A stretch of DNA of 64,000 bases from contig JAAQVN010000001.1 in the NCBI GenBank assembly GCA_011754535.1, positions 558,001 through 622,000 on the forward strand. The letters run 5' to 3'. Below the pieces are notes generated by a model. That model ran no database searches. It had not been told where the DNA came from and saw only the letters and a list, made by a program, of their open reading frames with translations. This stretch comes from Enterobacter asburiae. GTDB lineage: Bacteria > Pseudomonadota > Gammaproteobacteria > Enterobacterales > Enterobacteriaceae. Shown here piece after piece: positions 1 through 64,000 of the stretch (positions within the stretch are counted from its first letter, which is position 1; the number at the start of each line of letters is the position of its first letter). Made by a program: the position numbers and the translations under genes.

Positions 1-408
1 CAGCGCGGCTGGCTACGCCCGATCCCCCGTAAAGAGCAAAACGCGATCGCCGAGCGCTTTATACGCCAGCTCGGCATCCGCACCCCGAGCGCGGAACAGC
101 CGATTGAGTTCCTCTCCGGCGGTAACCAGCAGAAGGTGCTGCTCTCCCGCTGGCTGCTGACCAAACCCCAGTTCCTGATCCTCGACGAGCCGACGCGCGG
201 TATCGACGTGGGCGCGCACGCCGAAATTATCCGGCTTATCGAAACGCTCTGTGCGGACGGGCTGGCCCTGCTGGTTATTTCGTCCGAGCTGGAAGAGCTG
301 GTGGGCTATGCCGATCGCGTCATTATCATGCGCGATCGCAAACAGGTGGCAGAGATCCCGCTGGATAAGCTGTCCGTTCCGGCAATCATGAATGCCATCG
401 CGGCGTAA
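1..408 (+). CDS. ytfR: Galactofuranose ABC transporter ATP-binding protein, C-terminal part
   Basis: This is the last 135 codons of a sugar ABC transporter ATPase of the two-cassette type; the start lies outside the window. The second nucleotide-binding domain is visible: an ABC signature LSGGNQQK, Walker B FLILDEPT, and a D-loop/H-loop region ending in VISSELEELVGYADRV. The family energises uptake of galactofuranose in E. coli (YtfQRT-YjfF), with a periplasmic binding protein and two permeases. The stop codon lies 13 bp before the ytfT ATG, so the genes form one operon. Identity rests on the neighbours ytfT and yjfF and on close similarity to E. coli YtfR as recalled. Confidence 0.95.
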   Translation, partial: QRGWLRPIPRKEQNAIAERFIRQLGIRTPSAEQPIEFLSGGNQQKVLLSRWLLTKPQFLILDEPTRGIDVGAHAEIIRLIETLCADGLALLVISSELEELVGYADRVIIMRDRKQVAEIPLDKLSVPAIMNAIAA

Positions 409-421
409 GGAGTGAATCGTG

Positions 422-1444
422 ATGTCCCGTTCGCTTTCGCAAACCGGTGAGTCAAAGCGCCGCTTTAGCTGGCCAACCGGCACGCCGCAAATTGCGGCGC
501 TGCTGGTCGTGCTGCTGGTAGATAGCCTTGTCGCACCGCATTTCTTCCAGATCGTCGTGCAGGATGGCCGCCTGTTTGGCAGCCCGATCGATATTTTAAA
601 CCGTGCTGCGCCCGTGGCGCTGCTGGCGATTGGGATGACGCTGGTGATCGCCACCGGCGGGATTGACCTCTCCGTCGGCGCGGTAATGGCAATCGCCGGC
701 GCTACCGCTGCCTCCATGACCGTGGCCGGACACAGCCTGCCGGTGGTACTGCTGGCGGCATTGGGCACCGGGGTGCTGGCCGGACTATGGAACGGCATTC
801 TGGTCGCGGTGCTGAAAATTCAGCCCTTTGTCGCCACCCTTATCTTAATGGTGGCCGGACGCGGGGTGGCGCAGCTGATTACCTCCGGACAGATTGTCAC
901 CTTTAACTCGCCGAGCCTGGCGTGGATCGGCAGCGGCAACCTCCTGTTCTTCCCGACACCGGTGATCGTTGCGCTGGTCACGTTAGTGGTGTTCTGGCTC
1001 TTCACCCGCAAAACGGCTCTCGGCATGTTCATTGAGGCGGTGGGGATCAACATTCGCGCCGCGCGCAACGCCGGGGTCAACACCCGGCTGATGGTGATGC
1101 TGACCTACGTGCTGAGCGGCGTGTGTGCCGCCATCGCCGGGGTCATCGTCGCGGCAGATATCCGCGGGGCCGATGCCAACAACGCCGGGCTCTGGCTGGA
1201 GCTGGACGCGATCCTCGCGGTGGTGATCGGCGGCGGGTCGCTAATGGGCGGGCGTTTTAACCTGCTGCTCTCGGTGATTGGCGCGCTGATCATTCAGGGC
1301 ATGAACACCGGGATCCTGCTTTCGGGGTTCCAGCCGGAACTCAACCAGGTGGTAAAAGCGGTGGTCGTGCTTTGCGTGCTGATCGTCCAGTCGCCGCGCT
1401 TTGTCAGCATCATTAAGGGGATCCGTGGCCATGATAAAACGTAA
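422..1444 (+). CDS. ytfT: Galactofuranose ABC transporter permease YtfT
   Basis: Inner-membrane permease of the AraH/RbsC family, 340 residues, about ten hydrophobic segments. It carries the family's characteristic GMTLVIATGGIDLSVGAV loop near residue 75 and the VVIGGGSLMGGRF segment near 270. It pairs with YjfF to form the channel served by the YtfR ATPase. The sequence matches E. coli YtfT almost throughout. A GTG lies one codon upstream of the chosen ATG; the AAGGAG at 408-413 is better spaced for the ATG at 422. The 3' end overlaps yjfF by 14 bp, which suggests translational coupling. Confidence 0.95.
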   Translation: MSRSLSQTGESKRRFSWPTGTPQIAALLVVLLVDSLVAPHFFQIVVQDGRLFGSPIDILNRAAPVALLAIGMTLVIATGGIDLSVGAVMAIAGATAASMTVAGHSLPVVLLAALGTGVLAGLWNGILVAVLKIQPFVATLILMVAGRGVAQLITSGQIVTFNSPSLAWIGSGNLLFFPTPVIVALVTLVVFWLFTRKTALGMFIEAVGINIRAARNAGVNTRLMVMLTYVLSGVCAAIAGVIVAADIRGADANNAGLWLELDAILAVVIGGGSLMGGRFNLLLSVIGALIIQGMNTGILLSGFQPELNQVVKAVVVLCVLIVQSPRFVSIIKGIRGHDKT

Positions 1445-2432
1445 TTTACCGTTAACGATCACGCTGGGCGTGTTTGTGCTGGGGTATCTCTACTGCCTCA
1501 CTCAATTCCCCGGTTTTGCCTCGACGCGCGTGATCTGCAATATCCTGACCGATAACGCCTTTTTAGGCATCATCGCGGTCGGGATGACCTTTGTGATCCT
1601 CTCCGGCGGGATCGATCTCTCCGTCGGCTCGGTGATCGCGTTTACGGGCGTATTCCTCGCGAAGGCGATCGGCTTCTGGGGCATCTCTCCGCTGGTGGCG
1701 TTTCCGCTGGTGCTGGCGATGGGCTGCGCGTTTGGCGCTTTTATGGGGCTGCTGATCGACGCGTTAAAAATCCCGGCGTTTATCATTACCCTCGCGGGAA
1801 TGTTCTTCCTGCGCGGGGTGAGCTATCTGGTGTCGGAAGAGTCGATTCCGATTAACCATCCGGTGTATGACACGCTCTCCAGCCTGGCGTGGAAAATTCC
1901 CGGCGGCGGTCGCCTCAGCGCAATGGGGCTGCTGATGCTGGGCGTGGTAGTGATTGGCATCTTCCTCGCTCACCGCACCCGGTTCGGCAATCAGGTTTAC
2001 GCCATCGGCGGCAACGCTACGTCGGCAAACCTGATGGGGATCTCGACCCGCAGCACCACCATCCGCATCTATATGCTCTCGACAGGCCTGGCGACGCTGG
2101 CGGGTATCGTCTTCTCGGTGTATACCCAGGCGGGCTATGCCCTTGCAGGCGTGGGCGTTGAGCTGGATGCGATTGCTTCTGTGGTTATCGGCGGCACGCT
2201 GCTCAGCGGCGGGGTAGGAACGGTGCTGGGGACGCTGTTCGGCGTGGCGATCCAGGGGCTGATTCAGACCTATATCAACTTCGACGGCACGCTCAGTTCA
2301 TGGTGGACGAAGATCGCCATCGGCATTCTGCTGTTTATTTTTATCGCGCTCCAGCGCGGCCTGACGGTGCTCTGGGAGAACCGTCAAAGCTCGCCTGTTA
2401 CCCGCGTAAACACATCAGTAACAGAGCGATAA
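1431..2432 (+). CDS. yjfF: Galactofuranose ABC transporter permease YjfF
   Basis: Second permease subunit of the galactofuranose importer, 333 residues. It is strongly hydrophobic, with the paralogous motif GMTFVILSGGIDLSVGSV near residue 50 and VVIGGTLLSGGVGTVLG near 250. The start MIKRNLPLTI agrees with E. coli YjfF; an in-frame extension of ten codons upstream lies inside ytfT and is not used. It is the last gene of the ytfQRT-yjfF operon. No clear terminator follows, and the next gene has its own promoter. Confidence 0.95.
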   Translation: MIKRNLPLTITLGVFVLGYLYCLTQFPGFASTRVICNILTDNAFLGIIAVGMTFVILSGGIDLSVGSVIAFTGVFLAKAIGFWGISPLVAFPLVLAMGCAFGAFMGLLIDALKIPAFIITLAGMFFLRGVSYLVSEESIPINHPVYDTLSSLAWKIPGGGRLSAMGLLMLGVVVIGIFLAHRTRFGNQVYAIGGNATSANLMGISTRSTTIRIYMLSTGLATLAGIVFSVYTQAGYALAGVGVELDAIASVVIGGTLLSGGVGTVLGTLFGVAIQGLIQTYINFDGTLSSWWTKIAIGILLFIFIALQRGLTVLWENRQSSPVTRVNTSVTER

Positions 2433-2454
2433 TACGCTGAATTTGCTTAAAGTC

Positions 2455-2481
2455 TAAACATTTACCGGTAGCGGCCGATAC
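2455..2481 (+). promoter_or_regulatory. Candidate sigma-28 (FliA) promoter of the chemoreceptor gene
   Basis: TAAACATT, 11 bases, then GCCGATAC. The sigma-28 consensus is TAAAGTTT-N11-GCCGATAA, so the -10 matches 7 of 8 and the -35 core TAAA is intact with exact spacing. It lies 44 bp upstream of a methyl-accepting chemotaxis gene, the expected target of FliA in enterobacteria. Confidence 0.75.
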
Positions 2482-2525
2482 TCTTCTTTTATGCCCAGAA
2501 ATATCTCGCTACCGGAAATAATATC

Positions 2526-4097
2526 ATGCTTAAAACGCTATCGATTCGTACCGGCTTGCTCTCTTTACTGGCCGTTATGACCCTTCTGCTGCTGATTGTC
2601 AGCGGCATCGGCATTTATGCCCTCACACAGAGTTCTTCTTCACTGCAGCGCATTAATCACCTTCAGGGTGAGCAGATGGTGCAGCTTAATTCAGGCTATA
2701 CGCTGATCCTGCGCGCGCGCAATGAGGCGGGTCAGGCCGTCCGGATGATGGAAATCGGCATGCTGGACGATGCGGCCAAAGCGGTAAAAAACATCAATCA
2801 GGAAGTTGCCCTGGCCCAGAAAACGCTGAAAGGCGTGATTGACGGCGGCGTGGCTGACGAGCAGGGGCAGCAGCTCCTCGATAAAGTCGCGGCCAGCCTG
2901 GCGACGTATAACCAGCAGGGGATCGGCCCGATGCTGAAAACCCTGAATGACCAGAGCGCGGACAGCTATTACGATCTGCTGGAGAACACGCTAATCCCGG
3001 TAGCGAAGCAGTTTGATAACGATATGCAGGCGTTTCAAAAATGGAGCGAAGTGCGAGGTCAGGCGGAAGTGAGCGCTGTGCAGGCGAGCAAAACCCGCGT
3101 GCTGATCCTGATTATCGTCGCCGCGCTGCTGACGGCGGGCATTATCGTGCTCGCCTGGCTGGTGCTGCGCCATATGCTGCTTAAGCCGCTGTCGGCCTCC
3201 ATTGCGCAGCTGGAGAACGTGGCGGCGGGGGACTTAACCCATACGCTGAATGCGCCGGCGAGCCAGGAGTTTAACCGCCTCAACGCGGCGATAGAGGAGA
3301 TGCGCCAGTCTCTGATGAGCTCGGTTATGCGGGTACGCGATGCCAGCTCGCAAATTGACACCGGCAGCCGCGAGCTGACGGCGGGGAACCGGGATCTTGC
3401 CGAGCGCACCGAATCTACCGCCACGTCGCTGGAGCAGACCGCCGCCAGCATGGAGCAGATCACCGCGACGGTGAAGCTCAACGCCGATAATGCCGAGCAG
3501 GCGCACCAGCTGGCGAAGTCCGTTTCCGACACCGCCGATCACGGCAGCGAAATGGTCTGCTACGTGATTGAAAAAATGCGCGATATTTCAGGCAGCTCGG
3601 CGCGCATCGCCGACATCCTGAGCGTGATCGACGGTATTGCCTTCCAGACCAACATTCTGGCGCTCAACGCCTCCGTGGAAGCGGCGCGCGCGGGCGAGCA
3701 GGGACGCGGGTTTGCCGTCGTCGCGGGTGAAGTCCGCAACCTTGCCAGCCGCAGCGCCGACGCGGCGAAAGAGATCCGCTCGCTTATCAGTGATTCGCAG
3801 ACCCACGTTAACGAGGGCAGCGAGCTGGCCCAGCAGGCGGGTGAAACGATGGATGAGATCGCAACAGAAGTGCTGCGCATGACTAAACTGATGCGCGAAA
3901 TTGCCACCGCGTCTCAGGAGCAGAGCCGCGGCATTGAGCAGGTGAATATTGCGGTGAATCAGATGGACGAAACCGCGCAGCAGAATGCGGCGCTGGTGCA
4001 GCAATCCTCCGCCGCGACCCGCTCCCTTGAGGAGCAGTCGCGTCAGCTGATGGAAGCCATGTCATCGTTCAAAGTGACGGCTCAGACTGCGGCATAA
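2526..4097 (+). CDS. Methyl-accepting chemotaxis protein
   Basis: Transmembrane chemoreceptor of 523 residues. TM1 is at about residues 10-31, a periplasmic four-helix-bundle sensor at 32-190 (containing LILRARNEAGQAVRMMEIG), TM2 at 191-212, a HAMP linker at 213-265, and the cytoplasmic coiled-coil signalling domain after that. The conserved tip is present (IDGIAFQTNILALNASVEAA). The C-terminus ends SSFKVTAQTAA and lacks the NWETF-type pentapeptide that recruits CheR and CheB in Tar and Tsr, so it resembles the low-abundance receptors Trg and Tap. The ligand cannot be read from the sequence. Transcription probably starts from the sigma-28 promoter at 2455-2481. The gene is absent between yjfF and fbp in E. 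coli, so it is an insertion. Confidence 0.93.
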   Translation: MLKTLSIRTGLLSLLAVMTLLLLIVSGIGIYALTQSSSSLQRINHLQGEQMVQLNSGYTLILRARNEAGQAVRMMEIGMLDDAAKAVKNINQEVALAQKTLKGVIDGGVADEQGQQLLDKVAASLATYNQQGIGPMLKTLNDQSADSYYDLLENTLIPVAKQFDNDMQAFQKWSEVRGQAEVSAVQASKTRVLILIIVAALLTAGIIVLAWLVLRHMLLKPLSASIAQLENVAAGDLTHTLNAPASQEFNRLNAAIEEMRQSLMSSVMRVRDASSQIDTGSRELTAGNRDLAERTESTATSLEQTAASMEQITATVKLNADNAEQAHQLAKSVSDTADHGSEMVCYVIEKMRDISGSSARIADILSVIDGIAFQTNILALNASVEAARAGEQGRGFAVVAGEVRNLASRSADAAKEIRSLISDSQTHVNEGSELAQQAGETMDEIATEVLRMTKLMREIATASQEQSRGIEQVNIAVNQMDETAQQNAALVQQSSAATRSLEEQSRQLMEAMSSFKVTAQTAA

Positions 4098-4425
4098 TAT
4101 TCCCCGGCCCCGGTGCATTCTGTGCCGGGGTTTTATTCCTCGCGGAATTTACCGCCGCAATATTATCGTGAATATCACCCATTAATATTTCCAGCGAGCT
4201 GGTTAACGCTAACGCTTTTTCCGTCGGTTCAAGATATAAACCTTTTCGGGAAAATAAAGACTCATCAAACAGTTGATTAAAGCGTTTCAACGCCAGGCTC
4301 ACCGCAGGACGGGACATCTCCAGGCGCAAAGAGGCTTTTGCCATACTGCCGCAGCGGACGACTTCAATAAATACAGGAATAAGGTTTAAATCAATGCCGG
4401 TATTAGCCCGGGAATAATTTTTCAT
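4069..4425 (-). pseudogene. LysR-family regulator remnant (DNA-binding domain only)
   Basis: From an ATG at 4425 the frame encodes 118 residues. Residues 9-70 are a typical LysR winged-helix DNA-binding domain (LNLIPVFIEVVRCGSMAKAS, RPAVSLALKRF, FSRKGLYLEPTEKA). A normal LysR protein is about 300 residues with a large inducer-binding domain, which is absent. The last 20 or so residues are encoded by the terminator hairpin and the 3' end of the convergent chemoreceptor gene, so this is read-through of a truncated gene rather than a designed C-terminus. It may still make a small DNA-binding protein. I favour a remnant left when the chemoreceptor gene was inserted. Confidence 0.6.
4108..4134 (+). 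terminator. Rho-independent terminator after the chemoreceptor gene
   Basis: CCCCGG at 4108-4113 pairs with CCGGGG at 4125-4130 and is followed by TTTT. It lies 11 bp after the stop codon. Confidence 0.75.
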
Positions 4426-4542
4426 TGCAGTTCTGCTCCAGGAAATAATTGTCAAACTGTTATGGAAATAATGCAGGAGCAGGGGTGAATATTAAAGCGT
4501 GTTTTTTATAAACACTTATACGGTAAAATATATAAATGTGTC

Positions 4543-4563
4543 GGGGAGCCTGACTGGCTCCCC
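4543..4563 (-). terminator. Hairpin downstream of fbp
   Basis: GGGGAGCC, a TGACT loop, then GGCTCCCC, starting 12 bp after the fbp stop codon. The T-run on the minus strand is weak, so its efficiency is uncertain. Confidence 0.55.
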
Positions 4564-4575
4564 GGGGGAGGGGGA

Positions 4576-5574
4576 TTACGCGTCCGGGTACTCACGGATA
4601 AAACGTTCAACGTCTTCAACCATGTGGTTGTTGCCGACGAAGAATGAACGGCGCTGGTGAAGGCTTTCCGGCACGATATCCAGAATACGCTCTTTACCGT
4701 CGCTCGCCTTACCGCCCGCCTGTTCGGCCAGGAACGCCATCGGGTTGCATTCGTACAGCAGACGCAGCTTCCCGTCCGGGTGGCTGGCGGTGCTTGGGTA
4801 AAGGTAGATACCGCCTTTCAGCAGGTTACGGTGGAAATCCGCGACCAGAGAGCCAATATAGCGGGACGTGTAAGGGCGCTGGGTCGCTTTATCTTCTTCC
4901 TGACAGAATTTGATGTACTTCTTCACGCCGTTCGGGAAGCGGATGTAGTTGCCTTCGTTGATGGAGTAGGTGTTGCCTTTCTCCGGGAAGCGCATGCGTT
5001 CCTGGCTCAGGCAGAAAACGCCCAGTGACGGATCGTACGTAAAGGCGTGAACCCCGCACCCGGTGGTATACACCAGCATGGTGGAGGAGCCATAAACGAC
5101 GTAACCGGCTGCAACCTGATTAATGCCAGGCTGCAGGAAATCTTCTTCGGTCACCGGCGTGCCAACAGGCGTGACGCGGCGGTAGATGGAGAAAATGGTA
5201 CCGACAGAAACGTTAACGTCGATGTTGGAGGAGCCGTCGAGCGGATCCATCAGAACAACGTATTTAGCGTGTTCACACCCTTCGAAAACAACAATTTCAT
5301 CTTCTTCTTCAGAGGCGATACCCGCAACGATGTCGCGCGCGCGCAGTGCAGCTTTCAGTTTTTCATTTGCGAACAGATCGAGTTTCTGCTGAACCTCGCC
5401 CTGAACGTTTTCGGCACCGCTGGCACCCAGGATATCGACCAGACCGGCCTTGTTGATATCACGGTGGATGATCTTAGCGCCCAGCTTTATTGCCGACAGC
5501 AAAGCAGTGAGTTCACCCGTAGCATGAGAGAACTCGTGCTGCTTTTCGACAATAAATTCACCTAACGTTTTCAT
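4576..5574 (-). CDS. fbp: Fructose-1,6-bisphosphatase class 1
   Basis: Hydrolyses fructose 1,6-bisphosphate to fructose 6-phosphate in gluconeogenesis, in the cytoplasm. The 332 residues match E. coli Fbp at nearly every position. The metal-binding phosphatase motif [20 protein letters not shown] is present near residue 110, and the substrate and AMP sites of class 1 enzymes are intact. The start [15 protein letters not shown] follows the known protein; an upstream in-frame ATG 15 codons earlier is rejected. It is divergent from mpl, with about 200 bp between them, as in E. coli. Confidence 0.98.
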
Positions 5575-5771
5575 AACACTTTCCCTGCATCTTTGTGAGT
5601 AGAGCGATTGTATGTTCACTAAAACGACTAAAGCCCAACAATCTTAACAAATATTCAAATAGTAGCGCAGAGGTGAATCGCGCCAGCAACATACGGATTT
5701 ACCTGAAATGCGTTTCACAGCCGCTAACATGTGAGTAAAATGTGCGCCACATTGAAGAAGGATAGTGACGT

Positions 5772-7151
5772 ATGCGCATTCATATATTGGGGATTTGTGG
5801 CACTTTCATGGGCGGACTGGCAATGCTGGCGCGCTCGCTGGGCCATGAAGTGACAGGTTCGGACGCCAATGTGTATCCGCCGATGAGCACGCTTCTGGAA
5901 AAACAGGGCATCTCGCTAATTCAGGGCTACGATGCCAGCCAGCTGGATCCCGAGCCGGATCTGGTCATTATTGGCAACGCCATGACCCGCGGTAACCCGT
6001 GCGTTGAAGCGGTGCTGGAACGCAATATTCCGTTCATGTCCGGCCCGCAGTGGCTGCATGACTTCGTGCTGCGCGACCGTTGGGTAGTTGCCGTGGCCGG
6101 TACCCACGGAAAAACCACTACCGCCGGCATGGCGACCTGGATCCTCGAAGCCTGCGGCTACAAGCCGGGCTTTGTGATCGGCGGCGTGCCGGGTAACTTC
6201 GACGTCTCTGCGCGTCTTGGCGACAGCCCGTTCTTTGTGATTGAAGCGGATGAATACGACTGCGCATTCTTCGACAAGCGCTCCAAGTTCGTGCATTACT
6301 GCCCGCGCACGCTGATCCTCAACAACCTTGAGTTCGATCACGCGGACATCTTTGACGATCTGAAAGCGATTCAGAAACAGTTCCACCATCTGGTGCGCAT
6401 TGTTCCGGGTCAGGGCCGCATCATCCTGCCGGAGAACGACATCAACCTGAAGCAGACCATGGCGATGGGCTGCTGGAGCGAGCAGGAGCTGGTGGGCGAG
6501 CAGGGCCACTGGCAGGCGAAAAAGCTCAACGCGGATGCCTCCGAGTGGGAAGTGCTGCTCGACGGTGAAAAAGTGGGCGAGGTGAAGTGGGGCCTGGTGG
6601 GCGAGCACAACATGCACAACGGCCTGATGGCGATTGCTGCGGCGCGCCACGTGGGCGTGCTGCCTGCGGATGCCGCTAATGCGCTCGGCTCGTTCATTAA
6701 CGCCCGCCGCCGCCTGGAACTGCGCGGCGAAGCGAATGGCGTGACGGTCTATGACGATTTCGCGCACCACCCGACCGCCATTCTGGCGACGCTTGCCGCG
6801 TTACGCGGCAAGGTTGGCGGTACCGCGCGCATTCTGGCGGTGCTGGAACCGCGCTCAAACACCATGAAAATGGGCATTTGCAAAGACGACCTCGCACCGT
6901 CCCTGGGACGTGCCGACGAAGTCTTCCTGCTGCAGCCGCAGCATATTCCGTGGCAGGTGGCTGAAGTGGCGGATGCCTGCATTCAGCCTGCGCACTGGAG
7001 TGCGGACGTGGATGTGCTCGCGGATATGGTGGTGAAAGCGGCTCAGCCTGGCGATCACATTCTGGTGATGAGCAACGGCGGGTTCGGTGGGATCCATCAG
7101 AAGCTGCTGGACGGTCTGGCGAAGAAAGCGGAAGCGGCGGCTGCAGAGTAA
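5772..7151 (+). CDS. mpl: UDP-N-acetylmuramate:L-Ala-gamma-D-Glu-meso-DAP ligase
   Basis: Murein-recycling ligase, 459 residues. It joins the tripeptide recovered from peptidoglycan turnover to UDP-N-acetylmuramic acid, bypassing MurC, MurD and MurE. Mur ligase architecture is clear: N-terminal Rossmann domain beginning IHILGICGTFMGGLA, central P-loop GTHGKTTTAGMATWI near residue 110, and a C-terminal domain with YDDFAHHPTAI and LEPRSNTMKMG. Alanine-rich C-terminal tail. It is monocistronic and ends next to a REP element. Confidence 0.98.
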   Translation: MRIHILGICGTFMGGLAMLARSLGHEVTGSDANVYPPMSTLLEKQGISLIQGYDASQLDPEPDLVIIGNAMTRGNPCVEAVLERNIPFMSGPQWLHDFVLRDRWVVAVAGTHGKTTTAGMATWILEACGYKPGFVIGGVPGNFDVSARLGDSPFFVIEADEYDCAFFDKRSKFVHYCPRTLILNNLEFDHADIFDDLKAIQKQFHHLVRIVPGQGRIILPENDINLKQTMAMGCWSEQELVGEQGHWQAKKLNADASEWEVLLDGEKVGEVKWGLVGEHNMHNGLMAIAAARHVGVLPADAANALGSFINARRRLELRGEANGVTVYDDFAHHPTAILATLAALRGKVGGTARILAVLEPRSNTMKMGICKDDLAPSLGRADEVFLLQPQHIPWQVAEVADACIQPAHWSADVDVLADMVVKAAQPGDHILVMSNGGFGGIHQKLLDGLAKKAEAAAAE

Positions 7152-7157
7152 AAAAAA

Positions 7158-7188
7158 GCCCGGTGGCGCTAGCGCTTACCGGGCCTAC
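7158..7188. repeat. Classical REP element
   Basis: GCCCGGTGGCGCT followed by CTTACCGGGCCTAC, the enterobacterial REP pattern. It forms a hairpin between GCCCGGT at 7158-7164 and ACCGGGC at 7178-7184. The A-run at 7151-7157 gives a T-run on the minus strand, so it may also end darP transcripts. Confidence 0.75.
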
Positions 7189-7203
7189 TTTCCCGTGTTT
7201 TCT

Positions 7204-7240
7204 CCCTCGCCCCTCCGGGGAGAGGGCTGGGGTGAGGGGA
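7204..7240. repeat. CCCTC/GAGGG intergenic hairpin repeat, copy 1
   Basis: A GC-rich palindromic unit (CCCTCGCCCCTCCGGGG then AGAGGGCTGGGGTGAGGGG). This is a divergent copy of an element found at eight further intergenic sites in this window. It lies between the convergent mpl and darP genes, immediately after the REP element. Confidence 0.75.
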
Positions 7241-7245
7241 AGAGA

Positions 7246-7797
7246 TTACTCGCCGTTCTCAGACAGCTCGCGCAGATACTGGAAAATCAGGCGCGCGGAC
7301 TTCGGCGGCTTATTCCCTTCTTTCTCTTTCTTCGCGTTGCGGATCAAAGAACGCAGCTGCTGGCGGTCGGCATCCGGCCACAGGTTCAGTACTTCCGGTA
7401 CTGCATCATCACCCTGTTCAATCAGACGATCGCGGATCTGCTCCAACTTATGGAACAGCGCAACCTGCTGGTTGTGGCGGTTTTTCAGCTTGTCCAGCGC
7501 CTGACGGATCGGATCCACGTCGCGCTGACGCAGCATTTTACCGATAAGCTGAAGCTGGCGACGACGGCCTTCTTTTTTGATTTTCTGTGCCAGTTCAATG
7601 GCATCACGCAGATCTTGGTCGAGCGGGATCTTGTCCAGCGCGTTTTTACCCAGTTCTACCATTTCTGCGCCAAGCTGTTTTAACTCTTCGGCGTCACGTT
7701 TAATTTCACTTTTACTGACCCAGATGATCTCATCATCTTCGTCTTCGATGTCATCACCGGGAACGTCGTCGAGCCAGTCTTCGGGCTGCTTAGTCAT
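7246..7797 (-). CDS. darP: 50S ribosomal subunit biogenesis factor DarP (YjgA)
   Basis: Small acidic and basic helical protein of 183 residues that associates with late 50S precursors in E. coli. It begins [23 protein letters not shown], an acidic N-terminus, followed by a long helical region rich in Lys, Arg, Glu and Gln ([20 protein letters not shown]). Length and sequence match E. coli YjgA. It is divergent from pmbA with 95 bp between start codons, as in E. coli. Confidence 0.96.
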
Positions 7798-7892
7798 GTC
7801 AGGCTCCTTAAAAAAAGAGGCTAATGTTACCAGTTAAGACGCGCACTGAAAAACGGTTCTCTGTTAGACTTCACTTAACTCTCTCTTACAGT

Positions 7893-9245
7893 ATGGCATT
7901 TGCGATGAAAGTAACCTCACAAGTTGAAGCGCAGCGTAAGATTCTGGAAGAAGCCGTCTCCACCGCGCTGACGCTCGCTTCAGGTAAATCAGATGGCGCC
8001 GAAGTGGCGGTCAGCAAAACCACCGGCATTAGCGTGAGCACCCGCTATGGCGAAGTGGAGAATGTAGAATTTAACAGCGATGGCGCGCTTGGGATCACGG
8101 TGTATCACCAGAATCGCAAAGGCAGCGCGTCATCCACCGATCTCAGCCCGGATGCCATTGCCCGTACGGTGCAGGCGGCGCTGGATATTGCCCGCTATAC
8201 CTCTCCGGATCCTTACGCAGGCGTGGCGGATAAAGAGCTGCTGGCGTTTGACGCGCCGGATCTCGATCTTTTCCACCCGGCGGAAGTGACGCCGGATGAA
8301 GCCATTGAACTGGCCGCGCGCGCCGAGCAGGCGTCATTGCAGGCTGACAAGCGCATCACCAATACCGAAGGCGGCAGCTTCAACAGCCACTACGGCATCA
8401 AAGTCTTCGGCAACAGCCACGGCATGCTGCAGGGCTACTGCTCAACCCGTCACTCGCTCTCCAGCTGCGTCATCGCCGAAGAGAACGGCGACATGGAGCG
8501 CGACTACGCCTATACCATTGGCCGCGCGCTGGGGGATTTGCAGTCTCCTGAGTGGGTGGGTAAAGAGTGTGCCGAACGCACGCTGTCTCGCTTGTCGCCG
8601 CGTAAACTCTCCACCATGAAGGCCCCGGTGATCTTTGCCAATGAAGTGGCGACCGGCCTGTTTGGCCATCTGGTGGGCGCTATCGCGGGCGGCTCGGTGT
8701 ACCGTAAATCGACCTTCCTGCTCGACTCGCTGGGCAAGCAGATCCTGCCGGAATGGCTGACGATTGAAGAGCACCCGCACCTGCTGAAAGGGCTGGCCTC
8801 CACGCCGTTCGACAGCGAAGGCGTACGCACGGAACGCCGCGATATCGTTAAAGACGGCATTCTGACCCAGTGGCTGCTGACCAACTACTCCGCGCGCAAG
8901 CTGGGGCTAAAAAGCACCGGACACGCGGGCGGCATCCACAACTGGCGCATTGCCGGTCAGGGCCTTAACTTCGAGCAAATGCTAAAAGAGATGGGCACCG
9001 GTCTGGTGGTCACCGAGCTGATGGGGCAGGGCGTGAGCGGCATCACCGGCGACTACTCGCGCGGTGCGGCAGGCTTCTGGGTCGAAAACGGCGAAATTCA
9101 GTATCCGGTGAGCGAAATTACCATCGCCGGCAACCTGAAGGACATGTGGCGCAATATCGTTACGGTCGGTAACGATATTGAAACACGTAGCAATATACAG
9201 TGTGGTTCTGTATTACTGCCGGAAATGAAAATCGCCGGCCAGTAA
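7893..9245 (+). CDS. pmbA: Metalloprotease subunit PmbA/TldE
   Basis: Subunit of the TldD/TldE protease complex, which matures the peptide antibiotic microcin B17 and degrades unfolded peptides such as CcdA. The 450 residues starting [16 protein letters not shown] match E. coli PmbA along the whole length. TldE is the partner that lacks the HExxxH zinc site of TldD, and none is seen here. The frame is open for 23 codons upstream, but that part overlaps the likely promoter and is not conserved. cybC follows 40 bp downstream. Confidence 0.97.
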
Positions 9246-9285
9246 TACCCGAAAAGCGTTTTAATAATAAAAAAGGAAGTGAGCA

Positions 9286-9672
9286 ATGCGTAAACACCTG
9301 TTAGCGATCGTCGCGGCTTCAACGCTGGTTCTTGGCTCTTCTGCGTTTGCTGCCGATCTCGAAGACAACATGGACATCCTCAGTCAAAACCTGAAGATAG
9401 TGCAGAAAACGGACAATGCGGCCGAAATGAAAGGCGCACTGACCAAAATGCGTGAAGCGGCGCTGGACGCGCAAAAAGCGACCCCGCCAAAGCTGGAAAG
9501 CAAAGCGGCAGACAGCGCAGAGATGAAAGACTATCGCCACGGCTTTGACGTGCTGGTCGGTCAGATCGACGGTGCGCTGAAGCTGGCTAACGAAGGCAAA
9601 GTGAAGGAAGCCCAGGCGGCGGCTGACCAGTTTGTGGCGACGCGTAACACGTATCACAAGAAATATCGTTAA
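9286..9672 (+). CDS. cybC: Soluble cytochrome b562
   Basis: Periplasmic four-helix-bundle haem protein, 128 residues. A signal peptide of 22 residues ([20 protein letters not shown], cleavage after AFA) precedes the mature [10 protein letters not shown]. Both axial haem ligands are present: Met7 of the mature protein and the histidine in NTYHKKYR close to the C-terminus. Intact, unlike the disrupted copy in some E. coli strains. RBS AAGGAAG at 9272-9278. A strong terminator follows. Confidence 0.97.
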
Positions 9673-9699
9673 TCGATCGCGCATCTGACAAACAACCAG

Positions 9700-9726
9700 C
9701 GGGGGCCAGTGGCTCCCGTTTTTTTT
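9700..9726 (+). terminator. Rho-independent terminator of cybC
   Basis: CGGGGGCC, loop AGT, GGCTCCCG, then eight T residues. It separates the conserved pmbA-cybC unit from the inserted cluster downstream. Confidence 0.9.
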
Positions 9727-9820
9727 ACGCGGTAATAAGTAAACCCTATCGCCATCACATTTTTGCGTCACCACGCCTGAACGTTTTCGTTTCCCCGGCG
9801 CGCGTTTTGCCGCTGGAATA

Positions 9821-9836
9821 CGTGATATTCATCACG
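9821..9836. promoter_or_regulatory. CRP-like site 1 upstream of the EF_0829-type operon
   Basis: CGTGATATTCATCACG is a perfect palindrome with the CRP core GTGA-N6-TCAC. It lies about 170-185 bp upstream of the first gene of the operon. Prediction by inspection only. Confidence 0.55.
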
Positions 9837-9871
9837 CAAATACCGTTATTAATCCAGATTCACCGCATTTA

Positions 9872-9887
9872 TGTGGCACAGATCACT
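9872..9887. promoter_or_regulatory. CRP-like site 2 upstream of the EF_0829-type operon
   Basis: TGTGG-CACAGA-TCACT matches the CRP consensus TGTGA-N6-TCACA at eight of ten positions. Its centre is 51 bp from that of site 1, close to five helical turns, so the two would lie on one face of the DNA. Confidence 0.5.
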
Positions 9888-9900
9888 GCTGCGGCTCGCC

Positions 9901-9920
9901 TTTCCACTTCGAAGTGGAAA
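9901..9920. promoter_or_regulatory. 20-bp perfect palindrome, candidate operator
   Basis: TTTCCACTTCGAAGTGGAAA is a perfect inverted repeat with no loop, 87 bp upstream of the first operon gene and just downstream of the second CRP-like site. No T-run follows, so it is not a terminator. It is the best candidate binding site for the PRD/EIIB/EIIA regulator encoded at 16743-18653. The assignment is an inference. Confidence 0.6.
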
Positions 9921-10006
9921 ACAACTCGCTACAAACAATTCCCCCCCAACGTTAGTTTTATTCCAGAGCCATTAACGGGGTAAGACCAGTGATTAACGGA
10001 GCGGTA

Positions 10007-10327
10007 ATGAACGACGTTGGGGAACAGGCGGAGCAAACAGAACAGCTCGCGACCACCATGCTGCAGCAGGTTTATGCCCTGCTGGCCCGAAACAACATCA
10101 TCCCCAATGCGGTACAGGAGCAGATGCTCACCTCCCACGTGCGCGCAATGGCGCACCGGTCCGTGACCGGCGAGCCGCTGCCGGAGGTAGAAGCAGAGCT
10201 GTTTGACGAAATTTCACCAGATTCAATGCAACTTGCCCGTGAAGTGGTAGCGCAGTTTGGCAATCTTCCTGATGAAGAGGCCTGGCTGCTCTCCGTTCAC
10301 TTTGAAGTCGCGAAAGACAACCTTTAA
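10007..10327 (+). CDS. Small stand-alone PRD-domain protein (EF_0829/AHA_3910 family)
   Basis: A protein of 106 residues that consists of a single PTS regulation domain (PRD). From the ATG at 10007, histidines at about residues 44, 50 and 98 sit where PRDs carry their phosphorylation sites (TSHVRAMAHRSVTGEPLPE and WLLSVHFEVAK). There is no DNA- or RNA-binding domain, so it could be a phosphorylation-dependent partner of the larger regulator of this cluster. An in-frame GTG at 9989 with GGGG upstream is an alternative start giving 112 residues. First gene of a tightly spaced operon that runs to 15472; the next start codon is 10 bp downstream. Confidence 0.85.
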   Translation: MNDVGEQAEQTEQLATTMLQQVYALLARNNIIPNAVQEQMLTSHVRAMAHRSVTGEPLPEVEAELFDEISPDSMQLAREVVAQFGNLPDEEAWLLSVHFEVAKDNL

Positions 10328-10337
10328 GGAGCAACAC

Positions 10338-10700
10338 ATGGAACAGATTACAGTCGTGATTGGCGATCGCCTGGGCAAAGGTCAGAAAGTGGCTGCCGGT
10401 GTGGAAAAAGCAGGCGGACGCGCGGTGGTTGTGCCGGGCATGGCGGCTGACATGAAGCTCGGCGACGTGATGAAAGCGGAAAATGCCACTTTCGGCATCT
10501 CCTTCTGCGGCAGCGGCGGTGCGGGCGCTATCACCGCGCAAACCAAATATGGCTACAAAGCCAAATACGGCATGCGTTCCGTGGATGAGGGCGTGACCGC
10601 CATCAACGAAGGCTGCAACGTGCTGGGCTTCGGCTTTATGGATAAAGAAGAGCTGGGCGAGCGTCTGGTACAGGCGTGGCAGAAGAAATACGGCGCATAA
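10338..10700 (+). CDS. Glycine-rich SFCGS family protein
   Basis: Soluble protein of 120 residues, family of unknown function named after its SFCGS motif, seen here as GISFCGSGGAGAI near residue 53. Two resemblances can be read by eye. The order of the motif, the following basic segment and then EGCNVLGFGF recalls the CGTG...NDANVLALG arrangement of RpiB/LacAB sugar-phosphate isomerases. A conserved cysteine in a glycine-rich loop early in an alpha/beta fold also recalls PTS EIIB domains. Neither is proven. The start MEQITVVIGDR has AAGGAG at 10326-10331. Always found with DUF4310-4312 genes, as recalled from family descriptions; the next gene starts 2 bp after the stop. Confidence 0.88.
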   Translation: MEQITVVIGDRLGKGQKVAAGVEKAGGRAVVVPGMAADMKLGDVMKAENATFGISFCGSGGAGAITAQTKYGYKAKYGMRSVDEGVTAINEGCNVLGFGFMDKEELGERLVQAWQKKYGA

Positions 10701-10702
10701 GC

Positions 10703-11002
10703 ATGAAAGAACAGTTCACAACCACGGTGAGAGTGAAGGGCAAAGGCGACGCCAAAGCGCGCGCCTTTGCTGACGCGCTCAACCACGTTCAGGCTGCGGT
10801 GATGAAAGCCTCACCGCATATCTTACTGCGTATTGAGCCACAGGATGTGCAGGTTGTTCAGGCGCAAGAAGCGGTGCGTAAAGAAGCGTTTCTGTTCTTC
10901 TTTTTGCGCCGGGAGAGACGCACCTACAGCGTGGAGCTGGATGTGACCGTCAACGTGACCGCCATCAATCTCGACCGGGTGGATTTCGTCACGCAACGCT
11001 GA
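10703..11002 (+). CDS. DUF4312 family protein
   Basis: Small soluble protein of 99 residues, function unknown. It has a hydrophilic N-terminal part (EQFTTTVRVKGKGDAKARAF) followed by a strand-rich C-terminal half with an aromatic-basic patch FLFFFLRRERRTYSVELDV. No signal peptide or membrane helix is convincing. Third gene of the operon, starting two bases after the SFCGS gene. Constant company with two membrane proteins (DUF4311, DUF4310) suggests a cytoplasmic component of a transporter; that is an inference. Confidence 0.87.
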   Translation: MKEQFTTTVRVKGKGDAKARAFADALNHVQAAVMKASPHILLRIEPQDVQVVQAQEAVRKEAFLFFFLRRERRTYSVELDVTVNVTAINLDRVDFVTQR

Positions 11003-11025
11003 TTATTCATAAAAAGGGCAGACTG

Positions 11026-11802
11026 ATGTTCTTAATTATATTAATAAAATCGCTCATCATCGGCGGCCTGGTAGGCGTCGGTGTTGGCGCCGGGGCTGCA
11101 CGCATGTTTCATGCGCCTACCACTCAGGGTATGGGCGCGTTTCGTACGTTGGGGGAACTGAACTCCTGCGAAGGGGATCCGGCTTCTCACTTCTCCTTTG
11201 GGTTAGGTTTCTTCTTTAACGCCTGGGCCTCTTCCGTGGCTGCAGGCGCCTTCACACAGGACGTTGACCACCGCATCATCCCGAACTGGGGTGCTGCTGC
11301 ACTGATGATCAAAAACCGTAACGTCGGCGAAACGCTGCACGATCCCCGCAAAATGGCGATTGCCTGCGGTGTGATTGGCATGCTCGTCGTCACCTTCCTT
11401 AACCTGACCGCTTCCTCCGTTCCGGCCGCGCTTCAGGTCACCGCCGTGAAGGTACTGGTGCCTGCCGCGAACCTGCTGGTGAACACCGTCATGCCGGTGA
11501 TCTTCTGGCTGGCGGCTATCGACGCGGGTAAAAAATCGGGCTTCTGGGCCACCATCTTCGGCGGCGCGGCGCAGCTGATTATGGGCAACGCCGTACCGGG
11601 CCTGGTGCTGGGGATCCTGATCGGTAAAGGCGTGGAAGAGAGCGGCTGGAACCACGTCACCAAAGTGATGATGGCGGCTATCGTCCTGCTCTTCGTGCTG
11701 AGCGGCTTCTTCCGCGGCTTCGACATGAAGATGATCGAATCCTTCCATCTGACCGTGCCGAACTGGCTCGATATGATCCACAACTCGCTCAGCGGTAAAT
11801 AA
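11026..11802 (+). CDS. DUF4311 family integral membrane protein
   Basis: Membrane protein of 258 residues with six or so predicted helices: residues 3-25, 56-76, 107-128, 137-166, 176-201 and 213-230. Glycine-rich helices such as GGLVGVGVGAGAARMF and a conserved polar loop with NSCEGDPASHFSFGLGFFFN are notable. Function unknown. Together with the DUF4310 protein encoded 13 bp downstream it probably forms the membrane part of a transporter for the substrate degraded by the downstream enzymes. RBS AAAAAGGGCAGACTG before the ATG. Confidence 0.87.
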   Translation: MFLIILIKSLIIGGLVGVGVGAGAARMFHAPTTQGMGAFRTLGELNSCEGDPASHFSFGLGFFFNAWASSVAAGAFTQDVDHRIIPNWGAAALMIKNRNVGETLHDPRKMAIACGVIGMLVVTFLNLTASSVPAALQVTAVKVLVPAANLLVNTVMPVIFWLAAIDAGKKSGFWATIFGGAAQLIMGNAVPGLVLGILIGKGVEESGWNHVTKVMMAAIVLLFVLSGFFRGFDMKMIESFHLTVPNWLDMIHNSLSGK

Positions 11803-11815
11803 CAGGAGCCTCTAC

Positions 11816-12457
11816 ATGGAACAGAATAAAGGTTTTTGGTATGCCGACTGGTCGTTCCCGATCTTCGTTGGCCTGCTCTCCTCCGGCGTCTTCGCCGGGA
11901 CGCACATGTACTACCTCTACGGCATCGGCGCGTTTAACGAAGTGGCCTTCGTGGCGATGCTGAAAGCGGGGATTGATACCGGCGTCTACGGCGCGGTGGC
12001 GGCGTTCGGCGCAAGTTTCCTGTTCGCCCGCATTATCGAAGGGTCGCTGGTCGGTATTCTTGATATCGGCGGTGCGATCCAGACCGGCGTGGGCCTCGGC
12101 GTTCCGGCGCTGCTGCTGGGCGCGGGGATCATGTTCCCGGTGACCAACTTCATCGCCTCGCTGATTACCGGCCTGGTGATTGGTCTGGCGATCGGCTACG
12201 TCATCATCCTGGCGCGTAAGTTCACCATCAACCAGAGCAACTCTACCTACGGTGCAGACGTGATGATGGGCGCGGGCAACGCCTCCGGCCGCTTCCTCGG
12301 GCCATTGATTATCCTCAGCGCCATGACCGCCTCCATTCCTATCGGCGTCGGTTCACTGGTGGGCGCGCTGCTGTTTTACATCTGGCAGAAGCCGATTACC
12401 GGTGGCGCTATCCTCGGCGCAATGATTTTGGGCTGGCTGTTCCCGGTCGCCCTTTAA
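11816..12457 (+). CDS. DUF4310 family integral membrane protein
   Basis: Membrane protein of 213 residues with about six hydrophobic segments, among them PIFVGLLSSGVFAGTHMYYL, a long stretch at 75-135 (GGAIQTGVGLGVPALLLGAG, ITGLVIGLAIGYVIILA) and ILGAMILGWLFPVAL at the C-terminus. No ABC, MFS or classical PTS EIIC motif is recognisable. Predicted partner of the DUF4311 protein. RBS ACAGGAGCC. It closes the transporter half of the operon; a GC-rich hairpin separates it from the enzyme half. Confidence 0.87.
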   Translation: MEQNKGFWYADWSFPIFVGLLSSGVFAGTHMYYLYGIGAFNEVAFVAMLKAGIDTGVYGAVAAFGASFLFARIIEGSLVGILDIGGAIQTGVGLGVPALLLGAGIMFPVTNFIASLITGLVIGLAIGYVIILARKFTINQSNSTYGADVMMGAGNASGRFLGPLIILSAMTASIPIGVGSLVGALLFYIWQKPITGGAILGAMILGWLFPVAL

Positions 12458-12462
12458 TACCT

Positions 12463-12482
12463 GCGGGCGCTCCGGCGCCCGC
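12463..12482 (+). other. Intercistronic hairpin between transporter and enzyme genes
   Basis: GCGGGCGC, loop TCCG, GCGCCCGC, an 8-bp perfect GC stem with no T-run. It sits in the 42-bp gap between the DUF4310 gene and the amidohydrolase gene. It could stabilise the upstream mRNA segment or reduce downstream expression. Confidence 0.6.
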
Positions 12483-12499
12483 CTTATCAGGAGATCCTC

Positions 12500-13633
12500 A
12501 TGTTTGATTTACTCCTGCGCCGTGCGCGCCTCGCCGACGATACCCTGACCGATATCGCCATTCAGGACGGAAAGATCGCCGCGACGGGCGACATTGACGC
12601 TCCCGCCCATAAAACGGTTGAGCTGAACGGCGACGTGTTCGTCAGCGCAGGCTGGATTGACTCCCACGTTCACTGCTACCCGAACTCCCCGATTTACCAC
12701 GACGAGCCGGACAGCGTGGGCATTGCCACCGGCGTTACCACCGTGGTGGACGCGGGCAGTACCGGGGCCGACGACGTGGACGATTTCTACGACATCACCC
12801 GCAAAGCTTCCACCGAAGTCTTTGCCCTGCTGAACATCTCCCGCGTGGGGCTGATTGCCCAGAACGAGCTGGCCAACATGGCGAATATTGACGCCGAGGC
12901 GGTGAAGCAGGCGGTGAAGCGCCATCCGGATTTTATCGTCGGCCTGAAGGCGCGCATGAGTAGTAGCGTGGTCGGTGAAAACGGCATTACGCCGCTGGAG
13001 CGCGCCAAAGCCATTCAGAAAGAGAACGGCGACCTGCCGCTGATGGTGCACATTGGCAACAACCCGCCGAACCTCGACGAAATTGCCGAGCTGCTGAGCT
13101 CGGGCGACATCATCACCCACTGCTACAACGGCAAGCCAAACCGCATTCTGACGTCCTCCGGCGAGCTGCGCGCCTCCATCACCTCCGCCCGGAAGCGCGG
13201 TGTGCGTCTGGACGTCGGCCACGGCACGGCGAGCTTCAGCTTTGAGGTGGCGAAACGCGCCATCGCGATGGGCATTCTGCCGCACACCATCAGCTCGGAT
13301 ATCTACTGCCGCAACCGCATCAACGGCCCGGTGGGCTCGCTGGCGAGCGTGATGTCGAAATTCCTCGCCATCGGCATGTCGCTGCCGCAGGTGATTGACT
13401 GCGTGACCGCCAACGCCGCCGACGGCCTGCGCCTGACGCGCAAGGGTTGCATCCAGCCGGGTCTCGACGCCGACCTGACGCTGTTCACGATTAAACGCCA
13501 GCCAACGGTGCTGACAGACGCTGAAAACGACAGCCTGCAGGCTGAACACATTCTGGTGCCGCTTGCCGCGATCCGCGCGGGCAAGGGCTACATGACCGAA
13601 CAAGGGAGCACGGAACATGCCTTCGATTTATGA
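12500..13633 (+). CDS. Amidohydrolase-superfamily deacetylase (EF_0837/AHA_3915 family)
   Basis: Metal-dependent hydrolase of 377 residues, dihydroorotase-like. The binuclear metal site is readable: HVH at 56-58, a likely carboxylated lysine at 150 (VGLKARMS), His184 (MVHIG), His207 (ITHCYN) and Asp267 (SSDIYC). Annotated families of this type are called amidohydrolase/deacetylase. In this operon it would remove an N-acyl group, or open a ring, before the ammonia-lyase acts; the substrate is not known. RBS AGGAG at 12489-12493. The 3' end overlaps the next gene by 17 bp. Confidence 0.88.
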   Translation: MFDLLLRRARLADDTLTDIAIQDGKIAATGDIDAPAHKTVELNGDVFVSAGWIDSHVHCYPNSPIYHDEPDSVGIATGVTTVVDAGSTGADDVDDFYDITRKASTEVFALLNISRVGLIAQNELANMANIDAEAVKQAVKRHPDFIVGLKARMSSSVVGENGITPLERAKAIQKENGDLPLMVHIGNNPPNLDEIAELLSSGDIITHCYNGKPNRILTSSGELRASITSARKRGVRLDVGHGTASFSFEVAKRAIAMGILPHTISSDIYCRNRINGPVGSLASVMSKFLAIGMSLPQVIDCVTANAADGLRLTRKGCIQPGLDADLTLFTIKRQPTVLTDAENDSLQAEHILVPLAAIRAGKGYMTEQGSTEHAFDL

Positions 13634-14735
13634 GAAGTATAATTTAAAGCAGGTTATCAACACCTCTGGCCGCATGACGGCGCTGGGCGTCTCCACGCCG
13701 CGCCCGGAAGTGGTGCAGGCGGCGATGGACGGCATGAATCACTATTTCGAGATGAAGGATCTGGTTAACAAAACCGGGGAGTACATCGCGAAGCTGCTGG
13801 ACGTGGAGGGCGCGACGGTGGTCTCCTGCGCGTCGGCGGGCATTGCCCAGTCCGTGGCGGCGGTGCTGGTGAAAGACAGCGACTGGCTGCTGGAAAACCT
13901 GCACGTGACCCCGATTGAGAACAACGAAATCGTCCTGCCGAAAGGCCACAACGTGAACTTTGGCGCGCCGGTGGGCACCATGGTGGCGCTGGGCGGCGGC
14001 AAGCTGGTGGAGGCGGGCTACGCCAACGAATGCTCTGCCGATCAGCTGGCGGCGGCGATCACCCCGCGCACCGCGGCGATCCTCTACATTAAATCGCACC
14101 ACTGCGTTCAGAAAAGCATGCTCAGCGTCGAGCAGGCGGCGGTCGTGGCGCGCAAGCACGATCTCCCGCTGATCGTCGATGCGGCGGCAGAAGAAGATCT
14201 GCACGCCTACTACCGCTCCGGCGCGGATCTGGTGATCTACAGCGGCGCGAAGGCGATTGAAGGGCCAACCAGCGGGCTGGTGATCGGCAAAACCCAGTAC
14301 GTTGAGTGGGTGAAGCGCCAGACTGCGGGCATTGGCCGTGCGATGAAGGTCGGGAAAGAGGGCATTCTTGGTCTGACCTGCGCCATCGAACACTACCTGA
14401 CGGCGACCAAAGAGAGCGGGGCCGAGATGGTGGCGAAGATGACGCCGTTTATCGAGGCGCTCAACACCCTGAACGGCGTGACCGCGCGCGTGGTCTGGGA
14501 CAGCGCCGGTCGCGATATCGCGCGCACCGAGATTAAGTTCGACGAAGCCGCAACGGGCGTCGGCACGGGCGATCTGGTGGCGAAACTCAAACAGGGCGAA
14601 TACGCCATTTACTTCCGTGGCTACAAGGCCAACGAAGGGATTATCGAGGCGGACGTGCGCAGCGTGAGCGCTGACCAGCTGAATATCGTCTACCGCCGCA
14701 TTAGCGAAGTATTAGGACAGGAGAAAAACGCATGA
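13617..14735 (+). CDS. DgaE-like PLP-dependent ammonia-lyase
   Basis: Fold-type I PLP enzyme of 372 residues, SelA-like. The PLP-binding lysine is probably K212 in YSGAKAIEGPTSG, and the ring-nitrogen aspartate D188 in LIVDAAAEEDLH. Salmonella DgaE converts D-glucosaminate 6-phosphate to 2-keto-3-deoxygluconate 6-phosphate plus ammonia; family membership suggests the same or a related amino-sugar-acid phosphate here. It overlaps the amidohydrolase gene by 17 bp and the aldolase gene by 4 bp, so the three enzymes are translationally coupled. The mannose-type PTS found with dgaEF in Salmonella is absent; the DUF4310-4312 set takes its place. Confidence 0.88.
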   Translation: MPSIYEKYNLKQVINTSGRMTALGVSTPRPEVVQAAMDGMNHYFEMKDLVNKTGEYIAKLLDVEGATVVSCASAGIAQSVAAVLVKDSDWLLENLHVTPIENNEIVLPKGHNVNFGAPVGTMVALGGGKLVEAGYANECSADQLAAAITPRTAAILYIKSHHCVQKSMLSVEQAAVVARKHDLPLIVDAAAEEDLHAYYRSGADLVIYSGAKAIEGPTSGLVIGKTQYVEWVKRQTAGIGRAMKVGKEGILGLTCAIEHYLTATKESGAEMVAKMTPFIEALNTLNGVTARVVWDSAGRDIARTEIKFDEAATGVGTGDLVAKLKQGEYAIYFRGYKANEGIIEADVRSVSADQLNIVYRRISEVLGQEKNA

Positions 14736-15472
14736 AACTGACCCCCAACTTTTACCGTGACCGCGTCTGTCTGAACGTGCTGGCCGGCTCAAAGGCTAAC
14801 GCCAGCGCCATTTACGAGGCGGCGGAAGGCCACGTGCTGGTGGGCGTGCTCTCCAAAAATTACCCGGACGTGGCGAGCGCCGTTGTCGATATGCGTGAAT
14901 ATGCCGCGCTGATTGATAACGCGCTTTCCGTCGGCCTCGGCGCGGGGGATCCGAACCAGTCTGCGATGGTGAGCGAAATCTCCCGTCAGGTGCAGCCGCA
15001 GCACGTCAACCAGGTCTTTACCGGCGTGGCCACCAGCCGCGCGCTGCTGGGGCAGAATGAGTCTGTGGTCAACGGTCTGGTCTCTCCGACCGGCACCATC
15101 GGCATGGTAAAAATCTCCACCGGTCCGCTGAGCAGCGCAGCACCGGACGGCATCGTGCCGGTTGAAACGGCGATTGCCCTGCTGAAAGATTTCGGCGGCA
15201 GCTCCATCAAATACTTCCCGATGGGCGGCCTGAAGTGCCGTGACGAATACAAAGCGGTGGCGGAAGCCTGCGCCCGTCACGACTTCTGGCTGGAGCCAAC
15301 CGGAGGTATCGATCTGGAAAACTATGAGGAGATCCTGCAGATCGCCCTCGACGCGGGCGTGAGCAAAATCATCCCGCATATCTACAGCTCGATTATCGAC
15401 AAGGCCAGCGGCGACACGCGTCCGGAAGATGTGCGTACGCTGCTTGTGATGACGAAGAAGCTGGTGACGTAG
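14732..15472 (+). CDS. DgaF-like 2-keto-3-deoxygluconate-6-phosphate aldolase
   Basis: TIM-barrel aldolase of 246 residues (EF_0840/DgaF type). The Schiff-base lysine is probably K160 in SSIKYFPMGGLKCRDEY, and the phosphate-binding loop is EPTGGIDLENY near residue 190. It would cleave KDGP to pyruvate and glyceraldehyde 3-phosphate, the last step of D-glucosaminate breakdown. The ATG overlaps the end of the ammonia-lyase gene (ATGA type). A 76-bp repeat hairpin pair follows directly and may end or dampen the operon transcript. Confidence 0.88.
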   Translation: MKLTPNFYRDRVCLNVLAGSKANASAIYEAAEGHVLVGVLSKNYPDVASAVVDMREYAALIDNALSVGLGAGDPNQSAMVSEISRQVQPQHVNQVFTGVATSRALLGQNESVVNGLVSPTGTIGMVKISTGPLSSAAPDGIVPVETAIALLKDFGGSSIKYFPMGGLKCRDEYKAVAEACARHDFWLEPTGGIDLENYEEILQIALDAGVSKIIPHIYSSIIDKASGDTRPEDVRTLLVMTKKLVT

Positions 15473-15478
15473 TATCTG

Positions 15479-15554
15479 CCCTCACCCTAACCCTCTCCCA
15501 AAGGGAGAGGGAACTTTTACCCCCTCTCCCTTTGGGAGAGGGCCGGGGTGAGGG
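15479..15554. repeat. CCCTC/GAGGG intergenic repeat, copy 2 (inverted pair)
   Basis: Two units in inverted orientation: CCCTCACCCTAACCCTCTCC and its hairpin partner, then CCCCCTCTCCCTTTGGGAGA with GGGCCGGGGTGAGGG. Each unit has its own short hairpin and the two can pair with each other, in the manner of a BIME. Between the aldolase and lactonase genes. Confidence 0.85.
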
Positions 15555-15586
15555 AAAACAAACCGCACAAATATAAAGGAGCCACC

Positions 15587-16723
15587 ATGCACACCCGTAC
15601 CCTGCTTGTTGCTTCACTCTCAATGTTCTCCACTGCCGCTGTCGCCCAGACGCAATACGCCTGGGTGGGCACCTACAACCCCAACGGGGAAGGGCTGTAC
15701 CGCTTTACCGTTGACCCACAAACCGGCGCGCTGGCGAATAAAACGCTGGTGAGCAAGCTGCCGAACGCCGCGCAGCTGACCGTCTCGCACGACGGCAAAA
15801 CGCTCTATCTGGCAAGCGAAGTGGAGCAGGGCTTGGTGCAGGCGCTGCGGGTGGGGGATAACGGCGAGCTAAGCGAACTGAATCAGGTGGCTTCCGGCGG
15901 TGCGGGGCCGGTGTACCTGTCGCTGACGCCGAGCGGCCAGCATCTGCTGGTGGCGAACTATGTCAGCGGATCGATTGCCGTGTTGCCCGTCAACGCGGAC
16001 GGCAGCCTGGGTGACGCTACGGACAAACATCAGGATCAAGGGGAACCGGGCGCGGCGAAGCCGGAAGCGGCTGTCGAAGGTAGCTTTGCCATCAGCGATC
16101 ACAATGGTCCCCATGCGCACATGATCGCTGCCGATCCGAGCGGGAAATATGTTTTTTCTACCGATCTGGGGCTGGATCGTATCTATCAGTACCGCTTTGA
16201 CGATCGAACCGGAAAGCTGACGCCGAACGATCCGCCGTTTATCAGCGCCTCCTCAAAAGGCGCCGGCCCGCGCCACTTTGTCTTTACGCCAAAGGGGGAC
16301 GCCCTGTGGCTGATTAACGAAGAGGCGTCTACGCTCACCCATTATGCGCTGGACAGCAGCGGCAGGCTGAAAGAGGGCAAAACGGTCTCTGCCCTGCCGG
16401 ACGGCTATAAAGGCACCAGCTTTGCAGCCGGGCTCGCATTAAGCGCCGACGGTAAGCAGCTGTATGTGGCTAACCGTTTGCATAACAGCATCGGGCACTT
16501 TACCGTAACAGCGGAGGGCACGCTGACCCATCAGGACGACGTGTGGACCCGCGGCGACTACCCGCGCACCCTGACGCTCGATAAACAGGGACGCTGGCTG
16601 TACGTCATGAACCAGCGCAGCGACAACATTACCCGTTTCCGCGTGGCGCAGGACGGCAAGCTGAGCTTCGAGCCTGACTATACCCCGGTCGGCAGCCCAT
16701 CCCAGATGGTCATTTCACCTTAA
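15587..16723 (+). CDS. Secreted beta-propeller lactonase (6-phosphogluconolactonase-like)
   Basis: Protein of 378 residues of the YbhE/Pgl-type seven-bladed propeller family. A signal peptide of about 20 residues (MHTRTLLVASLSMFSTAAVA) ends before QTQYAWVGTYNP, so the protein is periplasmic, unlike cytoplasmic Pgl. Repeated blade motifs such as LTVSHDGKTLYLASE, LSADGKQLYVANR and DKQGRWLYVMNQ are visible. In this setting it may open aldonolactones outside the inner membrane before uptake. The ATG at 15587 has AAAGGAG at 15575-15581; an upstream ATG 13 codons earlier falls inside the repeat. It is 19 bp from the regulator gene and probably cotranscribed with it. Confidence 0.85.
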   Translation: MHTRTLLVASLSMFSTAAVAQTQYAWVGTYNPNGEGLYRFTVDPQTGALANKTLVSKLPNAAQLTVSHDGKTLYLASEVEQGLVQALRVGDNGELSELNQVASGGAGPVYLSLTPSGQHLLVANYVSGSIAVLPVNADGSLGDATDKHQDQGEPGAAKPEAAVEGSFAISDHNGPHAHMIAADPSGKYVFSTDLGLDRIYQYRFDDRTGKLTPNDPPFISASSKGAGPRHFVFTPKGDALWLINEEASTLTHYALDSSGRLKEGKTVSALPDGYKGTSFAAGLALSADGKQLYVANRLHNSIGHFTVTAEGTLTHQDDVWTRGDYPRTLTLDKQGRWLYVMNQRSDNITRFRVAQDGKLSFEPDYTPVGSPSQMVISP

Positions 16724-16742
16724 GCTGTAAGAGGACAAACCC

Positions 16743-18653
16743 GTGCGATTTCCGAACCAACGTTTAGCGCAACTTTTCGATCTGTTGCAAAACGAGACGC
16801 TGCCACAGGACGAGCTGGCGCAGCGGCTGTCGGTCTCCACGCGAACCGTCCGCGCCGATATCACCGCCCTGAACGCGCTGCTGGCAAGCCACGGCGCGCA
16901 GTTTATTCTGAGCCGGGGCAACGGCTACCAGCTAAAAATTGATGATGCCGAGCGCTATCAGCAGCTTCAGGCATCGCACCCGCGCGCGCTGCGAATTCCC
17001 CGAACGGGAGCGGAGCGCGTGCACTATCTGGTGGTGCGTTTTCTGACGTCGGCGTTTTCGCTTAAGCTTGAAGATCTGGCTGACGAGTGGTTTGTCAGCC
17101 GCGCCACGCTGCAAAGCGACATGGTGGAAGTGCGCGAGTGGTTCCAGCGCTATAACCTGACGCTGGAAACCCGCCCGCGCCACGGCATGAAGCTGTTTGG
17201 CAGCGAGATGTCGGTGCGCGCCTGCCTCACCGATCTCCTGTGGGAGCTGGCGCAGCAGGACAGCCTCAACCCGCTGGTGACGGAGGTCGCGCTCAACGCC
17301 GGGGTACCGGAGCAGATGGTAGCTGTGCTGCACGACGCGCTTACCCGGCACCACATCCGCCTGACTGACGAAGGCGAGCTGTTCCTGCGTCTGTACTGTG
17401 CGGTGTCGGTGCGTCGTATCAGCGAAGGCTTTCCGCTGCCGGAATTTCATGCGGAAGACGTGGAAGAGAACGTGCGCGAGGCGGCGAAGGATATCGCGGT
17501 GGTCATTCAGGAGCTGGCGGGCAAAGCGCTGTCGCCGTCCGAAGAGAGCTGGCTGTGCGTGCACATTGCGGCGCGGCAGATTCAGGAGATCGCCCCAAGC
17601 GCGATTAACGCCGACGACGACGAGGCGCTGGTCAACTACATCCTGCGCTACATCAACACCCACTATAACTACAACCTGCTCAGCGACGCACAGCTGCACG
17701 CGGATCTGCTCACGCACATTAAAACCATGATCACCCGCGTGCGGTATCAAATCATGATCCCCAATCCGCTGCTGGAAAACATCAAGCAGCATTACCCGAT
17801 GGCATGGGATATGACGCTGGCGGCGGTGTCGAGCTGGGGCAAATACACGCCGTATGCGATCAGCGAAAACGAGATTGGCTTTCTGGTGCTGCATATCGGC
17901 GTCGGGCTGGAGCGCCACTACAACATCGGCTACCAGCGCCAGCCGCGCGTGCTGCTGGTGTGCGATGCCGGGAATGCCATGGTGCGCATGATCGAGGCGG
18001 TGCTTCAGCGCAAGTATCCGCAGATCGAGGTGACGCGCACGCTCACCCTGCGCGAGTACGAGCTGGCGGATGCTATCGGCGAGGACTTTGTTATCTCTAC
18101 CGCCCGCGTCAGCGAAAAATCCAAACCGGTGGTGACGATCGCCCCGTTCCCGACCGACTATCAGTTAGAGCAGATCGGCAAGCTGGTGCTGGTGGACCGC
18201 ACCCGACCGTGGATGCTGGAGAAATACTTCGACGCGGCTCATTTCCGCATTCTCGACAAGCCCGTTGACCAGCAAACGCTGTTCCGCGAGCTGTGTGACC
18301 AACTTGAACACGAAGGTTTTGTTGGCGCGGAGTTTCTGGATTCGGTCGTCGAGCGTGAGGCTATCGTCAGCACCATGCTCGGTGACGGCATCGCGCTGCC
18401 TCACTCCCTCGGCCTGCTGGCGCAGAAAACGGTGGTCTACACGGTTCTGGCTCCGCAGGGCATCCCGTGGGGGGATGAAACCGCGCACGTCATCTTCCTG
18501 CTCGCCATCAGCAAAAGCGAGTACGAAGAGGCGATGGCGATTTACGATATCTTCGTCACCTTCCTGCGTGAACGGGCGATGGCGCGCCTGTGCCAGTGCG
18601 GAGATTTTGCCGGGTTTAAGGCGGTGGCAATGGAGAGTTTGAGCCGGTTTTGA
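16743..18653 (+). CDS. PTS-controlled transcription regulator (HTH, two PRDs, EIIB, EIIA)
   Basis: Regulator of 636 residues of the MtlR/LicR type. N-terminal HTH at about 1-65 (RLAQLFDLLQNETLPQDELA, SVSTRTVRADITALN), PRD1 about 180-280, PRD2 about 285-395 (FLVLHIGVG), an EIIB-like domain about 398-490 with the cysteine loop LLVCDAGNAMVRM, and a fructose/mannitol-type EIIA domain about 500-636 with the histidine motif GIALPHS. Activity would be set by PTS phosphorylation of the PRD, Cys and His sites. No classical EII permease is encoded nearby, which makes the four unknown proteins of the operon the likely partners. Candidate operator: the palindrome at 9901-9920. Confidence 0.9.
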   Translation: MRFPNQRLAQLFDLLQNETLPQDELAQRLSVSTRTVRADITALNALLASHGAQFILSRGNGYQLKIDDAERYQQLQASHPRALRIPRTGAERVHYLVVRFLTSAFSLKLEDLADEWFVSRATLQSDMVEVREWFQRYNLTLETRPRHGMKLFGSEMSVRACLTDLLWELAQQDSLNPLVTEVALNAGVPEQMVAVLHDALTRHHIRLTDEGELFLRLYCAVSVRRISEGFPLPEFHAEDVEENVREAAKDIAVVIQELAGKALSPSEESWLCVHIAARQIQEIAPSAINADDDEALVNYILRYINTHYNYNLLSDAQLHADLLTHIKTMITRVRYQIMIPNPLLENIKQHYPMAWDMTLAAVSSWGKYTPYAISENEIGFLVLHIGVGLERHYNIGYQRQPRVLLVCDAGNAMVRMIEAVLQRKYPQIEVTRTLTLREYELADAIGEDFVISTARVSEKSKPVVTIAPFPTDYQLEQIGKLVLVDRTRPWMLEKYFDAAHFRILDKPVDQQTLFRELCDQLEHEGFVGAEFLDSVVEREAIVSTMLGDGIALPHSLGLLAQKTVVYTVLAPQGIPWGDETAHVIFLLAISKSEYEEAMAIYDIFVTFLRERAMARLCQCGDFAGFKAVAMESLSRF

Positions 18654-18659
18654 GGTAAG

Positions 18660-18683
18660 GGCGGACGGATAACATCCGCCTTT
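18660..18683. terminator. Short hairpin between convergent regulator and nrdG genes
   Basis: GGCGGA at 18660-18665 pairs with TCCGCC at 18675-18680, followed by three T residues. It lies between two convergent stop codons and may serve both; the T-run is weak. Confidence 0.5.
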
Positions 18684-18685
18684 GA

Positions 18686-19150
18686 TCAACGCAAATGATG
18701 CACAACCTGGTTACTGCTGCCGCGCCAAATCAGCGCCGGGTCTTTTAAATCCTGTACGAACTTGCCGTCGACCAGCACGTTAATCAGTTCCACCACTTCC
18801 ATTTGCTGCGCGTTCAGCTCATCCAGCTTATAGCCTGTCCAGACCCAGATATCTTTTCCCGCACACTCTGCCCGAATGCGCTTCACCAGCTTCAGGATAT
18901 CCGGCACGTTTTGCGGGTGCAGGGGGTCGCCACCGGAAAGTGAGATCCCCTGACGGTGAATGCGCGTGTCGTTCAGGTCGTTGACGATCTTGTCTTCCAT
19001 CTCAGCGGTAAACGGCATGCCGGAGTTCAGACGCCAGGTGCTTTTGTTGTAGCAGCCGGGGCATTCGTGGACGCAGCCTGAAACAAACAGGGTGCAGCGG
19101 GTGCCGGGGCCGTTGACGATGTCGACGGGGTAGTATTGATGGTATCGCAT
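18686..19150 (-). CDS. nrdG: Anaerobic ribonucleotide reductase-activating protein
   Basis: Radical-SAM activase of 154 residues that installs the glycyl radical in NrdD under anaerobic conditions. The 4Fe-4S cluster motif CVHECPGC gives the CxxxCxxC cysteines at about 26, 30 and 33. SAM-binding glycine-rich segment SLSGGDPLHPQNV. The start MRYHQYYPVDIVNG fits E. coli NrdG; an in-frame extension of 18 codons comes from the repeat upstream and is rejected. It follows nrdD in the same operon, 120 bp apart, with a repeat element in the gap. Confidence 0.97.
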   Translation of the reverse strand: MRYHQYYPVDIVNGPGTRCTLFVSGCVHECPGCYNKSTWRLNSGMPFTAEMEDKIVNDLNDTRIHRQGISLSGGDPLHPQNVPDILKLVKRIRAECAGKDIWVWTGYKLDELNAQQMEVVELINVLVDGKFVQDLKDPALIWRGSSNQVVHHLR

Positions 19151-19181
19151 AGAAAATGTCCAGAGAATGTGCGCGCTGATG

Positions 19182-19253
19182 CCCTCACCCCGGCCCTCTC
19201 CCACAGGGAGAGGGGGAAAAGTTCCCTCTCCCTTGAGGGGTAGGGTGAGGGGG
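19182..19253. repeat. CCCTC/GAGGG intergenic repeat, copy 3 (inverted pair)
   Basis: CCCTCACCCCGGCCCTCTCC with hairpin partner, a short AAAAGTT linker, then a second unit in inverted orientation ending TAGGGTGAGGG. It lies inside the nrdDG operon, between the two genes, where it would form a strong intercistronic structure in the mRNA. Confidence 0.85.
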
Positions 19254-19270
19254 AGAACCCTGCGCAGAAC

Positions 19271-21409
19271 TTACCCGATCTGCCCATTCCCCAAATGCTT
19301 CACGCGGCGCTTCACCTCTTCCTGCTTGCCAGCGTTAAACGGACGCGCATCCGGGCTGCCGAGATAGCCGCACACGCGACGGGTCACAGAGACGCGGGCC
19401 GCATCGTGGTTGCCGCATTTCGGGCAGGTGAAGCCTTTACTCGTACACTCGAACTCACCGGTAAAGCCGCACTCGTAGCACTCGTCGATTGGCGTGTTGG
19501 TCCCGTAATACGGCACGTGCTGATAGCTGTAATCCCATACGTCTTCCAGCGCCTTCAGGTTGTGCTGAATGTTCGGGTACTCGCCGTAGCAGATGAAGCC
19601 GCCGCTGGCGATCGGCGGATAGGCCGCTTCGAAGTCGATCTTATCGTACGGGTTCACCTTTTTCTCCACGTCGAGGTGGAAGCTGTTGGTGTAGTACCCT
19701 TTGTCGGTCACGCCTTCCACAATCCCGAACTCGGCGGTATCCAGACGGCAGAAGCGGTCGCACAGGTTCTCGCTCGGCGTGCTGTAGAGGCTAAATCCGT
19801 AGCCGGTTTCCTCTTTCCACTGGTCAACCGCGTCGCGCAGGCGTTGAACAATCGCAATGCCTTTTTCGCGCAGGGCCTCGCTGTCGTACATATGCGTATC
19901 GCCAGCCAGGGCGTTGATGGTCTCGTGGATGCCGATATAGCCCAGCGAAATCGACGCGCGGCCGTTTTTGAAGATCTCGGACACGTCATCGTCCGCCTTC
20001 AGGCGCACGCCGCAGGCCCCTTCCATATAGAGGATTGGCGCGACGCGGGCTTTCACTCCTTCAAGGCGAGCAATACGGGTCATCAGCGCCTTACGCGCCA
20101 GCTGCAGACGTTCATCCAGCAGCTTCCAGAATTCAGCTTCATTGCCTTTGGCCTCCAGCGCGATGCGCGGCAGGTTCAGGCTGATCACCCCCAGGTTGTT
20201 ACGCCCGTCGTGGATCTGCTCGCCGTTTTCATCTTCGTACACGCCGAGGAAGCTGCGGCAGCCCATTGGCGTTTTAAACGAGCCGGTCACTTTAACGACC
20301 TGATCGTAGTTCAGGATGTCCGGGTACATGCGCTTGCTCGCGCACTCCAGCGCCAGCTGTTTGATGTCGTAGTTCGGGTCGCCAAACTTGTGGTTCAGGC
20401 CGTCGCGAATCGCGAACACCAGTTTCGGGAATACCGCCGTTTTGCGGTTCTTGCCGAGGCCGGAAATACGGTTGCGCAGGATGGACTGTTGAATCAGGCG
20501 TGATTCCCAGCTGGTGCCCAGGCCAAAGCCGAAGGTTACAAACGGCGTCTGGCCGTTGGCGGTGTGCAGCGTGTTCACCTCATATTCCAGTGACTGGAAC
20601 GCGTCGTAGCACTCTTTTTCGGTGCGGGAGTGCGCATAGCCGTCCGCGTCCGGGATCTGCCACTCTTCGGCGGTTTTACGGTGCTTGTTGAAGCTCGCCG
20701 TTACGAACGGGGCCAGCACTTCATCAATGCGGTTAATGGTGGTCCCGCCGTAAATATGGCTCGCCACCTGGGCGATGATCTGTGCCGTAACCGCGGTGGC
20801 GGTGGAGATGGATTTTGGCGGTTCAATCTCGGCGTTACCCATTTTAAAACCGTGGGTCAGCATGCCTTTCAGGTCAATCAGCATGCAATTGAACATCGGG
20901 AAGAACGGCGAATAGTCGAGATCGTGATAGTGGATCTCGCCGCGCTCGTGCGCAGACACCACGTCGCGCGGCAGCAGGTGCTGACGGGCATAGTGTTTGG
21001 CGACGATACCGGCCAGCAGGTCGCGCTGGGTCGGGATCACTTTACTGTCTTTGTTGGCGTTTTCGTTGAGCAGGGCAGAGTTGGTCTGCTCCACCAGGCC
21101 ACGGATCTCCTGGTTCAGGCGACCGCGCTTCTCACGCTGCACGTCACGATCGTGGCGGTACTCAATATAGGCGCGCGCCAGCTGCTTGTAAGGCCCCGCC
21201 ATCAGCTGGTTTTCAACCGCGGTCTGGATCTCGTTGATATCGACCTGGCTGCGTTCAGTCATCTGGCTGCTAACGACTTCTGCGACGGTGGCGCAGTAAT
21301 CTGCGTCATCGACTCCCGCTGCTTTAGCTGCACGCAGAATGGCTTCCTGGATGCGCTCTGATTTAAACGGCACTTTACAGCCATCACGTTTCATCACATG
21401 CGGTGTCAT
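19271..21409 (-). CDS. nrdD: Anaerobic ribonucleoside-triphosphate reductase
   Basis: Class III ribonucleotide reductase of 712 residues, reduces NTPs to dNTPs under anaerobic conditions. An N-terminal ATP-cone (HVMKRDGCKVPFKSERIQEA) is followed by the catalytic barrel, a zinc site CYECGFTGEFEC...CPKCG, and the glycyl-radical loop RRVCGYLGS with the radical glycine at residue 681, as in E. coli. The start MTPHVMKRDG is the known one; eleven upstream in-frame codons are ignored. The leader contains FNR, NrdR and DnaA sites. It forms an operon with nrdG. Confidence 0.98.
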   Translation of the reverse strand: MTPHVMKRDGCKVPFKSERIQEAILRAAKAAGVDDADYCATVAEVVSSQMTERSQVDINEIQTAVENQLMAGPYKQLARAYIEYRHDRDVQREKRGRLNQEIRGLVEQTNSALLNENANKDSKVIPTQRDLLAGIVAKHYARQHLLPRDVVSAHERGEIHYHDLDYSPFFPMFNCMLIDLKGMLTHGFKMGNAEIEPPKSISTATAVTAQIIAQVASHIYGGTTINRIDEVLAPFVTASFNKHRKTAEEWQIPDADGYAHSRTEKECYDAFQSLEYEVNTLHTANGQTPFVTFGFGLGTSWESRLIQQSILRNRISGLGKNRKTAVFPKLVFAIRDGLNHKFGDPNYDIKQLALECASKRMYPDILNYDQVVKVTGSFKTPMGCRSFLGVYEDENGEQIHDGRNNLGVISLNLPRIALEAKGNEAEFWKLLDERLQLARKALMTRIARLEGVKARVAPILYMEGACGVRLKADDDVSEIFKNGRASISLGYIGIHETINALAGDTHMYDSEALREKGIAIVQRLRDAVDQWKEETGYGFSLYSTPSENLCDRFCRLDTAEFGIVEGVTDKGYYTNSFHLDVEKKVNPYDKIDFEAAYPPIASGGFICYGEYPNIQHNLKALEDVWDYSYQHVPYYGTNTPIDECYECGFTGEFECTSKGFTCPKCGNHDAARVSVTRRVCGYLGSPDARPFNAGKQEEVKRRVKHLGNGQIG

Positions 21410-21434
21410 GATCACTCCATTTTTTGAAAACAGG

Positions 21435-21443
21435 TTATCCACA
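21435..21443 (+). promoter_or_regulatory. DnaA box (proximal) in the nrdD leader
   Basis: TTATCCACA, a perfect match to the DnaA consensus TTATNCACA, 26 bp upstream of the nrdD start codon. The motif reads on the strand opposite to nrdD. Confidence 0.6.
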
Positions 21444-21511
21444 GAGGTGGAGAAGTATTCACCGGGCGTATTCCCCGCCGGGCCAAAGACTTCCCGCGTT
21501 CCCAGCTCGTG

Positions 21512-21520
21512 TTATCCACA
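21512..21520 (+). promoter_or_regulatory. DnaA box (distal) in the nrdD leader
   Basis: A second perfect TTATCCACA in the same orientation, 77 bp from the first. Two perfect boxes in 90 bp are unlikely by chance. Confidence 0.6.
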
Positions 21521-21569
21521 GTTCCGGCCAGCGTCAGCGCCGTCTTGTTGTTGGAATAGTAGACGAAAA

Positions 21570-21585
21570 ATACAAGATGTTGGGT
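21570..21585 (-). promoter_or_regulatory. NrdR box 2 of nrdD
   Basis: Core CAAGATGTTG at 21573-21582 matches the NrdR core CWATATATWG at eight of ten positions. Its centre is exactly 31 bp from that of box 1, the spacing usual for paired NrdR boxes. Confidence 0.55.
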
Positions 21586-21600
21586 CGGCGTGCATTTTAA

Positions 21601-21616
21601 GTGCTACATATAGTGA
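21601..21616 (-). promoter_or_regulatory. NrdR box 1 of nrdD
   Basis: On the nrdD strand the core is CTATATGTAG, one mismatch from the NrdR core, flanked by CAC-type ends. NrdR is the ATP-cone repressor of ribonucleotide reductase genes. Confidence 0.65.
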
Positions 21617-21626
21617 TTTGCATCAA
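21613..21626 (-). promoter_or_regulatory. FNR box of nrdD
   Basis: On the nrdD strand TTGAT-GCAA-ATCAC, nine of ten matches to TTGAT-N4-ATCAA. It slightly overlaps NrdR box 1. FNR activation of nrdDG in the absence of oxygen is established in E. coli. Confidence 0.75.
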
Positions 21627-21744
21627 ACAAGTTTGCGATTTATTTGACGCAGAACAAAGTAAAAAGACGAGAGTACAAACGGCGGGCGCTTCAGCCTTTG
21701 TAAAGACGCAGAGGAAAAATCTGATTAATTATTCAACAAAAACA

Positions 21745-21773
21745 AGCGCTCAGCACGGTACGTGCTGAGCGCT
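21745..21773 (-). terminator. Terminator of the alpha-mannoside PTS operon
   Basis: A 13-bp perfect stem (AGCGCTCAGCACG) with a GTA loop, followed on the minus strand by TGTTTTTG. It lies 7 bp beyond the EIIA stop codon. The 21410-21744 interval otherwise holds only the nrdD leader. Confidence 0.88.
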
Positions 21774-21779
21774 GTTCGG

Positions 21780-22352
21780 TTAACTGATTCCGCAGGCCCA
21801 GCTCAATCCTGCCTGTATAAAGGCTGCTGTAGCGATACTGCCCAGTATCACCGGAATGAGAAGGGAACGGTCGGGGGACGCATCCTGTTTTTGCGGTTCT
21901 TCAGCACTCAGGGCGGACATCGCCTCTTCCCGGGTGCGCGACGCCAGAAGCTGCTCACGTACCCGATCTTCCGTCAATAAACTGGTCAGCGTCGTCAGCA
22001 GCTGCATATGGGTACTGCCTGCTTCTGCGGGCGGAATGGCGAGCAGAAAAACCATTCTCACCTCTTCATCCCCTTCCAGACCCGGCCAGCGTATCGGGTC
22101 GTCAAAGAGCGCCAGACAAAACGCCGCCTGCTGCACCGCCTCGGTTTTACCGTGCGGAACGGCGAGCGCTTCACCCAGCGCGGTAGGGCCTTCGCTTTCG
22201 CGTTGTAAAACGCTCTGGATAAACGTTTCTTGATCGCTGATGATTTTCCGCCCGGCGAGCGGTTCGGCGAGCCAGCGGATCAGCGCTTCAGGCGTACGGT
22301 GCGGCGGGTTGATAAAAACCAGATCGGGGTGCGTCAATGCAAGCAAGTTCAT
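21780..22352 (-). CDS. PTS fructose-family EIIA with a C-terminal membrane tail
   Basis: Protein of 190 residues. Residues 1-150 are a fructose/mannitol-type EIIA domain; the phosphorylated histidine is H67 in ALGEALAVPHGKTEAV. Uncommon for EIIA, the protein continues through a polar linker (AEEPQKQDASPDRS) into a hydrophobic segment LLIPVILGSIATAAFIQAGL, a likely membrane anchor. It would pass phosphate from HPr to the EIIBC encoded two genes upstream. The start codon is one base after the mannosidase stop. In E. coli the equivalent MngA carries the EIIA, EIIB and EIIC domains in one chain; here they are split. Confidence 0.88.
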   Translation of the reverse strand: MNLLALTHPDLVFINPPHRTPEALIRWLAEPLAGRKIISDQETFIQSVLQRESEGPTALGEALAVPHGKTEAVQQAAFCLALFDDPIRWPGLEGDEEVRMVFLLAIPPAEAGSTHMQLLTTLTSLLTEDRVREQLLASRTREEAMSALSAEEPQKQDASPDRSLLIPVILGSIATAAFIQAGLSWACGIS

Positions 22353-22353
22353 A

Positions 22354-24948
22354 TTAAGCCTCCATTAAAAAATCGCAGGTCGCGGAAGGGGGGATCGCCG
22401 TTACCGGCTGCACTGGCTCTTCCAGATAGTTGATCTGATGGAGCTCTGCCAGCGCTGCCGGGACGGGAACCGGCTGCGTCCCGGCGTTAAATACCCGGAC
22501 GACCGTGCCGCGCGACTGCTGCGCATGGGGTAGGGCAGAAAGGATGAGCGGCTCCGGCAGGGTCAATAGTGAGAATTGTGCCGGAAGCTGGCGGTCGGGC
22601 AGGCGCAACGAAAAGCGCTCAAGACGGTGATCGAGCGTGTGCAACGATTGCCGCTGGTAGGTGAAGGGCTGCCCGGCTGCCTGATTTTCTAGCCGACGAA
22701 GCGTGAGATGGTCGGCGCTGTCGGCCAGCGCGACGGTGAATGAAAAGTGCAGCGGTTTCAGCAACTGGGCATCGGGGGTCTCAACCACCGTATTATTAAT
22801 GCCGGACGCCCGGCCTGGCCGCCAGTCGAGATCGTTGCGTCCGAGTACGCCCGTCGCTTTAAACAACGTCAGGGCTATCGCCGCCGGTTCGCTGCCGATA
22901 ATCTGAAACTCCTTCATACCTCGGCTATTCACCACCAGCGCTTTGCCCGCTTCCGCGACGGCAATAATGCCTTCGGTGGTTTCGATATCCACGGGCATCT
23001 CGCGATAGCGCTCCTGCCAGTTTTCACCGGCACACCCCGTTTCGCGCTGGATTATCGCGAAGGGCTGGGAGGCGATAGCGTGACGGGTGTGAATATCGCT
23101 GCCGATCAGTAAACGTAGCCGGTGATCGCAGTGGCTATTTTCAAGCGTACTCTCGACATACAGGTTCGGATCGTCGTGGCGTAATTCGCACACCAGACGA
23201 ATGGATAGCGGCGTTCGGTCCGTATTCTGACGGCCTGCGAGATCCTGCGGAAGAAGCATCGTGGCCTCAACGATCAGCTTTTCAACAAGTGGCGTTTTCA
23301 GGCTGTCGACGAGCGTAAAATGCGAACAGCGCGTCGGTACGTCGCCCGCAAGCGGCGAGAAATCGTAGCTGTCGCCCGCATCCGCGCAGTCTTCAAGGGT
23401 AAAGAGAGAGGGGATACGCCTGCCGCTGCGTTTGTCTTCCAGGATTAGCGTTCCGGCGTCCAGCGACAGTCGATAGTGCGCATTCACTATCTCGCTTCCC
23501 TTTGTCTGTACATGCTGGCGGAACGGCGCAGGGTCATCTTCCACGTTAACCGTGATGTAGCCGACCGACGGCAGAACCGGGGTTTGCAAAGCAACCTGCC
23601 AGCGGAAATAAGGGGGAAGGGGCGTTTCACACTCGCCTTCAGCGGTAAGGGAGATCGCTGTTCCGCCGGGCAACACGTCTCTTTTCAGAACGTCGAAGGG
23701 GATGGGCTGGCCCTGATACGTCAGCGCGATATTGTCAGCGCGGCTGTAGAGAGTGGTTTTCACCACGCGTTGCGTTTGCTCGGCCAGCGGGTTGAAAATC
23801 AGCAGGTCGCCGTCCTGAATGCAGGCGGCCAGGGTTTTCACCACCAGATTCCACAGGCTGTGGCACAGCTGTTCGGTTTGCTCCAGCCGATGCAGGATGT
23901 CGCGGTTGGTGGCATCACTGTTACAGCCGCCAATGGAGTCGTGGGCGTGGCTTCGCAACAGCTTCTTCCAGAGGGTATCGACCACTGAGAGGTTGACCGG
24001 GATGCCCTGATGACGCGCCATGGCGATTGTCGGCTCCAGCTGTCGCAGGATGAACTGCTCAACCTCATCATTTTTCTTTTTGATGTCGTAGCGCACGGAG
24101 CCGATCGTTTTATGAATGCGGGTGTAGCGCGGTGATTTCAGCTCTCCTTCCCATAGTTCAAACTGCTCACGCTGCGCGCGCAGGGTGTCGACGTAGCGCT
24201 CCAGCGAACTGAGGACGTAACGGTCCTCGTCTGGGGAGCGTGCGCTGGCGAACTCCAGGATTTTCGGCAGCGCCGGGTCGATGCTGACCTGATCGCCGCC
24301 GCAGGGCAGGAGCAGGTCGTTGATACCGGCGCGTGAACGCAGGTGATTGACCATCGGAAAGATTTTGCCCTCCAGATGGCTCGCTTCTGACCCTATGTTT
24401 TTCGCCGCGCCATAACCGAACGCCATCGCGCAGGCGATAACGGTCGCCCCTGACGGCGCGCGCCAGAGGAACTGGCTGCTTTTGGCGTGCCTGTCATGAT
24501 CGATACCGCGCCAGAAGACGATGCTGTCGAGATTGCAGCCCTGCAAAATCGTCGGCATCTGCGCATTGTGGCCGAAGGTATCCGGAAGATAGCCAACCTG
24601 CATGGCGTGCCCCAGCGTCCGGGCGGCGAAGATGCCGTATTTGAGGTTGCGGATGATGGATTCGCCATGCACGTTGTAGGTGTCCGTCTGGGTATACCAT
24701 GGCCCCACGAAGATCCTTTTGTCTCTGACCAGCGTTTCCAGCCTGGCGCGATAATCGGGATTGATAGCGAGAAAGTCCTCCACCACCGCCATCTGGCCGT
24801 CAAGGTGATAGCAGCTGTACGCCGGGTCCTGCTCCAGCGTGTCGATGACTTCCGCAAAGTTATATGACGCCAGCACCATGCTGTCCTGACGGGTGAAATA
24901 CCACTCCTGATCCCAGTGCGTGTGGGCAATGACATGGATCTGATTCAT
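22354..24948 (-). CDS. Alpha-mannosidase, GH38 (MngB-like)
   Basis: Glycoside hydrolase family 38, 864 residues. The metal-binding motif HTHWDQEW is at residues 10-17, and the nucleophile is probably D123 in GYLPDTFGHNAQMP. Typical middle and C-terminal domains follow (KLLRSHAHDSIGGCNSDATN, LVNSRGMKEFQIIGSEP as MngB-like landmarks). No signal peptide, so it acts in the cytoplasm on a phosphorylated alpha-mannoside delivered by the PTS, as MngB does on 2-O-(6-phospho-mannosyl)-D-glycerate. The actual substrate here is uncertain. Ten bases separate it from the EIIBC gene upstream. Confidence 0.9.
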   Translation of the reverse strand: MNQIHVIAHTHWDQEWYFTRQDSMVLASYNFAEVIDTLEQDPAYSCYHLDGQMAVVEDFLAINPDYRARLETLVRDKRIFVGPWYTQTDTYNVHGESIIRNLKYGIFAARTLGHAMQVGYLPDTFGHNAQMPTILQGCNLDSIVFWRGIDHDRHAKSSQFLWRAPSGATVIACAMAFGYGAAKNIGSEASHLEGKIFPMVNHLRSRAGINDLLLPCGGDQVSIDPALPKILEFASARSPDEDRYVLSSLERYVDTLRAQREQFELWEGELKSPRYTRIHKTIGSVRYDIKKKNDEVEQFILRQLEPTIAMARHQGIPVNLSVVDTLWKKLLRSHAHDSIGGCNSDATNRDILHRLEQTEQLCHSLWNLVVKTLAACIQDGDLLIFNPLAEQTQRVVKTTLYSRADNIALTYQGQPIPFDVLKRDVLPGGTAISLTAEGECETPLPPYFRWQVALQTPVLPSVGYITVNVEDDPAPFRQHVQTKGSEIVNAHYRLSLDAGTLILEDKRSGRRIPSLFTLEDCADAGDSYDFSPLAGDVPTRCSHFTLVDSLKTPLVEKLIVEATMLLPQDLAGRQNTDRTPLSIRLVCELRHDDPNLYVESTLENSHCDHRLRLLIGSDIHTRHAIASQPFAIIQRETGCAGENWQERYREMPVDIETTEGIIAVAEAGKALVVNSRGMKEFQIIGSEPAAIALTLFKATGVLGRNDLDWRPGRASGINNTVVETPDAQLLKPLHFSFTVALADSADHLTLRRLENQAAGQPFTYQRQSLHTLDHRLERFSLRLPDRQLPAQFSLLTLPEPLILSALPHAQQSRGTVVRVFNAGTQPVPVPAALAELHQINYLEEPVQPVTAIPPSATCDFLMEA

Positions 24949-24958
24949 GACGTTCCCC

Positions 24959-26362
24959 TTACCTGGCGTTCTTTGGGCTGACGTAAAGCACGCCCAGGGC
25001 GCAAATCAGTGCGCCAATAAAGACGCTCGCCAGGTAGCCCGCCACGTTGGTTGCCAGCGGCCAGCCCCAGATGGCCGGTAGCGGCAGCGTCTGCTTCACG
25101 CCGAGTGCAATGGCGACCAGCGCGCCGGCGACGGCACCGGTCATGAACACCGGGATCAGGCGTGGGTTTTTCAGGATGAACGGGATCGCACCTTCCGAGA
25201 TCCCAATAACGCCCAGCAATAGCGAGGTGCTGCCAACGGTCTTCTCTTCCCGGCTGAAGACATCCGGTAGTCCAAAGCGGCCGTTAAGGAACGCGGCAAA
25301 GCCAACGCCAATAGAGGGGATGACGATGGAGAGTTCACGGGCGGTTAAATCAAACGTCTCGCTCATGCCATTCAGGCCGAGTGCGACGGAACCTGCCGCC
25401 TTGTTGACCGGGCCGCCCAGGTCGAACGCGGTGCCTGCGGCGATCATCGCAGAATAGAACCCGCGCCCGGTGTCACCTGCCGAGGTAAAAAAGACCACCA
25501 TCAGCTGGTTAAGTGAGCCAAAAATCGGGTTAATCAGGTATTCCATGACCATTACCAGCGTAATGCCGGTGATCAGCGGGACGATCAGCATAGTCTTAAT
25601 GGTGGTCAGCTGTTGGCGGACGTGAATAGCATCGTTCAGCCAGCGCACCAGATAGCCCACAAAAAAGCCGATGCCGATCGCGCCGAAAAAGCCGGACGGC
25701 ATAAAACCTTCGATATCAAAGAAGCGCTTGTAGACTTCGTCGGACATAATGCCGCCGATAAGCCCTGGGATCAGCGCCGGTTTGCCGGCAATGGAAAATG
25801 CCAGATACATAGCGAAAACCGGATACATGAACTTGATGGTCATAAAGCCCACTTTATCCAGCACGCTGAACGGCGAATGTTCGATGTTAATAAACTGGCC
25901 GGTAATTTTAGCCGTCGCCATCATCAGCCCGCCCATGACCACCACCGGCAGCATATAGCTGATGGCTGCCATGATATGGCCGATAAAAATCTGGTAAGCC
26001 GAACGCTGAAGATCGTCTTCATGTACGACAGTGGTGACGCTTTTTTCCATGGCCAGCGCCTGACGCAGATAGCGATCGGTATGCTTGATCAGCTCTTGCG
26101 TACGGGTCTGAAGGTGAGGAATGTTTTCAAAGCGCTCGGTATCCTGAATGGTGACGTCGGTTGCCAGAATAATGGCCGTGGCGGAGGCGATGTCCTGCTT
26201 CGTTAAGCGGTTTTTAACGCCGTCGCTGCCCTGCGTTTCGACCTTAACCTCAATATTGTGCGCTTTAGCCCATGCAATAATTTTATTCGCCGCCATAAAG
26301 GTATGTGCAATGCCCGTCGGGCAGGCTGTTACCGCGACAACTTTTTGTTTCGTCATTGTCAT
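24959..26362 (-). CDS. PTS fructose-family EIIBC permease
   Basis: PTS permease of 467 residues. EIIB comes first, residues 1-105, with the phosphorylated cysteine C14 in VTACPTGIAHTFMAANKI. EIIC occupies about 125-460 with eight or more membrane segments and the family motif GGPVNKAAGSVALGL. It imports and phosphorylates the sugar hydrolysed by the neighbouring mannosidase. First gene of a three-gene operon, divergent from the RpiR-type regulator with 173 bp between start codons. Confidence 0.9.
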   Translation of the reverse strand: MTMTKQKVVAVTACPTGIAHTFMAANKIIAWAKAHNIEVKVETQGSDGVKNRLTKQDIASATAIILATDVTIQDTERFENIPHLQTRTQELIKHTDRYLRQALAMEKSVTTVVHEDDLQRSAYQIFIGHIMAAISYMLPVVVMGGLMMATAKITGQFINIEHSPFSVLDKVGFMTIKFMYPVFAMYLAFSIAGKPALIPGLIGGIMSDEVYKRFFDIEGFMPSGFFGAIGIGFFVGYLVRWLNDAIHVRQQLTTIKTMLIVPLITGITLVMVMEYLINPIFGSLNQLMVVFFTSAGDTGRGFYSAMIAAGTAFDLGGPVNKAAGSVALGLNGMSETFDLTARELSIVIPSIGVGFAAFLNGRFGLPDVFSREEKTVGSTSLLLGVIGISEGAIPFILKNPRLIPVFMTGAVAGALVAIALGVKQTLPLPAIWGWPLATNVAGYLASVFIGALICALGVLYVSPKNAR

Positions 26363-26437
26363 AATTCCCTGGATGTGAAAACAGGGAAAGTATAAAGAGA
26401 ACCTAAAACAGTTTTTAACGTTTGCTAATACTAATTA

Positions 26438-26451
26438 CGTATCGTGATACG
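26438..26451. promoter_or_regulatory. Inverted repeat between the divergent EIIBC and regulator genes
   Basis: CGTATC-GT-GATACG, a 6-2-6 inverted repeat in the shared promoter region. Candidate operator for the RpiR-type regulator. The half-site CGTATC recurs in the palindrome upstream of the porin gene at 28030-28046. Confidence 0.4.
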
Positions 26452-26535
26452 CGTAAATGCAATGTGTGAAGCGCCTTCCAGAGACTATTTTTCCGTTGTG
26501 TTAATATCATGTCGGGATTAAACAGGGCGTAATTT

Positions 26536-27195
26536 ATGAATTCATTTCAGGGAAGTGAACGTTTGATATTTGAATACATTCAGCATCACGCGTGTAATAT
26601 TTCTAATATATCGGCAAAAGAGATTGCCCGTGATACCTTTACAACGACAACATCCGTTAATCGTGTGTGTAAAAAAATGGGGTATAAAAGTTATACCGAG
26701 CTCCGGTACCGTTTTTTGCGCGATCATTTTACCCCTGCGCCAGTAGCGCCCGACGTAGGGCCACAGGCGGACGATATTGTGGCGGAGGTGTCCAGGTTGC
26801 TCGCCCATTCCAGCCATATCTATCTGTACGCACGCGGCGCCTCGCTCACCAGCCTCAACTACCTGTCGCGCTTTTTATCGCTGGCGAGCCTGCCGCACCT
26901 TATTTTGAATGACATGCACCAGCTGACACGGGTATCGAAGGGGACGCTGGTGCTGATCAGTAAATCCGGGGAGACGCAGTCGCTGATTGAAATGGCGCGT
27001 AACGCGCTGCGTAAAGGCTTAAAGATTATTGCCATTACCCGCGAGGGGTCGACACTGGCGGCAATTTCAACGCTATGCTGGCCGTTACCGATCGACATTA
27101 ACGCGGTGTCGCTGTATCAGCGGGAGGGCCAGCTTGAACTGTTAAGCGCCGTGGATCGTATCGGCTGCAGGCTGCTGCAGCACGATACGGTGTAG
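26536..27195 (+). CDS. MurR/RpiR-family transcription regulator
   Basis: Sugar-phosphate-responsive repressor or activator, 219 residues, shorter than the usual 280. An N-terminal HTH_6 domain is at about 1-65 (ISAKEIARDTFTTTTSVNRV, KKMGYKSYTELRYRFL) and a SIS domain at about 85-215 (LISKSGETQSLIEMARNALR). It probably senses the phosphorylated product of the divergent PTS. E. coli mngAB is controlled by a GntR-type protein instead, so the regulation differs. Convergent with the porin gene, 8 bp between stop codons. Confidence 0.88.
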   Translation: MNSFQGSERLIFEYIQHHACNISNISAKEIARDTFTTTTSVNRVCKKMGYKSYTELRYRFLRDHFTPAPVAPDVGPQADDIVAEVSRLLAHSSHIYLYARGASLTSLNYLSRFLSLASLPHLILNDMHQLTRVSKGTLVLISKSGETQSLIEMARNALRKGLKIIAITREGSTLAAISTLCWPLPIDINAVSLYQREGQLELLSAVDRIGCRLLQHDTV

Positions 27196-27203
27196 TCAGG
27201 TCG

Positions 27204-27950
27204 TCAGAGCTGCTTCACTATCCCCAGACGTACGGCATAATCATTTTCATGGTTGCCGTCATCGTTGATATAGGTTTTATCCAGTGATACCAGCTCGACG
27301 TATGGCGTCCAGCCATCGTCGAGCTTGTAGTTGAACGCGACGGTATGTTCCCAGTAGGTATCATCCCCGGTTCCCTGATCGACATTATCCTGCCAGCGAA
27401 AGCGCGGGTTGTAGGACATGCCGAATTTGCCAATGTTGTACGCGAACCAAATGTCGAACTGGTGTGACTGGCGGCGGGTGTAGCCGCTGCCGTCGAGTTC
27501 TTTGTCGCTGTGCGCGTCATTTACGGTGTTGTAACGGTAACGGGCGGAGAGATTCAGACCATTATCGAACGCTTTCCACCCCTGAATGAAGGGGCGGTAA
27601 TGGGTATTGCTGGCGGTGAAAACCGTCACCATGCCAGGCGCAACGGCGAAGCCATTTCCCAGATCGAAGCGCCAGCGCGTTTCAATCTCCTGCGCCGCTT
27701 CCGTTAACCCCTTGTCGTCGGAATTATAACGGTCGGTATCACCAAAAAAGGTATCGTTGTGGTTTTGTGCGGCTTCAACGGAGAAGTAAAAGCCGTTATT
27801 CGCCTGGTGCATCACTTTAATACGTGAATCATTGACGTCTGAGCGCGTATTATGCCCAAAGCGAAGGTCGACGGACGTATTTCCGCACCATCCCTGCGTA
27901 CTTAATAATAATGCGCTAATACACGTTGCTTTAATAATTGTCTTTTTCAT
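27204..27950 (-). CDS. KdgM-family outer-membrane porin
   Basis: Outer-membrane protein of 248 residues, oligosaccharide-specific porin family (KdgM, NanC, OmpL, YshA). A signal peptide of about 22 residues (MKKTIIKATCISALLLSTQG, cleavage after WCG or close by) is followed by alternating beta-strand sequence and a C-terminal strand ending VRLGIVKQL. Family members pass acidic or branched oligosaccharides. Next to a mannosidase-PTS operon it may admit the alpha-mannoside through the outer membrane. It has its own promoter region, including the palindrome at 28030-28046. Confidence 0.87.
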   Translation of the reverse strand: MKKTIIKATCISALLLSTQGWCGNTSVDLRFGHNTRSDVNDSRIKVMHQANNGFYFSVEAAQNHNDTFFGDTDRYNSDDKGLTEAAQEIETRWRFDLGNGFAVAPGMVTVFTASNTHYRPFIQGWKAFDNGLNLSARYRYNTVNDAHSDKELDGSGYTRRQSHQFDIWFAYNIGKFGMSYNPRFRWQDNVDQGTGDDTYWEHTVAFNYKLDDGWTPYVELVSLDKTYINDDGNHENDYAVRLGIVKQL

Positions 27951-28029
27951 AATGTCCTGCCGAGGTTATTTAATTGGCAGGGCTATTTTTATTTTGGGTA
28001 CGTCGTGATGTAAAAGTTATCGTCGTACA

Positions 28030-28046
28030 TTTAGCGTATCGCTAAA
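28030..28046. promoter_or_regulatory. Palindrome upstream of the porin gene
   Basis: TTTAGCG-TAT-CGCTAAA, a perfect 7-3-7 inverted repeat, 80 bp upstream of the porin start codon. Possible operator, perhaps for the neighbouring RpiR-type regulator. Confidence 0.4.
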
Positions 28047-28049
28047 CAT

Positions 28050-28080
28050 AAAAAAGGAGATACAGCATGCTGTATCTCCT
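28050..28080 (-). terminator. Rho-independent terminator of treBC
   Basis: A 26-bp perfect palindrome at 28055-28080 (AGGAGATACAGCA and its complement) followed on the minus strand by a T-run at 28050-28055. It lies 5 bp past the treC stop. Confidence 0.9.
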
Positions 28081-28085
28081 GACGT

Positions 28086-29741
28086 TTATTCCTGCACCCA
28101 CCAGATGGCTTCAAACGGGCGCAATAGCAGCGTATCGGGACGGGAGGGGACGTCCTCATAGTTGCTAAGGGCGACCCGCCATGCGCCCTGTACCGGGTCC
28201 GGCTGCCACTGCTGGCGCTCGCGGCTCAGATTCGCCACTACCATCAGCGTCTGGCCATGCCACCGGCGGCGATAGCACCACAGGGAAGGGTGTTCCGGGA
28301 GCAAATCGTCATAGTCTCCCCACGTCAGCACCGGCAGGGTTTTACGCAGGCTAATCAGCGACCGATAGGTGTAGAACACCGAATCAGGGTCGTCCAGCGC
28401 CGCGCGGGCGTTCACGGTTTCGTAGTTGTCGCAGACACCAATCCACGGCTCGCCCTCGGTAAAGCCCGCATTGTGCGACGCGTCCCACTGCATTGGCGTG
28501 CGCCCGTTATCGCGGGATTTGCTCGCCAGAATCGCCAGCAATTCATCCGGCTCGCGGCCGCTGGCCCGCAGTTCCGCGAACATGTTCAGGCTCTCCACGT
28601 CGCGGTAGTCGGTGATGCGGCTGAAGTGCGGGTTGGTCATCCCCAGCTCTTCACCCTGATAGATATACGGCGTGCCCTGCATGCCGTGCAGCACCATGCC
28701 GAGCATCTTCGCGGCAGCCACACGATGTTCCCCTTCGTCACCAAAGCGCGACACGATGCGCGGCTGGTCGTGGTTACACCAGAACAGCGCGTTCCAGGCT
28801 TTGTTGTGCATCCCCTGCTGCCAGTGGCGGAAGAGGGTTTTCAGCGCCACGAAGTCAGGCTTCGCCTTCGTCCACTTTTCGCCGCCGGGGTAGTCCACCT
28901 TCAGATGATGGAAGTTAAAGGTCATCGACAGCTCGCGCCCGTCGAGCGACGCGTACTGCTGGCAGTTCTCCAGCGAGGTCGAGGACATCTCGCCCACCGT
29001 CATCAGGTTGCGCGGAGTGAAGACGTCGCGGCTCATTTCCTGCAGATATTCGTGGATGCGCGGCCCGTCGGTGTAGAAGCGGCGGCCGTCGCCGATACTG
29101 TCGTCCGGGAAATCCTGATCTTTAGAGATGAGGTTAATCACGTCCAGGCGCAAGCCGTCCACGCCGCGATCGGCCCAGAACTCACATACCTTTTTCAACT
29201 CTTCGCGCACCGCCGGGTTTTCCCAGTTGAGATCCGCCTGCTCCGGGGCGAACAGGTGAAGGTAGTACTGCTCGCTCTCGGCGTGCCAGCGCCAGGCGTT
29301 GCCGCCAAACTTGGAGCGCCAGTTGTTAGGAAGCTGCTCCGGCGTGCCGTCGCGCCAGATGTAGAACTGGCGGTACGGACTCGCTTTGTTCAGCGACTCG
29401 CGGAACCAGGCGTGCTGCGTGGAGGTGTGGTTAAACACCATATCGAGCACAATGCGAATGCCGCGTTCGTGCGCTTCGGCAACCAGCTCGTCAAAGTCAT
29501 CCAGCGTGCCACAGGACGGGTCGATGGCGGTGTAATTCGCCACGTCGTAGCCGTTATCCACCTGCGGGGAGATATAAAACGGCGTCAGCCAGATGGCGTC
29601 GATGCCGAGGGATTTCAGGTAATCCAGGCGCTGGGTCACGCCGCGCAGATCGCCCGTGCCGCTGCCGGTGGTGTCCTGGAAACTCTTTGGGTAAATCTGA
29701 TAGATGACGCCGTTCTGCCACCAGAGAGGAAGGGTATTCAT
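28086..29741 (-). CDS. treC: Trehalose-6-phosphate hydrolase
   Basis: GH13 enzyme of 551 residues, hydrolyses trehalose 6-phosphate to glucose and glucose 6-phosphate in the cytoplasm. The GH13 regions are clear: DMVFNHTS, GLRLDVINLIS with the nucleophile Asp, VGEMSS with the acid Glu, and FWCNHDQPR. Length and sequence fit E. coli TreC. The start MNTLPLWWQNGVIYQ is preferred to an in-frame ATG five codons upstream. It follows treB by 51 bp in one operon. Confidence 0.97.
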   Translation of the reverse strand: MNTLPLWWQNGVIYQIYPKSFQDTTGSGTGDLRGVTQRLDYLKSLGIDAIWLTPFYISPQVDNGYDVANYTAIDPSCGTLDDFDELVAEAHERGIRIVLDMVFNHTSTQHAWFRESLNKASPYRQFYIWRDGTPEQLPNNWRSKFGGNAWRWHAESEQYYLHLFAPEQADLNWENPAVREELKKVCEFWADRGVDGLRLDVINLISKDQDFPDDSIGDGRRFYTDGPRIHEYLQEMSRDVFTPRNLMTVGEMSSTSLENCQQYASLDGRELSMTFNFHHLKVDYPGGEKWTKAKPDFVALKTLFRHWQQGMHNKAWNALFWCNHDQPRIVSRFGDEGEHRVAAAKMLGMVLHGMQGTPYIYQGEELGMTNPHFSRITDYRDVESLNMFAELRASGREPDELLAILASKSRDNGRTPMQWDASHNAGFTEGEPWIGVCDNYETVNARAALDDPDSVFYTYRSLISLRKTLPVLTWGDYDDLLPEHPSLWCYRRRWHGQTLMVVANLSRERQQWQPDPVQGAWRVALSNYEDVPSRPDTLLLRPFEAIWWVQE

Positions 29742-29792
29742 AGTGCGTTCCTGCAAATGCGAAGGGGCGCAACTGCGCCCCGAAAGATGAAG

Positions 29793-31214
29793 TTAAACAA
29801 TCTGCAGCGTGCCATGACGGAACTTACGCTGGTAAACCACGGTGGTGAGCGCCATGGGGACGATAATCGCTACCGCCATCGCCAGGGCAAACACCTGCCA
29901 GAAAGCGGGCTGGATGGAGAGGATGCCCGGCAGGCCGCCGACGCCAATCCCGTTTGCCATCACGCCGTTCAGGCCGCACAGCAGGCCCGCCAGACCGGAG
30001 CCGATCATCGCGCAGAGCATCGGGAAGCGGTATTTCAGGTTGATACCGTACATCGCCGGTTCGGTGACGCCGAGGTAGGCAGAGATGGCCGCCGGAACGG
30101 AGATCTCACGCTCGTTGTGCTTACGGCTGACGATGATGATGCCGGTGACCGCCGACGCCTGCGCAATGTTAGACAGGGCGATAATCGGCCAGACCGGCGT
30201 GCCGCCGAGGCTCTGGATCATCTGCATATCAATAGCCAGCGTGGTCTGGTGCACGCCGGTGATCACCAGCGGGGCGTACAGGAAGCCAAACAGCGCGGCA
30301 CCGACTGGCGCGAAGCTGCCGGTCATCAGGTGACGGACCGCGAAGGCCACGCCGTCGCCGATCATGCGGCCAAACGGACCGATAAAGGCGTGCGCCAGGA
30401 ACACCGCCAGAATCAGCGAGCAGACCGGCACCACCACCAGATAGAGGTAATCCGGCACGATGCGCTTCAGGCGCGTTTCAATAAAGCCCAGCGCCAGACC
30501 GGCCAGCAATGCCGGAATGACCTGTGCCTGATAGCCTACTTTGGCGATGGTAAACAGGCCGAAGTTCCACACCTCAGGCACCTGCTGACCAAGTAAGTAA
30601 GCGTTCATTAACTGCGGAGAGACCAGCGTGACGCCCAGCACGATACCGAGAATCGGCGTACCGCCCATCTTGCGCACCGCGGACCAGCAAATCCCGACCG
30701 GCAGATAGAAGAAGATCGCCTCGCCAATCAGCCACAGGAAGTCGTAAATGGTTTTCAGCGCCGGATACATCTGCGCCAGGGTTTTGCCGTCGCTCATTGG
30801 CACATCGCCGATGACGTTACGGAAGCCTAAGATTAAGCCCCCGCTGATCAGCGCTGGTAGCAGCGGGAAGAAAATTTCCGCGAAGTGGGAAATCAGCTGC
30901 TCGTGCCATTTCATATTCTGGCGCGCGGCCTTCTTGGCCTGCTCTTTATCCGCCGCGCTGTGCCCGGTGGTCGCCAGCAGAGCCTGATAGTAATCGCCCA
31001 CTTCGGTACCAATAACCACCTGGAACTGTCCGGCGTTGGTGAAGCAGCCTTTAACCATGGAAAGCTCTTCAATGGCCTTCGGATTGGCTTTGGCCGGATC
31101 GTTCAGCACGAAGCGCAGGCGGGTAATGCAATGGCTGACGGTTGCGATGTTCTCGCGGCCGCCGACCAGGACGATCAGCCGATCGATATCTGCTTGTTTG
31201 ACTTTACTCATCAT
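29793..31214 (-). CDS. treB: PTS trehalose-specific EIIBC
   Basis: Trehalose permease of 473 residues. EIIB is at residues 1-90 with the active cysteine in VSHCITRLRFVLND; EIIC is about 105-460 with ten hydrophobic segments (ALISGGLILGFRNVIGDVPM, GVTEPAMYGINLKYRFPM). It phosphorylates trehalose during import, using EIIA-Glc as donor because no EIIA domain is present. Nearly identical to E. coli TreB. First gene of treBC, controlled by TreR encoded just upstream. Confidence 0.97.
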   Translation of the reverse strand: MMSKVKQADIDRLIVLVGGRENIATVSHCITRLRFVLNDPAKANPKAIEELSMVKGCFTNAGQFQVVIGTEVGDYYQALLATTGHSAADKEQAKKAARQNMKWHEQLISHFAEIFFPLLPALISGGLILGFRNVIGDVPMSDGKTLAQMYPALKTIYDFLWLIGEAIFFYLPVGICWSAVRKMGGTPILGIVLGVTLVSPQLMNAYLLGQQVPEVWNFGLFTIAKVGYQAQVIPALLAGLALGFIETRLKRIVPDYLYLVVVPVCSLILAVFLAHAFIGPFGRMIGDGVAFAVRHLMTGSFAPVGAALFGFLYAPLVITGVHQTTLAIDMQMIQSLGGTPVWPIIALSNIAQASAVTGIIIVSRKHNEREISVPAAISAYLGVTEPAMYGINLKYRFPMLCAMIGSGLAGLLCGLNGVMANGIGVGGLPGILSIQPAFWQVFALAMAVAIIVPMALTTVVYQRKFRHGTLQIV

Positions 31215-31290
31215 GAAACCTCATGACAGATGGTGAGAGGGGTGTAATGACCTGAGCGCAAGCCTACTCCTTCAGCGTGACGGCGAAAAT

Positions 31291-31302
31291 GGGAACGTTC
31301 CC
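31291..31302. promoter_or_regulatory. Candidate TreR operator
   Basis: GGGAACGTTCCC, a perfect 12-bp palindrome 77 bp upstream of the treB start, within the 127-bp treB-treR gap. LacI-type repressors bind such CG-centred palindromes. Confidence 0.65.
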
Positions 31303-31341
31303 GAAATCGGGCGAAGATCACAATAATCCGTTTTAGAGGGG

Positions 31342-32289
31342 TTAGGAAAGGTGAGCGGGAATAACGATCTGGCGCGGCTCGCTCCGCCCGTTGATCTGCT
31401 CGATCAGCTGCGCGGCGGCCTGTCTGCCGGACTCGGCGTAGCCCGGATCGACGGTGATGATCTCCGGATGCAGGAACTTCATCAGCGGCGTGCTACCCAC
31501 GCTCGCCACCTGCAGGCTATCGATGCGCTGCTCCTGCAGATATTTGCTGGCGCCCAGCGCCAGGGTATCGGTGGCGCACACCAGCGCGGTGGTCTGCGGC
31601 GTCAGAACGCTGGCGACCTGCTCGTAGCCCTGCTTCATGCCCAGCCCCGGCAGGGAGGCCACGGCCGGGAGATTGTGCTTTTTGCAAAAGGCCAGGTAGG
31701 CCTCGTGACGGCGTTTGCCGGTGGTGACGTCCGCGTGCGGTACCCCAAGGAAGCTGATGTGGCGATGGCCTTCGTCAAACAGGCGCTGCATCAGGGTGAT
31801 AATCGCGCCCTCGTCGTCATAGCAGACGGAGGCAAAACCGTGGGCATCGCGCGCCAGCAGCACCAGAGAGGGCTGCCAGTGTTTCAGCATCTCTTCGTTG
31901 ATGCCGGTAAAACCAAACAGCACCACGCCGTCAATGTTGCGTCGCTGGAGCATGCCCAGATGTTCTTCCACCAGCTGCGGCGAGAACTGGCTCTCCATCA
32001 TGATCGGGTCATAGCCCTGCTCGTAGAAGGCGGGCAGCATGGTCTGCACGGCGAGGTTCTCTGAGAGTGAATCCAGACGCGAAACAATGATCGCGACCAC
32101 TTTATCGCTCTGCCCGCGCATGGCGCGCGCGGAGCGGGAAGGGGAAAAACCGTGCTGATTCATGACCGCCTCAACGCGTTCGCGGGTGCGTTCGCTGACA
32201 CCACTTTCGTTGTTCAGCACGCGCGACACGGTGGATTTCCCCACGCCGCTTAAACGCGCGATGTCTTTAATCGTAAGGCGGTTCTGCAT
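31342..32289 (-). CDS. treR: Trehalose operon repressor
   Basis: LacI/GalR-family repressor of 315 residues that responds to trehalose 6-phosphate. HTH at the N-terminus (TIKDIARLSGVGKSTVSRVL), hinge with SRSARAMRGQSDKV, then the periplasmic-binding-protein-like inducer domain (VSRLDSLSENLAVQTMLPAF). Length and sequence fit E. coli TreR. It lies upstream of treBC in the same direction, with its own promoter. Confidence 0.96.
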   Translation of the reverse strand: MQNRLTIKDIARLSGVGKSTVSRVLNNESGVSERTRERVEAVMNQHGFSPSRSARAMRGQSDKVVAIIVSRLDSLSENLAVQTMLPAFYEQGYDPIMMESQFSPQLVEEHLGMLQRRNIDGVVLFGFTGINEEMLKHWQPSLVLLARDAHGFASVCYDDEGAIITLMQRLFDEGHRHISFLGVPHADVTTGKRRHEAYLAFCKKHNLPAVASLPGLGMKQGYEQVASVLTPQTTALVCATDTLALGASKYLQEQRIDSLQVASVGSTPLMKFLHPEIITVDPGYAESGRQAAAQLIEQINGRSEPRQIVIPAHLS

Positions 32290-32366
32290 GCTGTTTTCCC
32301 TGTAACAACGACAAAATGGTCAATTGAGCCTAATGCTATAGCGCGATTTCGCTATGGGCAAAGTCT

Positions 32367-32401
32367 GGTTTACGTACTGTTTATTTGCAGGCGGGTATAA
32401 T
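32367..32401 (+). promoter_or_regulatory. PhoP-dependent promoter of mgtA
   Basis: PhoP box GGTTTA-CGTAC-TGTTTA at 32367-32383, an exact (G/T)GTTTA direct repeat with five-base spacing, followed 12 bp later by a consensus -10 TATAAT at 32396-32401. This is the PhoPQ low-magnesium promoter arrangement. Confidence 0.9.
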
Positions 32402-32680
32402 ACCGCCCGAATCGCCACAAAGGGTACGCTTAAATCCTTATACTGCGCGGCGACACCCTGTTTTTTTACTTACCGGAGGCTTTATGGATCCCGATCCCAC
32501 ACTTCTCCTGAACGGGAGAACACGTTCTTTCCGGTAAGCCAGCTTTTGCTGTCTCACCGGTAATGTGAGGCAGCAACGTCCCAAACGTTCCTGCTTGAAA
32601 AATTGAGTGCCTGACAGGTACGGCTTTGCCACGCCTGAAGGGAATGCTGCGTCCGCCCAGGCGGATGCGGAGGAATGTCT
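32402..32680 (+). promoter_or_regulatory. mgtA 5' leader (magnesium-responsive riboswitch region)
   Basis: The 280-base stretch between the PhoP promoter and mgtA holds the mgtL leader ORF and several potential stems, including CTGAACGGGAGAACA near 32508 and paired GTCCGCCC/GGCGGATG segments close to the RBS. In E. coli and Salmonella this leader couples mgtA expression to Mg2+ and to translation of mgtL. Position, promoter and mgtL support it; the fold was not computed. Confidence 0.75.
32484..32537 (+). CDS. mgtL: MgtL leader peptide
   Basis: A 17-codon ORF encoding MDPDPTLLLNGRTRSFR, with GGAGG at 32475-32479 upstream. It aligns with MgtL of E. coli and Salmonella ([17 protein letters not shown], as recalled): the acidic-Pro-Asp-Pro start and the final FR are kept, while the prolines at positions 7 and 9 are replaced by leucines. 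Translation of the acidic/proline start destabilises the ribosome at low Mg2+ and favours mgtA readthrough. Confidence 0.85.
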   Translation: MDPDPTLLLNGRTRSFR

Positions 32681-35389
32681 ATGTTTAAAAATATCACCCG
32701 GCAGCTGCAGGCGCTGCTGAGCCGCCACCTGCCACACCGTCTTGTTCAGCGCGACCCGCTGCCCAATGCCAAAAACATGGCGGGGGCGGCGATCCCCGCG
32801 TCCCTGACCGAACGCTGCCTGAACGTGGCGGCGATGGATGAAAACGAAGTCTGGCGCGCCTTTGGCGGTCATCCTGAAGGGCTGAACGCGTCTGAAGTGG
32901 AAAAAATCCGCGCCGTGCACGGCGATAACCAGATCCCGGCGCAGAAGCCCTCTCCGTGGTGGGTGCACCTGTGGCTCTGCTACCGCAACCCGTTCAACCT
33001 GCTGCTGACCGTGCTCGGCATTATCTCCTACGCGACGGAAGATCTGTTCGCCGCGGGCGTCATCGCCCTGATGGTGGGCATCTCCACGTTGCTGAACTTT
33101 ATTCAGGAAGCTCGCTCCACCAAAGCGGCGGATGCCCTGAAGGCGATGGTCAGCAACACCGCGACCGTCTCGCGGGTGATTAACGATCTCGGCGAAAACG
33201 CCTGGGTGGAGCTGCCTATCGACCAGCTGGTGCCGGGCGATCTGGTGAAGCTGGCGGCGGGGGACATGATCCCGGCGGATTTACGCATCATCCAGGCGCG
33301 CGATCTGTTCGTGGCGCAAGCCTCTCTGACCGGGGAATCCCTGCCCGTTGAAAAAGTATCGCGCAGCCGCGACCCGCAGCAGATGAACCCGCTCGAGTGC
33401 GATACCCTGTGCTTTATGGGCACCACGGTTGTGAGCGGCACCGCGCAGGCGATTGTCACCGCCACCGGGGGCAACACCTGGTTTGGACAGCTTGCCGGAC
33501 GCGTCAGCGAGCAGGAGAGCGAGCCGAACGCCTTCCAGAAAGGGATTGGCCGCGTCAGCATGCTGCTGATCCGCTTTATGATGGTGATGACGCCGATTGT
33601 GCTGCTGATCAACGGCTACACCAAGGGCGACTGGTGGGAGGCGGCGCTGTTTGCGCTCTCCGTGGCCGTTGGCTTAACGCCGGAAATGCTGCCGATGATT
33701 GTCACCTCCACGCTGGCGCGCGGGGCGGTGAAACTCTCTAAACAGAAAGTGATCGTCAAGCACCTGGACGCCATTCAGAACTTCGGCGCGATGGACATCC
33801 TCTGCACCGATAAAACCGGCACCCTGACGCAGGACAAAATCGTGCTGGAGAACCACACCGATATCGCCGGTAAAACCAGCGAGCGCGTGCTCCACAGCGC
33901 GTGGCTGAACAGCCACTACCAGACCGGGCTGAAAAACCTGCTCGACGTGGCGGTGCTGGAAGGCGTGGACGAGGAAGCCGCCCGCACGCTCTCCGGCCGC
34001 TGGCAGAAGGTGGACGAAATCCCGTTCGACTTCGAGCGCCGCCGCATGTCGGTGGTGGTGAGCGAGCAGACAGACGTGCACCAGCTGATCTGCAAAGGGG
34101 CGCTGCAGGAGATCCTCAACGTATCGACGCAGGTTCGCTATAACGGTGAGATCGTCCCGCTGGACGACACCATGCTGCGCCGCATCAAGCGCGTCACCGA
34201 CAACCTGAACCGTCAGGGGCTGCGCGTGGTGGCGGTGGCGAGCAAGTTCCTGCCCGCGCGTGAGGGGGACTATCAGCGTATCGACGAATCCGATTTGATC
34301 CTTGAGGGTTACATCGCATTCCTCGATCCGCCGAAAGAGACCACCGCGCCGGCACTGAAGGCGCTGAAGGCAAGCGGTATTACCGTCAAAATCCTCACCG
34401 GCGACAGCGAGCTGGTGGCCGCCAAAGTGTGCCACGAGGTCGGCCTTGACGCGGGCGACGTGGTGGTGGGGAGCGACATTGAGCACCTCACCGACGACGA
34501 ACTGGCGCAGCTTGCCCAGCGCACCACGCTGTTTGCCCGCCTGACCCCGATGCACAAAGAGCGCATCGTCACCCTGCTGCGTCGCGAAGGGCACGTGGTG
34601 GGCTTTATGGGCGACGGTATCAACGACGCGCCCGCGCTGCGTGCGGCGGACATTGGCATCTCCGTAGACGGCGCGGTGGATATCGCCCGCGAAGCGGCGG
34701 ATATCATCCTGCTGGAAAAGAGCCTGATGGTGCTGGAGGAGGGCGTTATCGAAGGGCGTCGCACCTTCGCCAACATGCTCAAGTACATCAAAATGACCGC
34801 CAGCTCCAACTTCGGTAACGTCTTCAGCGTGCTGGTGGCGAGCGCATTTCTGCCGTTCCTGCCGATGCTGCCGCTGCATCTGCTGATCCAGAACCTGATG
34901 TACGACGTGTCTCAGGTAGCGATTCCGTTTGATAACGTGGACGACGAGCAGATCCAGAAGCCGCAGCGCTGGAACCCCGCCGATCTGGGGCGCTTTATGC
35001 TGTTCTTTGGGCCGATCAGCTCCATCTTTGACATTCTGACCTTCTGCCTGATGTGGTTTGTATTCCACGCCAACACCCCGGAACATCAGACGCTGTTCCA
35101 GTCCGGCTGGTTCGTGGTAGGTCTGCTGTCGCAGACACTGATTGTGCATATGATCCGCACCCGCCGCATTCCGTTCATCCAGAGCCGTGCCGCGTGGCCG
35201 CTGATTGTGATGACGGGGATTGTGATGGCGCTCGGCATCGCGCTGCCGTTCTCGCCGCTGGCAGGCTACCTGCAGTTGCAGGCACTGCCGCTGAGCTACT
35301 TCCCGTGGCTGGTGGCGATCCTCGCGGGCTATATGGTGCTGACGCAGATGGTGAAAGGATTCTATGCGCGTCGGTACGGGTGGCAGTAA
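32681..35389 (+). CDS. mgtA: Magnesium-transporting P-type ATPase
   Basis: P3B-type ATPase of 902 residues importing Mg2+ across the inner membrane. Phosphorylation site DKTGTLTQ in CTDKTGTLTQDKIVLENH, actuator TGES (ASLTGESLPVEK), hinge GDGINDAPALRAADIG, and about ten membrane helices with the SVAVGLTPEMLPMI core. Near identical to E. coli MgtA except in the N-terminal 60 residues. The start MFKNITRQ at 32681 has GGAGG seven bases upstream; an ATG at 32675 is too close to that site. Confidence 0.97.
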   Translation: MFKNITRQLQALLSRHLPHRLVQRDPLPNAKNMAGAAIPASLTERCLNVAAMDENEVWRAFGGHPEGLNASEVEKIRAVHGDNQIPAQKPSPWWVHLWLCYRNPFNLLLTVLGIISYATEDLFAAGVIALMVGISTLLNFIQEARSTKAADALKAMVSNTATVSRVINDLGENAWVELPIDQLVPGDLVKLAAGDMIPADLRIIQARDLFVAQASLTGESLPVEKVSRSRDPQQMNPLECDTLCFMGTTVVSGTAQAIVTATGGNTWFGQLAGRVSEQESEPNAFQKGIGRVSMLLIRFMMVMTPIVLLINGYTKGDWWEAALFALSVAVGLTPEMLPMIVTSTLARGAVKLSKQKVIVKHLDAIQNFGAMDILCTDKTGTLTQDKIVLENHTDIAGKTSERVLHSAWLNSHYQTGLKNLLDVAVLEGVDEEAARTLSGRWQKVDEIPFDFERRRMSVVVSEQTDVHQLICKGALQEILNVSTQVRYNGEIVPLDDTMLRRIKRVTDNLNRQGLRVVAVASKFLPAREGDYQRIDESDLILEGYIAFLDPPKETTAPALKALKASGITVKILTGDSELVAAKVCHEVGLDAGDVVVGSDIEHLTDDELAQLAQRTTLFARLTPMHKERIVTLLRREGHVVGFMGDGINDAPALRAADIGISVDGAVDIAREAADIILLEKSLMVLEEGVIEGRRTFANMLKYIKMTASSNFGNVFSVLVASAFLPFLPMLPLHLLIQNLMYDVSQVAIPFDNVDDEQIQKPQRWNPADLGRFMLFFGPISSIFDILTFCLMWFVFHANTPEHQTLFQSGWFVVGLLSQTLIVHMIRTRRIPFIQSRAAWPLIVMTGIVMALGIALPFSPLAGYLQLQALPLSYFPWLVAILAGYMVLTQMVKGFYARRYGWQ

Positions 35390-35396
35390 GTTTTTC

Positions 35397-35433
35397 ACCC
35401 TCTCCCCTTTGGGGAGAGGGCCGGGGTGAGAGG
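35397..35433. repeat. CCCTC/GAGGG intergenic repeat, copy 4
   Basis: ACCCTCTCCCCTTTGGGGAG followed by AGGGCCGGGGTGAGAGG. A single unit directly after mgtA, where its hairpin may act in transcript 3'-end formation. Confidence 0.8.
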
Positions 35434-35555
35434 ACTGGCTTTCCTCCCAAATTCAACAACCTGTGATCTCCGTCGGCGCATTCGCTTGACGACAAATTGA
35501 GCGCATGTTAACAGAATGTTTTGCCTTTATTTGGCCCGTCAGATAAGGAACATTC

Positions 35556-37946
35556 ATGTTACGGTACAGTCTCTTAACCGCCGGGCTGATGCTCGGCGCC
35601 TCTGCCTCTGCCTTTGCCGCTCCGGCAGGCGATCTCCCTTTGATGCCCTGGCCTGCTAAGGTCGAACGCCCGACCCCCCAGGGCGCGCTGGTGCTCAGCA
35701 ACAACGTATCCATTAGCGTCACCGGGGACGATCTCGGTGACGCGGTCAACCGCCTGCGCCAGCGCATTGCCCTGCAAACCGGCTGGACGCTGCAGCCTCA
35801 GGCTGAAAAGCCAGACAAACCGACCATCCGCATCGCGATTGCCAAAAAGGTCAAGCCGCAGCCGCTGCCGGACAGCGATGAAAGCTATAAGCTCACGGTG
35901 GACGCCAACGGCGTGAACATCTCCGCTAACACCCGCTTCGGCGCGCTGCGCGCTATGGAAACGTTGCTCCAGCTGATGCAGAACGGAGCGGAAAACACCT
36001 CGCTGCCGTGGGTCACCATTGAAGATTCGCCGCGCTTCCCGTGGCGCGGGCTGCTGCTGGACTCGGCGCGCCACTTTATCCCGCTGCCGGATATCAAGCG
36101 CCAGATCGACGGCATGGCCGCGGCAAAGCTCAACGTCCTGCACTGGCACATGACCGACGACCAGGGCTGGCGCTTCAGCTCGAAGCGCTACCCTAAGCTG
36201 ACGCAGCTTGCCAGCGACGGGCTGTTCTACACCCCTGAACAGATGCGCGAGGTGGTGCGTTACGCCGCCGAGCGCGGCATTCGCGTGGTGCCGGAGATCG
36301 ACATGCCGGGCCACGCCTCGGCGATTGCCGTGGCCTATCCGGAGCTGATGAGCGCCCCGGGGCCATACAGCATGGAGCGCAGCTGGGGCGTGCTGAAGCC
36401 GGTGCTGGATCCAACAAAAGACGCAACCTACGCCTTTGCCGACGCGATGGTCAGCGAACTGGCGGCGATCTTCCCCGATCCCTATCTGCACATCGGCGGT
36501 GATGAGGTGGACGACAGCCAGTGGAAAGCGAACCCGGCCATTCAGCAATTTATGCGCGATAAGAAGCTTGCCGACAGCCACGCGCTGCAGGCGTATTTCA
36601 ACCGCAGGCTGGAAACGATCCTTGAGAAGCATCACCGGCAGATGGTCGGCTGGGACGAGATCTACCATCCCGACCTGCCGAAAAGCATTCTGATCCAGTC
36701 CTGGCAGGGGCAGGACGCGCTGGGGCAGGTGGCGCAGAGCGGCTACAAAGGCATTCTCTCGACGGGCTTCTATCTCGATCAGCCCCAGTCCACCGCCTAC
36801 CACTACCGCAATGAAATCGTCCCGCAGGGGCTGAACGGCGCGGATGTGATTGCAGACACCGACAGCGTCCAGAGCTGGGCCTTCACCATGCCTCGCCTGA
36901 AGGGCAAGCCGGTAGAGGGGAGCTTTACGCTGGTAAAAGGGGATGCCGGCTGGCGCGGATTTATTGATTTTGCCGGGAAATCCCGCCGCGCGGTGCAGGA
37001 CATTGAATGGCGTGACGACAATCAGGTGACCTTCACCGTCGACACCTGGATGGGCGAGACGCGCCCGGTCGTCAACGTTGATAACGACAAGCTTTCCGGT
37101 TACTTCCTGATGGGGAATACGCGCTACCCGATTAGCGGCTCGCGTGTGGACGAGGTACCGAAAGGCATTCCGCCCGTCGTGCCGGACGTGGCGAATCAGG
37201 CCAACCTGCTCGGCGGTGAAGCCGCGCTGTGGGCGGAGAACGTGGTCGCACCGGTGCTGGATATCCGCCTGTGGCCGCGCGCCTTTGCGGTGGCGGAGCG
37301 GCTGTGGTCAGCGAAGGACGTCAACGACGTCGACAACATGTATACCCGCCTGCAGGCGATGGACAGCTGGTCGACGGTGTCCGTCGGGCTGCAGCAGCAT
37401 ACCCAGCAGCAGGTGCAGTTCACGCGCCTTTCTAACAGTGCCGACACCCTGCCGCTGCAAATCCTCGCCCAGGCGGTGGAGCCCGCGCAGTATTACACCC
37501 GCCAGCACCTGAAGTTCCAGGCGGGAAATTATCATCAGTTCGAACCGCTCAACCGCTTCGCGGATGCACTGAACGCCGAAAGCGCCACGGTGCGGCAGAT
37601 GAACAAATGGGCCGACAGGCTGGTGAGCGACGCGGAAGACACGGAAAGTGCCGACGCGCTGCGCCACGTCTTTAACCGCTGGCAGAGCAACACCAGCGAC
37701 GCGCTGGCCTTAAGCGAAAACAGCTATCAGCTAAAGGCGATGAAGCCGGTGATTCAGGAGGTGGATAAGCTGGCCTCCATTGGACTGAGGCTGACGGATC
37801 TGGTGGCGCGCCAGGGCACGCTGGATGATAAAGAGATCGCGTCGATTCAGAGCGAGCTGGATAACGCGGCGAAGGTGCAGGACGAGGTGGTGATTGCGGC
37901 GGTATATCCGCTGGAGACGCTGCTGCGGGCGACGCGGAATCAGTAA
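35556..37946 (+). CDS. Beta-N-acetylhexosaminidase, GH20, secreted
   Basis: Protein of 796 residues with a signal peptide (MLRYSLLTAGLMLGASASAF, cleavage after AFA). A GH20b N-terminal domain spans about 25-155, and the GH20 catalytic barrel starts at about 160. Catalytic pair D316-E317 in HIGGDEVDDSQW; other landmarks are HWHMTDDQGWRF and EIDMPGHASA. The barrel is interrupted at about 420-545 by an extra 125-residue, beta-rich segment before GGEAALWAE. It releases GlcNAc from chitooligosaccharides in the periplasm or outside. Convergent with the chitin-active GbpA-like gene; both are inserted between mgtA and ridA. Confidence 0.92.
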   Translation: MLRYSLLTAGLMLGASASAFAAPAGDLPLMPWPAKVERPTPQGALVLSNNVSISVTGDDLGDAVNRLRQRIALQTGWTLQPQAEKPDKPTIRIAIAKKVKPQPLPDSDESYKLTVDANGVNISANTRFGALRAMETLLQLMQNGAENTSLPWVTIEDSPRFPWRGLLLDSARHFIPLPDIKRQIDGMAAAKLNVLHWHMTDDQGWRFSSKRYPKLTQLASDGLFYTPEQMREVVRYAAERGIRVVPEIDMPGHASAIAVAYPELMSAPGPYSMERSWGVLKPVLDPTKDATYAFADAMVSELAAIFPDPYLHIGGDEVDDSQWKANPAIQQFMRDKKLADSHALQAYFNRRLETILEKHHRQMVGWDEIYHPDLPKSILIQSWQGQDALGQVAQSGYKGILSTGFYLDQPQSTAYHYRNEIVPQGLNGADVIADTDSVQSWAFTMPRLKGKPVEGSFTLVKGDAGWRGFIDFAGKSRRAVQDIEWRDDNQVTFTVDTWMGETRPVVNVDNDKLSGYFLMGNTRYPISGSRVDEVPKGIPPVVPDVANQANLLGGEAALWAENVVAPVLDIRLWPRAFAVAERLWSAKDVNDVDNMYTRLQAMDSWSTVSVGLQQHTQQQVQFTRLSNSADTLPLQILAQAVEPAQYYTRQHLKFQAGNYHQFEPLNRFADALNAESATVRQMNKWADRLVSDAEDTESADALRHVFNRWQSNTSDALALSENSYQLKAMKPVIQEVDKLASIGLRLTDLVARQGTLDDKEIASIQSELDNAAKVQDEVVIAAVYPLETLLRATRNQ

Positions 37947-37947
37947 C

Positions 37948-37992
37948 CCCTCACCCCGGCCCTCTCCCAAAGGGAGAGGGTTAGGGTGAGGG
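37948..37992. repeat. CCCTC/GAGGG intergenic repeat, copy 5
   Basis: CCCTCACCCCGGCCCTCTCC with its hairpin arm, then GTTAGGGTGAGGG, which pairs with the first segment. It lies between convergent hexosaminidase and gbpA genes, filling the 57-bp gap. Confidence 0.85.
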
Positions 37993-38003
37993 AATCAAGC
38001 AAC

Positions 38004-39455
38004 TCAGTTCTTCAGCACCCACGCCTCTTTCCAGTGTGCGCCAACGCCTGGCTCATACTGGTTTGCGGTTGGGCTGTACTGCACGCAGTAGCCGCTGTAC
38101 GGGAACGGCTTGCACTCGTAGGTCTTACCGTCTTTAGGCTGCAGTACCACGGTACCCGCTTTGTAAGACGCAATGCTGTCCGGGAAGATAAAATCGTGCT
38201 GACCGGTGCCGTCTGCGGCTGAATCGCCTTCCAGCATCAGGTTCAGCACGTCCTGGGCGAACATCGTGCCGTCTTTGTTGGTCGCGTAGTATTTCAGCAT
38301 GTGGTGACCCGCCGTCACGTCATTCAGGGTCATGGTCACGTCCTGGTTGGCGTTGTTCATGTCCTGCTTCAGGTAGCCTTTTTCCGCACCGCTGTGGTTC
38401 ATCACGTGTGCTTCAAGGTTCACGTCACCTTTGGTGTTTACGTGGAAGGTGACGGTTGCCTTGCCGTTCTCGATTTTGCTGTACTGCAGGTTAGAAACGG
38501 CAATGGTTTCATGCACTTCCGCCTTCTGCTCTTCATACGAGATCGCAACGGACTGCAGGGCGCTGCCGTCTTTGACGAAGACGCTGTTCGCGCCGTGGAC
38601 CGGGCTGATTTCACCCGCTTCATCCTTCACGCCGACGCGTACTTCGCTGTGCGCCGCGTTGATTTTCTGCGCCAGATCGTATGCCCACTGGTTCGCATCC
38701 CCCTGGGCTGCTGAACTAATGGTCATCTCGGTGCGCATGGCGGCAACTTCGCCGTTGGCATCGAAGAATCGCGCGATGACTTTATCGCCTGCATTCAGGT
38801 TATTACCGGCAATCTGCCCGCTCAGCGTTTTATTCCATTCGGACACCACCGCAGGCGTGTCGTCCGGGGTGACGTTGCCGCCGTTACCGAAATCAACGTC
38901 AATGGCCTGATAGAAACTGTTCGAGGTATCCGCAATTTCCCATACGCCGTAAATAACCTGGTAGCCCGTGCGCTCAGGAACATTACAGGTCATGCTTTTT
39001 GTGACGGCAGGAGCCTGGTTATTTCCGTTGATTGTACAGAATGGGGTTAATTCAAACTGATCGCGAGTCAGCGGCTTATTTGGATCCCAGTTCTGCTTAG
39101 TAATGTAATAACGCCAGTTGGTGGTTTTATGCGGTGCAGTATGGTGCCAGACGAATTCATGTGGGCCCGCCGTCATCGGGTTTTTGGTCCAGGCATTCAG
39201 GCTCTGCTTATCAAGCTGAGAGTACTGAGAAATACCTGCGCTGGCGAGATCTCCGTCCGCGGGCTCAGCGCCTGACGGGAAGCCAGAGGTTTTCTCTACG
39301 CTCTGTGGCTCATACTGTACAGAGCCGCAGTCAACGTTTTGACCCAGCTTACACATATAAGCGCGGCTGGCCGGAGATTCAATATATCCGTGAGCAAATG
39401 CTGAGGATGCAACGGTCAATGTCGCAAGGGCAAGTGCAATTTTTGAAAGTTTCAT
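38004..39455 (-). CDS. gbpA: GbpA-like chitin-binding lytic polysaccharide monooxygenase (AA10)
   Basis: Secreted protein of 483 residues. The signal peptide ends in SSAFA so that His22 becomes the first residue of the mature protein, as needed for the copper histidine brace; the second ligand is probably His109 in HTAPHKTTNWRYYITK. AA10 domain about 22-195, two GbpA middle domains about 200-410, and a C-terminal chitin-binding module about 425-483 with YECKPFPYSGYC and two tryptophan/tyrosine surfaces. It cleaves crystalline chitin oxidatively and aids attachment. Works with the neighbouring hexosaminidase. Confidence 0.9.
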   Translation of the reverse strand: MKLSKIALALATLTVASSAFAHGYIESPASRAYMCKLGQNVDCGSVQYEPQSVEKTSGFPSGAEPADGDLASAGISQYSQLDKQSLNAWTKNPMTAGPHEFVWHHTAPHKTTNWRYYITKQNWDPNKPLTRDQFELTPFCTINGNNQAPAVTKSMTCNVPERTGYQVIYGVWEIADTSNSFYQAIDVDFGNGGNVTPDDTPAVVSEWNKTLSGQIAGNNLNAGDKVIARFFDANGEVAAMRTEMTISSAAQGDANQWAYDLAQKINAAHSEVRVGVKDEAGEISPVHGANSVFVKDGSALQSVAISYEEQKAEVHETIAVSNLQYSKIENGKATVTFHVNTKGDVNLEAHVMNHSGAEKGYLKQDMNNANQDVTMTLNDVTAGHHMLKYYATNKDGTMFAQDVLNLMLEGDSAADGTGQHDFIFPDSIASYKAGTVVLQPKDGKTYECKPFPYSGYCVQYSPTANQYEPGVGAHWKEAWVLKN

Positions 39456-39552
39456 TACTCATCCATTATTAGAGAATATTACCGGGAGGGGAGAGTCTAA
39501 TAATGGACTGACTGACATGTCATATTATACAGAGAGTAAAAGTAGTCGAAAT

Positions 39553-39574
39553 AAAAAAGGCAGCCGGAGCTGCC
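39553..39574 (-). terminator. Terminator downstream of ridA
   Basis: GGCAGC, loop, GCTGCC at 39559-39574, followed on the minus strand by six T residues at 39553-39558. It lies 20 bp past the ridA stop. Confidence 0.85.
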
Positions 39575-39593
39575 TTCTCTTTATTGAAATAAA

Positions 39594-39980
39594 TTAGCGA
39601 CGTACGGCAATCGCTTCAATTTCAATTTTCACGTCTTTTGGCAGACGGGCCACTTCAACGCAGGAGCGCGCCGGGAAGGAGGCGTTGTGCTCGTTGAAGA
39701 AGGCTTCATACGTGGCGTTAACGGTCGCGAAATCGTTCAGATCTTTCACAAAAACGGTGGTTTTCACGATATCGCCCACTTTCAGACCGGCAGCTTCAAC
39801 GATCGCCTGCACGTTTTCCAGCGACTGACGCGCCTGTGCCGCTACGTCGGCCGGCACTTCACCAGTTTTCGGGTTCACCGGGATCTGCCCAGAGGTGATG
39901 ATCATGCTGCCCAGATCGACGCCCTGAACGTAAGGGCCGATAGCCGCTGGTGCACTTTCCGTCGCGAGTACTTTGGTCAT
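39594..39980 (-). CDS. ridA: 2-iminobutanoate/2-iminopropanoate deaminase RidA
   Basis: Small YjgF/YER057c/UK114-family enzyme of 128 residues that hydrolyses reactive enamines and imines formed by PLP enzymes such as IlvA. Conserved residues include the substrate-binding Arg in SFPARSCVEVARLPKDVKIE and the GPYVQGV loop. The start MTKVLATESAPAAIGPY is the known one; 42 further in-frame codons upstream are not coding. Downstream of pyrBI, same strand, as in E. coli. Confidence 0.97.
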   Translation of the reverse strand: MTKVLATESAPAAIGPYVQGVDLGSMIITSGQIPVNPKTGEVPADVAAQARQSLENVQAIVEAAGLKVGDIVKTTVFVKDLNDFATVNATYEAFFNEHNASFPARSCVEVARLPKDVKIEIEAIAVRR

Positions 39981-40054
39981 GATTTCTCCAGAATAACAGC
40001 TGATTAAATGTTCCCGGCCATTATAGGGAGGCCGGGATCCTTTACCAACCTCAA

Positions 40055-40516
40055 TTAGTTGGCCAGCACCACATAATGAGAAAACTCTTTTTCGCAGTAT
40101 TTGCATTTGAGCGCGATGTCATTGGCGCGTTTTTTCACTGCAAAACTGGAGGAAACCGGCTCAGCGTGACTGATGCAGTTGCTGTTCGGACAGACCAGCA
40201 CGCTTTCGATGCGATCCGGCAGGCTCGGGCGGGATTTTCCGACCACTTCATACTCGTCGATGCGGTTGACCGTGGCGTCCGGCGCGTACAGCGACAGCTG
40301 GTTAACCTGCTCGTCGGTCAGGAAGGTGTTCTCAATTTTAATCAGGTCCTTGCGGCCCATTTCACCCGACGGAAGGTTCAGGCCGATGGTGATGCGCTGG
40401 TCGGTTTCGGTCAGTTTGAACAGCGTCAGCAGCTTAAAGCCCACCTGTGCAGGGATGTGGTCAATCACGGTGCCACGCTTGATGGCTTCAACCTGGAGTT
40501 TGTTATCGTGTGTCAT
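40055..40516 (-). CDS. pyrI: Aspartate carbamoyltransferase regulatory chain
   Basis: Regulatory subunit of ATCase, 153 residues. The N-terminal nucleotide-binding domain ([20 protein letters not shown]) binds CTP, UTP and ATP; the C-terminal zinc domain has four cysteines in CPNSNC and CKYC. It assembles as dimers bridging PyrB trimers and provides allosteric control of pyrimidine synthesis. The gene starts 12 bp after pyrB. Confidence 0.98.
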
Positions 40517-40528
40517 TGTCGTTTCCCC

Positions 40529-41461
40529 TTACAGTGCCAATTCGCGATTCAGAACCAGTGCCAGTAACGCCTGGCGGGCGAAGATGCCGTTTCCGGCCTG
40601 CTGGAAGTACCAGGCGTGCGGCGTTTTGTCCACGTCTGTGGCGATCTCATCGATGCGCGGCAGCGGATGCAGCACCTTCATGTTGTCGCGGGCACCGTCG
40701 AGGTCGCTGGCGCGCAGCACGAACTGCGCCTTCACGTTGGCGTATTCGGACGGATCCAGACGCTCTTTCTGTACGCGGGTCATGTAGAGAATATCCACGT
40801 GGCCCACCACCTCTTCGATGCTGGCGTGCAGGCTCCACTGAATGCCTTTTTCGTCCAGCATGTCGAGAATGTACTGCGGCATCGCCAGCGCGTCCGGGGC
40901 GATGAAGAAGAAGCGGTTGCCGTTAAATTTCGCCAGCGCCTGGGTCAGGGAGTGGACGGTGCGGCCGTACTTCAGGTCGCCGACCATGGCGATGTTCAGG
41001 TTCTCGAGCGTGCCCTGCGTCTCCTGAATGGTGAACAGATCCAGCAGGGTCTGCGTCGGATGCTGGTTGGCACCGTCACCGGCGTTCAGCACCGGAATGC
41101 CGCCGGAAAATTCCGTCGCCAGACGCGCCGCGCCTTCCTGCGGGTGGCGCATCACAATCGCGTCCACGTAGGTACTGATGACTGAAATGGTGTCCGCCAG
41201 GGTCTCGCCTTTTTTACCCAGTGACGTATTGCTGCTGTCCGAGAAGCCCACCACGCTCGCGCCCAGGCGGTGCATGGAGGTTTCAAAGGAGAGGCGGGTG
41301 CGGGTTGAAGCTTCGAAGAAGCAGCTCGCAATCACCTTGTGCTTCAGCAGCTCCGGTTGCGGATTGGCCTTCAGTTTTGCCGCGGTTTCCAGAACCAGTT
41401 CCAGCTCTTCGCGGCTGAGGTCGTTTATGGAAATGATGTGTTTTTGATAAAGCGGATTCAT
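40529..41461 (-). CDS. pyrB: Aspartate carbamoyltransferase catalytic chain
   Basis: Catalytic subunit of ATCase, 310 residues, condenses carbamoyl phosphate and aspartate to carbamoyl-aspartate. The carbamoyl-phosphate loop STRTR ([18 protein letters not shown]) and the HPLPR segment near residue 268 are intact. Close match to E. coli PyrB. Expression is set by the pyrL attenuator directly upstream. Confidence 0.98.
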
Positions 41462-41482
41462 GTTTATCTCCTGACGCCGGGC

Positions 41483-41508
41483 AAAAAAAAGCCCCTCAAA
41501 TGAGGGGC
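41483..41508 (-). terminator. pyrBI attenuator
   Basis: GCCCCTC-AAAT-GAGGGGC at 41491-41508, then eight T residues on the minus strand. It lies 22 bp before the pyrB ATG and overlaps the end of pyrL. UTP-dependent pausing in the leader decides whether the ribosome prevents this terminator from forming. Confidence 0.92.
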
Positions 41509-41600
41509 TCTGGGAATAGGTTTAGCAACGGGAAGAAAAACGGCAGGCCAGCGTCTGATTTCAGACGCGGTAAGACGTTATGTCGTACACGCTTGACCAT
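41496..41600 (-). CDS. pyrL: pyrBI leader peptide
   Basis: Leader of 34 residues starting [20 protein letters not shown], followed by FFFPLL encoded by T-rich codons. E. coli PyrL has the same core ([20 protein letters not shown]). The stop codon lies inside the attenuator stem, so a ribosome that keeps up with polymerase disrupts it. Ten residues shorter than the E. coli peptide, as recalled. Confidence 0.9.
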
Positions 41601-41700
41601 GCTTCCTCCCGGCAAATTGTCGGGCATTATACGCAGCTCGCTTTGCGGATCAAGCGATTTAATGCACGCTTTACTCAATGCAAACGGTTCTTTATGAATA

Positions 41701-42189
41701 TTAATGCGTTCTGAGTAAATAATTAATTTGCTTATGCACCAGCGCGGTGCGCTTCACGACCCTGGGTGCGACCCAGACGATACTGCTTCCGGCCACCACG
41801 CCTAAAATTTCCGGTAACTGGTGATAATCCAGAATACGCGCCACCGCGCGGCCATATCCGGCAACGGTATGGATAAGGATAAATTCGCTATTGTGCTCCA
41901 CGCTCACCACCATTTCGGATACGGTGCGCGCGGCATCGGGGGCAGGGCGCAGCTGGGGATTCAGCGAATAAATTTTTAGACCTTTGGCATTTCGAATTTT
42001 TATGACACCAAGCAACTTGAGCAGACGTGAAACGGTGGACTGGCTGATGGTCTCAAAACCCCGCTCCTGCAAGTCGCGGCGGATCTCCTCCTGAGAGAGA
42101 TAGCTCTTTTCCGCGATCAGACGCTGGCAGACCGTTAGCTGTAGTTGCTCTTTGGGAGAGTACTCTTCGTAATCCATCATAGTTCCCAT
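41701..42189 (-). CDS. ArgR-family arginine repressor paralogue
   Basis: About 162 residues from the ATG at 42189 (ATGs at 42180 and 42177 are alternatives). N-terminal winged helix (EEIRRDLQERGFETISQSTV, SRLLKLLGVIKIRN) and C-terminal arginine-binding, hexamer-forming domain (FILIHTVAGYGRAVARILDY). Distinct from the housekeeping ArgR, which lies elsewhere in enterobacteria. It sits beside a catabolic arginine deiminase operon, as in Salmonella, and probably controls it in response to arginine. Confidence 0.88.
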   Translation of the reverse strand: MGTMMDYEEYSPKEQLQLTVCQRLIAEKSYLSQEEIRRDLQERGFETISQSTVSRLLKLLGVIKIRNAKGLKIYSLNPQLRPAPDAARTVSEMVVSVEHNSEFILIHTVAGYGRAVARILDYHQLPEILGVVAGSSIVWVAPRVVKRTALVHKQINYLLRTH

Positions 42190-42227
42190 ATCAGTTCCCG
42201 AAATAACCGGTGGCACTGCACCGATCC

Positions 42228-42257
42228 GTAGGCCGGATAAGCGCAGCGCCATCCGGC
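42228..42257. repeat. Classical REP element
   Basis: GTAGGCCGGATAAGCG then CAGCGCCATCCGGC, an almost exact enterobacterial REP. It lies immediately after the YfcC-family transporter gene. Confidence 0.88.
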
Positions 42258-42260
42258 AAA

Positions 42261-43664
42261 TCACAACATGGCACCCAGGCTTAACGCCACCATAATCACC
42301 ACCGTTAATATCCCCAACAGCGGCGCGACCCATTTCAGATAGCGCACGTAGGGCACGCGGGCAATAGCCAGCCCGCCCATCACAACGGCAGAGGTGGGAG
42401 TGACAAGGTTAACGATGCCGGACGCCGACTGGTAAGCCGTTACCACCAGGTCGCGGTTGACGTTAGCGAAATCGGCAAGCGGCGCCATGATCGGCATCGT
42501 CAGAACGGCCAGGCCGGACGAAGATGGCACAAGAAACGACAGCACCACTTCCAGCCAGTACATCACGTTGATAAACGCCACCGTCGACAACCCGGTGACC
42601 ATCCCCTCGGCGCTATGCAAAATGGTGTGGGTAATCATGCCCTTATCCATGATGACTACGATACCGCGCGCAATGCCGATAATCAGCGCGACGCCCAGCA
42701 AATCTCGCGCGCCGTTGATAAAGGTTGAGGTCAGCTCCTCTTCGCTCATCCGCGCAATCAGCCCGACGATAATCGCGCTGGCGAGAAACACCGCCGAGAT
42801 CTCCGCCATCCACCAGCCCAGCACCGCCACGCCGTAGATCATCACCGCGAAGGCGAGGGCGAAAATCACCAGGATGAGTTTGCGCACCGGGGTAAATTCC
42901 AGCGACTGCTCGCCCTTGTTGCCGAGGAAATGGGCGAGGTTTTCTTCCTGCTTATCCGCCACGATCGACAGCGAAGGATCCTTGCGGACCTTGCGGGCGT
43001 AGCGCATCACCCACGCCACGCAGATAACCCAGCCAATCACCAGCAGCGCGATGCGCAACATGATGCCGTTGGTGAAGGGGATCCCGGCGGCGTTGGCGGC
43101 GATCACCGTGGCGAACGGGTTAATAGTAGAGCCGAGGGTACCGATCCCCGCCCCGAGCAGGACGGTGGACGCGGCGACGACCGGATCGAACCGCGCCGCC
43201 AGCATCACCGGCACCAGCAGGGTGTAGAACGGCAGCGACTCCTCGGCCATGCCGTAAATTGTGCCGCCAGCGGCAAACAGCGCCATCAGGATCGGGATCA
43301 TCCACTCCTCGCGGCCACGCAACTTAGTGGTGACGCGCTCGATCCCGGCGTCAATCGCCCCGGTTTTGGTGACGATCCCGAGGAAGCCCCCGATGATCAG
43401 AATAAACAGCGCGACGTCGATCGCCCCGGCCTGGCCGGATTCCGGATCGTAGAGCCCGGCAATCGGCGCCATCAGCACCGAAACCAGCCCCTGCGGATGC
43501 GCCGCCACGTGCGCGTAGGTGCCGGCAACCGGCACGTCCTTGCCGAGCGCCTCGTTCATCGCCATATGGTACTGCCCGGCCGGCACAATCCACGTCAGCA
43601 CGGCAACCACGGCAATCAGAAAAAAGAGAATGGTGTAAGCGGAGGGAAACTTAAACTTGCCCAT
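42261..43664 (-). CDS. YfcC-family carrier, probable arginine/ornithine exchanger of the ADI locus
   Basis: Integral membrane protein of 467 residues with eleven or twelve hydrophobic segments (MGKFKFPSAYTILFFLIAVV at the start). It belongs to the DcuC/YfcC superfamily rather than the APC-type ArcD family. Conserved segments include LFAAGGTIYGMAEESLPFY and LVPSSSGLAVLTMP. Located directly downstream of arcA-arcC-arcB with 47 bp to arcB, where an arginine:ornithine exchanger is required, so it most likely fills that role. Specificity is inferred from context. Confidence 0.85.
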   Translation of the reverse strand: MGKFKFPSAYTILFFLIAVVAVLTWIVPAGQYHMAMNEALGKDVPVAGTYAHVAAHPQGLVSVLMAPIAGLYDPESGQAGAIDVALFILIIGGFLGIVTKTGAIDAGIERVTTKLRGREEWMIPILMALFAAGGTIYGMAEESLPFYTLLVPVMLAARFDPVVAASTVLLGAGIGTLGSTINPFATVIAANAAGIPFTNGIMLRIALLVIGWVICVAWVMRYARKVRKDPSLSIVADKQEENLAHFLGNKGEQSLEFTPVRKLILVIFALAFAVMIYGVAVLGWWMAEISAVFLASAIIVGLIARMSEEELTSTFINGARDLLGVALIIGIARGIVVIMDKGMITHTILHSAEGMVTGLSTVAFINVMYWLEVVLSFLVPSSSGLAVLTMPIMAPLADFANVNRDLVVTAYQSASGIVNLVTPTSAVVMGGLAIARVPYVRYLKWVAPLLGILTVVIMVALSLGAML

Positions 43665-43711
43665 GATGTTCTCCTGAAACCCGGCGCACCCCGCGGCGCG
43701 CCGGGCGGTGA

Positions 43712-44716
43712 TTAGTCGCCGAGTGTCGCCACCATGACCGCTTTAATGGTGTGCATGCGGTTCTCTGCTTCGTCGAAAACGATGGAGTTCGGTGATTCGA
43801 AGACCTCTTCTGTCACCTCCAGCCCCTTCAGGCCGTATGCCATCTCGATCTCGCGGCCCACTTTGGTGTGCTCGTTGTGGAACGCCGGGAGGCAGTGCAT
43901 AAACTTGACGTTCGGGTTGCCGGTGGCCTTCATCACATCCGCGTTAATCTGATACGGCTTCATCAGGCTGACGCGCTCGGCCCAGGCTTCCTTCGGCTCG
44001 CCCATGGAGACCCACACGTCGGTGTAGAGGAAATCGGTCCCCCGCACGCCTTCTTCCACGTCGTCGGTGAGGGTAATGCGCGCGCCTGTTTCTTTGGCGA
44101 TGGCGCGGCACTGCTCAACCAGCCCGGCTTCCGGCCAGAAGGATTTCGGCGCGACGAGGCGGATATCCATCCCCATCTTGGCCGCGCCGACCATCAGCGA
44201 GTTGCCCATGTTGTTGCGCGCGTCGCCGAGATAAGCAAAGCTCAACTCCGGCAGGGTTTTGCCCGGCGAATGCTCCAGCATGGTCATCAGGTCGGCGAGG
44301 ATTTGCGTTGGGTGGAACTCGTCGGTCAGGCCGTTCCACACCGGCACGCCCGCATATTCGCCCAGCTCTTCGACGATGGCCTGGCCGTAGCCGCGGTATT
44401 CGATGCCGTCATACATACGGCCTAATACGCGGGCGGTGTCCTTCATCGACTCTTTATGGCCAATCTGCGAGCCGCTTGGGCCGAGGTAGGTGACCTGCGC
44501 GCCCTGGTCGAACGCGCCCACTTCGAAGGCGCAGCGGGTGCGGGTGGAGGTTTTTTCAAAGATCAGGGCGATGTTTTTCCCGACCAGGGTTTGCTTCTCA
44601 CGCCCGGCTTTTTTGGCCGCCTTCAGGTCGATGGCGAGATCGATCAGGTACTGGATCTCCGCCGGGGTGTAGTCCAGCAGTTTCAGAAAGTTGCGGTTTT
44701 TCAGGTTGATGGTCAT
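43712..44716 (-). CDS. arcB: Catabolic ornithine carbamoyltransferase
   Basis: OTCase of 334 residues. Carbamoyl-phosphate motif [20 protein letters not shown], ornithine motif with the catalytic cysteine HCLPAFHN. In the ADI pathway it splits citrulline with phosphate into ornithine and carbamoyl phosphate. It differs at many positions from the anabolic enzyme at 56443-57447 in the same window. The start [17 protein letters not shown] is preferred; 19 upstream in-frame codons derive from a repeat element. Confidence 0.93.
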
Positions 44717-44750
44717 GGGTAAATCCTTTTTAAAATTTAGCTGTCTGATG

Positions 44751-44799
44751 CCCTCACCCCGGCCCTCTCCCACGGGGAGAGGGAGAGGTGGGTGAGGGG
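44751..44799. repeat. CCCTC/GAGGG intergenic repeat, copy 6
   Basis: CCCTCACCCCGGCCCTCTCC followed by its hairpin arm and GAGGTGGGTGAGGGG. It sits inside the arc operon between arcC and arcB. Confidence 0.85.
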
Positions 44800-44809
44800 A
44801 AAAGGGTGT

Positions 44810-45721
44810 TCAATTACGAATCAACGTGCCTTTCTCGCCCGCCAGGATCTCTGCGCCGTCGGCCAGCGCGCCGATCCCGGCAATGCCGTTGCAGGCTTCA
44901 ACAAACTCGCGGCAGGCGGCCACTTTCGGCCCCATCGATCCGGCGTCGAACTGCATATCTCTGAGCAGCTCCGGCGTCACCTGCGCCAGCGGGCGCTGGG
45001 TCGGCTTGCCCCAGTCGAGGTACACCGCGTCGGCATCGGTGAGGATCAGCAGGGCGTCGGCTTCGATCTGCCTCGCCAGCAGCGCGGCGGAGAGGTCTTT
45101 GTCGATCACCGCTTCAATCCCGCGATAGCCGTTGGCGTTTTCCACCACCGGCACGCCGCCGCCGCCGTTGCAGATCACCAGGTGGTCACGCTGAATCAGC
45201 GCCGTGATGGCGTCGCTCTCGACGATGCGCTTCGGCTGCGGCGACGGCACCACGCGGCGGACGTAGCTCCCGTCGGCCTTGAATACCCAGCCTTTTTCCG
45301 CGGCCAGCGCTTTCGCCTGGGCTTCGCTGTACACCGGGCCTATGTACTTGGTCGGGTTGCTGAAGGCCGGGTCGGCGGCGTCCACTTCGACCTGCGTGAG
45401 CAGGACGCTCACCTCGCGCTGCGGCAGATTATTTTTCAGCGCTTGCTGGAGCATGTAGCCGATCATCCCCTGGCTTTCGGCGCCGAGAACGTCCAGCGGG
45501 TAGGGCGTCACTTTGTCGTAGGCGCTGTTCTGCAGCGCCAGCAGCCCGACCTGCGGGCCGTTGCCGTGAACCAGCACCACGCGCCACTGCGCCGTCAGCC
45601 CGGCGATGGTGCGGGCGGCCTGCTCGATGTTCTGGCGCTGGATCTCCGCTTCCAGCGGCTCGCCGCGCTTGAGCAGCGCGTTGCCGCCCAGGGCCACAAC
45701 CAGAGTGGGTTTTCGTTCCAT
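44810..45721 (-). CDS. arcC: Carbamate kinase
   Basis: Enzyme of 303 residues that uses carbamoyl phosphate to make ATP, the energy-yielding step of arginine fermentation. Amino-acid kinase fold with VVALGGNALLKRG at the N-terminus, VHGNGPQVG near residue 50, and the nucleotide-binding ICNGGGGVPVVE near 200. Between arcA and arcB, 10 bp from arcA. Confidence 0.95.
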   Translation of the reverse strand: MERKPTLVVALGGNALLKRGEPLEAEIQRQNIEQAARTIAGLTAQWRVVLVHGNGPQVGLLALQNSAYDKVTPYPLDVLGAESQGMIGYMLQQALKNNLPQREVSVLLTQVEVDAADPAFSNPTKYIGPVYSEAQAKALAAEKGWVFKADGSYVRRVVPSPQPKRIVESDAITALIQRDHLVICNGGGGVPVVENANGYRGIEAVIDKDLSAALLARQIEADALLILTDADAVYLDWGKPTQRPLAQVTPELLRDMQFDAGSMGPKVAACREFVEACNGIAGIGALADGAEILAGEKGTLIRN

Positions 45722-45731
45722 GATGGCTCCT

Positions 45732-46952
45732 TTAAATTCCGTCGCGTTCCAGCGGGCAGCTCATGCAGCGAGCGCCGCCGCGGCCGCGTCCGAGCTCGTC
45801 GCCAGGGATGGGCAGCACGGTGATGCCCGCTTTGTCGTACTTCTCGTTGGTCCAGACGTTGCGCTCGTAGCCGATTACCACGCCCGGGCGGATGGTCAGG
45901 ACGTTGTTAGCGTCGTTCCACTGCTCGCGTTCGGCTTCAAAGGCGTCGCCGCCGGTGGTGATCAGGCGCACCTGGCTAATGCCGAGCGCTTTCTCGATGG
46001 CGTGCAGCAGGTCGGTTTCCTGGGTGCGCAGCAGGCCGCCGCGTCCGTCCGGGGTGAGCGTCCAGCACTGGGCGTCTTTGCGCACCACTTCCGGATAAAC
46101 GGAGAAGGTGTCCACGTCGATGTGGGTCATCACGGTGTCGAGGTGCATGCAGGAGCGGTGTTTGGGCAGCTCAACGGCGATCACGCGCTCGGCCTGACGG
46201 TGTTTGAACAGGCTATTGGCGAGGAACTCCACGCCCTGCGGCGTCGTGCGTTCGGACATGCCGATCAGTACCGCGCCGCGGCCAATCACCAATACGTCGC
46301 CGCCTTCTAAGGTGGCGTGGTCGTAATTAATATTCTCGTCGCCGAAATACTTAATAAAATCGCCGTCGGCAAACGCCGGGTGCCAGCGATATATTGCTCG
46401 CAGGTTATTGGTTTCACGCTGACGTGCCGGTTTGGCCATGGGGTTAATAGAGACGCCGTTATAAATCCAGCAAGAGGTGTCGCGGGTAAATAAATGGTTC
46501 GGCAGCGGCTTCATAATAAAATCATTCGCCGTGTGGGTATCGACCACCATATTTTTAATGGCCGCCGGAATTTCACCGTAGGTTAATCCGCCGCTCAGTC
46601 TGCGCGCCAGTTCGCGGTGCGGCATATCCGCCAGCCAGCCGCGCACGTCGCCGGCAAAGGTGGGGCCGAGGCGATAGTCGGAGATCTGCGTATCCAGCAG
46701 CCAGGCTTTCGCCTCTGCAATATCAAGGGTTTGTGTCAGAAGGTCGGTCAACAGCAGGACTTCCACACCCTGATCGCGCAGCGTGTTTGCGAAGATATCA
46801 TGCTCCTCACCCGCCCGCTCAACCGAGAGCACGTCATCGAAAAGCAGCTCCTGACAGTTCGATGGCGTTAAACGTTTCAGACTTAAATTTGGGCGGTGCA
46901 GCATAACGCTACGCAATTGACCAATTTCAGAACCGACATAATGCTTTTCCAT
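45732..46952 (-). CDS. arcA: Arginine deiminase
   Basis: Enzyme of 406 residues converting arginine to citrulline and ammonia. Guanidino-group-modifying fold with conserved [13 protein letters not shown] (near residue 215) and catalytic cysteine C396 in [13 protein letters not shown]. Together with ArcB and ArcC it yields ATP and raises pH during anaerobic or acid stress. First gene of the arcACB-transporter-argR unit. An FNR site lies about 175 bp upstream. Confidence 0.95.
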
Positions 46953-47073
46953 AATTATTCCTTTAACTTTTTTTCAGAATAAAAAGGGCATGCGCCATGC
47001 GTTGTGTTTAATTACATGGCGGCTAAGCTCAATTGATTTCGTGATTCATACTAGGCAGTTAAATAATCCATAA

Positions 47074-47089
47074 TGTGACATCGCTCACG
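47074..47089. promoter_or_regulatory. CRP site between FNR box and arcA
   Basis: TGTGA-CATCGC-TCACG, nine of ten matches to the CRP consensus. It lies just downstream of the inferred arcA transcription start, a position that would favour repression rather than activation. Confidence 0.6.
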
Positions 47090-47124
47090 CGAAAATGGAT
47101 ATTAAGAGGTTTGTTTTCATTTGC

Positions 47125-47138
47125 ATGATTCGCATCAG
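47125..47138 (-). promoter_or_regulatory. FNR box of the arc operon
   Basis: ATGAT-TCGC-ATCAG has a perfect TGAT-N4-ATCA core. Its centre lies 30 bp from that of the -10-like TAATAT on the arcA strand, close to the class II FNR arrangement. A weaker second copy, TGAT-TAAT-TTCA, is at 47143-47154. Confidence 0.65.
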
Positions 47139-47595
47139 ATAATGATTAATTTCATATTGTTCAGGGATGAATAGCTAAGCAGGATTCGGTGGCATTATTT
47201 TAGGTTGTTATTATTTTGTAGATTTTAATCTTTTGATACATTCCGTTATGTTGCTGATTTTTAATGCTTAATTATGCCTGTAGGAATGGCTATGCAATTC
47301 ACGTAATTAACTATTTTTGACTTAAGAAAAATCCTTAAATAATTATGGCTTTTTTGAGCACATTATCAGAACGGTAAAGTGTGAGGTGGCAACGAGTTTT
47401 GTTAATTAACCTGAATGATCAGAGGGTTAGTTCAGCCGTGCGATATGCACTTGCCAATGTTATTCATAACCCCTGCATAAATGCCTGAGCAGGATTAACA
47501 GCAAATTAACACCATTCCCGATAAACATGCGCTCGCGCAAATCTCAACGAAAAAGGGCTGGTATGGCAGCGGGGATTCTCGTATAAAATATAAAA

Positions 47596-47612
47596 ATGAA
47601 ACATTGTTTTAT
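47596..47612. promoter_or_regulatory. KdgR-like box upstream of tabA
   Basis: ATGAAAC-ATT-GTTTTAT, an imperfect palindrome that resembles the KdgR consensus (AATGAAAC...GTTTCATT). It ends 15 bp before the tabA start codon, so binding would repress. Confidence 0.55.
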
Positions 47613-47624
47613 ATTGAGGGTTGA

Positions 47625-48080
<456 letters not shown>

Positions 48081-48084
48081 TTTT

Positions 48085-48148
48085 CCCTCACCCAAGGGGA
48101 GAGGGTGTTAAAGTTCCCTCTCCCTGTGGGAGAGGGTTAGGGTGAGGG
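48085..48148. repeat. CCCTC/GAGGG intergenic repeat, copy 7 (inverted pair)
   Basis: CCCTCACCCAAGGGGAGAGG, an AAAGTT-containing linker, then CCCTCTCCCTGTGGGAGAGG and GTTAGGGTGAGGG. The bases after it (CACCAGACCGCA) recur after copy 8. Confidence 0.85.
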
Positions 48149-48266
48149 CACCAGACCGCACCCACGCAATCTGTGATCCAGCTTAAATTTCCCGCACTCC
48201 CTCCTCCCTTCCCATTTACCTCACCTTTTTCTGCGTCATAGTATGATCGTTAAATTAATGAACGCT

Positions 48267-48283
48267 GTTCTATAATGTAGAAC
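48267..48283. promoter_or_regulatory. Candidate XynR operator at the yagE promoter
   Basis: GTTCTA-TAATG-TAGAAC, a perfect 6-5-6 inverted repeat that contains a consensus -10 TATAAT at 48271-48276. It lies 25 bp before the yagE start. An IclR-family repressor (XynR) encoded at the other end of the cluster is the natural ligand. Confidence 0.65.
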
Positions 48284-48307
48284 AAAATGATTCAGCAAGG
48301 AGATCTC

Positions 48308-49216
48308 ATGCCGCAGTCCGCGTTGTTCACGGGAATCATTCCCCCTGTCTCCACCATCTTTACCGCCGACGGTCAGCTCGATAAGCCGGGCACCGCCGCG
48401 CTGATCGACGATCTGATCAAAGCAGGCGTTGACGGCTTGTTCTTCCTGGGCAGCGGCGGCGAGTTCTCCCAGCTCGGTGCCGAAGAGCGTAAAACCATTG
48501 CCCGCTTTGCTATCGATCATGTCGATCGTCGTGTGCCGGTTCTGATCGGCACCGGCGGCACCAACGCCCGGGAAACCATTGAGCTCAGCCAGCACGCGCA
48601 GCAGGCGGGCGCGGACGGCATCGTGGTGATTAACCCCTACTACTGGAAGGTGTCGGAAGCGAACCTGATCCGCTATTTCGAGCAGGTGGCGGACAGCGTC
48701 ACGCTGCCGGTGATGCTCTATAACTTCCCGGCGCTGACCGGGCAGGATCTGACCCCGGCGCTGGTGAAAACACTCGCCGACTCGCGCAGCAATATTATCG
48801 GCATCAAAGACACCATCGACTCCGTCGCCCACCTGCGCAGCATGATCCATACCGTCAAAGGTGCCCATCCGCACTTCACCGTGCTCTGCGGCTATGACGA
48901 TCACCTCTTTAATACCCTGCTGCTCGGCGGCGACGGGGCGATCTCGGCCAGCGGCAACTTTGCACCGCAGGTGTCGGTGAATCTTCTGAAAGCGTGGCGC
49001 GACGGGGACGTGGCGAAAGCGGCTGAGTATCATCAGACCTTACTGCAAATACCGCAGATGTATCAGCTGGATACGCCGTTTGTGAACGTGATTAAAGAGG
49101 CGATTGTGCTCTGCGGCCGCCCTGTCTCCACGCACGTGCTGCCGCCCGCATCGCCGCTGGACGAGCCGCGCAAGGCGCAGCTGAAAACCCTGCTGCAACA
49201 GCTCAAGCTCTGCTGA
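48308..49216 (+). CDS. yagE: 2-keto-3-deoxy-sugar-acid aldolase YagE
   Basis: DHDPS/NAL-family class I aldolase of 302 residues, nearly identical to E. coli K-12 YagE, which cleaves 2-keto-3-deoxygluconate and 2-keto-3-deoxy-pentonate to pyruvate plus an aldehyde. The Schiff-base lysine is K167 in [10 protein letters not shown], and the catalytic tyrosine lies in [11 protein letters not shown]. The ATG at 48308 has AAGGAG at 48297-48302; an ATG seven codons earlier has no RBS and lies beside the promoter. First gene of yagEF. Confidence 0.95.
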
Positions 49217-49230
49217 GCCGGACGATAACG

Positions 49231-51198
49231 ATGACCATTGAGAAAATTTTCACCCCACAGGACGACGCGTTTTATGCGGTGATCACCCACGCGGCGGGGC
49301 CGCAGGGCGCGCTGCCGCTGACCCCGCAGATGCTGATGGAATCCCCCAGCGGCAACCTGTTCGGCATGACCCAGAACGCCGGGATGGGCTGGGACGCCAA
49401 CAGGCTGACCGGGAAAGAGGTGCTGATCATCGGCACCCAGGGCGGCATCCGCGCCGGAGACGGGCGCCCGGTCGCGCTGGGCTACCACACCGGGCACTGG
49501 GAGATCGGCATGCAGATGCAGGCGGCGGCGAAGGAGATTACCCGCAGCGGCGGGATCCCGTTTGCGGCCTTTGTCAGCGATCCGTGCGACGGACGCTCGC
49601 AGGGTACGCACGGCATGTTCGACTCCCTGCCGTACCGCAACGACGCGGCGATCGTGTTTCGCCGACTGATCCGCTCCCTGCCCACGCGGCGGGCGGTGAT
49701 CGGCGTGGCAACCTGCGATAAAGGGCTGCCCGCCACCATGATTGCGCTGGCCTCGATGCACGACCTGCCGACCATTCTGGTGCCGGGCGGGGCGACGCTG
49801 CCGCCGACCGTGGGGGAAGACGCGGGTAAGGTGCAGACCATCGGCGCGCGCTTCGCTAACCATGAATTGTCATTGCAGGAAGCCGCCGAGCTGGGCTGCC
49901 GCGCCTGCGCGTCGCCGGGTGGCGGGTGCCAGTTCCTCGGCACGGCGGGCACCTCGCAGGTGGTTGCGGAGGCGTTGGGCCTGGCGCTGCCGCACTCCGC
50001 GCTGGCGCCGTCCGGGCAGGCGGTGTGGCTGGAGATCGCCCGCCAGGCGGCGCGCGCGGTCAGCGAGCTGGATAACCGCGGCATCACCACGCGCGATATC
50101 CTCACCGATAAAGCCATCGAAAACGCCATGGTGATCCACGCGGCGTTCGGCGGCTCCACCAATTTACTGCTGCACATTCCGGCCATCGCCCACGCGGCGG
50201 GCTGCACGATCCCGGACGTTGAACACTGGACGCGCGTCAACCGCAGGGTGCCGCGCCTGGTCAGCGTGCTGCCCAACGGCCCGGACTATCACCCGACCGT
50301 GCGCGCGTTCCTCGCGGGCGGCGTGCCGGAGGTGATGCTCCACCTGCGCGAACTCGGCCTGCTGCATCTGGACGCCATGACCGTGACCGGCCAGACGGTG
50401 GGCGAGAACCTCGACTGGTGGCAGGCGTCCGAGCGCCGTGAGCGCTTCCGCCAGTGCCTGCGCGAGCAGGACGGCGTGGATCCGGATGATGTGATCCTGC
50501 CGCCGGAGAAGGCAAAAGCGAAAGGGCTGACCTCGACGGTCTGCTTCCCGACGGGCAACATCGCGCCGGAAGGCTCGGTGATCAAGGCCACGGCGATTGA
50601 CCCGTCGGTGGTGGGCGAAGATGGCGTATACCGCCACACCGGCCGGGCGCGGGTGTTTGTCTCGGAAGCGCAGGCGATCAAGGCCATCAAGCGGGAAGAG
50701 ATTGCGCAGGGCGATATCATGGTGGTGATCGGCGGCGGACCGTCCGGCACCGGCATGGAAGAGACCTACCAGCTTACCTCCGCGCTGAAGCATATCTCGT
50801 GGGGCAAGACGGTGTCGTTAATCACCGATGCGCGCTTCTCGGGCGTGTCGACGGGCGCCTGCTTCGGCCACGTGTCGCCGGAGGCGCTGGCGGGCGGGCC
50901 GATTGGCAAGCTGCGCGATAACGATATCATCGAGATTGCCGTCGACCGCCTGACCCTCACGGGCAGCGTGAACTTCATCGGCACCGCGGACAACCCGTTG
51001 ACGCCGGAGGAGGGCGCGCGCGAGCTGGCGCGGCGGCAGACGCACCCGAACCTGCACGCCCACGACTTTTTGCCGGACGATACCCGGCTGTGGGCGGCGC
51101 TGCAGTCGGTGAGCGGCGGCACCTGGAAAGGCTGTATTTATGACACCGATAAAATCATTGAGGTAATTAACGCCGGTAAAAAAGCGCTCGGCATTTAA
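49231..51198 (+). CDS. yagF: D-xylonate dehydratase YagF
   Basis: IlvD/Edd-family dehydratase of 655 residues that removes water from D-xylonate to give 2-keto-3-deoxy-xylonate, the substrate of YagE. Iron-sulphur cluster cysteines occur in [30 protein letters not shown] and [17 protein letters not shown]. Almost identical to E. coli YagF. It follows yagE by 14 bp and is followed by a strong terminator. Confidence 0.95.
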
Positions 51199-51217
51199 TT
51201 ATTTTCAGAGATAAACC

Positions 51218-51250
51218 CGTCTGCGGAAAATATTCCGCGGACGTTTTTTT
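51218..51250 (+). terminator. Rho-independent terminator between yagF and yagG
   Basis: An 11-bp stem with loop AATA (CGTCTGCGGAA paired to TTCCGCGGACG, one G-T pair) followed by seven T residues. It divides the cluster into yagEF and yagGH transcription units. Confidence 0.9.
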
Positions 51251-51424
51251 CATTTCTGTTATTTAATAATATAAACAATAGGTTGAGATATATCGTCGGC
51301 GTCACAAAAGCAAAATAACGTAATTCGGAAATAAGATATGACCATTGCTGGTTAATTGAACAGCTCATTACACTCCATTAACACGATGTTGTAATTCAGC
51401 ACACTACATAAGGGTGTAATTCTG

Positions 51425-52807
51425 ATGACGCAATTAACCATGAAAGACAAAATTGGCTACGGGCTGGGTGACACCGCCTGCGGCTTCGTCTGGCAGGCCA
51501 CGATGTTTCTGCTGGCCTACTTCTACACCGACGTCTTCGGCCTGTCGGCGGGCATTATGGGCACGCTGTTTTTGGTCTCCCGCGTGCTCGACGCCGTCAC
51601 CGACCCGCTGATGGGGCTGCTGGTAGACCGCACCCGCACGCGTCACGGCCAGTTCCGCCCGTTCCTGCTGTGGGGCGCCATCCCGTTCGGCATCGTCTGC
51701 GTGTTGACCTTCTACACGCCGGACTTCTCCGCGCAGGGCAAGATCATCTACGCCTGCGTGACCTACATTCTCCTGACCCTGGTCTACACCTTCGTTAACG
51801 TGCCGTACTGCGCCATGCCGGGCGTCATCACCGCCGACCCGAAAGAGCGTCACGCCCTGCAGTCCTGGCGCTTCTTCCTGGCGGCGGCGGGCTCGCTCGC
51901 CATCAGCGGCATCGCGCTGCCGCTGGTGAGCATCATCGGCAAAGGGGACGAGCAGATGGGCTATTTCGGCGCCATGTGCGTGCTGGGGCTGGTTGGCGTG
52001 GTGCTGCTCTACGTCTGCTTCTTTACCACCAAAGAGCGCTACACCTTTGAAGTGCAGCCGGGCTCGTCGGTATCCAAAGACCTGAAGCTGCTGCTCGGCA
52101 ATAGCCAGTGGCGGATCATGTGCGCGTTCAAGATGATGGCGACCTGCTCCAACGTGGTGCGCGGCGGGGCGACGCTCTACTTCGTGAAATACGTGATGGA
52201 TCACCCGGAGATGGCGACACAGTTCTTACTCTACGGCAGCCTCGCCACCATGTTTGGCTCGCTCTGCTCCTCCCGCCTGCTGGGCCGCTTCGACCGCGTC
52301 ACCGCTTTCAAGTGGATCATTGTCGCCTACTCGCTGATCAGCCTGCTGATTTTCGTCACCCCGGCTGAGCACATCGCGCTGATTTTTGCCCTCAACATCC
52401 TGTTCCTGTTCGTCTTTAACACCACCACACCGCTGCAGTGGCTGATGGCCTCTGACGTGGTGGATTACGAGGAGAGCCGCAGCGGTCGCCGCCTCGACGG
52501 GCTGGTGTTCTCCACCTACCTGTTCAGCCTGAAGATTGGCCTGGCGATTGGCGGGGCGGTGGTGGGCTGGATCCTGGCGTACGTGAACTATTCCGCCAGC
52601 AGCAGCGTGCAGCCGGTTGAGGTGCTGACCACCATCAAAATTCTGTTCTGCGTGGTGCCGGTGGTGCTCTACGCGGGCATGTTCATCATGCTGTCGTTCT
52701 ACAAGCTCACCGACGCCCGCGTGGAGGCCATCAGCCAGCAGCTGATTAAGCACCGCGCGGCGCAGGGCGAGGCCGTTCCCGACGCCGCGACAGCCGCATC
52801 CCATTAA
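51425..52807 (+). CDS. yagG: GPH-family glycoside transporter YagG
   Basis: Secondary transporter of 460 residues with twelve predicted helices, GPH:cation symporter family (MelB, XylP relatives). Landmarks: DAVTDPLMGLLVDRTRTRHG in the 2-3 loop and MASDVVDYEESRSGRRLDG in the later loop. Likely substrate is a xyloside or xylooligosaccharide, since the next gene encodes a beta-xylosidase. Twelve bases separate it from yagH. Confidence 0.93.
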   Translation: MTQLTMKDKIGYGLGDTACGFVWQATMFLLAYFYTDVFGLSAGIMGTLFLVSRVLDAVTDPLMGLLVDRTRTRHGQFRPFLLWGAIPFGIVCVLTFYTPDFSAQGKIIYACVTYILLTLVYTFVNVPYCAMPGVITADPKERHALQSWRFFLAAAGSLAISGIALPLVSIIGKGDEQMGYFGAMCVLGLVGVVLLYVCFFTTKERYTFEVQPGSSVSKDLKLLLGNSQWRIMCAFKMMATCSNVVRGGATLYFVKYVMDHPEMATQFLLYGSLATMFGSLCSSRLLGRFDRVTAFKWIIVAYSLISLLIFVTPAEHIALIFALNILFLFVFNTTTPLQWLMASDVVDYEESRSGRRLDGLVFSTYLFSLKIGLAIGGAVVGWILAYVNYSASSSVQPVEVLTTIKILFCVVPVVLYAGMFIMLSFYKLTDARVEAISQQLIKHRAAQGEAVPDAATAASH

Positions 52808-52818
52808 CCGGAGGCAAT

Positions 52819-54429
52819 ATGGAAATCACTAACCCAATCCTGACCGGCTTCAACCCGGACCCGTCCTTGTGCCGCCAGGGCGAGGACTACTACATCGCCA
52901 CCTCGACCTTCGAGTGGTTCCCGGGCGTGCGCATCTACCACTCCCGCGACCTGAAAAACTGGTCGCTGGTCAGCACCCCGCTGGACCGCGTGTCGATGCT
53001 GGACATGAAGGGCAACCCGGACTCCGGCGGCATCTGGGCGCCGTGCCTGAGCTACGCCGACGGCAAATTCTGGCTGCTCTACACCGACGTGAAGATTGTC
53101 GACTCGCCGTGGAAAAACGGCCGCAACTTCCTTGTCACCGCGCCCTCCATTGAGGGACCGTGGAGCGAGCCGATCCCGATGGGCAACGGTGGGTTTGACC
53201 CGTCCCTTTTCCACGACGACGATGGCCGCAAATACTATATCTACCGCCCGTGGGGGCCGCGTCACCACAGCAACCCGCACAACACCATCGTGTTGCAGGC
53301 GTTTGACCCGCAGACCGGCACGCTCTCGCCCGAGCGCAAAACCCTGTTTACCGGCACGCCGCTCTGCTACACCGAAGGGGCGCACCTGTATCGCCACGCG
53401 GGATGGTACTACCTGATGGTCGCCGAGGGCGGCACCAGCTACGAGCACGCCGTCGTGGTGCTGCGTTCCAAAAATATCGACGGGCCATACGAGCTGCACC
53501 CGGACGTGACGATGATGACCAGCTGGCACCTGCCGGAGAACCCGCTGCAGAAGAGCGGCCACGGCTCGCTGCTGCAGACCCACACCGGAGAGTGGTACAT
53601 GGCCTACCTCACCAGCCGCCCGCTGCGCCTTCCCGGCGTACCGCTGCTGGCCTCCGGCGGACGCGGCTACTGTCCGCTGGGGCGCGAGACCGGCATCGCC
53701 CGCATTGAGTGGCGCGACGGCTGGCCGTACGTGGAAGGCGGCAAGCACGCGCAGCTGACCGTGCCCGGCCCGCAGATGGCCGAGCAGCCAGCAGCCGTTC
53801 AGGCCACCTGGCGGGACGATTTCGACGGCAACACGCTTGATCCAGAGCTGCAGACCCTGCGCATTCCGTTCGACGACACCCTCGGCTCGCTCACCGCGCG
53901 CCCGGGCTACTTACGGCTCTACGGCAACGACTCGCTCAACTCGACCTTTACCCAGTCGACCGTGGCGCGCCGCTGGCAGCACTTCGCCTTCCGTTCAGAA
54001 ACGCGGATGCAGTTCTCGCCGGTCCACTTCCAGCAGAGCGCGGGGCTGACCTGCTACTACAACAGCAAAAACTGGAGCTACTGCTTTGTGGACTACGAGG
54101 AGGGGCAGGGCAGAACCATCAAGGTTATTCAGCTCGACCACAACGTGCCGTCGTGGCCGCTGCACGAGCAGCCCATTCCGGTGCCGGAACATGCGGAGAG
54201 CGTCTGGCTGCGGGTGGACGTGGACAGGCTGGTCTACCGCTATAGCTATTCGTTCGACGGCGAGACGTGGCACGCCGTGCCGGTAACCTATGAGGCGTGG
54301 AAGCTATCGGATGACTACATCGGCGGGCGCGGCTTCTTCACCGGCGCGTTTGTGGGGCTGCACTGCGAGGACATCAGCGGCGACGGTTGTCACGCAGACT
54401 TCGACTACTTCACCTACGAGCCGGCCTGA
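52819..54429 (+). CDS. yagH: Beta-xylosidase GH43 YagH
   Basis: Glycoside hydrolase family 43 subfamily 11, 536 residues, no signal peptide. The three GH43 carboxylates are in place: D14 (GFNPDPSLCRQ), D126 (GGFDPSLFHDDD) and E185 (CYTEGAHLY). A C-terminal beta-sandwich domain follows from about 325. It releases xylose from short xylosides imported by YagG. Near identical to E. coli YagH. Confidence 0.94.
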   Translation: MEITNPILTGFNPDPSLCRQGEDYYIATSTFEWFPGVRIYHSRDLKNWSLVSTPLDRVSMLDMKGNPDSGGIWAPCLSYADGKFWLLYTDVKIVDSPWKNGRNFLVTAPSIEGPWSEPIPMGNGGFDPSLFHDDDGRKYYIYRPWGPRHHSNPHNTIVLQAFDPQTGTLSPERKTLFTGTPLCYTEGAHLYRHAGWYYLMVAEGGTSYEHAVVVLRSKNIDGPYELHPDVTMMTSWHLPENPLQKSGHGSLLQTHTGEWYMAYLTSRPLRLPGVPLLASGGRGYCPLGRETGIARIEWRDGWPYVEGGKHAQLTVPGPQMAEQPAAVQATWRDDFDGNTLDPELQTLRIPFDDTLGSLTARPGYLRLYGNDSLNSTFTQSTVARRWQHFAFRSETRMQFSPVHFQQSAGLTCYYNSKNWSYCFVDYEEGQGRTIKVIQLDHNVPSWPLHEQPIPVPEHAESVWLRVDVDRLVYRYSYSFDGETWHAVPVTYEAWKLSDDYIGGRGFFTGAFVGLHCEDISGDGCHADFDYFTYEPA

Positions 54430-54433
54430 CGGC

Positions 54434-55192
54434 TCAGGCCGGGTAGCCCAGCGCGCGTGACAGCGCGAGCCCGGCCTGCTGAAGCTGCTCGCGGAAGCGG
54501 GCCAGCTCGGCGTCGTCCACGCGGGAGGTCAGCGTCGACAGGCTCAGGGCGGCGATGACGCGGGACTCGTGGTTCCACACCGGGACCGCCACGCAGCGCA
54601 CGCCCTGCTCGTTCTCTTCGCGGTCCAGGGCGTAACCCTGCTCGCGGGTCTGCGCCAGCGCGCTCATTAAGGCTTCGCGAGAGGCGAGGGTTGCGGGCGT
54701 AAAGGTAGTGTACTGATAGCCCTCCAGCAGGGCGTTCAGCTCGGTCTCGCCCAGCCAGGCAATCAACACCTTGCCGATGGCGGTGGCGTGAACCGGCAGA
54801 CGGCGGCCGATGCGCGAATAGGCGATGGCGGCCAGCTTGCCTTCAATCTTCTCGATATAAACCCCTTCACGCCCGTCCAGGATCCCCAGATGGGTGGTCT
54901 GCCCGGTACGCTGGGACAGCTCCGTCAGCCAGCCTTTCGCCTTCTGACGAATATCGATGGAGCCCACGACAAAATGACCGCGCTCGACCAGCTTCATGCC
55001 GAGGCGATATTTACCGTTCTCCGGGTTCTGATCGATATAGCCGTGAAGCTGCAGGGTTTTCAGCAGCGAGTGGAGGGTACTCTTGCTCAGCCCCATCAGT
55101 TTGCTGATGTCGGTGATCTTAAGCTCGGTGGCCTGCTCGTTGAACAGGTCGAGGATCTGCAACGCACGTTCAACAGACTGAATAATCGGCAT
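54434..55192 (-). CDS. xynR: IclR-family repressor XynR (YagI)
   Basis: Regulator of 252 residues. N-terminal winged helix (SVERALQILDLFNEQATELK, LMGLSKSTLHSLLKTLQLHG) and C-terminal IclR ligand domain. In E. coli K-12 XynR (YagI) represses yagEF and yagGH in response to xylonate. It converges on yagH with 4 bp between stop codons. The inverted repeat at 48267-48283 is the likely target. Confidence 0.94.
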   Translation of the reverse strand: MPIIQSVERALQILDLFNEQATELKITDISKLMGLSKSTLHSLLKTLQLHGYIDQNPENGKYRLGMKLVERGHFVVGSIDIRQKAKGWLTELSQRTGQTTHLGILDGREGVYIEKIEGKLAAIAYSRIGRRLPVHATAIGKVLIAWLGETELNALLEGYQYTTFTPATLASREALMSALAQTREQGYALDREENEQGVRCVAVPVWNHESRVIAALSLSTLTSRVDDAELARFREQLQQAGLALSRALGYPA

Positions 55193-55273
55193 AATGCTGG
55201 CATGTCCACGCTGGAATTAAGGCGAAAACGTACCTTTTTCGGGGTGAAAAATCAATGAAATGGAGCCGATGTT

Positions 55274-55308
55274 CTCCCTCTCCCTGTGGGAGAGGGCCGG
55301 GGTGAGGG
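55274..55308. repeat. CCCTC/GAGGG intergenic repeat, copy 8
   Basis: CTCCCTCTCCCTGTGGGAGA followed by GGGCCGGGGTGAGGG, then CACCAGACCGCA shared with copy 7. Single unit between xynR and the immunity-like gene. Confidence 0.85.
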
Positions 55309-55366
55309 CACCAGACCGCATCGCAGCCCGGCAACAAAGGCGGCTCCATTATTGTTAGCGGGGGCA

Positions 55367-55801
55367 TCAATTATTATCCCGAGCGGCGACAGACTGAATT
55401 TTCCAGATCCCATCTTCTTTAACCATACAATCAATGACTGTGTGCTGGGTCTTTTTGCCAAACGTGATATTCACGTTTACACAGACTGGGTCTGAATCAT
55501 ACGAATCAATAGCTACATTCTCAGCCCAGTCCTCGCCGATATATTGCGATTTCATAAAAAAATCAGCCTCGTAAAATTCAGCGTCGGCATAACGGGGATC
55601 GGCTGCATGACGTAATTTTTTCATGGTGCTGGCCGTAACGAACTTATCGATTTCGTTTCCCTGTTGAATAGGATAACGATCGTTGTTCACCTGTTTGACG
55701 TACCAGCGATTGAATTCAAGGGCGCGCTGCATCGGTATCTGAAAATCTTCGGCCCCCAATGCTGCTGTGCTGAATAATACAATTAAGATGAGCTTATTCA
55801 T
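55367..55801 (-). CDS. Putative periplasmic immunity protein (DUF3828-like)
   Basis: Protein of 144 residues with an N-terminal signal peptide (MNKLILIVLFSTAALGA), so probably periplasmic. The mature part resembles the DUF3828/YbjP-YqhG fold by pattern (residues about 35-140: FNRWYVKQVNNDRYPIQQGN, then YADAEFYEADFFMKSQ and VCVNVNITFGKKTQHTVIDC). It starts one base after the stop codon of a CHAP-type amidase gene, the arrangement of a type VI secretion amidase effector and its immunity protein. Family and role are inferred from this context. Confidence 0.72.
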   Translation of the reverse strand: MNKLILIVLFSTAALGAEDFQIPMQRALEFNRWYVKQVNNDRYPIQQGNEIDKFVTASTMKKLRHAADPRYADAEFYEADFFMKSQYIGEDWAENVAIDSYDSDPVCVNVNITFGKKTQHTVIDCMVKEDGIWKIQSVAARDNN

Positions 55802-55802
55802 A

Positions 55803-56165
55803 TTAGTAATGCCTGTATAAGGTTACGGCAGGCTGGAGTTGGCGATACGTTGGCCCCGGGTACAGTGTTCTCTGTTTAAAATCTGAATACCAGGTTCCAG
55901 CGCCATCGTAAATACAGACATGCCCGTACTGATTCGGGCCGGGCAAGGCATCAATCACCGCGATATCCCCCTCTATGGGAGTGCCATAGACTTTTGTGAA
56001 CCCTGCTTTTTCAAGAGAACGCCAGAAATCCTTAGCGTTTGCCCCTTAGATTTTAAGCCCTCCGGCTCGAATAGCGGCGGCGATTGCACGAGCGCAATAG
56101 TGTCCAGTATGGGTTAGTGCGTGGCTACGGGCGTATGACACAGCTTCATGCTTATTCCATGACAT
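55803..56165 (-). pseudogene. CHAP/NlpC-P60-type amidase (Tae-like effector), broken by a nonsense codon
   Basis: From an ATG at 56165 the frame encodes 120 positions, interrupted by TAA at codon 40 (56046-56048). Otherwise it is a complete small cysteine peptidase: catalytic Cys24 in GHYCARAIAAAIRAGG and His82 in NQYGHVCIYDG, ending TLYPGPTYRQLQP and TLYRHY. This pattern is that of peptidoglycan amidases delivered by type VI secretion (Tae group). The single stop separates the cysteine from the histidine, so no active enzyme can be made without readthrough. A downstream immunity-like gene is intact. Confidence 0.75.
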
Positions 56166-56385
56166 AAATAATCCTTATTAACGAAATGCAGCAATAAGGA
56201 AATATTACGCCGATAATATACGGTGTTTTGTAATTGATAATGACCTGATATTAACCATTATCTACTCAGTAAATAATGGTTAATAAAAATATAAATTCTT
56301 ATTATGGTTAATGCCTATCTGAGAAAGCGTCAGTAAAATGAATTTTTCTGCCCGACGATAACGCTGTTGTCGTTTTTAGTGTTTT

Positions 56386-56420
56386 CTCCCTCTCCCTGTG
56401 GGAGAGGGCCGGGGTGAGGG
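56386..56420. repeat. CCCTC/GAGGG intergenic repeat, copy 9
   Basis: CTCCCTCTCCCTGTGGGAGA then GGGCCGGGGTGAGGG, followed by CACCA as at copies 7 and 8. It lies 22 bp beyond the argI stop codon. The preceding 56166-56380 stretch is AT-rich and shows no gene. Confidence 0.85.
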
Positions 56421-56442
56421 CACCAACGCGCAGAGGACCCAA

Positions 56443-57447
56443 TCACTCCCCAAGCGTCGCCACCATCACCGCCTTAATCGTATGCATCCGGTTTTCCGCC
56501 TGATCGAACACGATGCTTGCCGCCGACTCAAATACCTCGTCCGTCACTTCCATTCCGCCGTGCAGATCGAACTCTTTCGCCATCTGCTTGCCGAGCGTGG
56601 TCTGGTCGTCATGGAACGCCGGCAGACAGTGCAGGAACTTCACGTCCGGGTTGCCGGTCAGCGCCATCATCTGCGCGTTCACCTGATACCCGCGCAGCAG
56701 CGCAATCCGCTCCGCCCACTTCTCTTTGGCTTCGCCCATCGACACCCACACGTCGGTATAGATGAAGTCCGCGCCCTTCACGCCCGCCGCCACGTCTTCG
56801 GTCAGGGTGATCTTCCCGCCGTGCTTCTCCGCCAGTGCGCTGCACTCCGCCACCAGGCTCTCTTCCGGCCAGCAGGCTTTCGGGGCCACCAGGCGCAGAT
56901 CCAGCCCGGTCAGCGCCGCCGCTTCCAGCATCGAGTTGCCCATGTTGTTGCGCGCGTCGCCCGCGTAGACCAGCGTCATCTCGTTAAACGCCTTGCCCGG
57001 CAGGTGCTCCTGCATGGTCAGCAGGTCCGCCAGCAGCTGGGTCGGGTGGAACTCGTTGGTCAGCCCGTTCCACACCGGCACGCCCGCGTACTGCGCCAGC
57101 GTCTCGACCACTTCCTGGCCGTGGCCGCGATACTGAATGCCGTCGTACATCCGCCCGAGCACGCGCGCGGTGTCCTTAATTGACTCTTTATGCCCAATCT
57201 GGCTGCCGCTCGGCCCTAAATAGGTGACGCGCGCGCCCTGGTCAAATGCGGCAACTTCGAAAGAGCAACGGGTACGGGTCGAGTCTTTTTCGAAGATGAG
57301 CGCGATGTTTTTACCGGTAAGTTTCTGTACTTCCTTGCCATTTTTTTTATCGGCCTTGAGCTGTGCGGCAAGGGTCAGCAGAGAAGTGAACTGTGCAGGG
57401 GTAAAGTCGAGCAGTTTCAGAAAGTGTTTTTTGTATAAATCGGACAT
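56443..57447 (-). CDS. argI: Anabolic ornithine carbamoyltransferase (ArgF-type sequence)
   Basis: OTCase of 334 residues that makes citrulline from ornithine and carbamoyl phosphate for arginine synthesis. Carbamoyl-phosphate loop [20 protein letters not shown]; ornithine/cysteine motif [11 protein letters not shown]. The N-terminus [20 protein letters not shown] agrees, as recalled, with E. coli K-12 ArgF rather than ArgI ([20 protein letters not shown]), although the locus beside rraB and miaE is that of argI. Two ARG boxes overlap its promoter, so ArgR represses it. Confidence 0.95.
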
Positions 57448-57474
57448 TTTATCCTCACATGGCGAACGCCACTT

Positions 57475-57513
57475 ATTGAATTAAAATTCACTTTATATGT
57501 GTAATTATTCATT
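57475..57513. promoter_or_regulatory. Tandem ARG boxes of argI
   Basis: Box 1 ATTGAATTAAAATTCACT at 57475-57492 matches the ArgR consensus TGAAT-W4-ATTCA perfectly. After three bases, box 2 TATGTGTAATTATTCATT at 57496-57513 matches one half well. An 18-3-18 layout is standard for hexameric ArgR. Confidence 0.92.
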
Positions 57514-57611
57514 TGCAACCCCGTTTCACAAATCTTTCCAACAAAGGTGGAGGCAAACCCGTCCGTGTGTGAAAATAGAAGTATCTGCCGCACTTTAAAG
57601 AGGATTGAGCC

Positions 57612-58028
57612 ATGGCAAACCCGGAACACCTGGAAGAGCAACGCGAAGAGACGCGTCTGATTATTGAAGAGCTGCTGGAAGACGGTAGCGATCCGGACGC
57701 GCTGTACACCATCGAGCACCATTTCTCTGCGGATGATTTCGACGCGCTGGAAAAAATGGCCGTGGAAGCCTTCAAGCTGGGTTACGAAGTGACCGAGCCG
57801 GAAGAGCTGGAAGTGGAAGAGGGCGACACCGTCATCTGCTGCGACATCCTGAGCGAGGGCGCGCTGAAGGCGGAGCTTATCGACGCGCAGGTAGAACAGC
57901 TGATGAACCTGGCCGAGAAGTTTGACGTGGAATACGACGGCTGGGGAACCTACTTCGAAGATCCGAACGGCGAAGAAGGCGACGACGAAGATTACGTCGA
58001 CGAAGACGACGACGGCGTGCGTCACTAA
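57612..58028 (+). CDS. rraB: Ribonuclease E inhibitor RraB
   Basis: Acidic protein of 138 residues that binds RNase E and modulates the degradosome. It matches E. coli RraB from [20 protein letters not shown] to the C-terminal acidic tail ([18 protein letters not shown]). Divergent from argI, 164 bp apart. RBS AGAGGA upstream. Followed by a strong terminator. Confidence 0.97.
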
Positions 58029-58037
58029 GCGTTTCAG

Positions 58038-58062
58038 GCGGTGGCCCGCGCCACCGCTTTTT
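58038..58062 (+). terminator. Rho-independent terminator of rraB
   Basis: GCGGTGG-CCCGCG-CCACCGC followed by five T residues, 10 bp after the rraB stop and 13 bp before the miaE start codon. Confidence 0.9.
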
Positions 58063-58074
58063 CAAGGCAGAACC

Positions 58075-58833
58075 ATGGATTACCCGCAGATACTCGCCCC
58101 CGTACTCAACTTCCTCCAGTGCCCGACCCCGCAAGCATGGATTGATAAAGCCCGCGACCCGGCGAACCTGCCGCTGCTGCTCACCGACCACATGGTGTGC
58201 GAGCTCAAGGCCGCCCAGACCGCGCTGCTGCTGGTGCGTAAATACGTCGCCGACGAAAGCGGTGCAGACGCGCTGCTCGACTGGCTCAAACCCTACGAAC
58301 AGTTCACCTTCCGCGACGGCCCGGAGCCGGACTTCATCGCCCTGCACAGGCAGATTGGCAAAAGCGTGATGCCCAAAACCGACGACCCGTGGGGCCAGCG
58401 GCTTATCGACAGCATGGTGCTGCTGATTAAAGAGGAGCTGCACCACTTCTGGCAGGTGCGCGAGGCGATGCTGGCGCGCGATATTCCCTACGTCAAAATT
58501 ACCGCCAGCCGCTACGCCAAAGGGATGCTGAAGGAAGTGCGTACCCACGAACCGCTGACGCTGATCGACAAGCTCATCTGCGGCGCCTACATCGAAGCCC
58601 GCTCCTGCGAACGCTTCGCCGCGCTGGCTCCGTTCCTCGACGACGACCTGCAGAAGTTTTATCTCTCGCTGCTGCGCTCGGAAGCGCGCCACTATCAGGA
58701 CTACCTGATGCTGGCACAGCAGGTGAGCGACGACGATATCTCACCGCGCATACAGCTTTTTGGCGAAATTGAAGCCACACTTATCTCGACACCGGACCAC
58801 GAGTTTCGCTTCCACAGCGGCGTGCCGGTGTAA
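58075..58833 (+). CDS. miaE: tRNA-(ms2io6A)-hydroxylase MiaE
   Basis: Di-iron monooxygenase of 252 residues that hydroxylates the isopentenyl side chain of ms2i6A37 in tRNAs reading UNN codons. Ferritin-like four-helix bundle with iron ligands in KEELHHFWQVRE and RSEARHYQDYL. Start MDYPQILAPVLNFLQ by comparison with Salmonella MiaE. MiaE is present in Salmonella, Klebsiella and Enterobacter but missing in E. coli K-12. It probably needs readthrough from rraB or a promoter inside it. Confidence 0.95.
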   Translation: MDYPQILAPVLNFLQCPTPQAWIDKARDPANLPLLLTDHMVCELKAAQTALLLVRKYVADESGADALLDWLKPYEQFTFRDGPEPDFIALHRQIGKSVMPKTDDPWGQRLIDSMVLLIKEELHHFWQVREAMLARDIPYVKITASRYAKGMLKEVRTHEPLTLIDKLICGAYIEARSCERFAALAPFLDDDLQKFYLSLLRSEARHYQDYLMLAQQVSDDDISPRIQLFGEIEATLISTPDHEFRFHSGVPV

Positions 58834-58863
58834 ACCGGCACAACTCAAGGATAAGGATGCGAG

Positions 58864-59586
58864 ATGAATAAAACGTGGACCCGTATTGTGATTGTCGTCG
58901 TCGCGGCCGCCGCCGTGGCGTTCTGGGTATTTTTCGATAAGCAGCGTGCTCCGGAACGGCAGATGGATAACGCCCTCAACGCGATGCCCGCCTGGCAGGT
59001 TATTAAGGAGCAGGAGCCCGCGCTGCATCAGCGTATCCTCGACCAGATGGCCGCCCTGCAAAAAGCGGGCGAGCCGGAGCAGCAGATTATCGACACCATC
59101 CAGCCGCAGATCCTGCATCTGCAGATGTCGCGCCTGCAAAACGCCCCGGATGCCAACGTGGTGAACTACATGACCATCAATATGGAGCAGACCGCCGCCA
59201 TCCAGAAGGTGAGCGACGACGCCTGCTTCCGCTTCCTCTACCCAATGGTGAAGGGCGGCGTGAACCCGATGCGTATGCTGGATAAAGACCTGATGGCGCG
59301 GCGCATGCAGGCCGACGCTGACATGATGCGTGCGGCCTACGGCAAAAACCGCCACACCGTGACCCCTGCCGAACGCGAGGCGGCCGTCGAGGACGTGCGA
59401 CCGATTATGAAGGCGCTTGCCGATAAGTACGGCGAGGACATCCAGCTGCTGCAGATGCCGGAGAAGGCGGCGGGCAAAGAGAAGCTCTCCTGCGATATGG
59501 TGCAGGAAATGTGGGTTAAGGTGCTGGCGCTGCCGGAGCAGAAGGCAGCGAGGGTGATTCGACTGGCGGTGTCTGAGCTGGAGTGA
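58864..59586 (+). CDS. Conserved membrane-anchored protein of unknown function
   Basis: Protein of 240 residues, not recognised. An N-terminal hydrophobic segment at about 8-24 (RIVIVVVAAAAVAFWVFF) acts as a membrane anchor or uncleaved signal. The rest is helical and hydrophilic, with a single pair of cysteines at about residues 121 and 215 (SDDACFRFLYPMVKGG and KLSCDMVQEMW) that could form a disulphide in the periplasm. It starts 30 bp after miaE and is likely cotranscribed. Position between miaE and leuX is the only context. Confidence 0.8.
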   Translation: MNKTWTRIVIVVVAAAAVAFWVFFDKQRAPERQMDNALNAMPAWQVIKEQEPALHQRILDQMAALQKAGEPEQQIIDTIQPQILHLQMSRLQNAPDANVVNYMTINMEQTAAIQKVSDDACFRFLYPMVKGGVNPMRMLDKDLMARRMQADADMMRAAYGKNRHTVTPAEREAAVEDVRPIMKALADKYGEDIQLLQMPEKAAGKEKLSCDMVQEMWVKVLALPEQKAARVIRLAVSELE

Positions 59587-59637
59587 CAAAGGGCGCTGGT
59601 TTTTTGGGCACTTAGCGCGGGTTTAGCGCGTCGTCGC

Positions 59638-59665
59638 TTGCATGGCGGCGCGCGACAGGTATAAT
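59638..59665 (+). promoter_or_regulatory. Promoter of leuX
   Basis: TTGCAT at 59638-59643 and a perfect TATAAT at 59660-59665, spacing 16 bp. The tRNA begins 28 bp after the -10. Confidence 0.8.
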
Positions 59666-59692
59666 CCACAACGTTTCCGCATCCCCTTCAGT

Positions 59693-59777
59693 GCCGAAGT
59701 GGCGAAATCGGTAGACGCAGTTGATTCAAAATCAACCGTAGAAATACGTGCCGGTTCGAGTCCGGCCTTCGGCACCA
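59693..59777 (+). tRNA. leuX: tRNA-Leu (anticodon CAA)
   Basis: An 85-nt class II tRNA. Acceptor stem GCCGAAG pairs with CTTCGGC, followed by A and an encoded CCA. Anticodon CAA at 59727-59729 in the loop TTCAAAA, a long variable arm, and T arm with GGTTCGAGTCC. Sequence agrees with E. coli leuX, a frequent integration site of genomic islands; the AT-rich DNA that follows fits this. Confidence 0.97.
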
Positions 59778-59932
59778 AAAGATAGCAAATACGTTCAAAA
59801 AAATTCATCTCTTTTATTGAAATAATTTTAAGTATTTGTAGATTGCTTGAATATATATTTTTATGTATATCTTTATATAATTATATTCGTAATAAAAAAT
59901 AGATATGCTTATAATTAATTATAAAAATATGT

Positions 59933-60814
59933 TCAGAGCAAACCATTTCTCTTTAATTTATTAATTTCACTAAAAGTAATATCAGGCTTCAAGCCAGTCT
60001 TTAATAAATTTTTTGAATGAATTATTAGCTCGGAACCCTTATATTTGTTTTGAGCTGTGTAGGTTAATCCGAATGATTCAGGAATAAAATCAGAGTAGAT
60101 CTCACAGATTTCAGGGGTGTCATCATAAGTGACAATCCAGTGTTGTTTAATTTTTACTACACTTTCAAATAATTTATAATGGTCATCATGTTCAAAGAAA
60201 TTCTGATAAAGGCCTTTCCCCTTTATATAATAAGGAGGATCAATATTAATAAATGCTGGACCATCAATGTCGGGTATGAATTTTTCAATGTAATCAACAG
60301 CATCCATATTGCTTAGACGTATGGAATCTCTTTTGGCAGCTATAGCTAATATTTGTTCAACAAGTCTGTCTTTATTATATCTACAATGTAATTTATAGTT
60401 TCCATCTTGCTTTAATCCACCTATAACCCCTCCTTTAATAATGCCAGAACGGTTCGTTCGGTTAAGAAAGAACGTAGCGAATCCTAATTTTAAAAAATCA
60501 CTATTTTTTTCTTTATATATTGCACGTTGCTTATGCCATTCATCTATGGTCACTGGAGTGCTCTTAATCAATGAACATAGCTCATCTGTGCGATATAACA
60601 CGCAATGCCAAAACGCATGTATAGCCGGATCTAGATCATTTATATATACTTTCTGTACATGGTTATTTAGCAATAAATGCCAAGCAATCGCACATCCGCC
60701 AGCAAACGGTTCGACATATGACTCCCCCTCAAGATTGTTTAACTTGATTGTTTCCAGTACATATGCTGCTAACTTGGACTTTCCACCTGGGTATCTTAAG
60801 GGAGAGTAAAACAT
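59933..60814 (-). CDS. D12-class N6-adenine DNA methyltransferase
   Basis: Dam-like methylase of 293 residues. SAM-binding motif I is PYGGK-like at the start (SPLRYPGGKSKLA) with VEPFAGGCAIAWHLL, and the catalytic motif IV is DPPY (INIDPPYYIKGKGLY). Target sequence unknown. Codon use and base composition are AT-rich, unlike the chromosome around it, so it is acquired. Its start codon overlaps the stop codon of the ParB-like gene upstream (TAATG), which shows that the two act as a pair. No cognate restriction nuclease of classical type is evident between them. Confidence 0.9.
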   Translation of the reverse strand: MFYSPLRYPGGKSKLAAYVLETIKLNNLEGESYVEPFAGGCAIAWHLLLNNHVQKVYINDLDPAIHAFWHCVLYRTDELCSLIKSTPVTIDEWHKQRAIYKEKNSDFLKLGFATFFLNRTNRSGIIKGGVIGGLKQDGNYKLHCRYNKDRLVEQILAIAAKRDSIRLSNMDAVDYIEKFIPDIDGPAFINIDPPYYIKGKGLYQNFFEHDDHYKLFESVVKIKQHWIVTYDDTPEICEIYSDFIPESFGLTYTAQNKYKGSELIIHSKNLLKTGLKPDITFSEINKLKRNGLL

Positions 60815-62310
60815 TAAATTTCCTTCAAACTTATCAGTACTGCCAAAAGCGGTGTCAACATATCCCAGAAGCGATTCAAAAACTGAGGTTCAACTTTGTG
60901 AACTTTGCTTCCATGTATGTATTCGTTCAATGTGTTCAAACTGTAATCATTGCTTACATGTAGTAACTGATCAATAACTTTGTTAGCCTCTTTTACGTCT
61001 ATATATTCGCCGCGCAGAGTACTTAGCTTTTGCTGCAGTGTAAGGTCATTGTAGCCTTTCTTTTCATACTTGGACAGCCTATCCTTCAGATCATTTGAAT
61101 GAATGTATTCATCCACAGCAAGCTCAAGAAAAATACGTAATGACGCTGCTGTCACATTAGGATAGATAAATACTGGTAGTTTTTGAAACTCTTTAAAAAG
61201 TGATTTTAGTTTGTAACTAGTTGTTGATATTTCATGATAGCAATCAGTTAACTGACGCCGCCTAGGATCCCCTTTTAACTTTGGCTTATCTTCTGGTTTA
61301 GGATCCTGAACTTTTGTTGGGTCTGCAGGGATTGGGTCAGGGGTGTCTGAAGGGGCTGGGGTAGGATTAACCTCAATACCGGCATGGGGAATATCATCTT
61401 TATTTGCATCTTCTAGACTTTTTACTTTAGGTAGGAAATCAAATATTTTTTGGAAGCTAGAATCAATAGTACGAGTATTGACCAAGAACCCTAACTCATT
61501 GTTTTTATTTAGCATTAACTTAAGGAATTTAGCATAAGCAAAACAAAAAGTTGACATTTCAGCCTTAATTACAACACCCTCTTCATTAAAGTCGATATGC
61601 CAAGCATCGCGAACTTGACTATTCCCGAACCATCGTTCTAATACAGTCATATTAATTTTATGGCTATAGACTTGCTCTTTTTCTTCATGCGTAAGATATT
61701 GTGTCACTTCTTGTCTTGTCGCGATATCACGTATTTTTACATACCGTAAAGCCTCGATTATTGCTGCACGTTTAAAACCAGTGTATTCGATGGTTTTGTC
61801 AATATCTTGCCCTTCTGCGTCATAGACATCGATTATAAATCGTTGCCATCTGACAAGGTTACTTGCTGAAGAATGACGTTGTAAAATATACCACCTAGCA
61901 TCATCGTAAGAAGGCGCTACACATACTCTAATTTTCTCCAGCTCGTCTCTGTCAATCATCCTTGATAGGTTGACAACAAGTTTACGAATAGACAATGGGG
62001 CTTTATCAGGCGAACGTAACAGTTTCAGAGCCATTACCCTTCGATTGCCTTCTGCAACAACGAAATCTTTATCTTTATTTTGCCAAACTACAACAGGGTC
62101 GAATGATTGAAAACCTCGTGTCGCAATAGATCTCATTAAAGTTAAAAAGTTTTGTTCATCATTGTCATCAGATATTAACTCCTCAACAAAATCGCGAACT
62201 GTAACGAGCTTACTTGAGGGATCTAAACGTGGATTATTAGACCATAACTTAAGGTTATCCACGGAACGTAGCACTCTTTTTTCCCACCATTTATTGTGTT
62301 CTTGAATCAT
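60814..62310 (-). CDS. ParB/sulfiredoxin-like nuclease-domain protein
   Basis: Protein of 498 residues. Residues about 20-130 form a ParB/Srx-type domain with the diagnostic DFVVAEGNRRVMALKLL (EGNRR at 87-91). A helical middle part at 130-300 is followed by a proline-rich linker at about 312-345 (NPTPAPSDTPDPIPADP) and a helical C-terminal domain. It is not a plasmid partition ParB: there is no ParA and the methylase gene is coupled to it. Likely a methylation-linked defence or modification partner; the mechanism is unknown. AT-rich. Confidence 0.82.
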   Translation of the reverse strand: MIQEHNKWWEKRVLRSVDNLKLWSNNPRLDPSSKLVTVRDFVEELISDDNDEQNFLTLMRSIATRGFQSFDPVVVWQNKDKDFVVAEGNRRVMALKLLRSPDKAPLSIRKLVVNLSRMIDRDELEKIRVCVAPSYDDARWYILQRHSSASNLVRWQRFIIDVYDAEGQDIDKTIEYTGFKRAAIIEALRYVKIRDIATRQEVTQYLTHEEKEQVYSHKINMTVLERWFGNSQVRDAWHIDFNEEGVVIKAEMSTFCFAYAKFLKLMLNKNNELGFLVNTRTIDSSFQKIFDFLPKVKSLEDANKDDIPHAGIEVNPTPAPSDTPDPIPADPTKVQDPKPEDKPKLKGDPRRRQLTDCYHEISTTSYKLKSLFKEFQKLPVFIYPNVTAASLRIFLELAVDEYIHSNDLKDRLSKYEKKGYNDLTLQQKLSTLRGEYIDVKEANKVIDQLLHVSNDYSLNTLNEYIHGSKVHKVEPQFLNRFWDMLTPLLAVLISLKEI

Positions 62311-62398
62311 ATAATAAATATTCCATATGGTTATTAATTGTAGTATTAGATAACGGGTTATACTGTTGCAGTAATGATAAATAAAAAATGATCGAGTA

Positions 62399-63277
62399 TC
62401 AGTAGAAGTCCATTTTATACACCTCCCTACGATGCCATTCTACAAAACCCTCTCCAGGATAGTTGCCTTTTATGATTGGCAGGGCAATCTGCTTCCCAGC
62501 AAAATCCCAGAACAGTCTTCCAACTATCCCACTCCCATTCACCGCCTCGGACACGAGCAAACGCATATTCTCATCCAGCCCAATCGATCCTTTATCAAAC
62601 GCCTTATGATGAATTGCACACAGCGCCAGCCCGTTGGGGATCTCACACGGCCCGCCAAACTGCTTCCATTTAATATGGGCGGCTTCAAGTCCTACAGAGG
62701 CGTTATCATGCCGCATGTTAAATCCGCAAATAGCACACTCGTAGTTATAAGCACGCAGCACCTGCTGACGGAACAGCGGATCGCGAACCTTACGGATTTG
62801 CTGGATATCAAAACCCATCTCATCCGCGAGCTCTTCCTGAATACTTTCAGGAAAATGCGCTTCAAGGATCTGCTGCGCCAGCGAGCTGATCAGGTTTTTG
62901 TTCTTACTCAGCAACGCAAAGTGTTCTTCATCAAACCCGCCTGCAACGTTATGTTCCACAAGTTCTTTAACAGGCGGTTGCTTACTGCCAGTGGTCGAAC
63001 AGAACTCAGTATTCTTCAGATCCCAAAATCCATCCCCTTTGAGCCGCCAGAAAGGCATATTCGGGTAATGCGTCTTCCTCTGTGGGCCAAAGCGTTCTAG
63101 CAGGCTAAGCAACTGTTCGTGGACTTCGGTTCCATAGTTAAACAATCGCGCATGCCCATGCTGATAGTTCGCAAGCACGTACAGAAGCAATAAAGGTTTA
63201 TGCGGCGCACGCTGTTCGCCTTTGCGCCAGATGGTGATGTCGGCAATTGCCTGTTCGAGAGTTTTGCTGGAAGCCAT
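62399..63277 (-). CDS. HNH restriction endonuclease of the phosphorothioated-DNA-binding type
   Basis: Protein of 292 residues from the ATG at 63277. The N-terminal part, about 1-165, looks like the sulphur-binding domain of ScoMcrA-type enzymes (HKPLLLLYVLANYQHGHARL, THYPNMPFWRLKGDGFWDL). The C-terminal part has an HNH nuclease with zinc cysteines: CAICGFNMRH, then EAAHIKWKQFGGPCEIPNGL and CAIHHKAFD. Such type IV enzymes cut DNA with phosphorothioate links made by Dnd systems. No dnd genes are visible here. Composition is closer to the chromosome than that of the two genes beside it, so it was probably gained separately. A TTG 14 codons upstream is a weaker start. Confidence 0.85.
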   Translation of the reverse strand: MASSKTLEQAIADITIWRKGEQRAPHKPLLLLYVLANYQHGHARLFNYGTEVHEQLLSLLERFGPQRKTHYPNMPFWRLKGDGFWDLKNTEFCSTTGSKQPPVKELVEHNVAGGFDEEHFALLSKNKNLISSLAQQILEAHFPESIQEELADEMGFDIQQIRKVRDPLFRQQVLRAYNYECAICGFNMRHDNASVGLEAAHIKWKQFGGPCEIPNGLALCAIHHKAFDKGSIGLDENMRLLVSEAVNGSGIVGRLFWDFAGKQIALPIIKGNYPGEGFVEWHRREVYKMDFY

Positions 63278-63425
63278 CGCGTTACGGAAGAAAGTAAATA
63301 ATTGCGATGATGCTCGCAAAACCTAGACCAATCAACCCGCAAACAACAAAAACATGACCTTACCGCACACAACACTAATTCCTGAATCCCCCTCGCAAAT
63401 TCCAAATTTACCCCACACCAAACCG

Positions 63426-63441
63426 CTGTATTTATATTCAG
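63426..63441. promoter_or_regulatory. LexA box upstream of symE
   Basis: CTGTATTTATATTCAG has the CTG-N10-CAG core of a LexA site. A consensus -10 TATAAT follows at 63447-63452, so LexA would cover the promoter. symE in E. coli is SOS-controlled in the same way. Confidence 0.75.
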
Positions 63442-63577
63442 CCCTGTATAATGAGCACCAGAAATTACGCCGAACGGCAAAGGAAGTAGCAAAGAATATT
63501 TAAAGAAGAATTCGCGATATGAAGGTGCTGCAACACCCCCATACCGCTAACCACTAACAACTAATCAGGAGTTGAAA

Positions 63578-64000
63578 ATGGCTGCGACGAATTTTAAGCC
63601 AGAGTTTACTGTTTGCAAAACAGAATCAGACGCTTTCACCGGCATGATTGAAAACCGCGAGCTGGTACGCAAAAACAGCGCCCGCCGTTTACACGGCAAC
63701 CAGCTCAACGCGGCCCCCGTCCATCCCCGCGCGGAGACGCCGCAGGACAGTGCCGCCTGCTGCGAACTTTATTCCCGCATAGATATGAAATACCTTCTGC
63801 TGGGCGGCGAGTGGTTAACCCGTGCGGGCTTTATCGACGGCATGCCCGTAAAAATCCGCGCCATGAAAGACTGCATTGTGATTACGCCGCAGCATACAAG
63901 AGAATTATGGGGATGCCTGGAAGGTATGAGCGTGGTGAATATAAATAAGCAGAAAGTCGTGCAGTGGTTGAAAACCTTTCCGGGAGCGCTGAATGATACA
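63578..64000 (+). CDS. symE: SymE-family type I toxin, runs off the window
   Basis: The frame opens at ATG 63578 (RBS AGGAG at 63567-63571) and stays open for 141 codons to the end of the window. Residues 65-105 carry the SymE signature: ELYSRIDMKYLLLGGEWLTR, AGFIDGMPVKI and CIVITPQ. SymE is an SOS-induced protein with an AbrB-like fold; its synthesis in E. coli is limited by the antisense RNA SymR and by Lon. The leader of about 120 bases between the -10 and the ATG leaves room for such an RNA, which was not identified. The first 60 residues differ from E. coli SymE. Confidence 0.82.
   Translation, partial: MAATNFKPEFTVCKTESDAFTGMIENRELVRKNSARRLHGNQLNAAPVHPRAETPQDSAACCELYSRIDMKYLLLGGEWLTRAGFIDGMPVKIRAMKDCIVITPQHTRELWGCLEGMSVVNINKQKVVQWLKTFPGALNDT

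Follow-up and report, generated by a model that had tools for sequence, protein, structure and literature searches.

What does a conserved operon do when four of its proteins belong to families of unassigned role? The question is raised by a ten-gene operon (9989-18653, with nrdG downstream of the last gene) in a 64,000-nucleotide stretch of Enterobacter asburiae DNA, called the window here. A preliminary description had recognised an eight-gene operon of EF_0829/AHA_3910 type, and all eight genes, from a lone PRD protein to a DgaF-type aldolase, are there, each over its NCBIfam cut-off (Table 1). All lie on the + strand, with intergenic gaps of -17 to +42 bases. The extent given at that time, 10007 to 15472, holds the eight genes but falls slightly short: a GTG start lies at 9989, and genes for a lactonase and a regulator follow. 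A search of the literature found no experiment on SFCGS, DUF4312, DUF4311 or DUF4310, together called the DUF block below.

Table 1. Features of the operon region in the window; the TIGR models are those whose cut-offs the eight genes clear, in gene order.
Feature	Position	Strand	Basis
Terminator-like hairpin with T run	9698..9720	+	10 pairs, 7 GC; consensus match only
CRP-like site	9818..9839	+	score 28.3 vs 99th percentile 26.9 of shuffles
Perfect palindrome TTCCACTTCGAAGTGGAA	9902..9919	+	TTCCAC-N6-GTGGAA
Lone PRD protein (EF_0829 family)	9989..10327	+	TIGR03582, 139 bits; GTG start, ATG at 10007
SFCGS protein (EF_0830 family)	10338..10700	+	TIGR03577; invariant Cys57
DUF4312 protein (EF_0831 family)	10703..11002	+	TIGR03578, 142 bits
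DUF4311 membrane protein (EF_0832 family)	11026..11802	+	TIGR03580, 514 bits
DUF4310 membrane protein (EF_0833 family)	11816..12457	+	TIGR03579, 395 bits
EF_0837-type amidohydrolase/deacylase	12500..13633	+	TIGR03583, 578 bits
DgaE-like PLP ammonia-lyase	13617..14735	+	over TIGR01437 cut-off
DgaF-type KDGP aldolase	14732..15472	+	TIGR03581, 406 bits; NF047796, 390.5 bits (cut-off 300)
7-bladed lactonase	15587..16723	+	PF10282, 322 bits; signal-peptide-like N-terminus
Regulator, HTH-Mga-PRD-PRD-(EIIB-like)-EIIA	16743..18653	+	Pfam domains

Conservation of the gene set and its upstream elements

The full set of nine core genes is present in 91 of 93 long loci, which are mostly near relatives and include E. 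faecalis and a Bartonella plasmid. Because of this retention, the gene set of the operon is not due to chance. A second Bartonella plasmid agrees with the nine-gene set, and the lactonase is an optional member (47/93 loci). The two exceptions are a deleted operon copy in A. caviae (L042, an internal deletion) and a contig that ends before the regulator (L110); apart from these, the four families were not seen without the enzymes or the regulator. Of 35 further genomes in the genus, 34 carry DUF4311; it also occurs in 15 of 148 genomes of the order sample (one below cut-off), in 1 of 369 of the class-wide sample, the window's own, and in 7 of 299 of the phylum sample. Complete E. coli genomes gave zero megablast matches to the operon, no relative was found among viral contigs, and the Bacillota occurrences come from plasmid-collection records. 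A weak DUF4311 match (L028) was rejected as spurious, since it maps to a J-domain-like protein, presumably DjlA, at the membrane N-terminus; those at L029 and in an E. coli control are probably of the same kind. At one Citrobacter locus, the neighbourhood of the operon includes a relative of lac/cel IIC (33-36%).

The terminator-like hairpin lies 3' of cybC (cytochrome b562) and sets the operon apart from this upstream gene; the 13 terminator-like sites in 9200-19300 are no excess over shuffles (mean 11.3, sd 3.2). With regard to the CRP-like site, we take Salmonella STM4441-2, by locus order, to be counterparts of operon genes. STM4441-2 are given as crp-regulated in the accessible part of PMC11000858. 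The palindrome pattern TTCCAC-N6-GTGGAA occurs once in the 4.96-Mb genome, and a reversed-pattern control does not occur. With spacers of 0-10 nucleotides the pattern lies 5' of the PRD gene in 77 of 94 upstream regions, the window included; it is not present upstream in E. faecalis or Bartonella. The palindrome is thus a probable operator for the operon's own regulator, which would sense PTS flux and act at this single site.

Catabolic enzymes and the likely substrate

The enzymes probably degrade an oxidised amino sugar. Candidate metal-site residues of the amidohydrolase, whose PDB relatives are 8wzy and 2ics, are invariant, and this enzyme would remove the acyl group. In the DgaE-like enzyme, K212 (the PLP lysine) and H162 are kept in 94/94 sequences and H161, the other member of the loop His pair, in 93/94, whereas the position of the carboxylate Arg226 of Salmonella DGL is occupied by Lys in 80 sequences and by Arg in the other 14. 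Also kept in all 94 are R303, R334 and R348, equivalent to DGL R301, R332 and R346, which adjoin phosphate in a model (PMC9529869). Ammonia elimination by this enzyme would yield KDGP, which the DgaF-type protein, itself over the DgaF equivalog cut-off, would cleave to pyruvate and glyceraldehyde 3-phosphate. The families and conserved active sites thus support the order proposed earlier, of deacylation, ammonia release and aldol cleavage. Where present, the lactonase, predicted to be periplasmic, would first open a lactone form. The likeliest substrate appears to be N-acetyl-D-glucosaminate (GlcNAc1A, the C1-oxidised chitin monomer) or a stereoisomer.

Salmonella dgaABCDEF, as reportedly described by Miller et al. 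2013, handles D-glucosaminate via a mannose-family PTS. Common to both operons are a DgaE-type ammonia-lyase, a DgaF-type aldolase, a phosphorylated amino-sugar acid and a PTS context. By contrast, the present operon adds the EF_0837 deacylase and a PRD/EIIA regulator, has PRD, SFCGS, DUF4312, DUF4311 and DUF4310 in place of the EIIA-B-C-D block, and encodes a DgaE-like protein under the cut-off of the DgaE equivalog NF047797 (382 vs 600 bits). In E. faecalis EF0829-EF0839 (TIGR03577-03583), the same nine families are found, with PRD to DgaF in identical order. There the regulator is upstream and without detectable EIIA, whereas it is downstream here, and the E. faecalis cluster further encodes MupG, a lac/cel PTS IIC, a PfkB kinase and a protein of 99 aa. 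For EF0839/EF2975, amino-sugar processing is no more than suggested in the accessible text of PMC7701990.

Proteins in the place of a transporter

DUF4311 and DUF4310 have about six and about seven hydrophobic segments, respectively, by crude hydropathy, and DUF4312 is presumably soluble. DgaE-DgaF pairs without the DUF block were found on plasmids of Priestia, C. difficile, Niallia and L. paracasei, three of the four operons also having the deacylase, and a known transporter adjoins each pair. The slot is filled by a GntP gluconate:H+ symporter in Priestia, a lac/cel PTS in C. difficile and in Niallia (IIC seen), and a mannose PTS in L. paracasei; tblastn (E<=1e-3) detected no DUF-block homologues in the fetched stretches. 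These four operons and E. faecalis make up the comparison. Loci with divergent KDGP aldolases (Listeria and Alicyclobacillus, 30-32%) or lone amidohydrolases (Rhizobium and Salipiger) were excluded because they have no close DgaE-DgaF pair. The earlier view that an unknown block takes the transporter's place is borne out by these slots; the DUF block is likely a transport system, to judge from its position, and may therefore be an undescribed PTS-tied uptake system. It is very unlikely that the DUF4311/DUF4310 pair is instead a sensor or regulatory complex. Such a role would fit its co-occurrence with the lone PRD and the PRD regulator, and the known PTS IIC that E. faecalis retains beside the block, but the other core genes include no known transporter and known transporters occupy this place elsewhere.

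A kinship of DUF4310/DUF4311 to EIIC/EIID, the mark of a mannose-family PTS permease, received no sequence support. Their profiles matched no PTS permease among 77 targets, and no kinship appeared with ManY, AgaC, ManZ, AgaD or two-member profiles, the best comparison being DUF4310-ManZ (P 0.036, 11 columns). Profile comparison gave no relation between DUF4311 and DUF4310. A DUF4312 match to RecA (P 0.00055, 22 columns) was deemed chance among 308 comparisons, and PDB sequence searches with SFCGS, DUF4311 and DUF4310 gave chance matches only.

A kinship of SFCGS to EIIB had no support from sequence either; SFCGS resembles RpiB/LacAB isomerases rather than EIIB families. Its best non-self matches, below cut-offs, are RpiB models (NCBIfam E=0.0045 and 0.007; Pfam E=0.011). 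In hhalign, RpiB ranked first and second among the 77 targets (local P 0.00077; global mode P 0.0075), and 0/60 nulls reached the score. SFCGS keeps the RpiB-type Cys and loop, with Cys57 lying in a Gly-rich loop in 147/147 sequences. On these profile scores SFCGS is a remote RpiB/LacAB relative and not a known EIIB. The same matches would favour an isomerase-like pathway enzyme that carries no phosphoryl group, a reading that we consider improbable: SFCGS has DRLG where RpiB has the DHAG motif, so that the His is missing, it terminates ahead of the C-terminal GGRH..R segment with which RpiB binds phosphate, and the pathway offers no obvious aldose-ketose isomerase step.

A similar trio of lone PRD, small RpiB-like Cys protein and polytopic membrane protein occurs in the E. 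coli yhf operon and in Cetobacterium PRD-DUF2620-YhfT, accompanied by PLP enzymes as here; the yhf operon differs in that no DgaE/DgaF family enzyme is listed and its regulator YhfZ lacks a PRD. We claim no homology of YhfT with DUF4311 or DUF4310, because 35 and 69 of 100 shuffles, respectively, score equally high; a windowed comparison was negative too. For SFCGS against DUF2620 (P 0.008), 0/100 shuffles reached the score, narrowly (20.62 vs 20.45), and 1/100 did so for RpiB against DUF2620. Both relations are only suggestive.

PTS linkage and the source of the phosphoryl group

Although the lone PRD protein scores slightly below the Pfam PRD cut-off (20.4 vs 23 bits), its His50, Arg57 and His104 are invariant in 147/147 sequences. 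Among 92 regulators examined, EIIA His554 is present in all 91 that keep the domain, including the 7 with Ser in place of Cys407 (Cys in 85/92); the EIIB label of the Cys407 region comes from a motif and the preliminary description, with zero Pfam models matching there. On two Bartonella plasmids, an HPr-EI fusion protein is encoded directly 3' of the regulator, though it could serve the regulator alone. The invariant phosphorylatable residues and this fusion agree with the PTS link suggested before, and PTS linkage is plausible on these grounds.

From the sequence-based evidence (gene set, families, conserved active sites, unique palindrome, slot transporters and Bartonella HPr-EI) we infer that the block transports, what it takes up, how the phosphoryl group travels and where the regulator acts. 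We propose uptake and breakdown of an N-acylated 2-amino-2-deoxy-aldonic acid with PTS-fed phosphorylation, and give this whole about an even chance. In the importer, DUF4311 and DUF4310 would be the membrane subunits, and SFCGS and DUF4312 the soluble ones. The substrate would be 6-phosphorylated during or directly after entry, with phosphoryl groups probably passing from EI to HPr, then to the lone PRD protein, the EIIA domain of the regulator or both, and on to SFCGS Cys57.

Kinase genes bear on this route, though indirectly, as does the Bartonella HPr-EI fusion. A KDG-kinase-like PfkB gene is found in the symporter operon and in the operons with PTS and MupG, whereas among 94 DUF-block loci a single one has it, that of E. 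faecalis, which also has a PTS IIC and MupG; the same tblastn detected no kinase in the L. paracasei mannose-PTS stretch. In the four kinase-bearing operons on which the argument is built (Priestia, C. difficile, Niallia and E. faecalis), the sugar acid would still lack a phosphate after import. A doubtful but quite possible alternative is that the DUF block imports the sugar acid unphosphorylated, as ordinary importers do, with a kinase acting in trans on the substrate or KDG and the PTS acting only on the regulator and lone PRD. The genome has 14 PfkB matches elsewhere, and a kinase could therefore act in trans; the PRD/EIIA regulator alone accounts for the PTS proteins, and the lack of kinship to EII proteins fits as well. 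Against it stand the near absence of the kinase from DUF-block loci, when four operons needing one have it, and the universally kept phosphate-binding Arg residues of the DgaE-like enzyme.

The Pseudoalteromonas ong cluster also favours such an importer. In the accessible parts of PMC9537276 and PMC12017989, GlcNAc1A is deacetylated and deaminated, with KDG-6-P as end product; the former gives symporter import with phosphorylation as the last step, and phosphorylated GlcNAc1A as no substrate for OngB, OngC or OngD. The overall chemistry is the one proposed here (PMC9537276), but, as far as that text goes, a D-aminoacylase-type deacetylase (Cys/His/His metal site), the D-amino-acid-deaminase-like OngC, a sodium symporter and KdgK do the work there, as against DgaE/DgaF-type enzymes and the DUF block here. 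We counted this order of steps against PTS-fed phosphorylation, together with the missing EIIC/EIID/EIIB kinship and with E. faecalis, where DUF block and kinase coexist and the regulator's EIIA is undetected.

The proposal assigns the four conserved families a shared role that is open to test, and a class of substrate. Should the phosphocarrier reading be true, the PTS would gain a new carrier fold and donor; we know of no description of a PTS with either. More speculatively, and rather unlikely, the operon may represent an undescribed class of PTS permease, with a DUF4311/DUF4310 pair unrelated to EIIC/EIID, an RpiB-derived SFCGS carrier and PRD as EIIA, to which yhf (PRD, DUF2620, YhfT) would add another branch. 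The families also bear the name of AHA_3910, of Aeromonas. For that genus, the accessible text of PMC11653859 gives LPMOs and trace GlcNAc1A, distant or no alignments to OngB/OngC, and other deacetylases or deaminases as possible. The operon is a source of non-homologous candidates for these enzymes in Aeromonas.

Operon content and conservation

The operon comprises ten genes between cybC and nrdG. NCBIfam assigns the first eight to EF_0829-EF_0839/AHA_3910-3917 families or to the DgaE-like subfamily; the ninth encodes a seven-bladed lactonase with a signal-peptide-like N-terminus, and the tenth a regulator in which HTH, Mga, EIIA and two PRDs are joined by an EIIB-like Cys motif. We compared 93 loci longer than 10 kb: 4 plasmid-collection records, 10 divergent genomes and 79 near relatives, the last drawn from the best 80 of at least 499 in a genome scan, one being short. 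All nine core genes (those for the lone PRD protein, then SFCGS, DUF4312, DUF4311 and DUF4310, these four being the DUF block, then amidohydrolase, DgaE-like enzyme, DgaF-type aldolase and regulator) were found in 91 of the 93. The exceptions are L110, cut by a contig end, and Aeromonas caviae NZ_AP026896 (L042), where an internal deletion has taken out the amidohydrolase and DgaE genes and left the 5' part of DUF4310 fused to the 3' part of the aldolase gene. The lactonase is optional (47/93). Ten proteins from the flanks of six divergent loci are all ordinary and vary from locus to locus, which suggests that the nine genes move as one block.

When the window is compared with Enterococcus faecalis, identity peaks in SFCGS (74%), DUF4310 (73%) and DUF4311 (67%), with the aldolase near them at 66%, and drops to 54% in the DgaE-like enzyme, 47% in the amidohydrolase and 31% in the regulator, indicating that the DUF4311/DUF4310 membrane pair is constrained at least as much as the enzymes. 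The E. faecalis aldolase gene (L039) aligns in two pieces, lacks an annotated CDS and may be frameshifted. The plasmid labels of some plasmid-collection records (L039, L042) are doubtful, given a length typical of a chromosome (4.9 Mb) or the presence of murF and similar housekeeping genes.

Coordinates of features in the window and in compared sequences
Feature	Sequence	Position	Strand	Remark
CRP-like site	window	9818-9839		
TTCCAC-N6-GTGGAA	window	9902-9919		perfect palindrome
Ten-gene operon	window	9989-18653	+	
Amidohydrolase	window	12500-13633	+	
DUF4310-aldolase fusion	L042, A. caviae	10714-11271		internal deletion
Aldolase in two pieces	L039, E. faecalis	~19500-20250		
RpiB/LacAB-like protein	L188, own genome	G000:C1:2968328-2968660		CGTGQGA loop

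TTCCAC-N6-GTGGAA occurs nowhere else in its own genome, and a TTCCAC/GTGGAA palindrome precedes the PRD gene in 77 of the 94 upstream regions compared, most of which come from near relatives. In 70 of 94 upstream regions the CRP-like score is above the 99th percentile obtained by shuffling the window's region, which is a weak test. We take Salmonella STM4441-2 and STM4446 to be counterparts of operon genes. STM4441-2 is listed as crp-regulated, and both entries are raised during growth with a permissive caecal community (PMC11000858).

Enzymes and candidate substrate

The amidohydrolase keeps H56, H58, K150, H184, H207 and D267 in 94/94 sequences. It has a very close relative in PDB 8wzy, whose deposited name is dihydroorotase, and a close one in 2ics, entered as adenine deaminase; both names look doubtful in the operon context. 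COG3964 relatives reportedly hydrolyse acetyl-(R)-mandelate and N-acetyl-D-serine, activities that would fit an N-acyl D-amino acid substrate. The DgaE-like enzyme is alignable to the Salmonella ammonia-lyase DGL (7lc0/7lce), for which three Arg near the phosphate of a docked substrate have been described (PMC9529869). Their counterparts R303, R334 and R348 are invariant (94/94), and the three are also present in the Priestia, Clostridioides difficile and Lacticaseibacillus paracasei enzymes. This conservation implies that the DgaE-like enzyme most likely acts on a phosphorylated substrate. Its own genome holds no second DgaE-type gene above the family cut-off.

In the ong pathway, N-acetylglucosaminate is deacetylated, deaminated and then phosphorylated to KDG-6-P (PMC9537276); its lactone and acid forms are in equilibrium (PMC12017989). 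For two Aeromonas strains, PMC11653859 gives distant OngB/OngC alignments or none. A probably periplasmic lactonase, a deacylase and DgaE/DgaF are consistent with an N-acetyl amino-aldonate, as are the gluconate-type symporter of Priestia and the lac/cel-type IIC with MupG elsewhere. The compound may be free or form the terminal unit of a disaccharide.

The DUF block and its possible PTS link

SFCGS is a remote relative of RpiB/LacAB. Its best non-self matches are RpiB models (NCBIfam, Pfam), and hhalign placed RpiB first and second among 77 targets, with 0/60 nulls as good; global mode gave a weaker result (P 0.0075). SFCGS has neither the DHAG motif nor the C-terminal GGRH segment of RpiB. 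A divergent RpiB/LacAB-like protein is encoded elsewhere in the genome. By a crude scan, DUF4311 has about six hydrophobic segments and DUF4310 about seven; no convincing relatives of either emerged from Pfam, PDB sequences or profile comparison with 77 targets.

Candidate phosphorylation residues are strictly kept: His50 and His104 of the lone PRD protein and Cys57 of SFCGS in 147/147 sequences, and His554 of the regulator EIIA in all 91 with the domain. Seven of these regulators, that of L143 among them, have Ser in place of the EIIB-like Cys and still retain the EIIA His, which suggests another partner for EIIA; a purely regulatory role of this domain is possible. On both Bartonella plasmids (L040, L201) the nine genes are accompanied by one for a protein that combines HPr and EI domains. 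In these plasmids, from bat faeces, tssA and tssM of type VI secretion lie next to the operon and the HPr-EI gene.

A parallel is offered by E. coli yhf and a Cetobacterium plasmid (L190, L197), both of which combine a lone PRD, the small Cys protein DUF2620 and polytopic YhfT with PLP enzymes; on the plasmid the three genes stand side by side in this order, ahead of those for an amidase, a phosphotriesterase and the PLP enzymes. DUF2620 found RpiB and SFCGS as best partners among 95 targets, and RpiB is its sole other Pfam match (weak, E=0.065). The yhf regulator YhfZ contains no PRD, so the lone PRD belongs with the transport-like genes. No sequence similarity was detected between YhfT and DUF4311/DUF4310. 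Judged by layout, yhf looks like a second such system, which is a lead on kinship and no proof of it.

Probable transporter exchange and kinases

Searching plasmid records with the operon enzymes yielded DgaE+DgaF operons whose fetched stretches gave no tblastn match to the DUF block. Priestia (L202) has a GntP gluconate:H+ symporter, GntR and a PfkB kinase beside deacylase, DgaE and DgaF. In C. difficile (L206), MupG, deacylase, DgaE, DgaF and a kinase accompany lac/cel PTS IIA, IIB and IIC, of which IIC passes its subfamily cut-off and the other two fall short. Niallia (L207) combines the same MupG, deacylase, DgaE, DgaF and kinase set with lac/cel IIC. The L. paracasei stretch (L205) encodes mannose PTS IIA-D, DgaE and DgaF, and neither deacylase nor kinase by tblastn. 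In E. faecalis, IIC, MupG and a kinase accompany the DUF block. All these kinases are KDG-kinase-like, yet above no equivalog cut-off. With three kinase queries, tblastn detected a kinase in 1/94 DUF-block loci, that of E. faecalis. This distribution indicates that a kinase accompanies import routes expected to deliver the sugar acid without a phosphate, either through a symporter or by way of MupG, which we infer to free it from a phosphorylated disaccharide. In this regard DUF-block operons resemble PTS operons; a counterpoint is that the own genome has 14 PfkB matches elsewhere.

Cumulatively, the DUF block quite probably carries out transport. Coupling of this transport to PTS phosphorylation is a tentative reading that we lean slightly against, and SFCGS is unlikely to be a Cys phosphocarrier. 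Open-licence literature, searched by family, locus and pathway names with subscription journals mostly outside, returned no treatment of the function of SFCGS, DUF4310, DUF4311 or DUF4312. Amino-sugar processing and a possible fitness role are suggested for EF0839/EF2975 (PMC7701990), the ef_0839/ef_2975 promoter is listed as urine-induced (PMC2912369) and E. faecalis is described as having dgaEF duplicates (PMC7396535). The pathway chemistry is likely ordinary, and the putative uptake block unusual, widely conserved and apparently undescribed.
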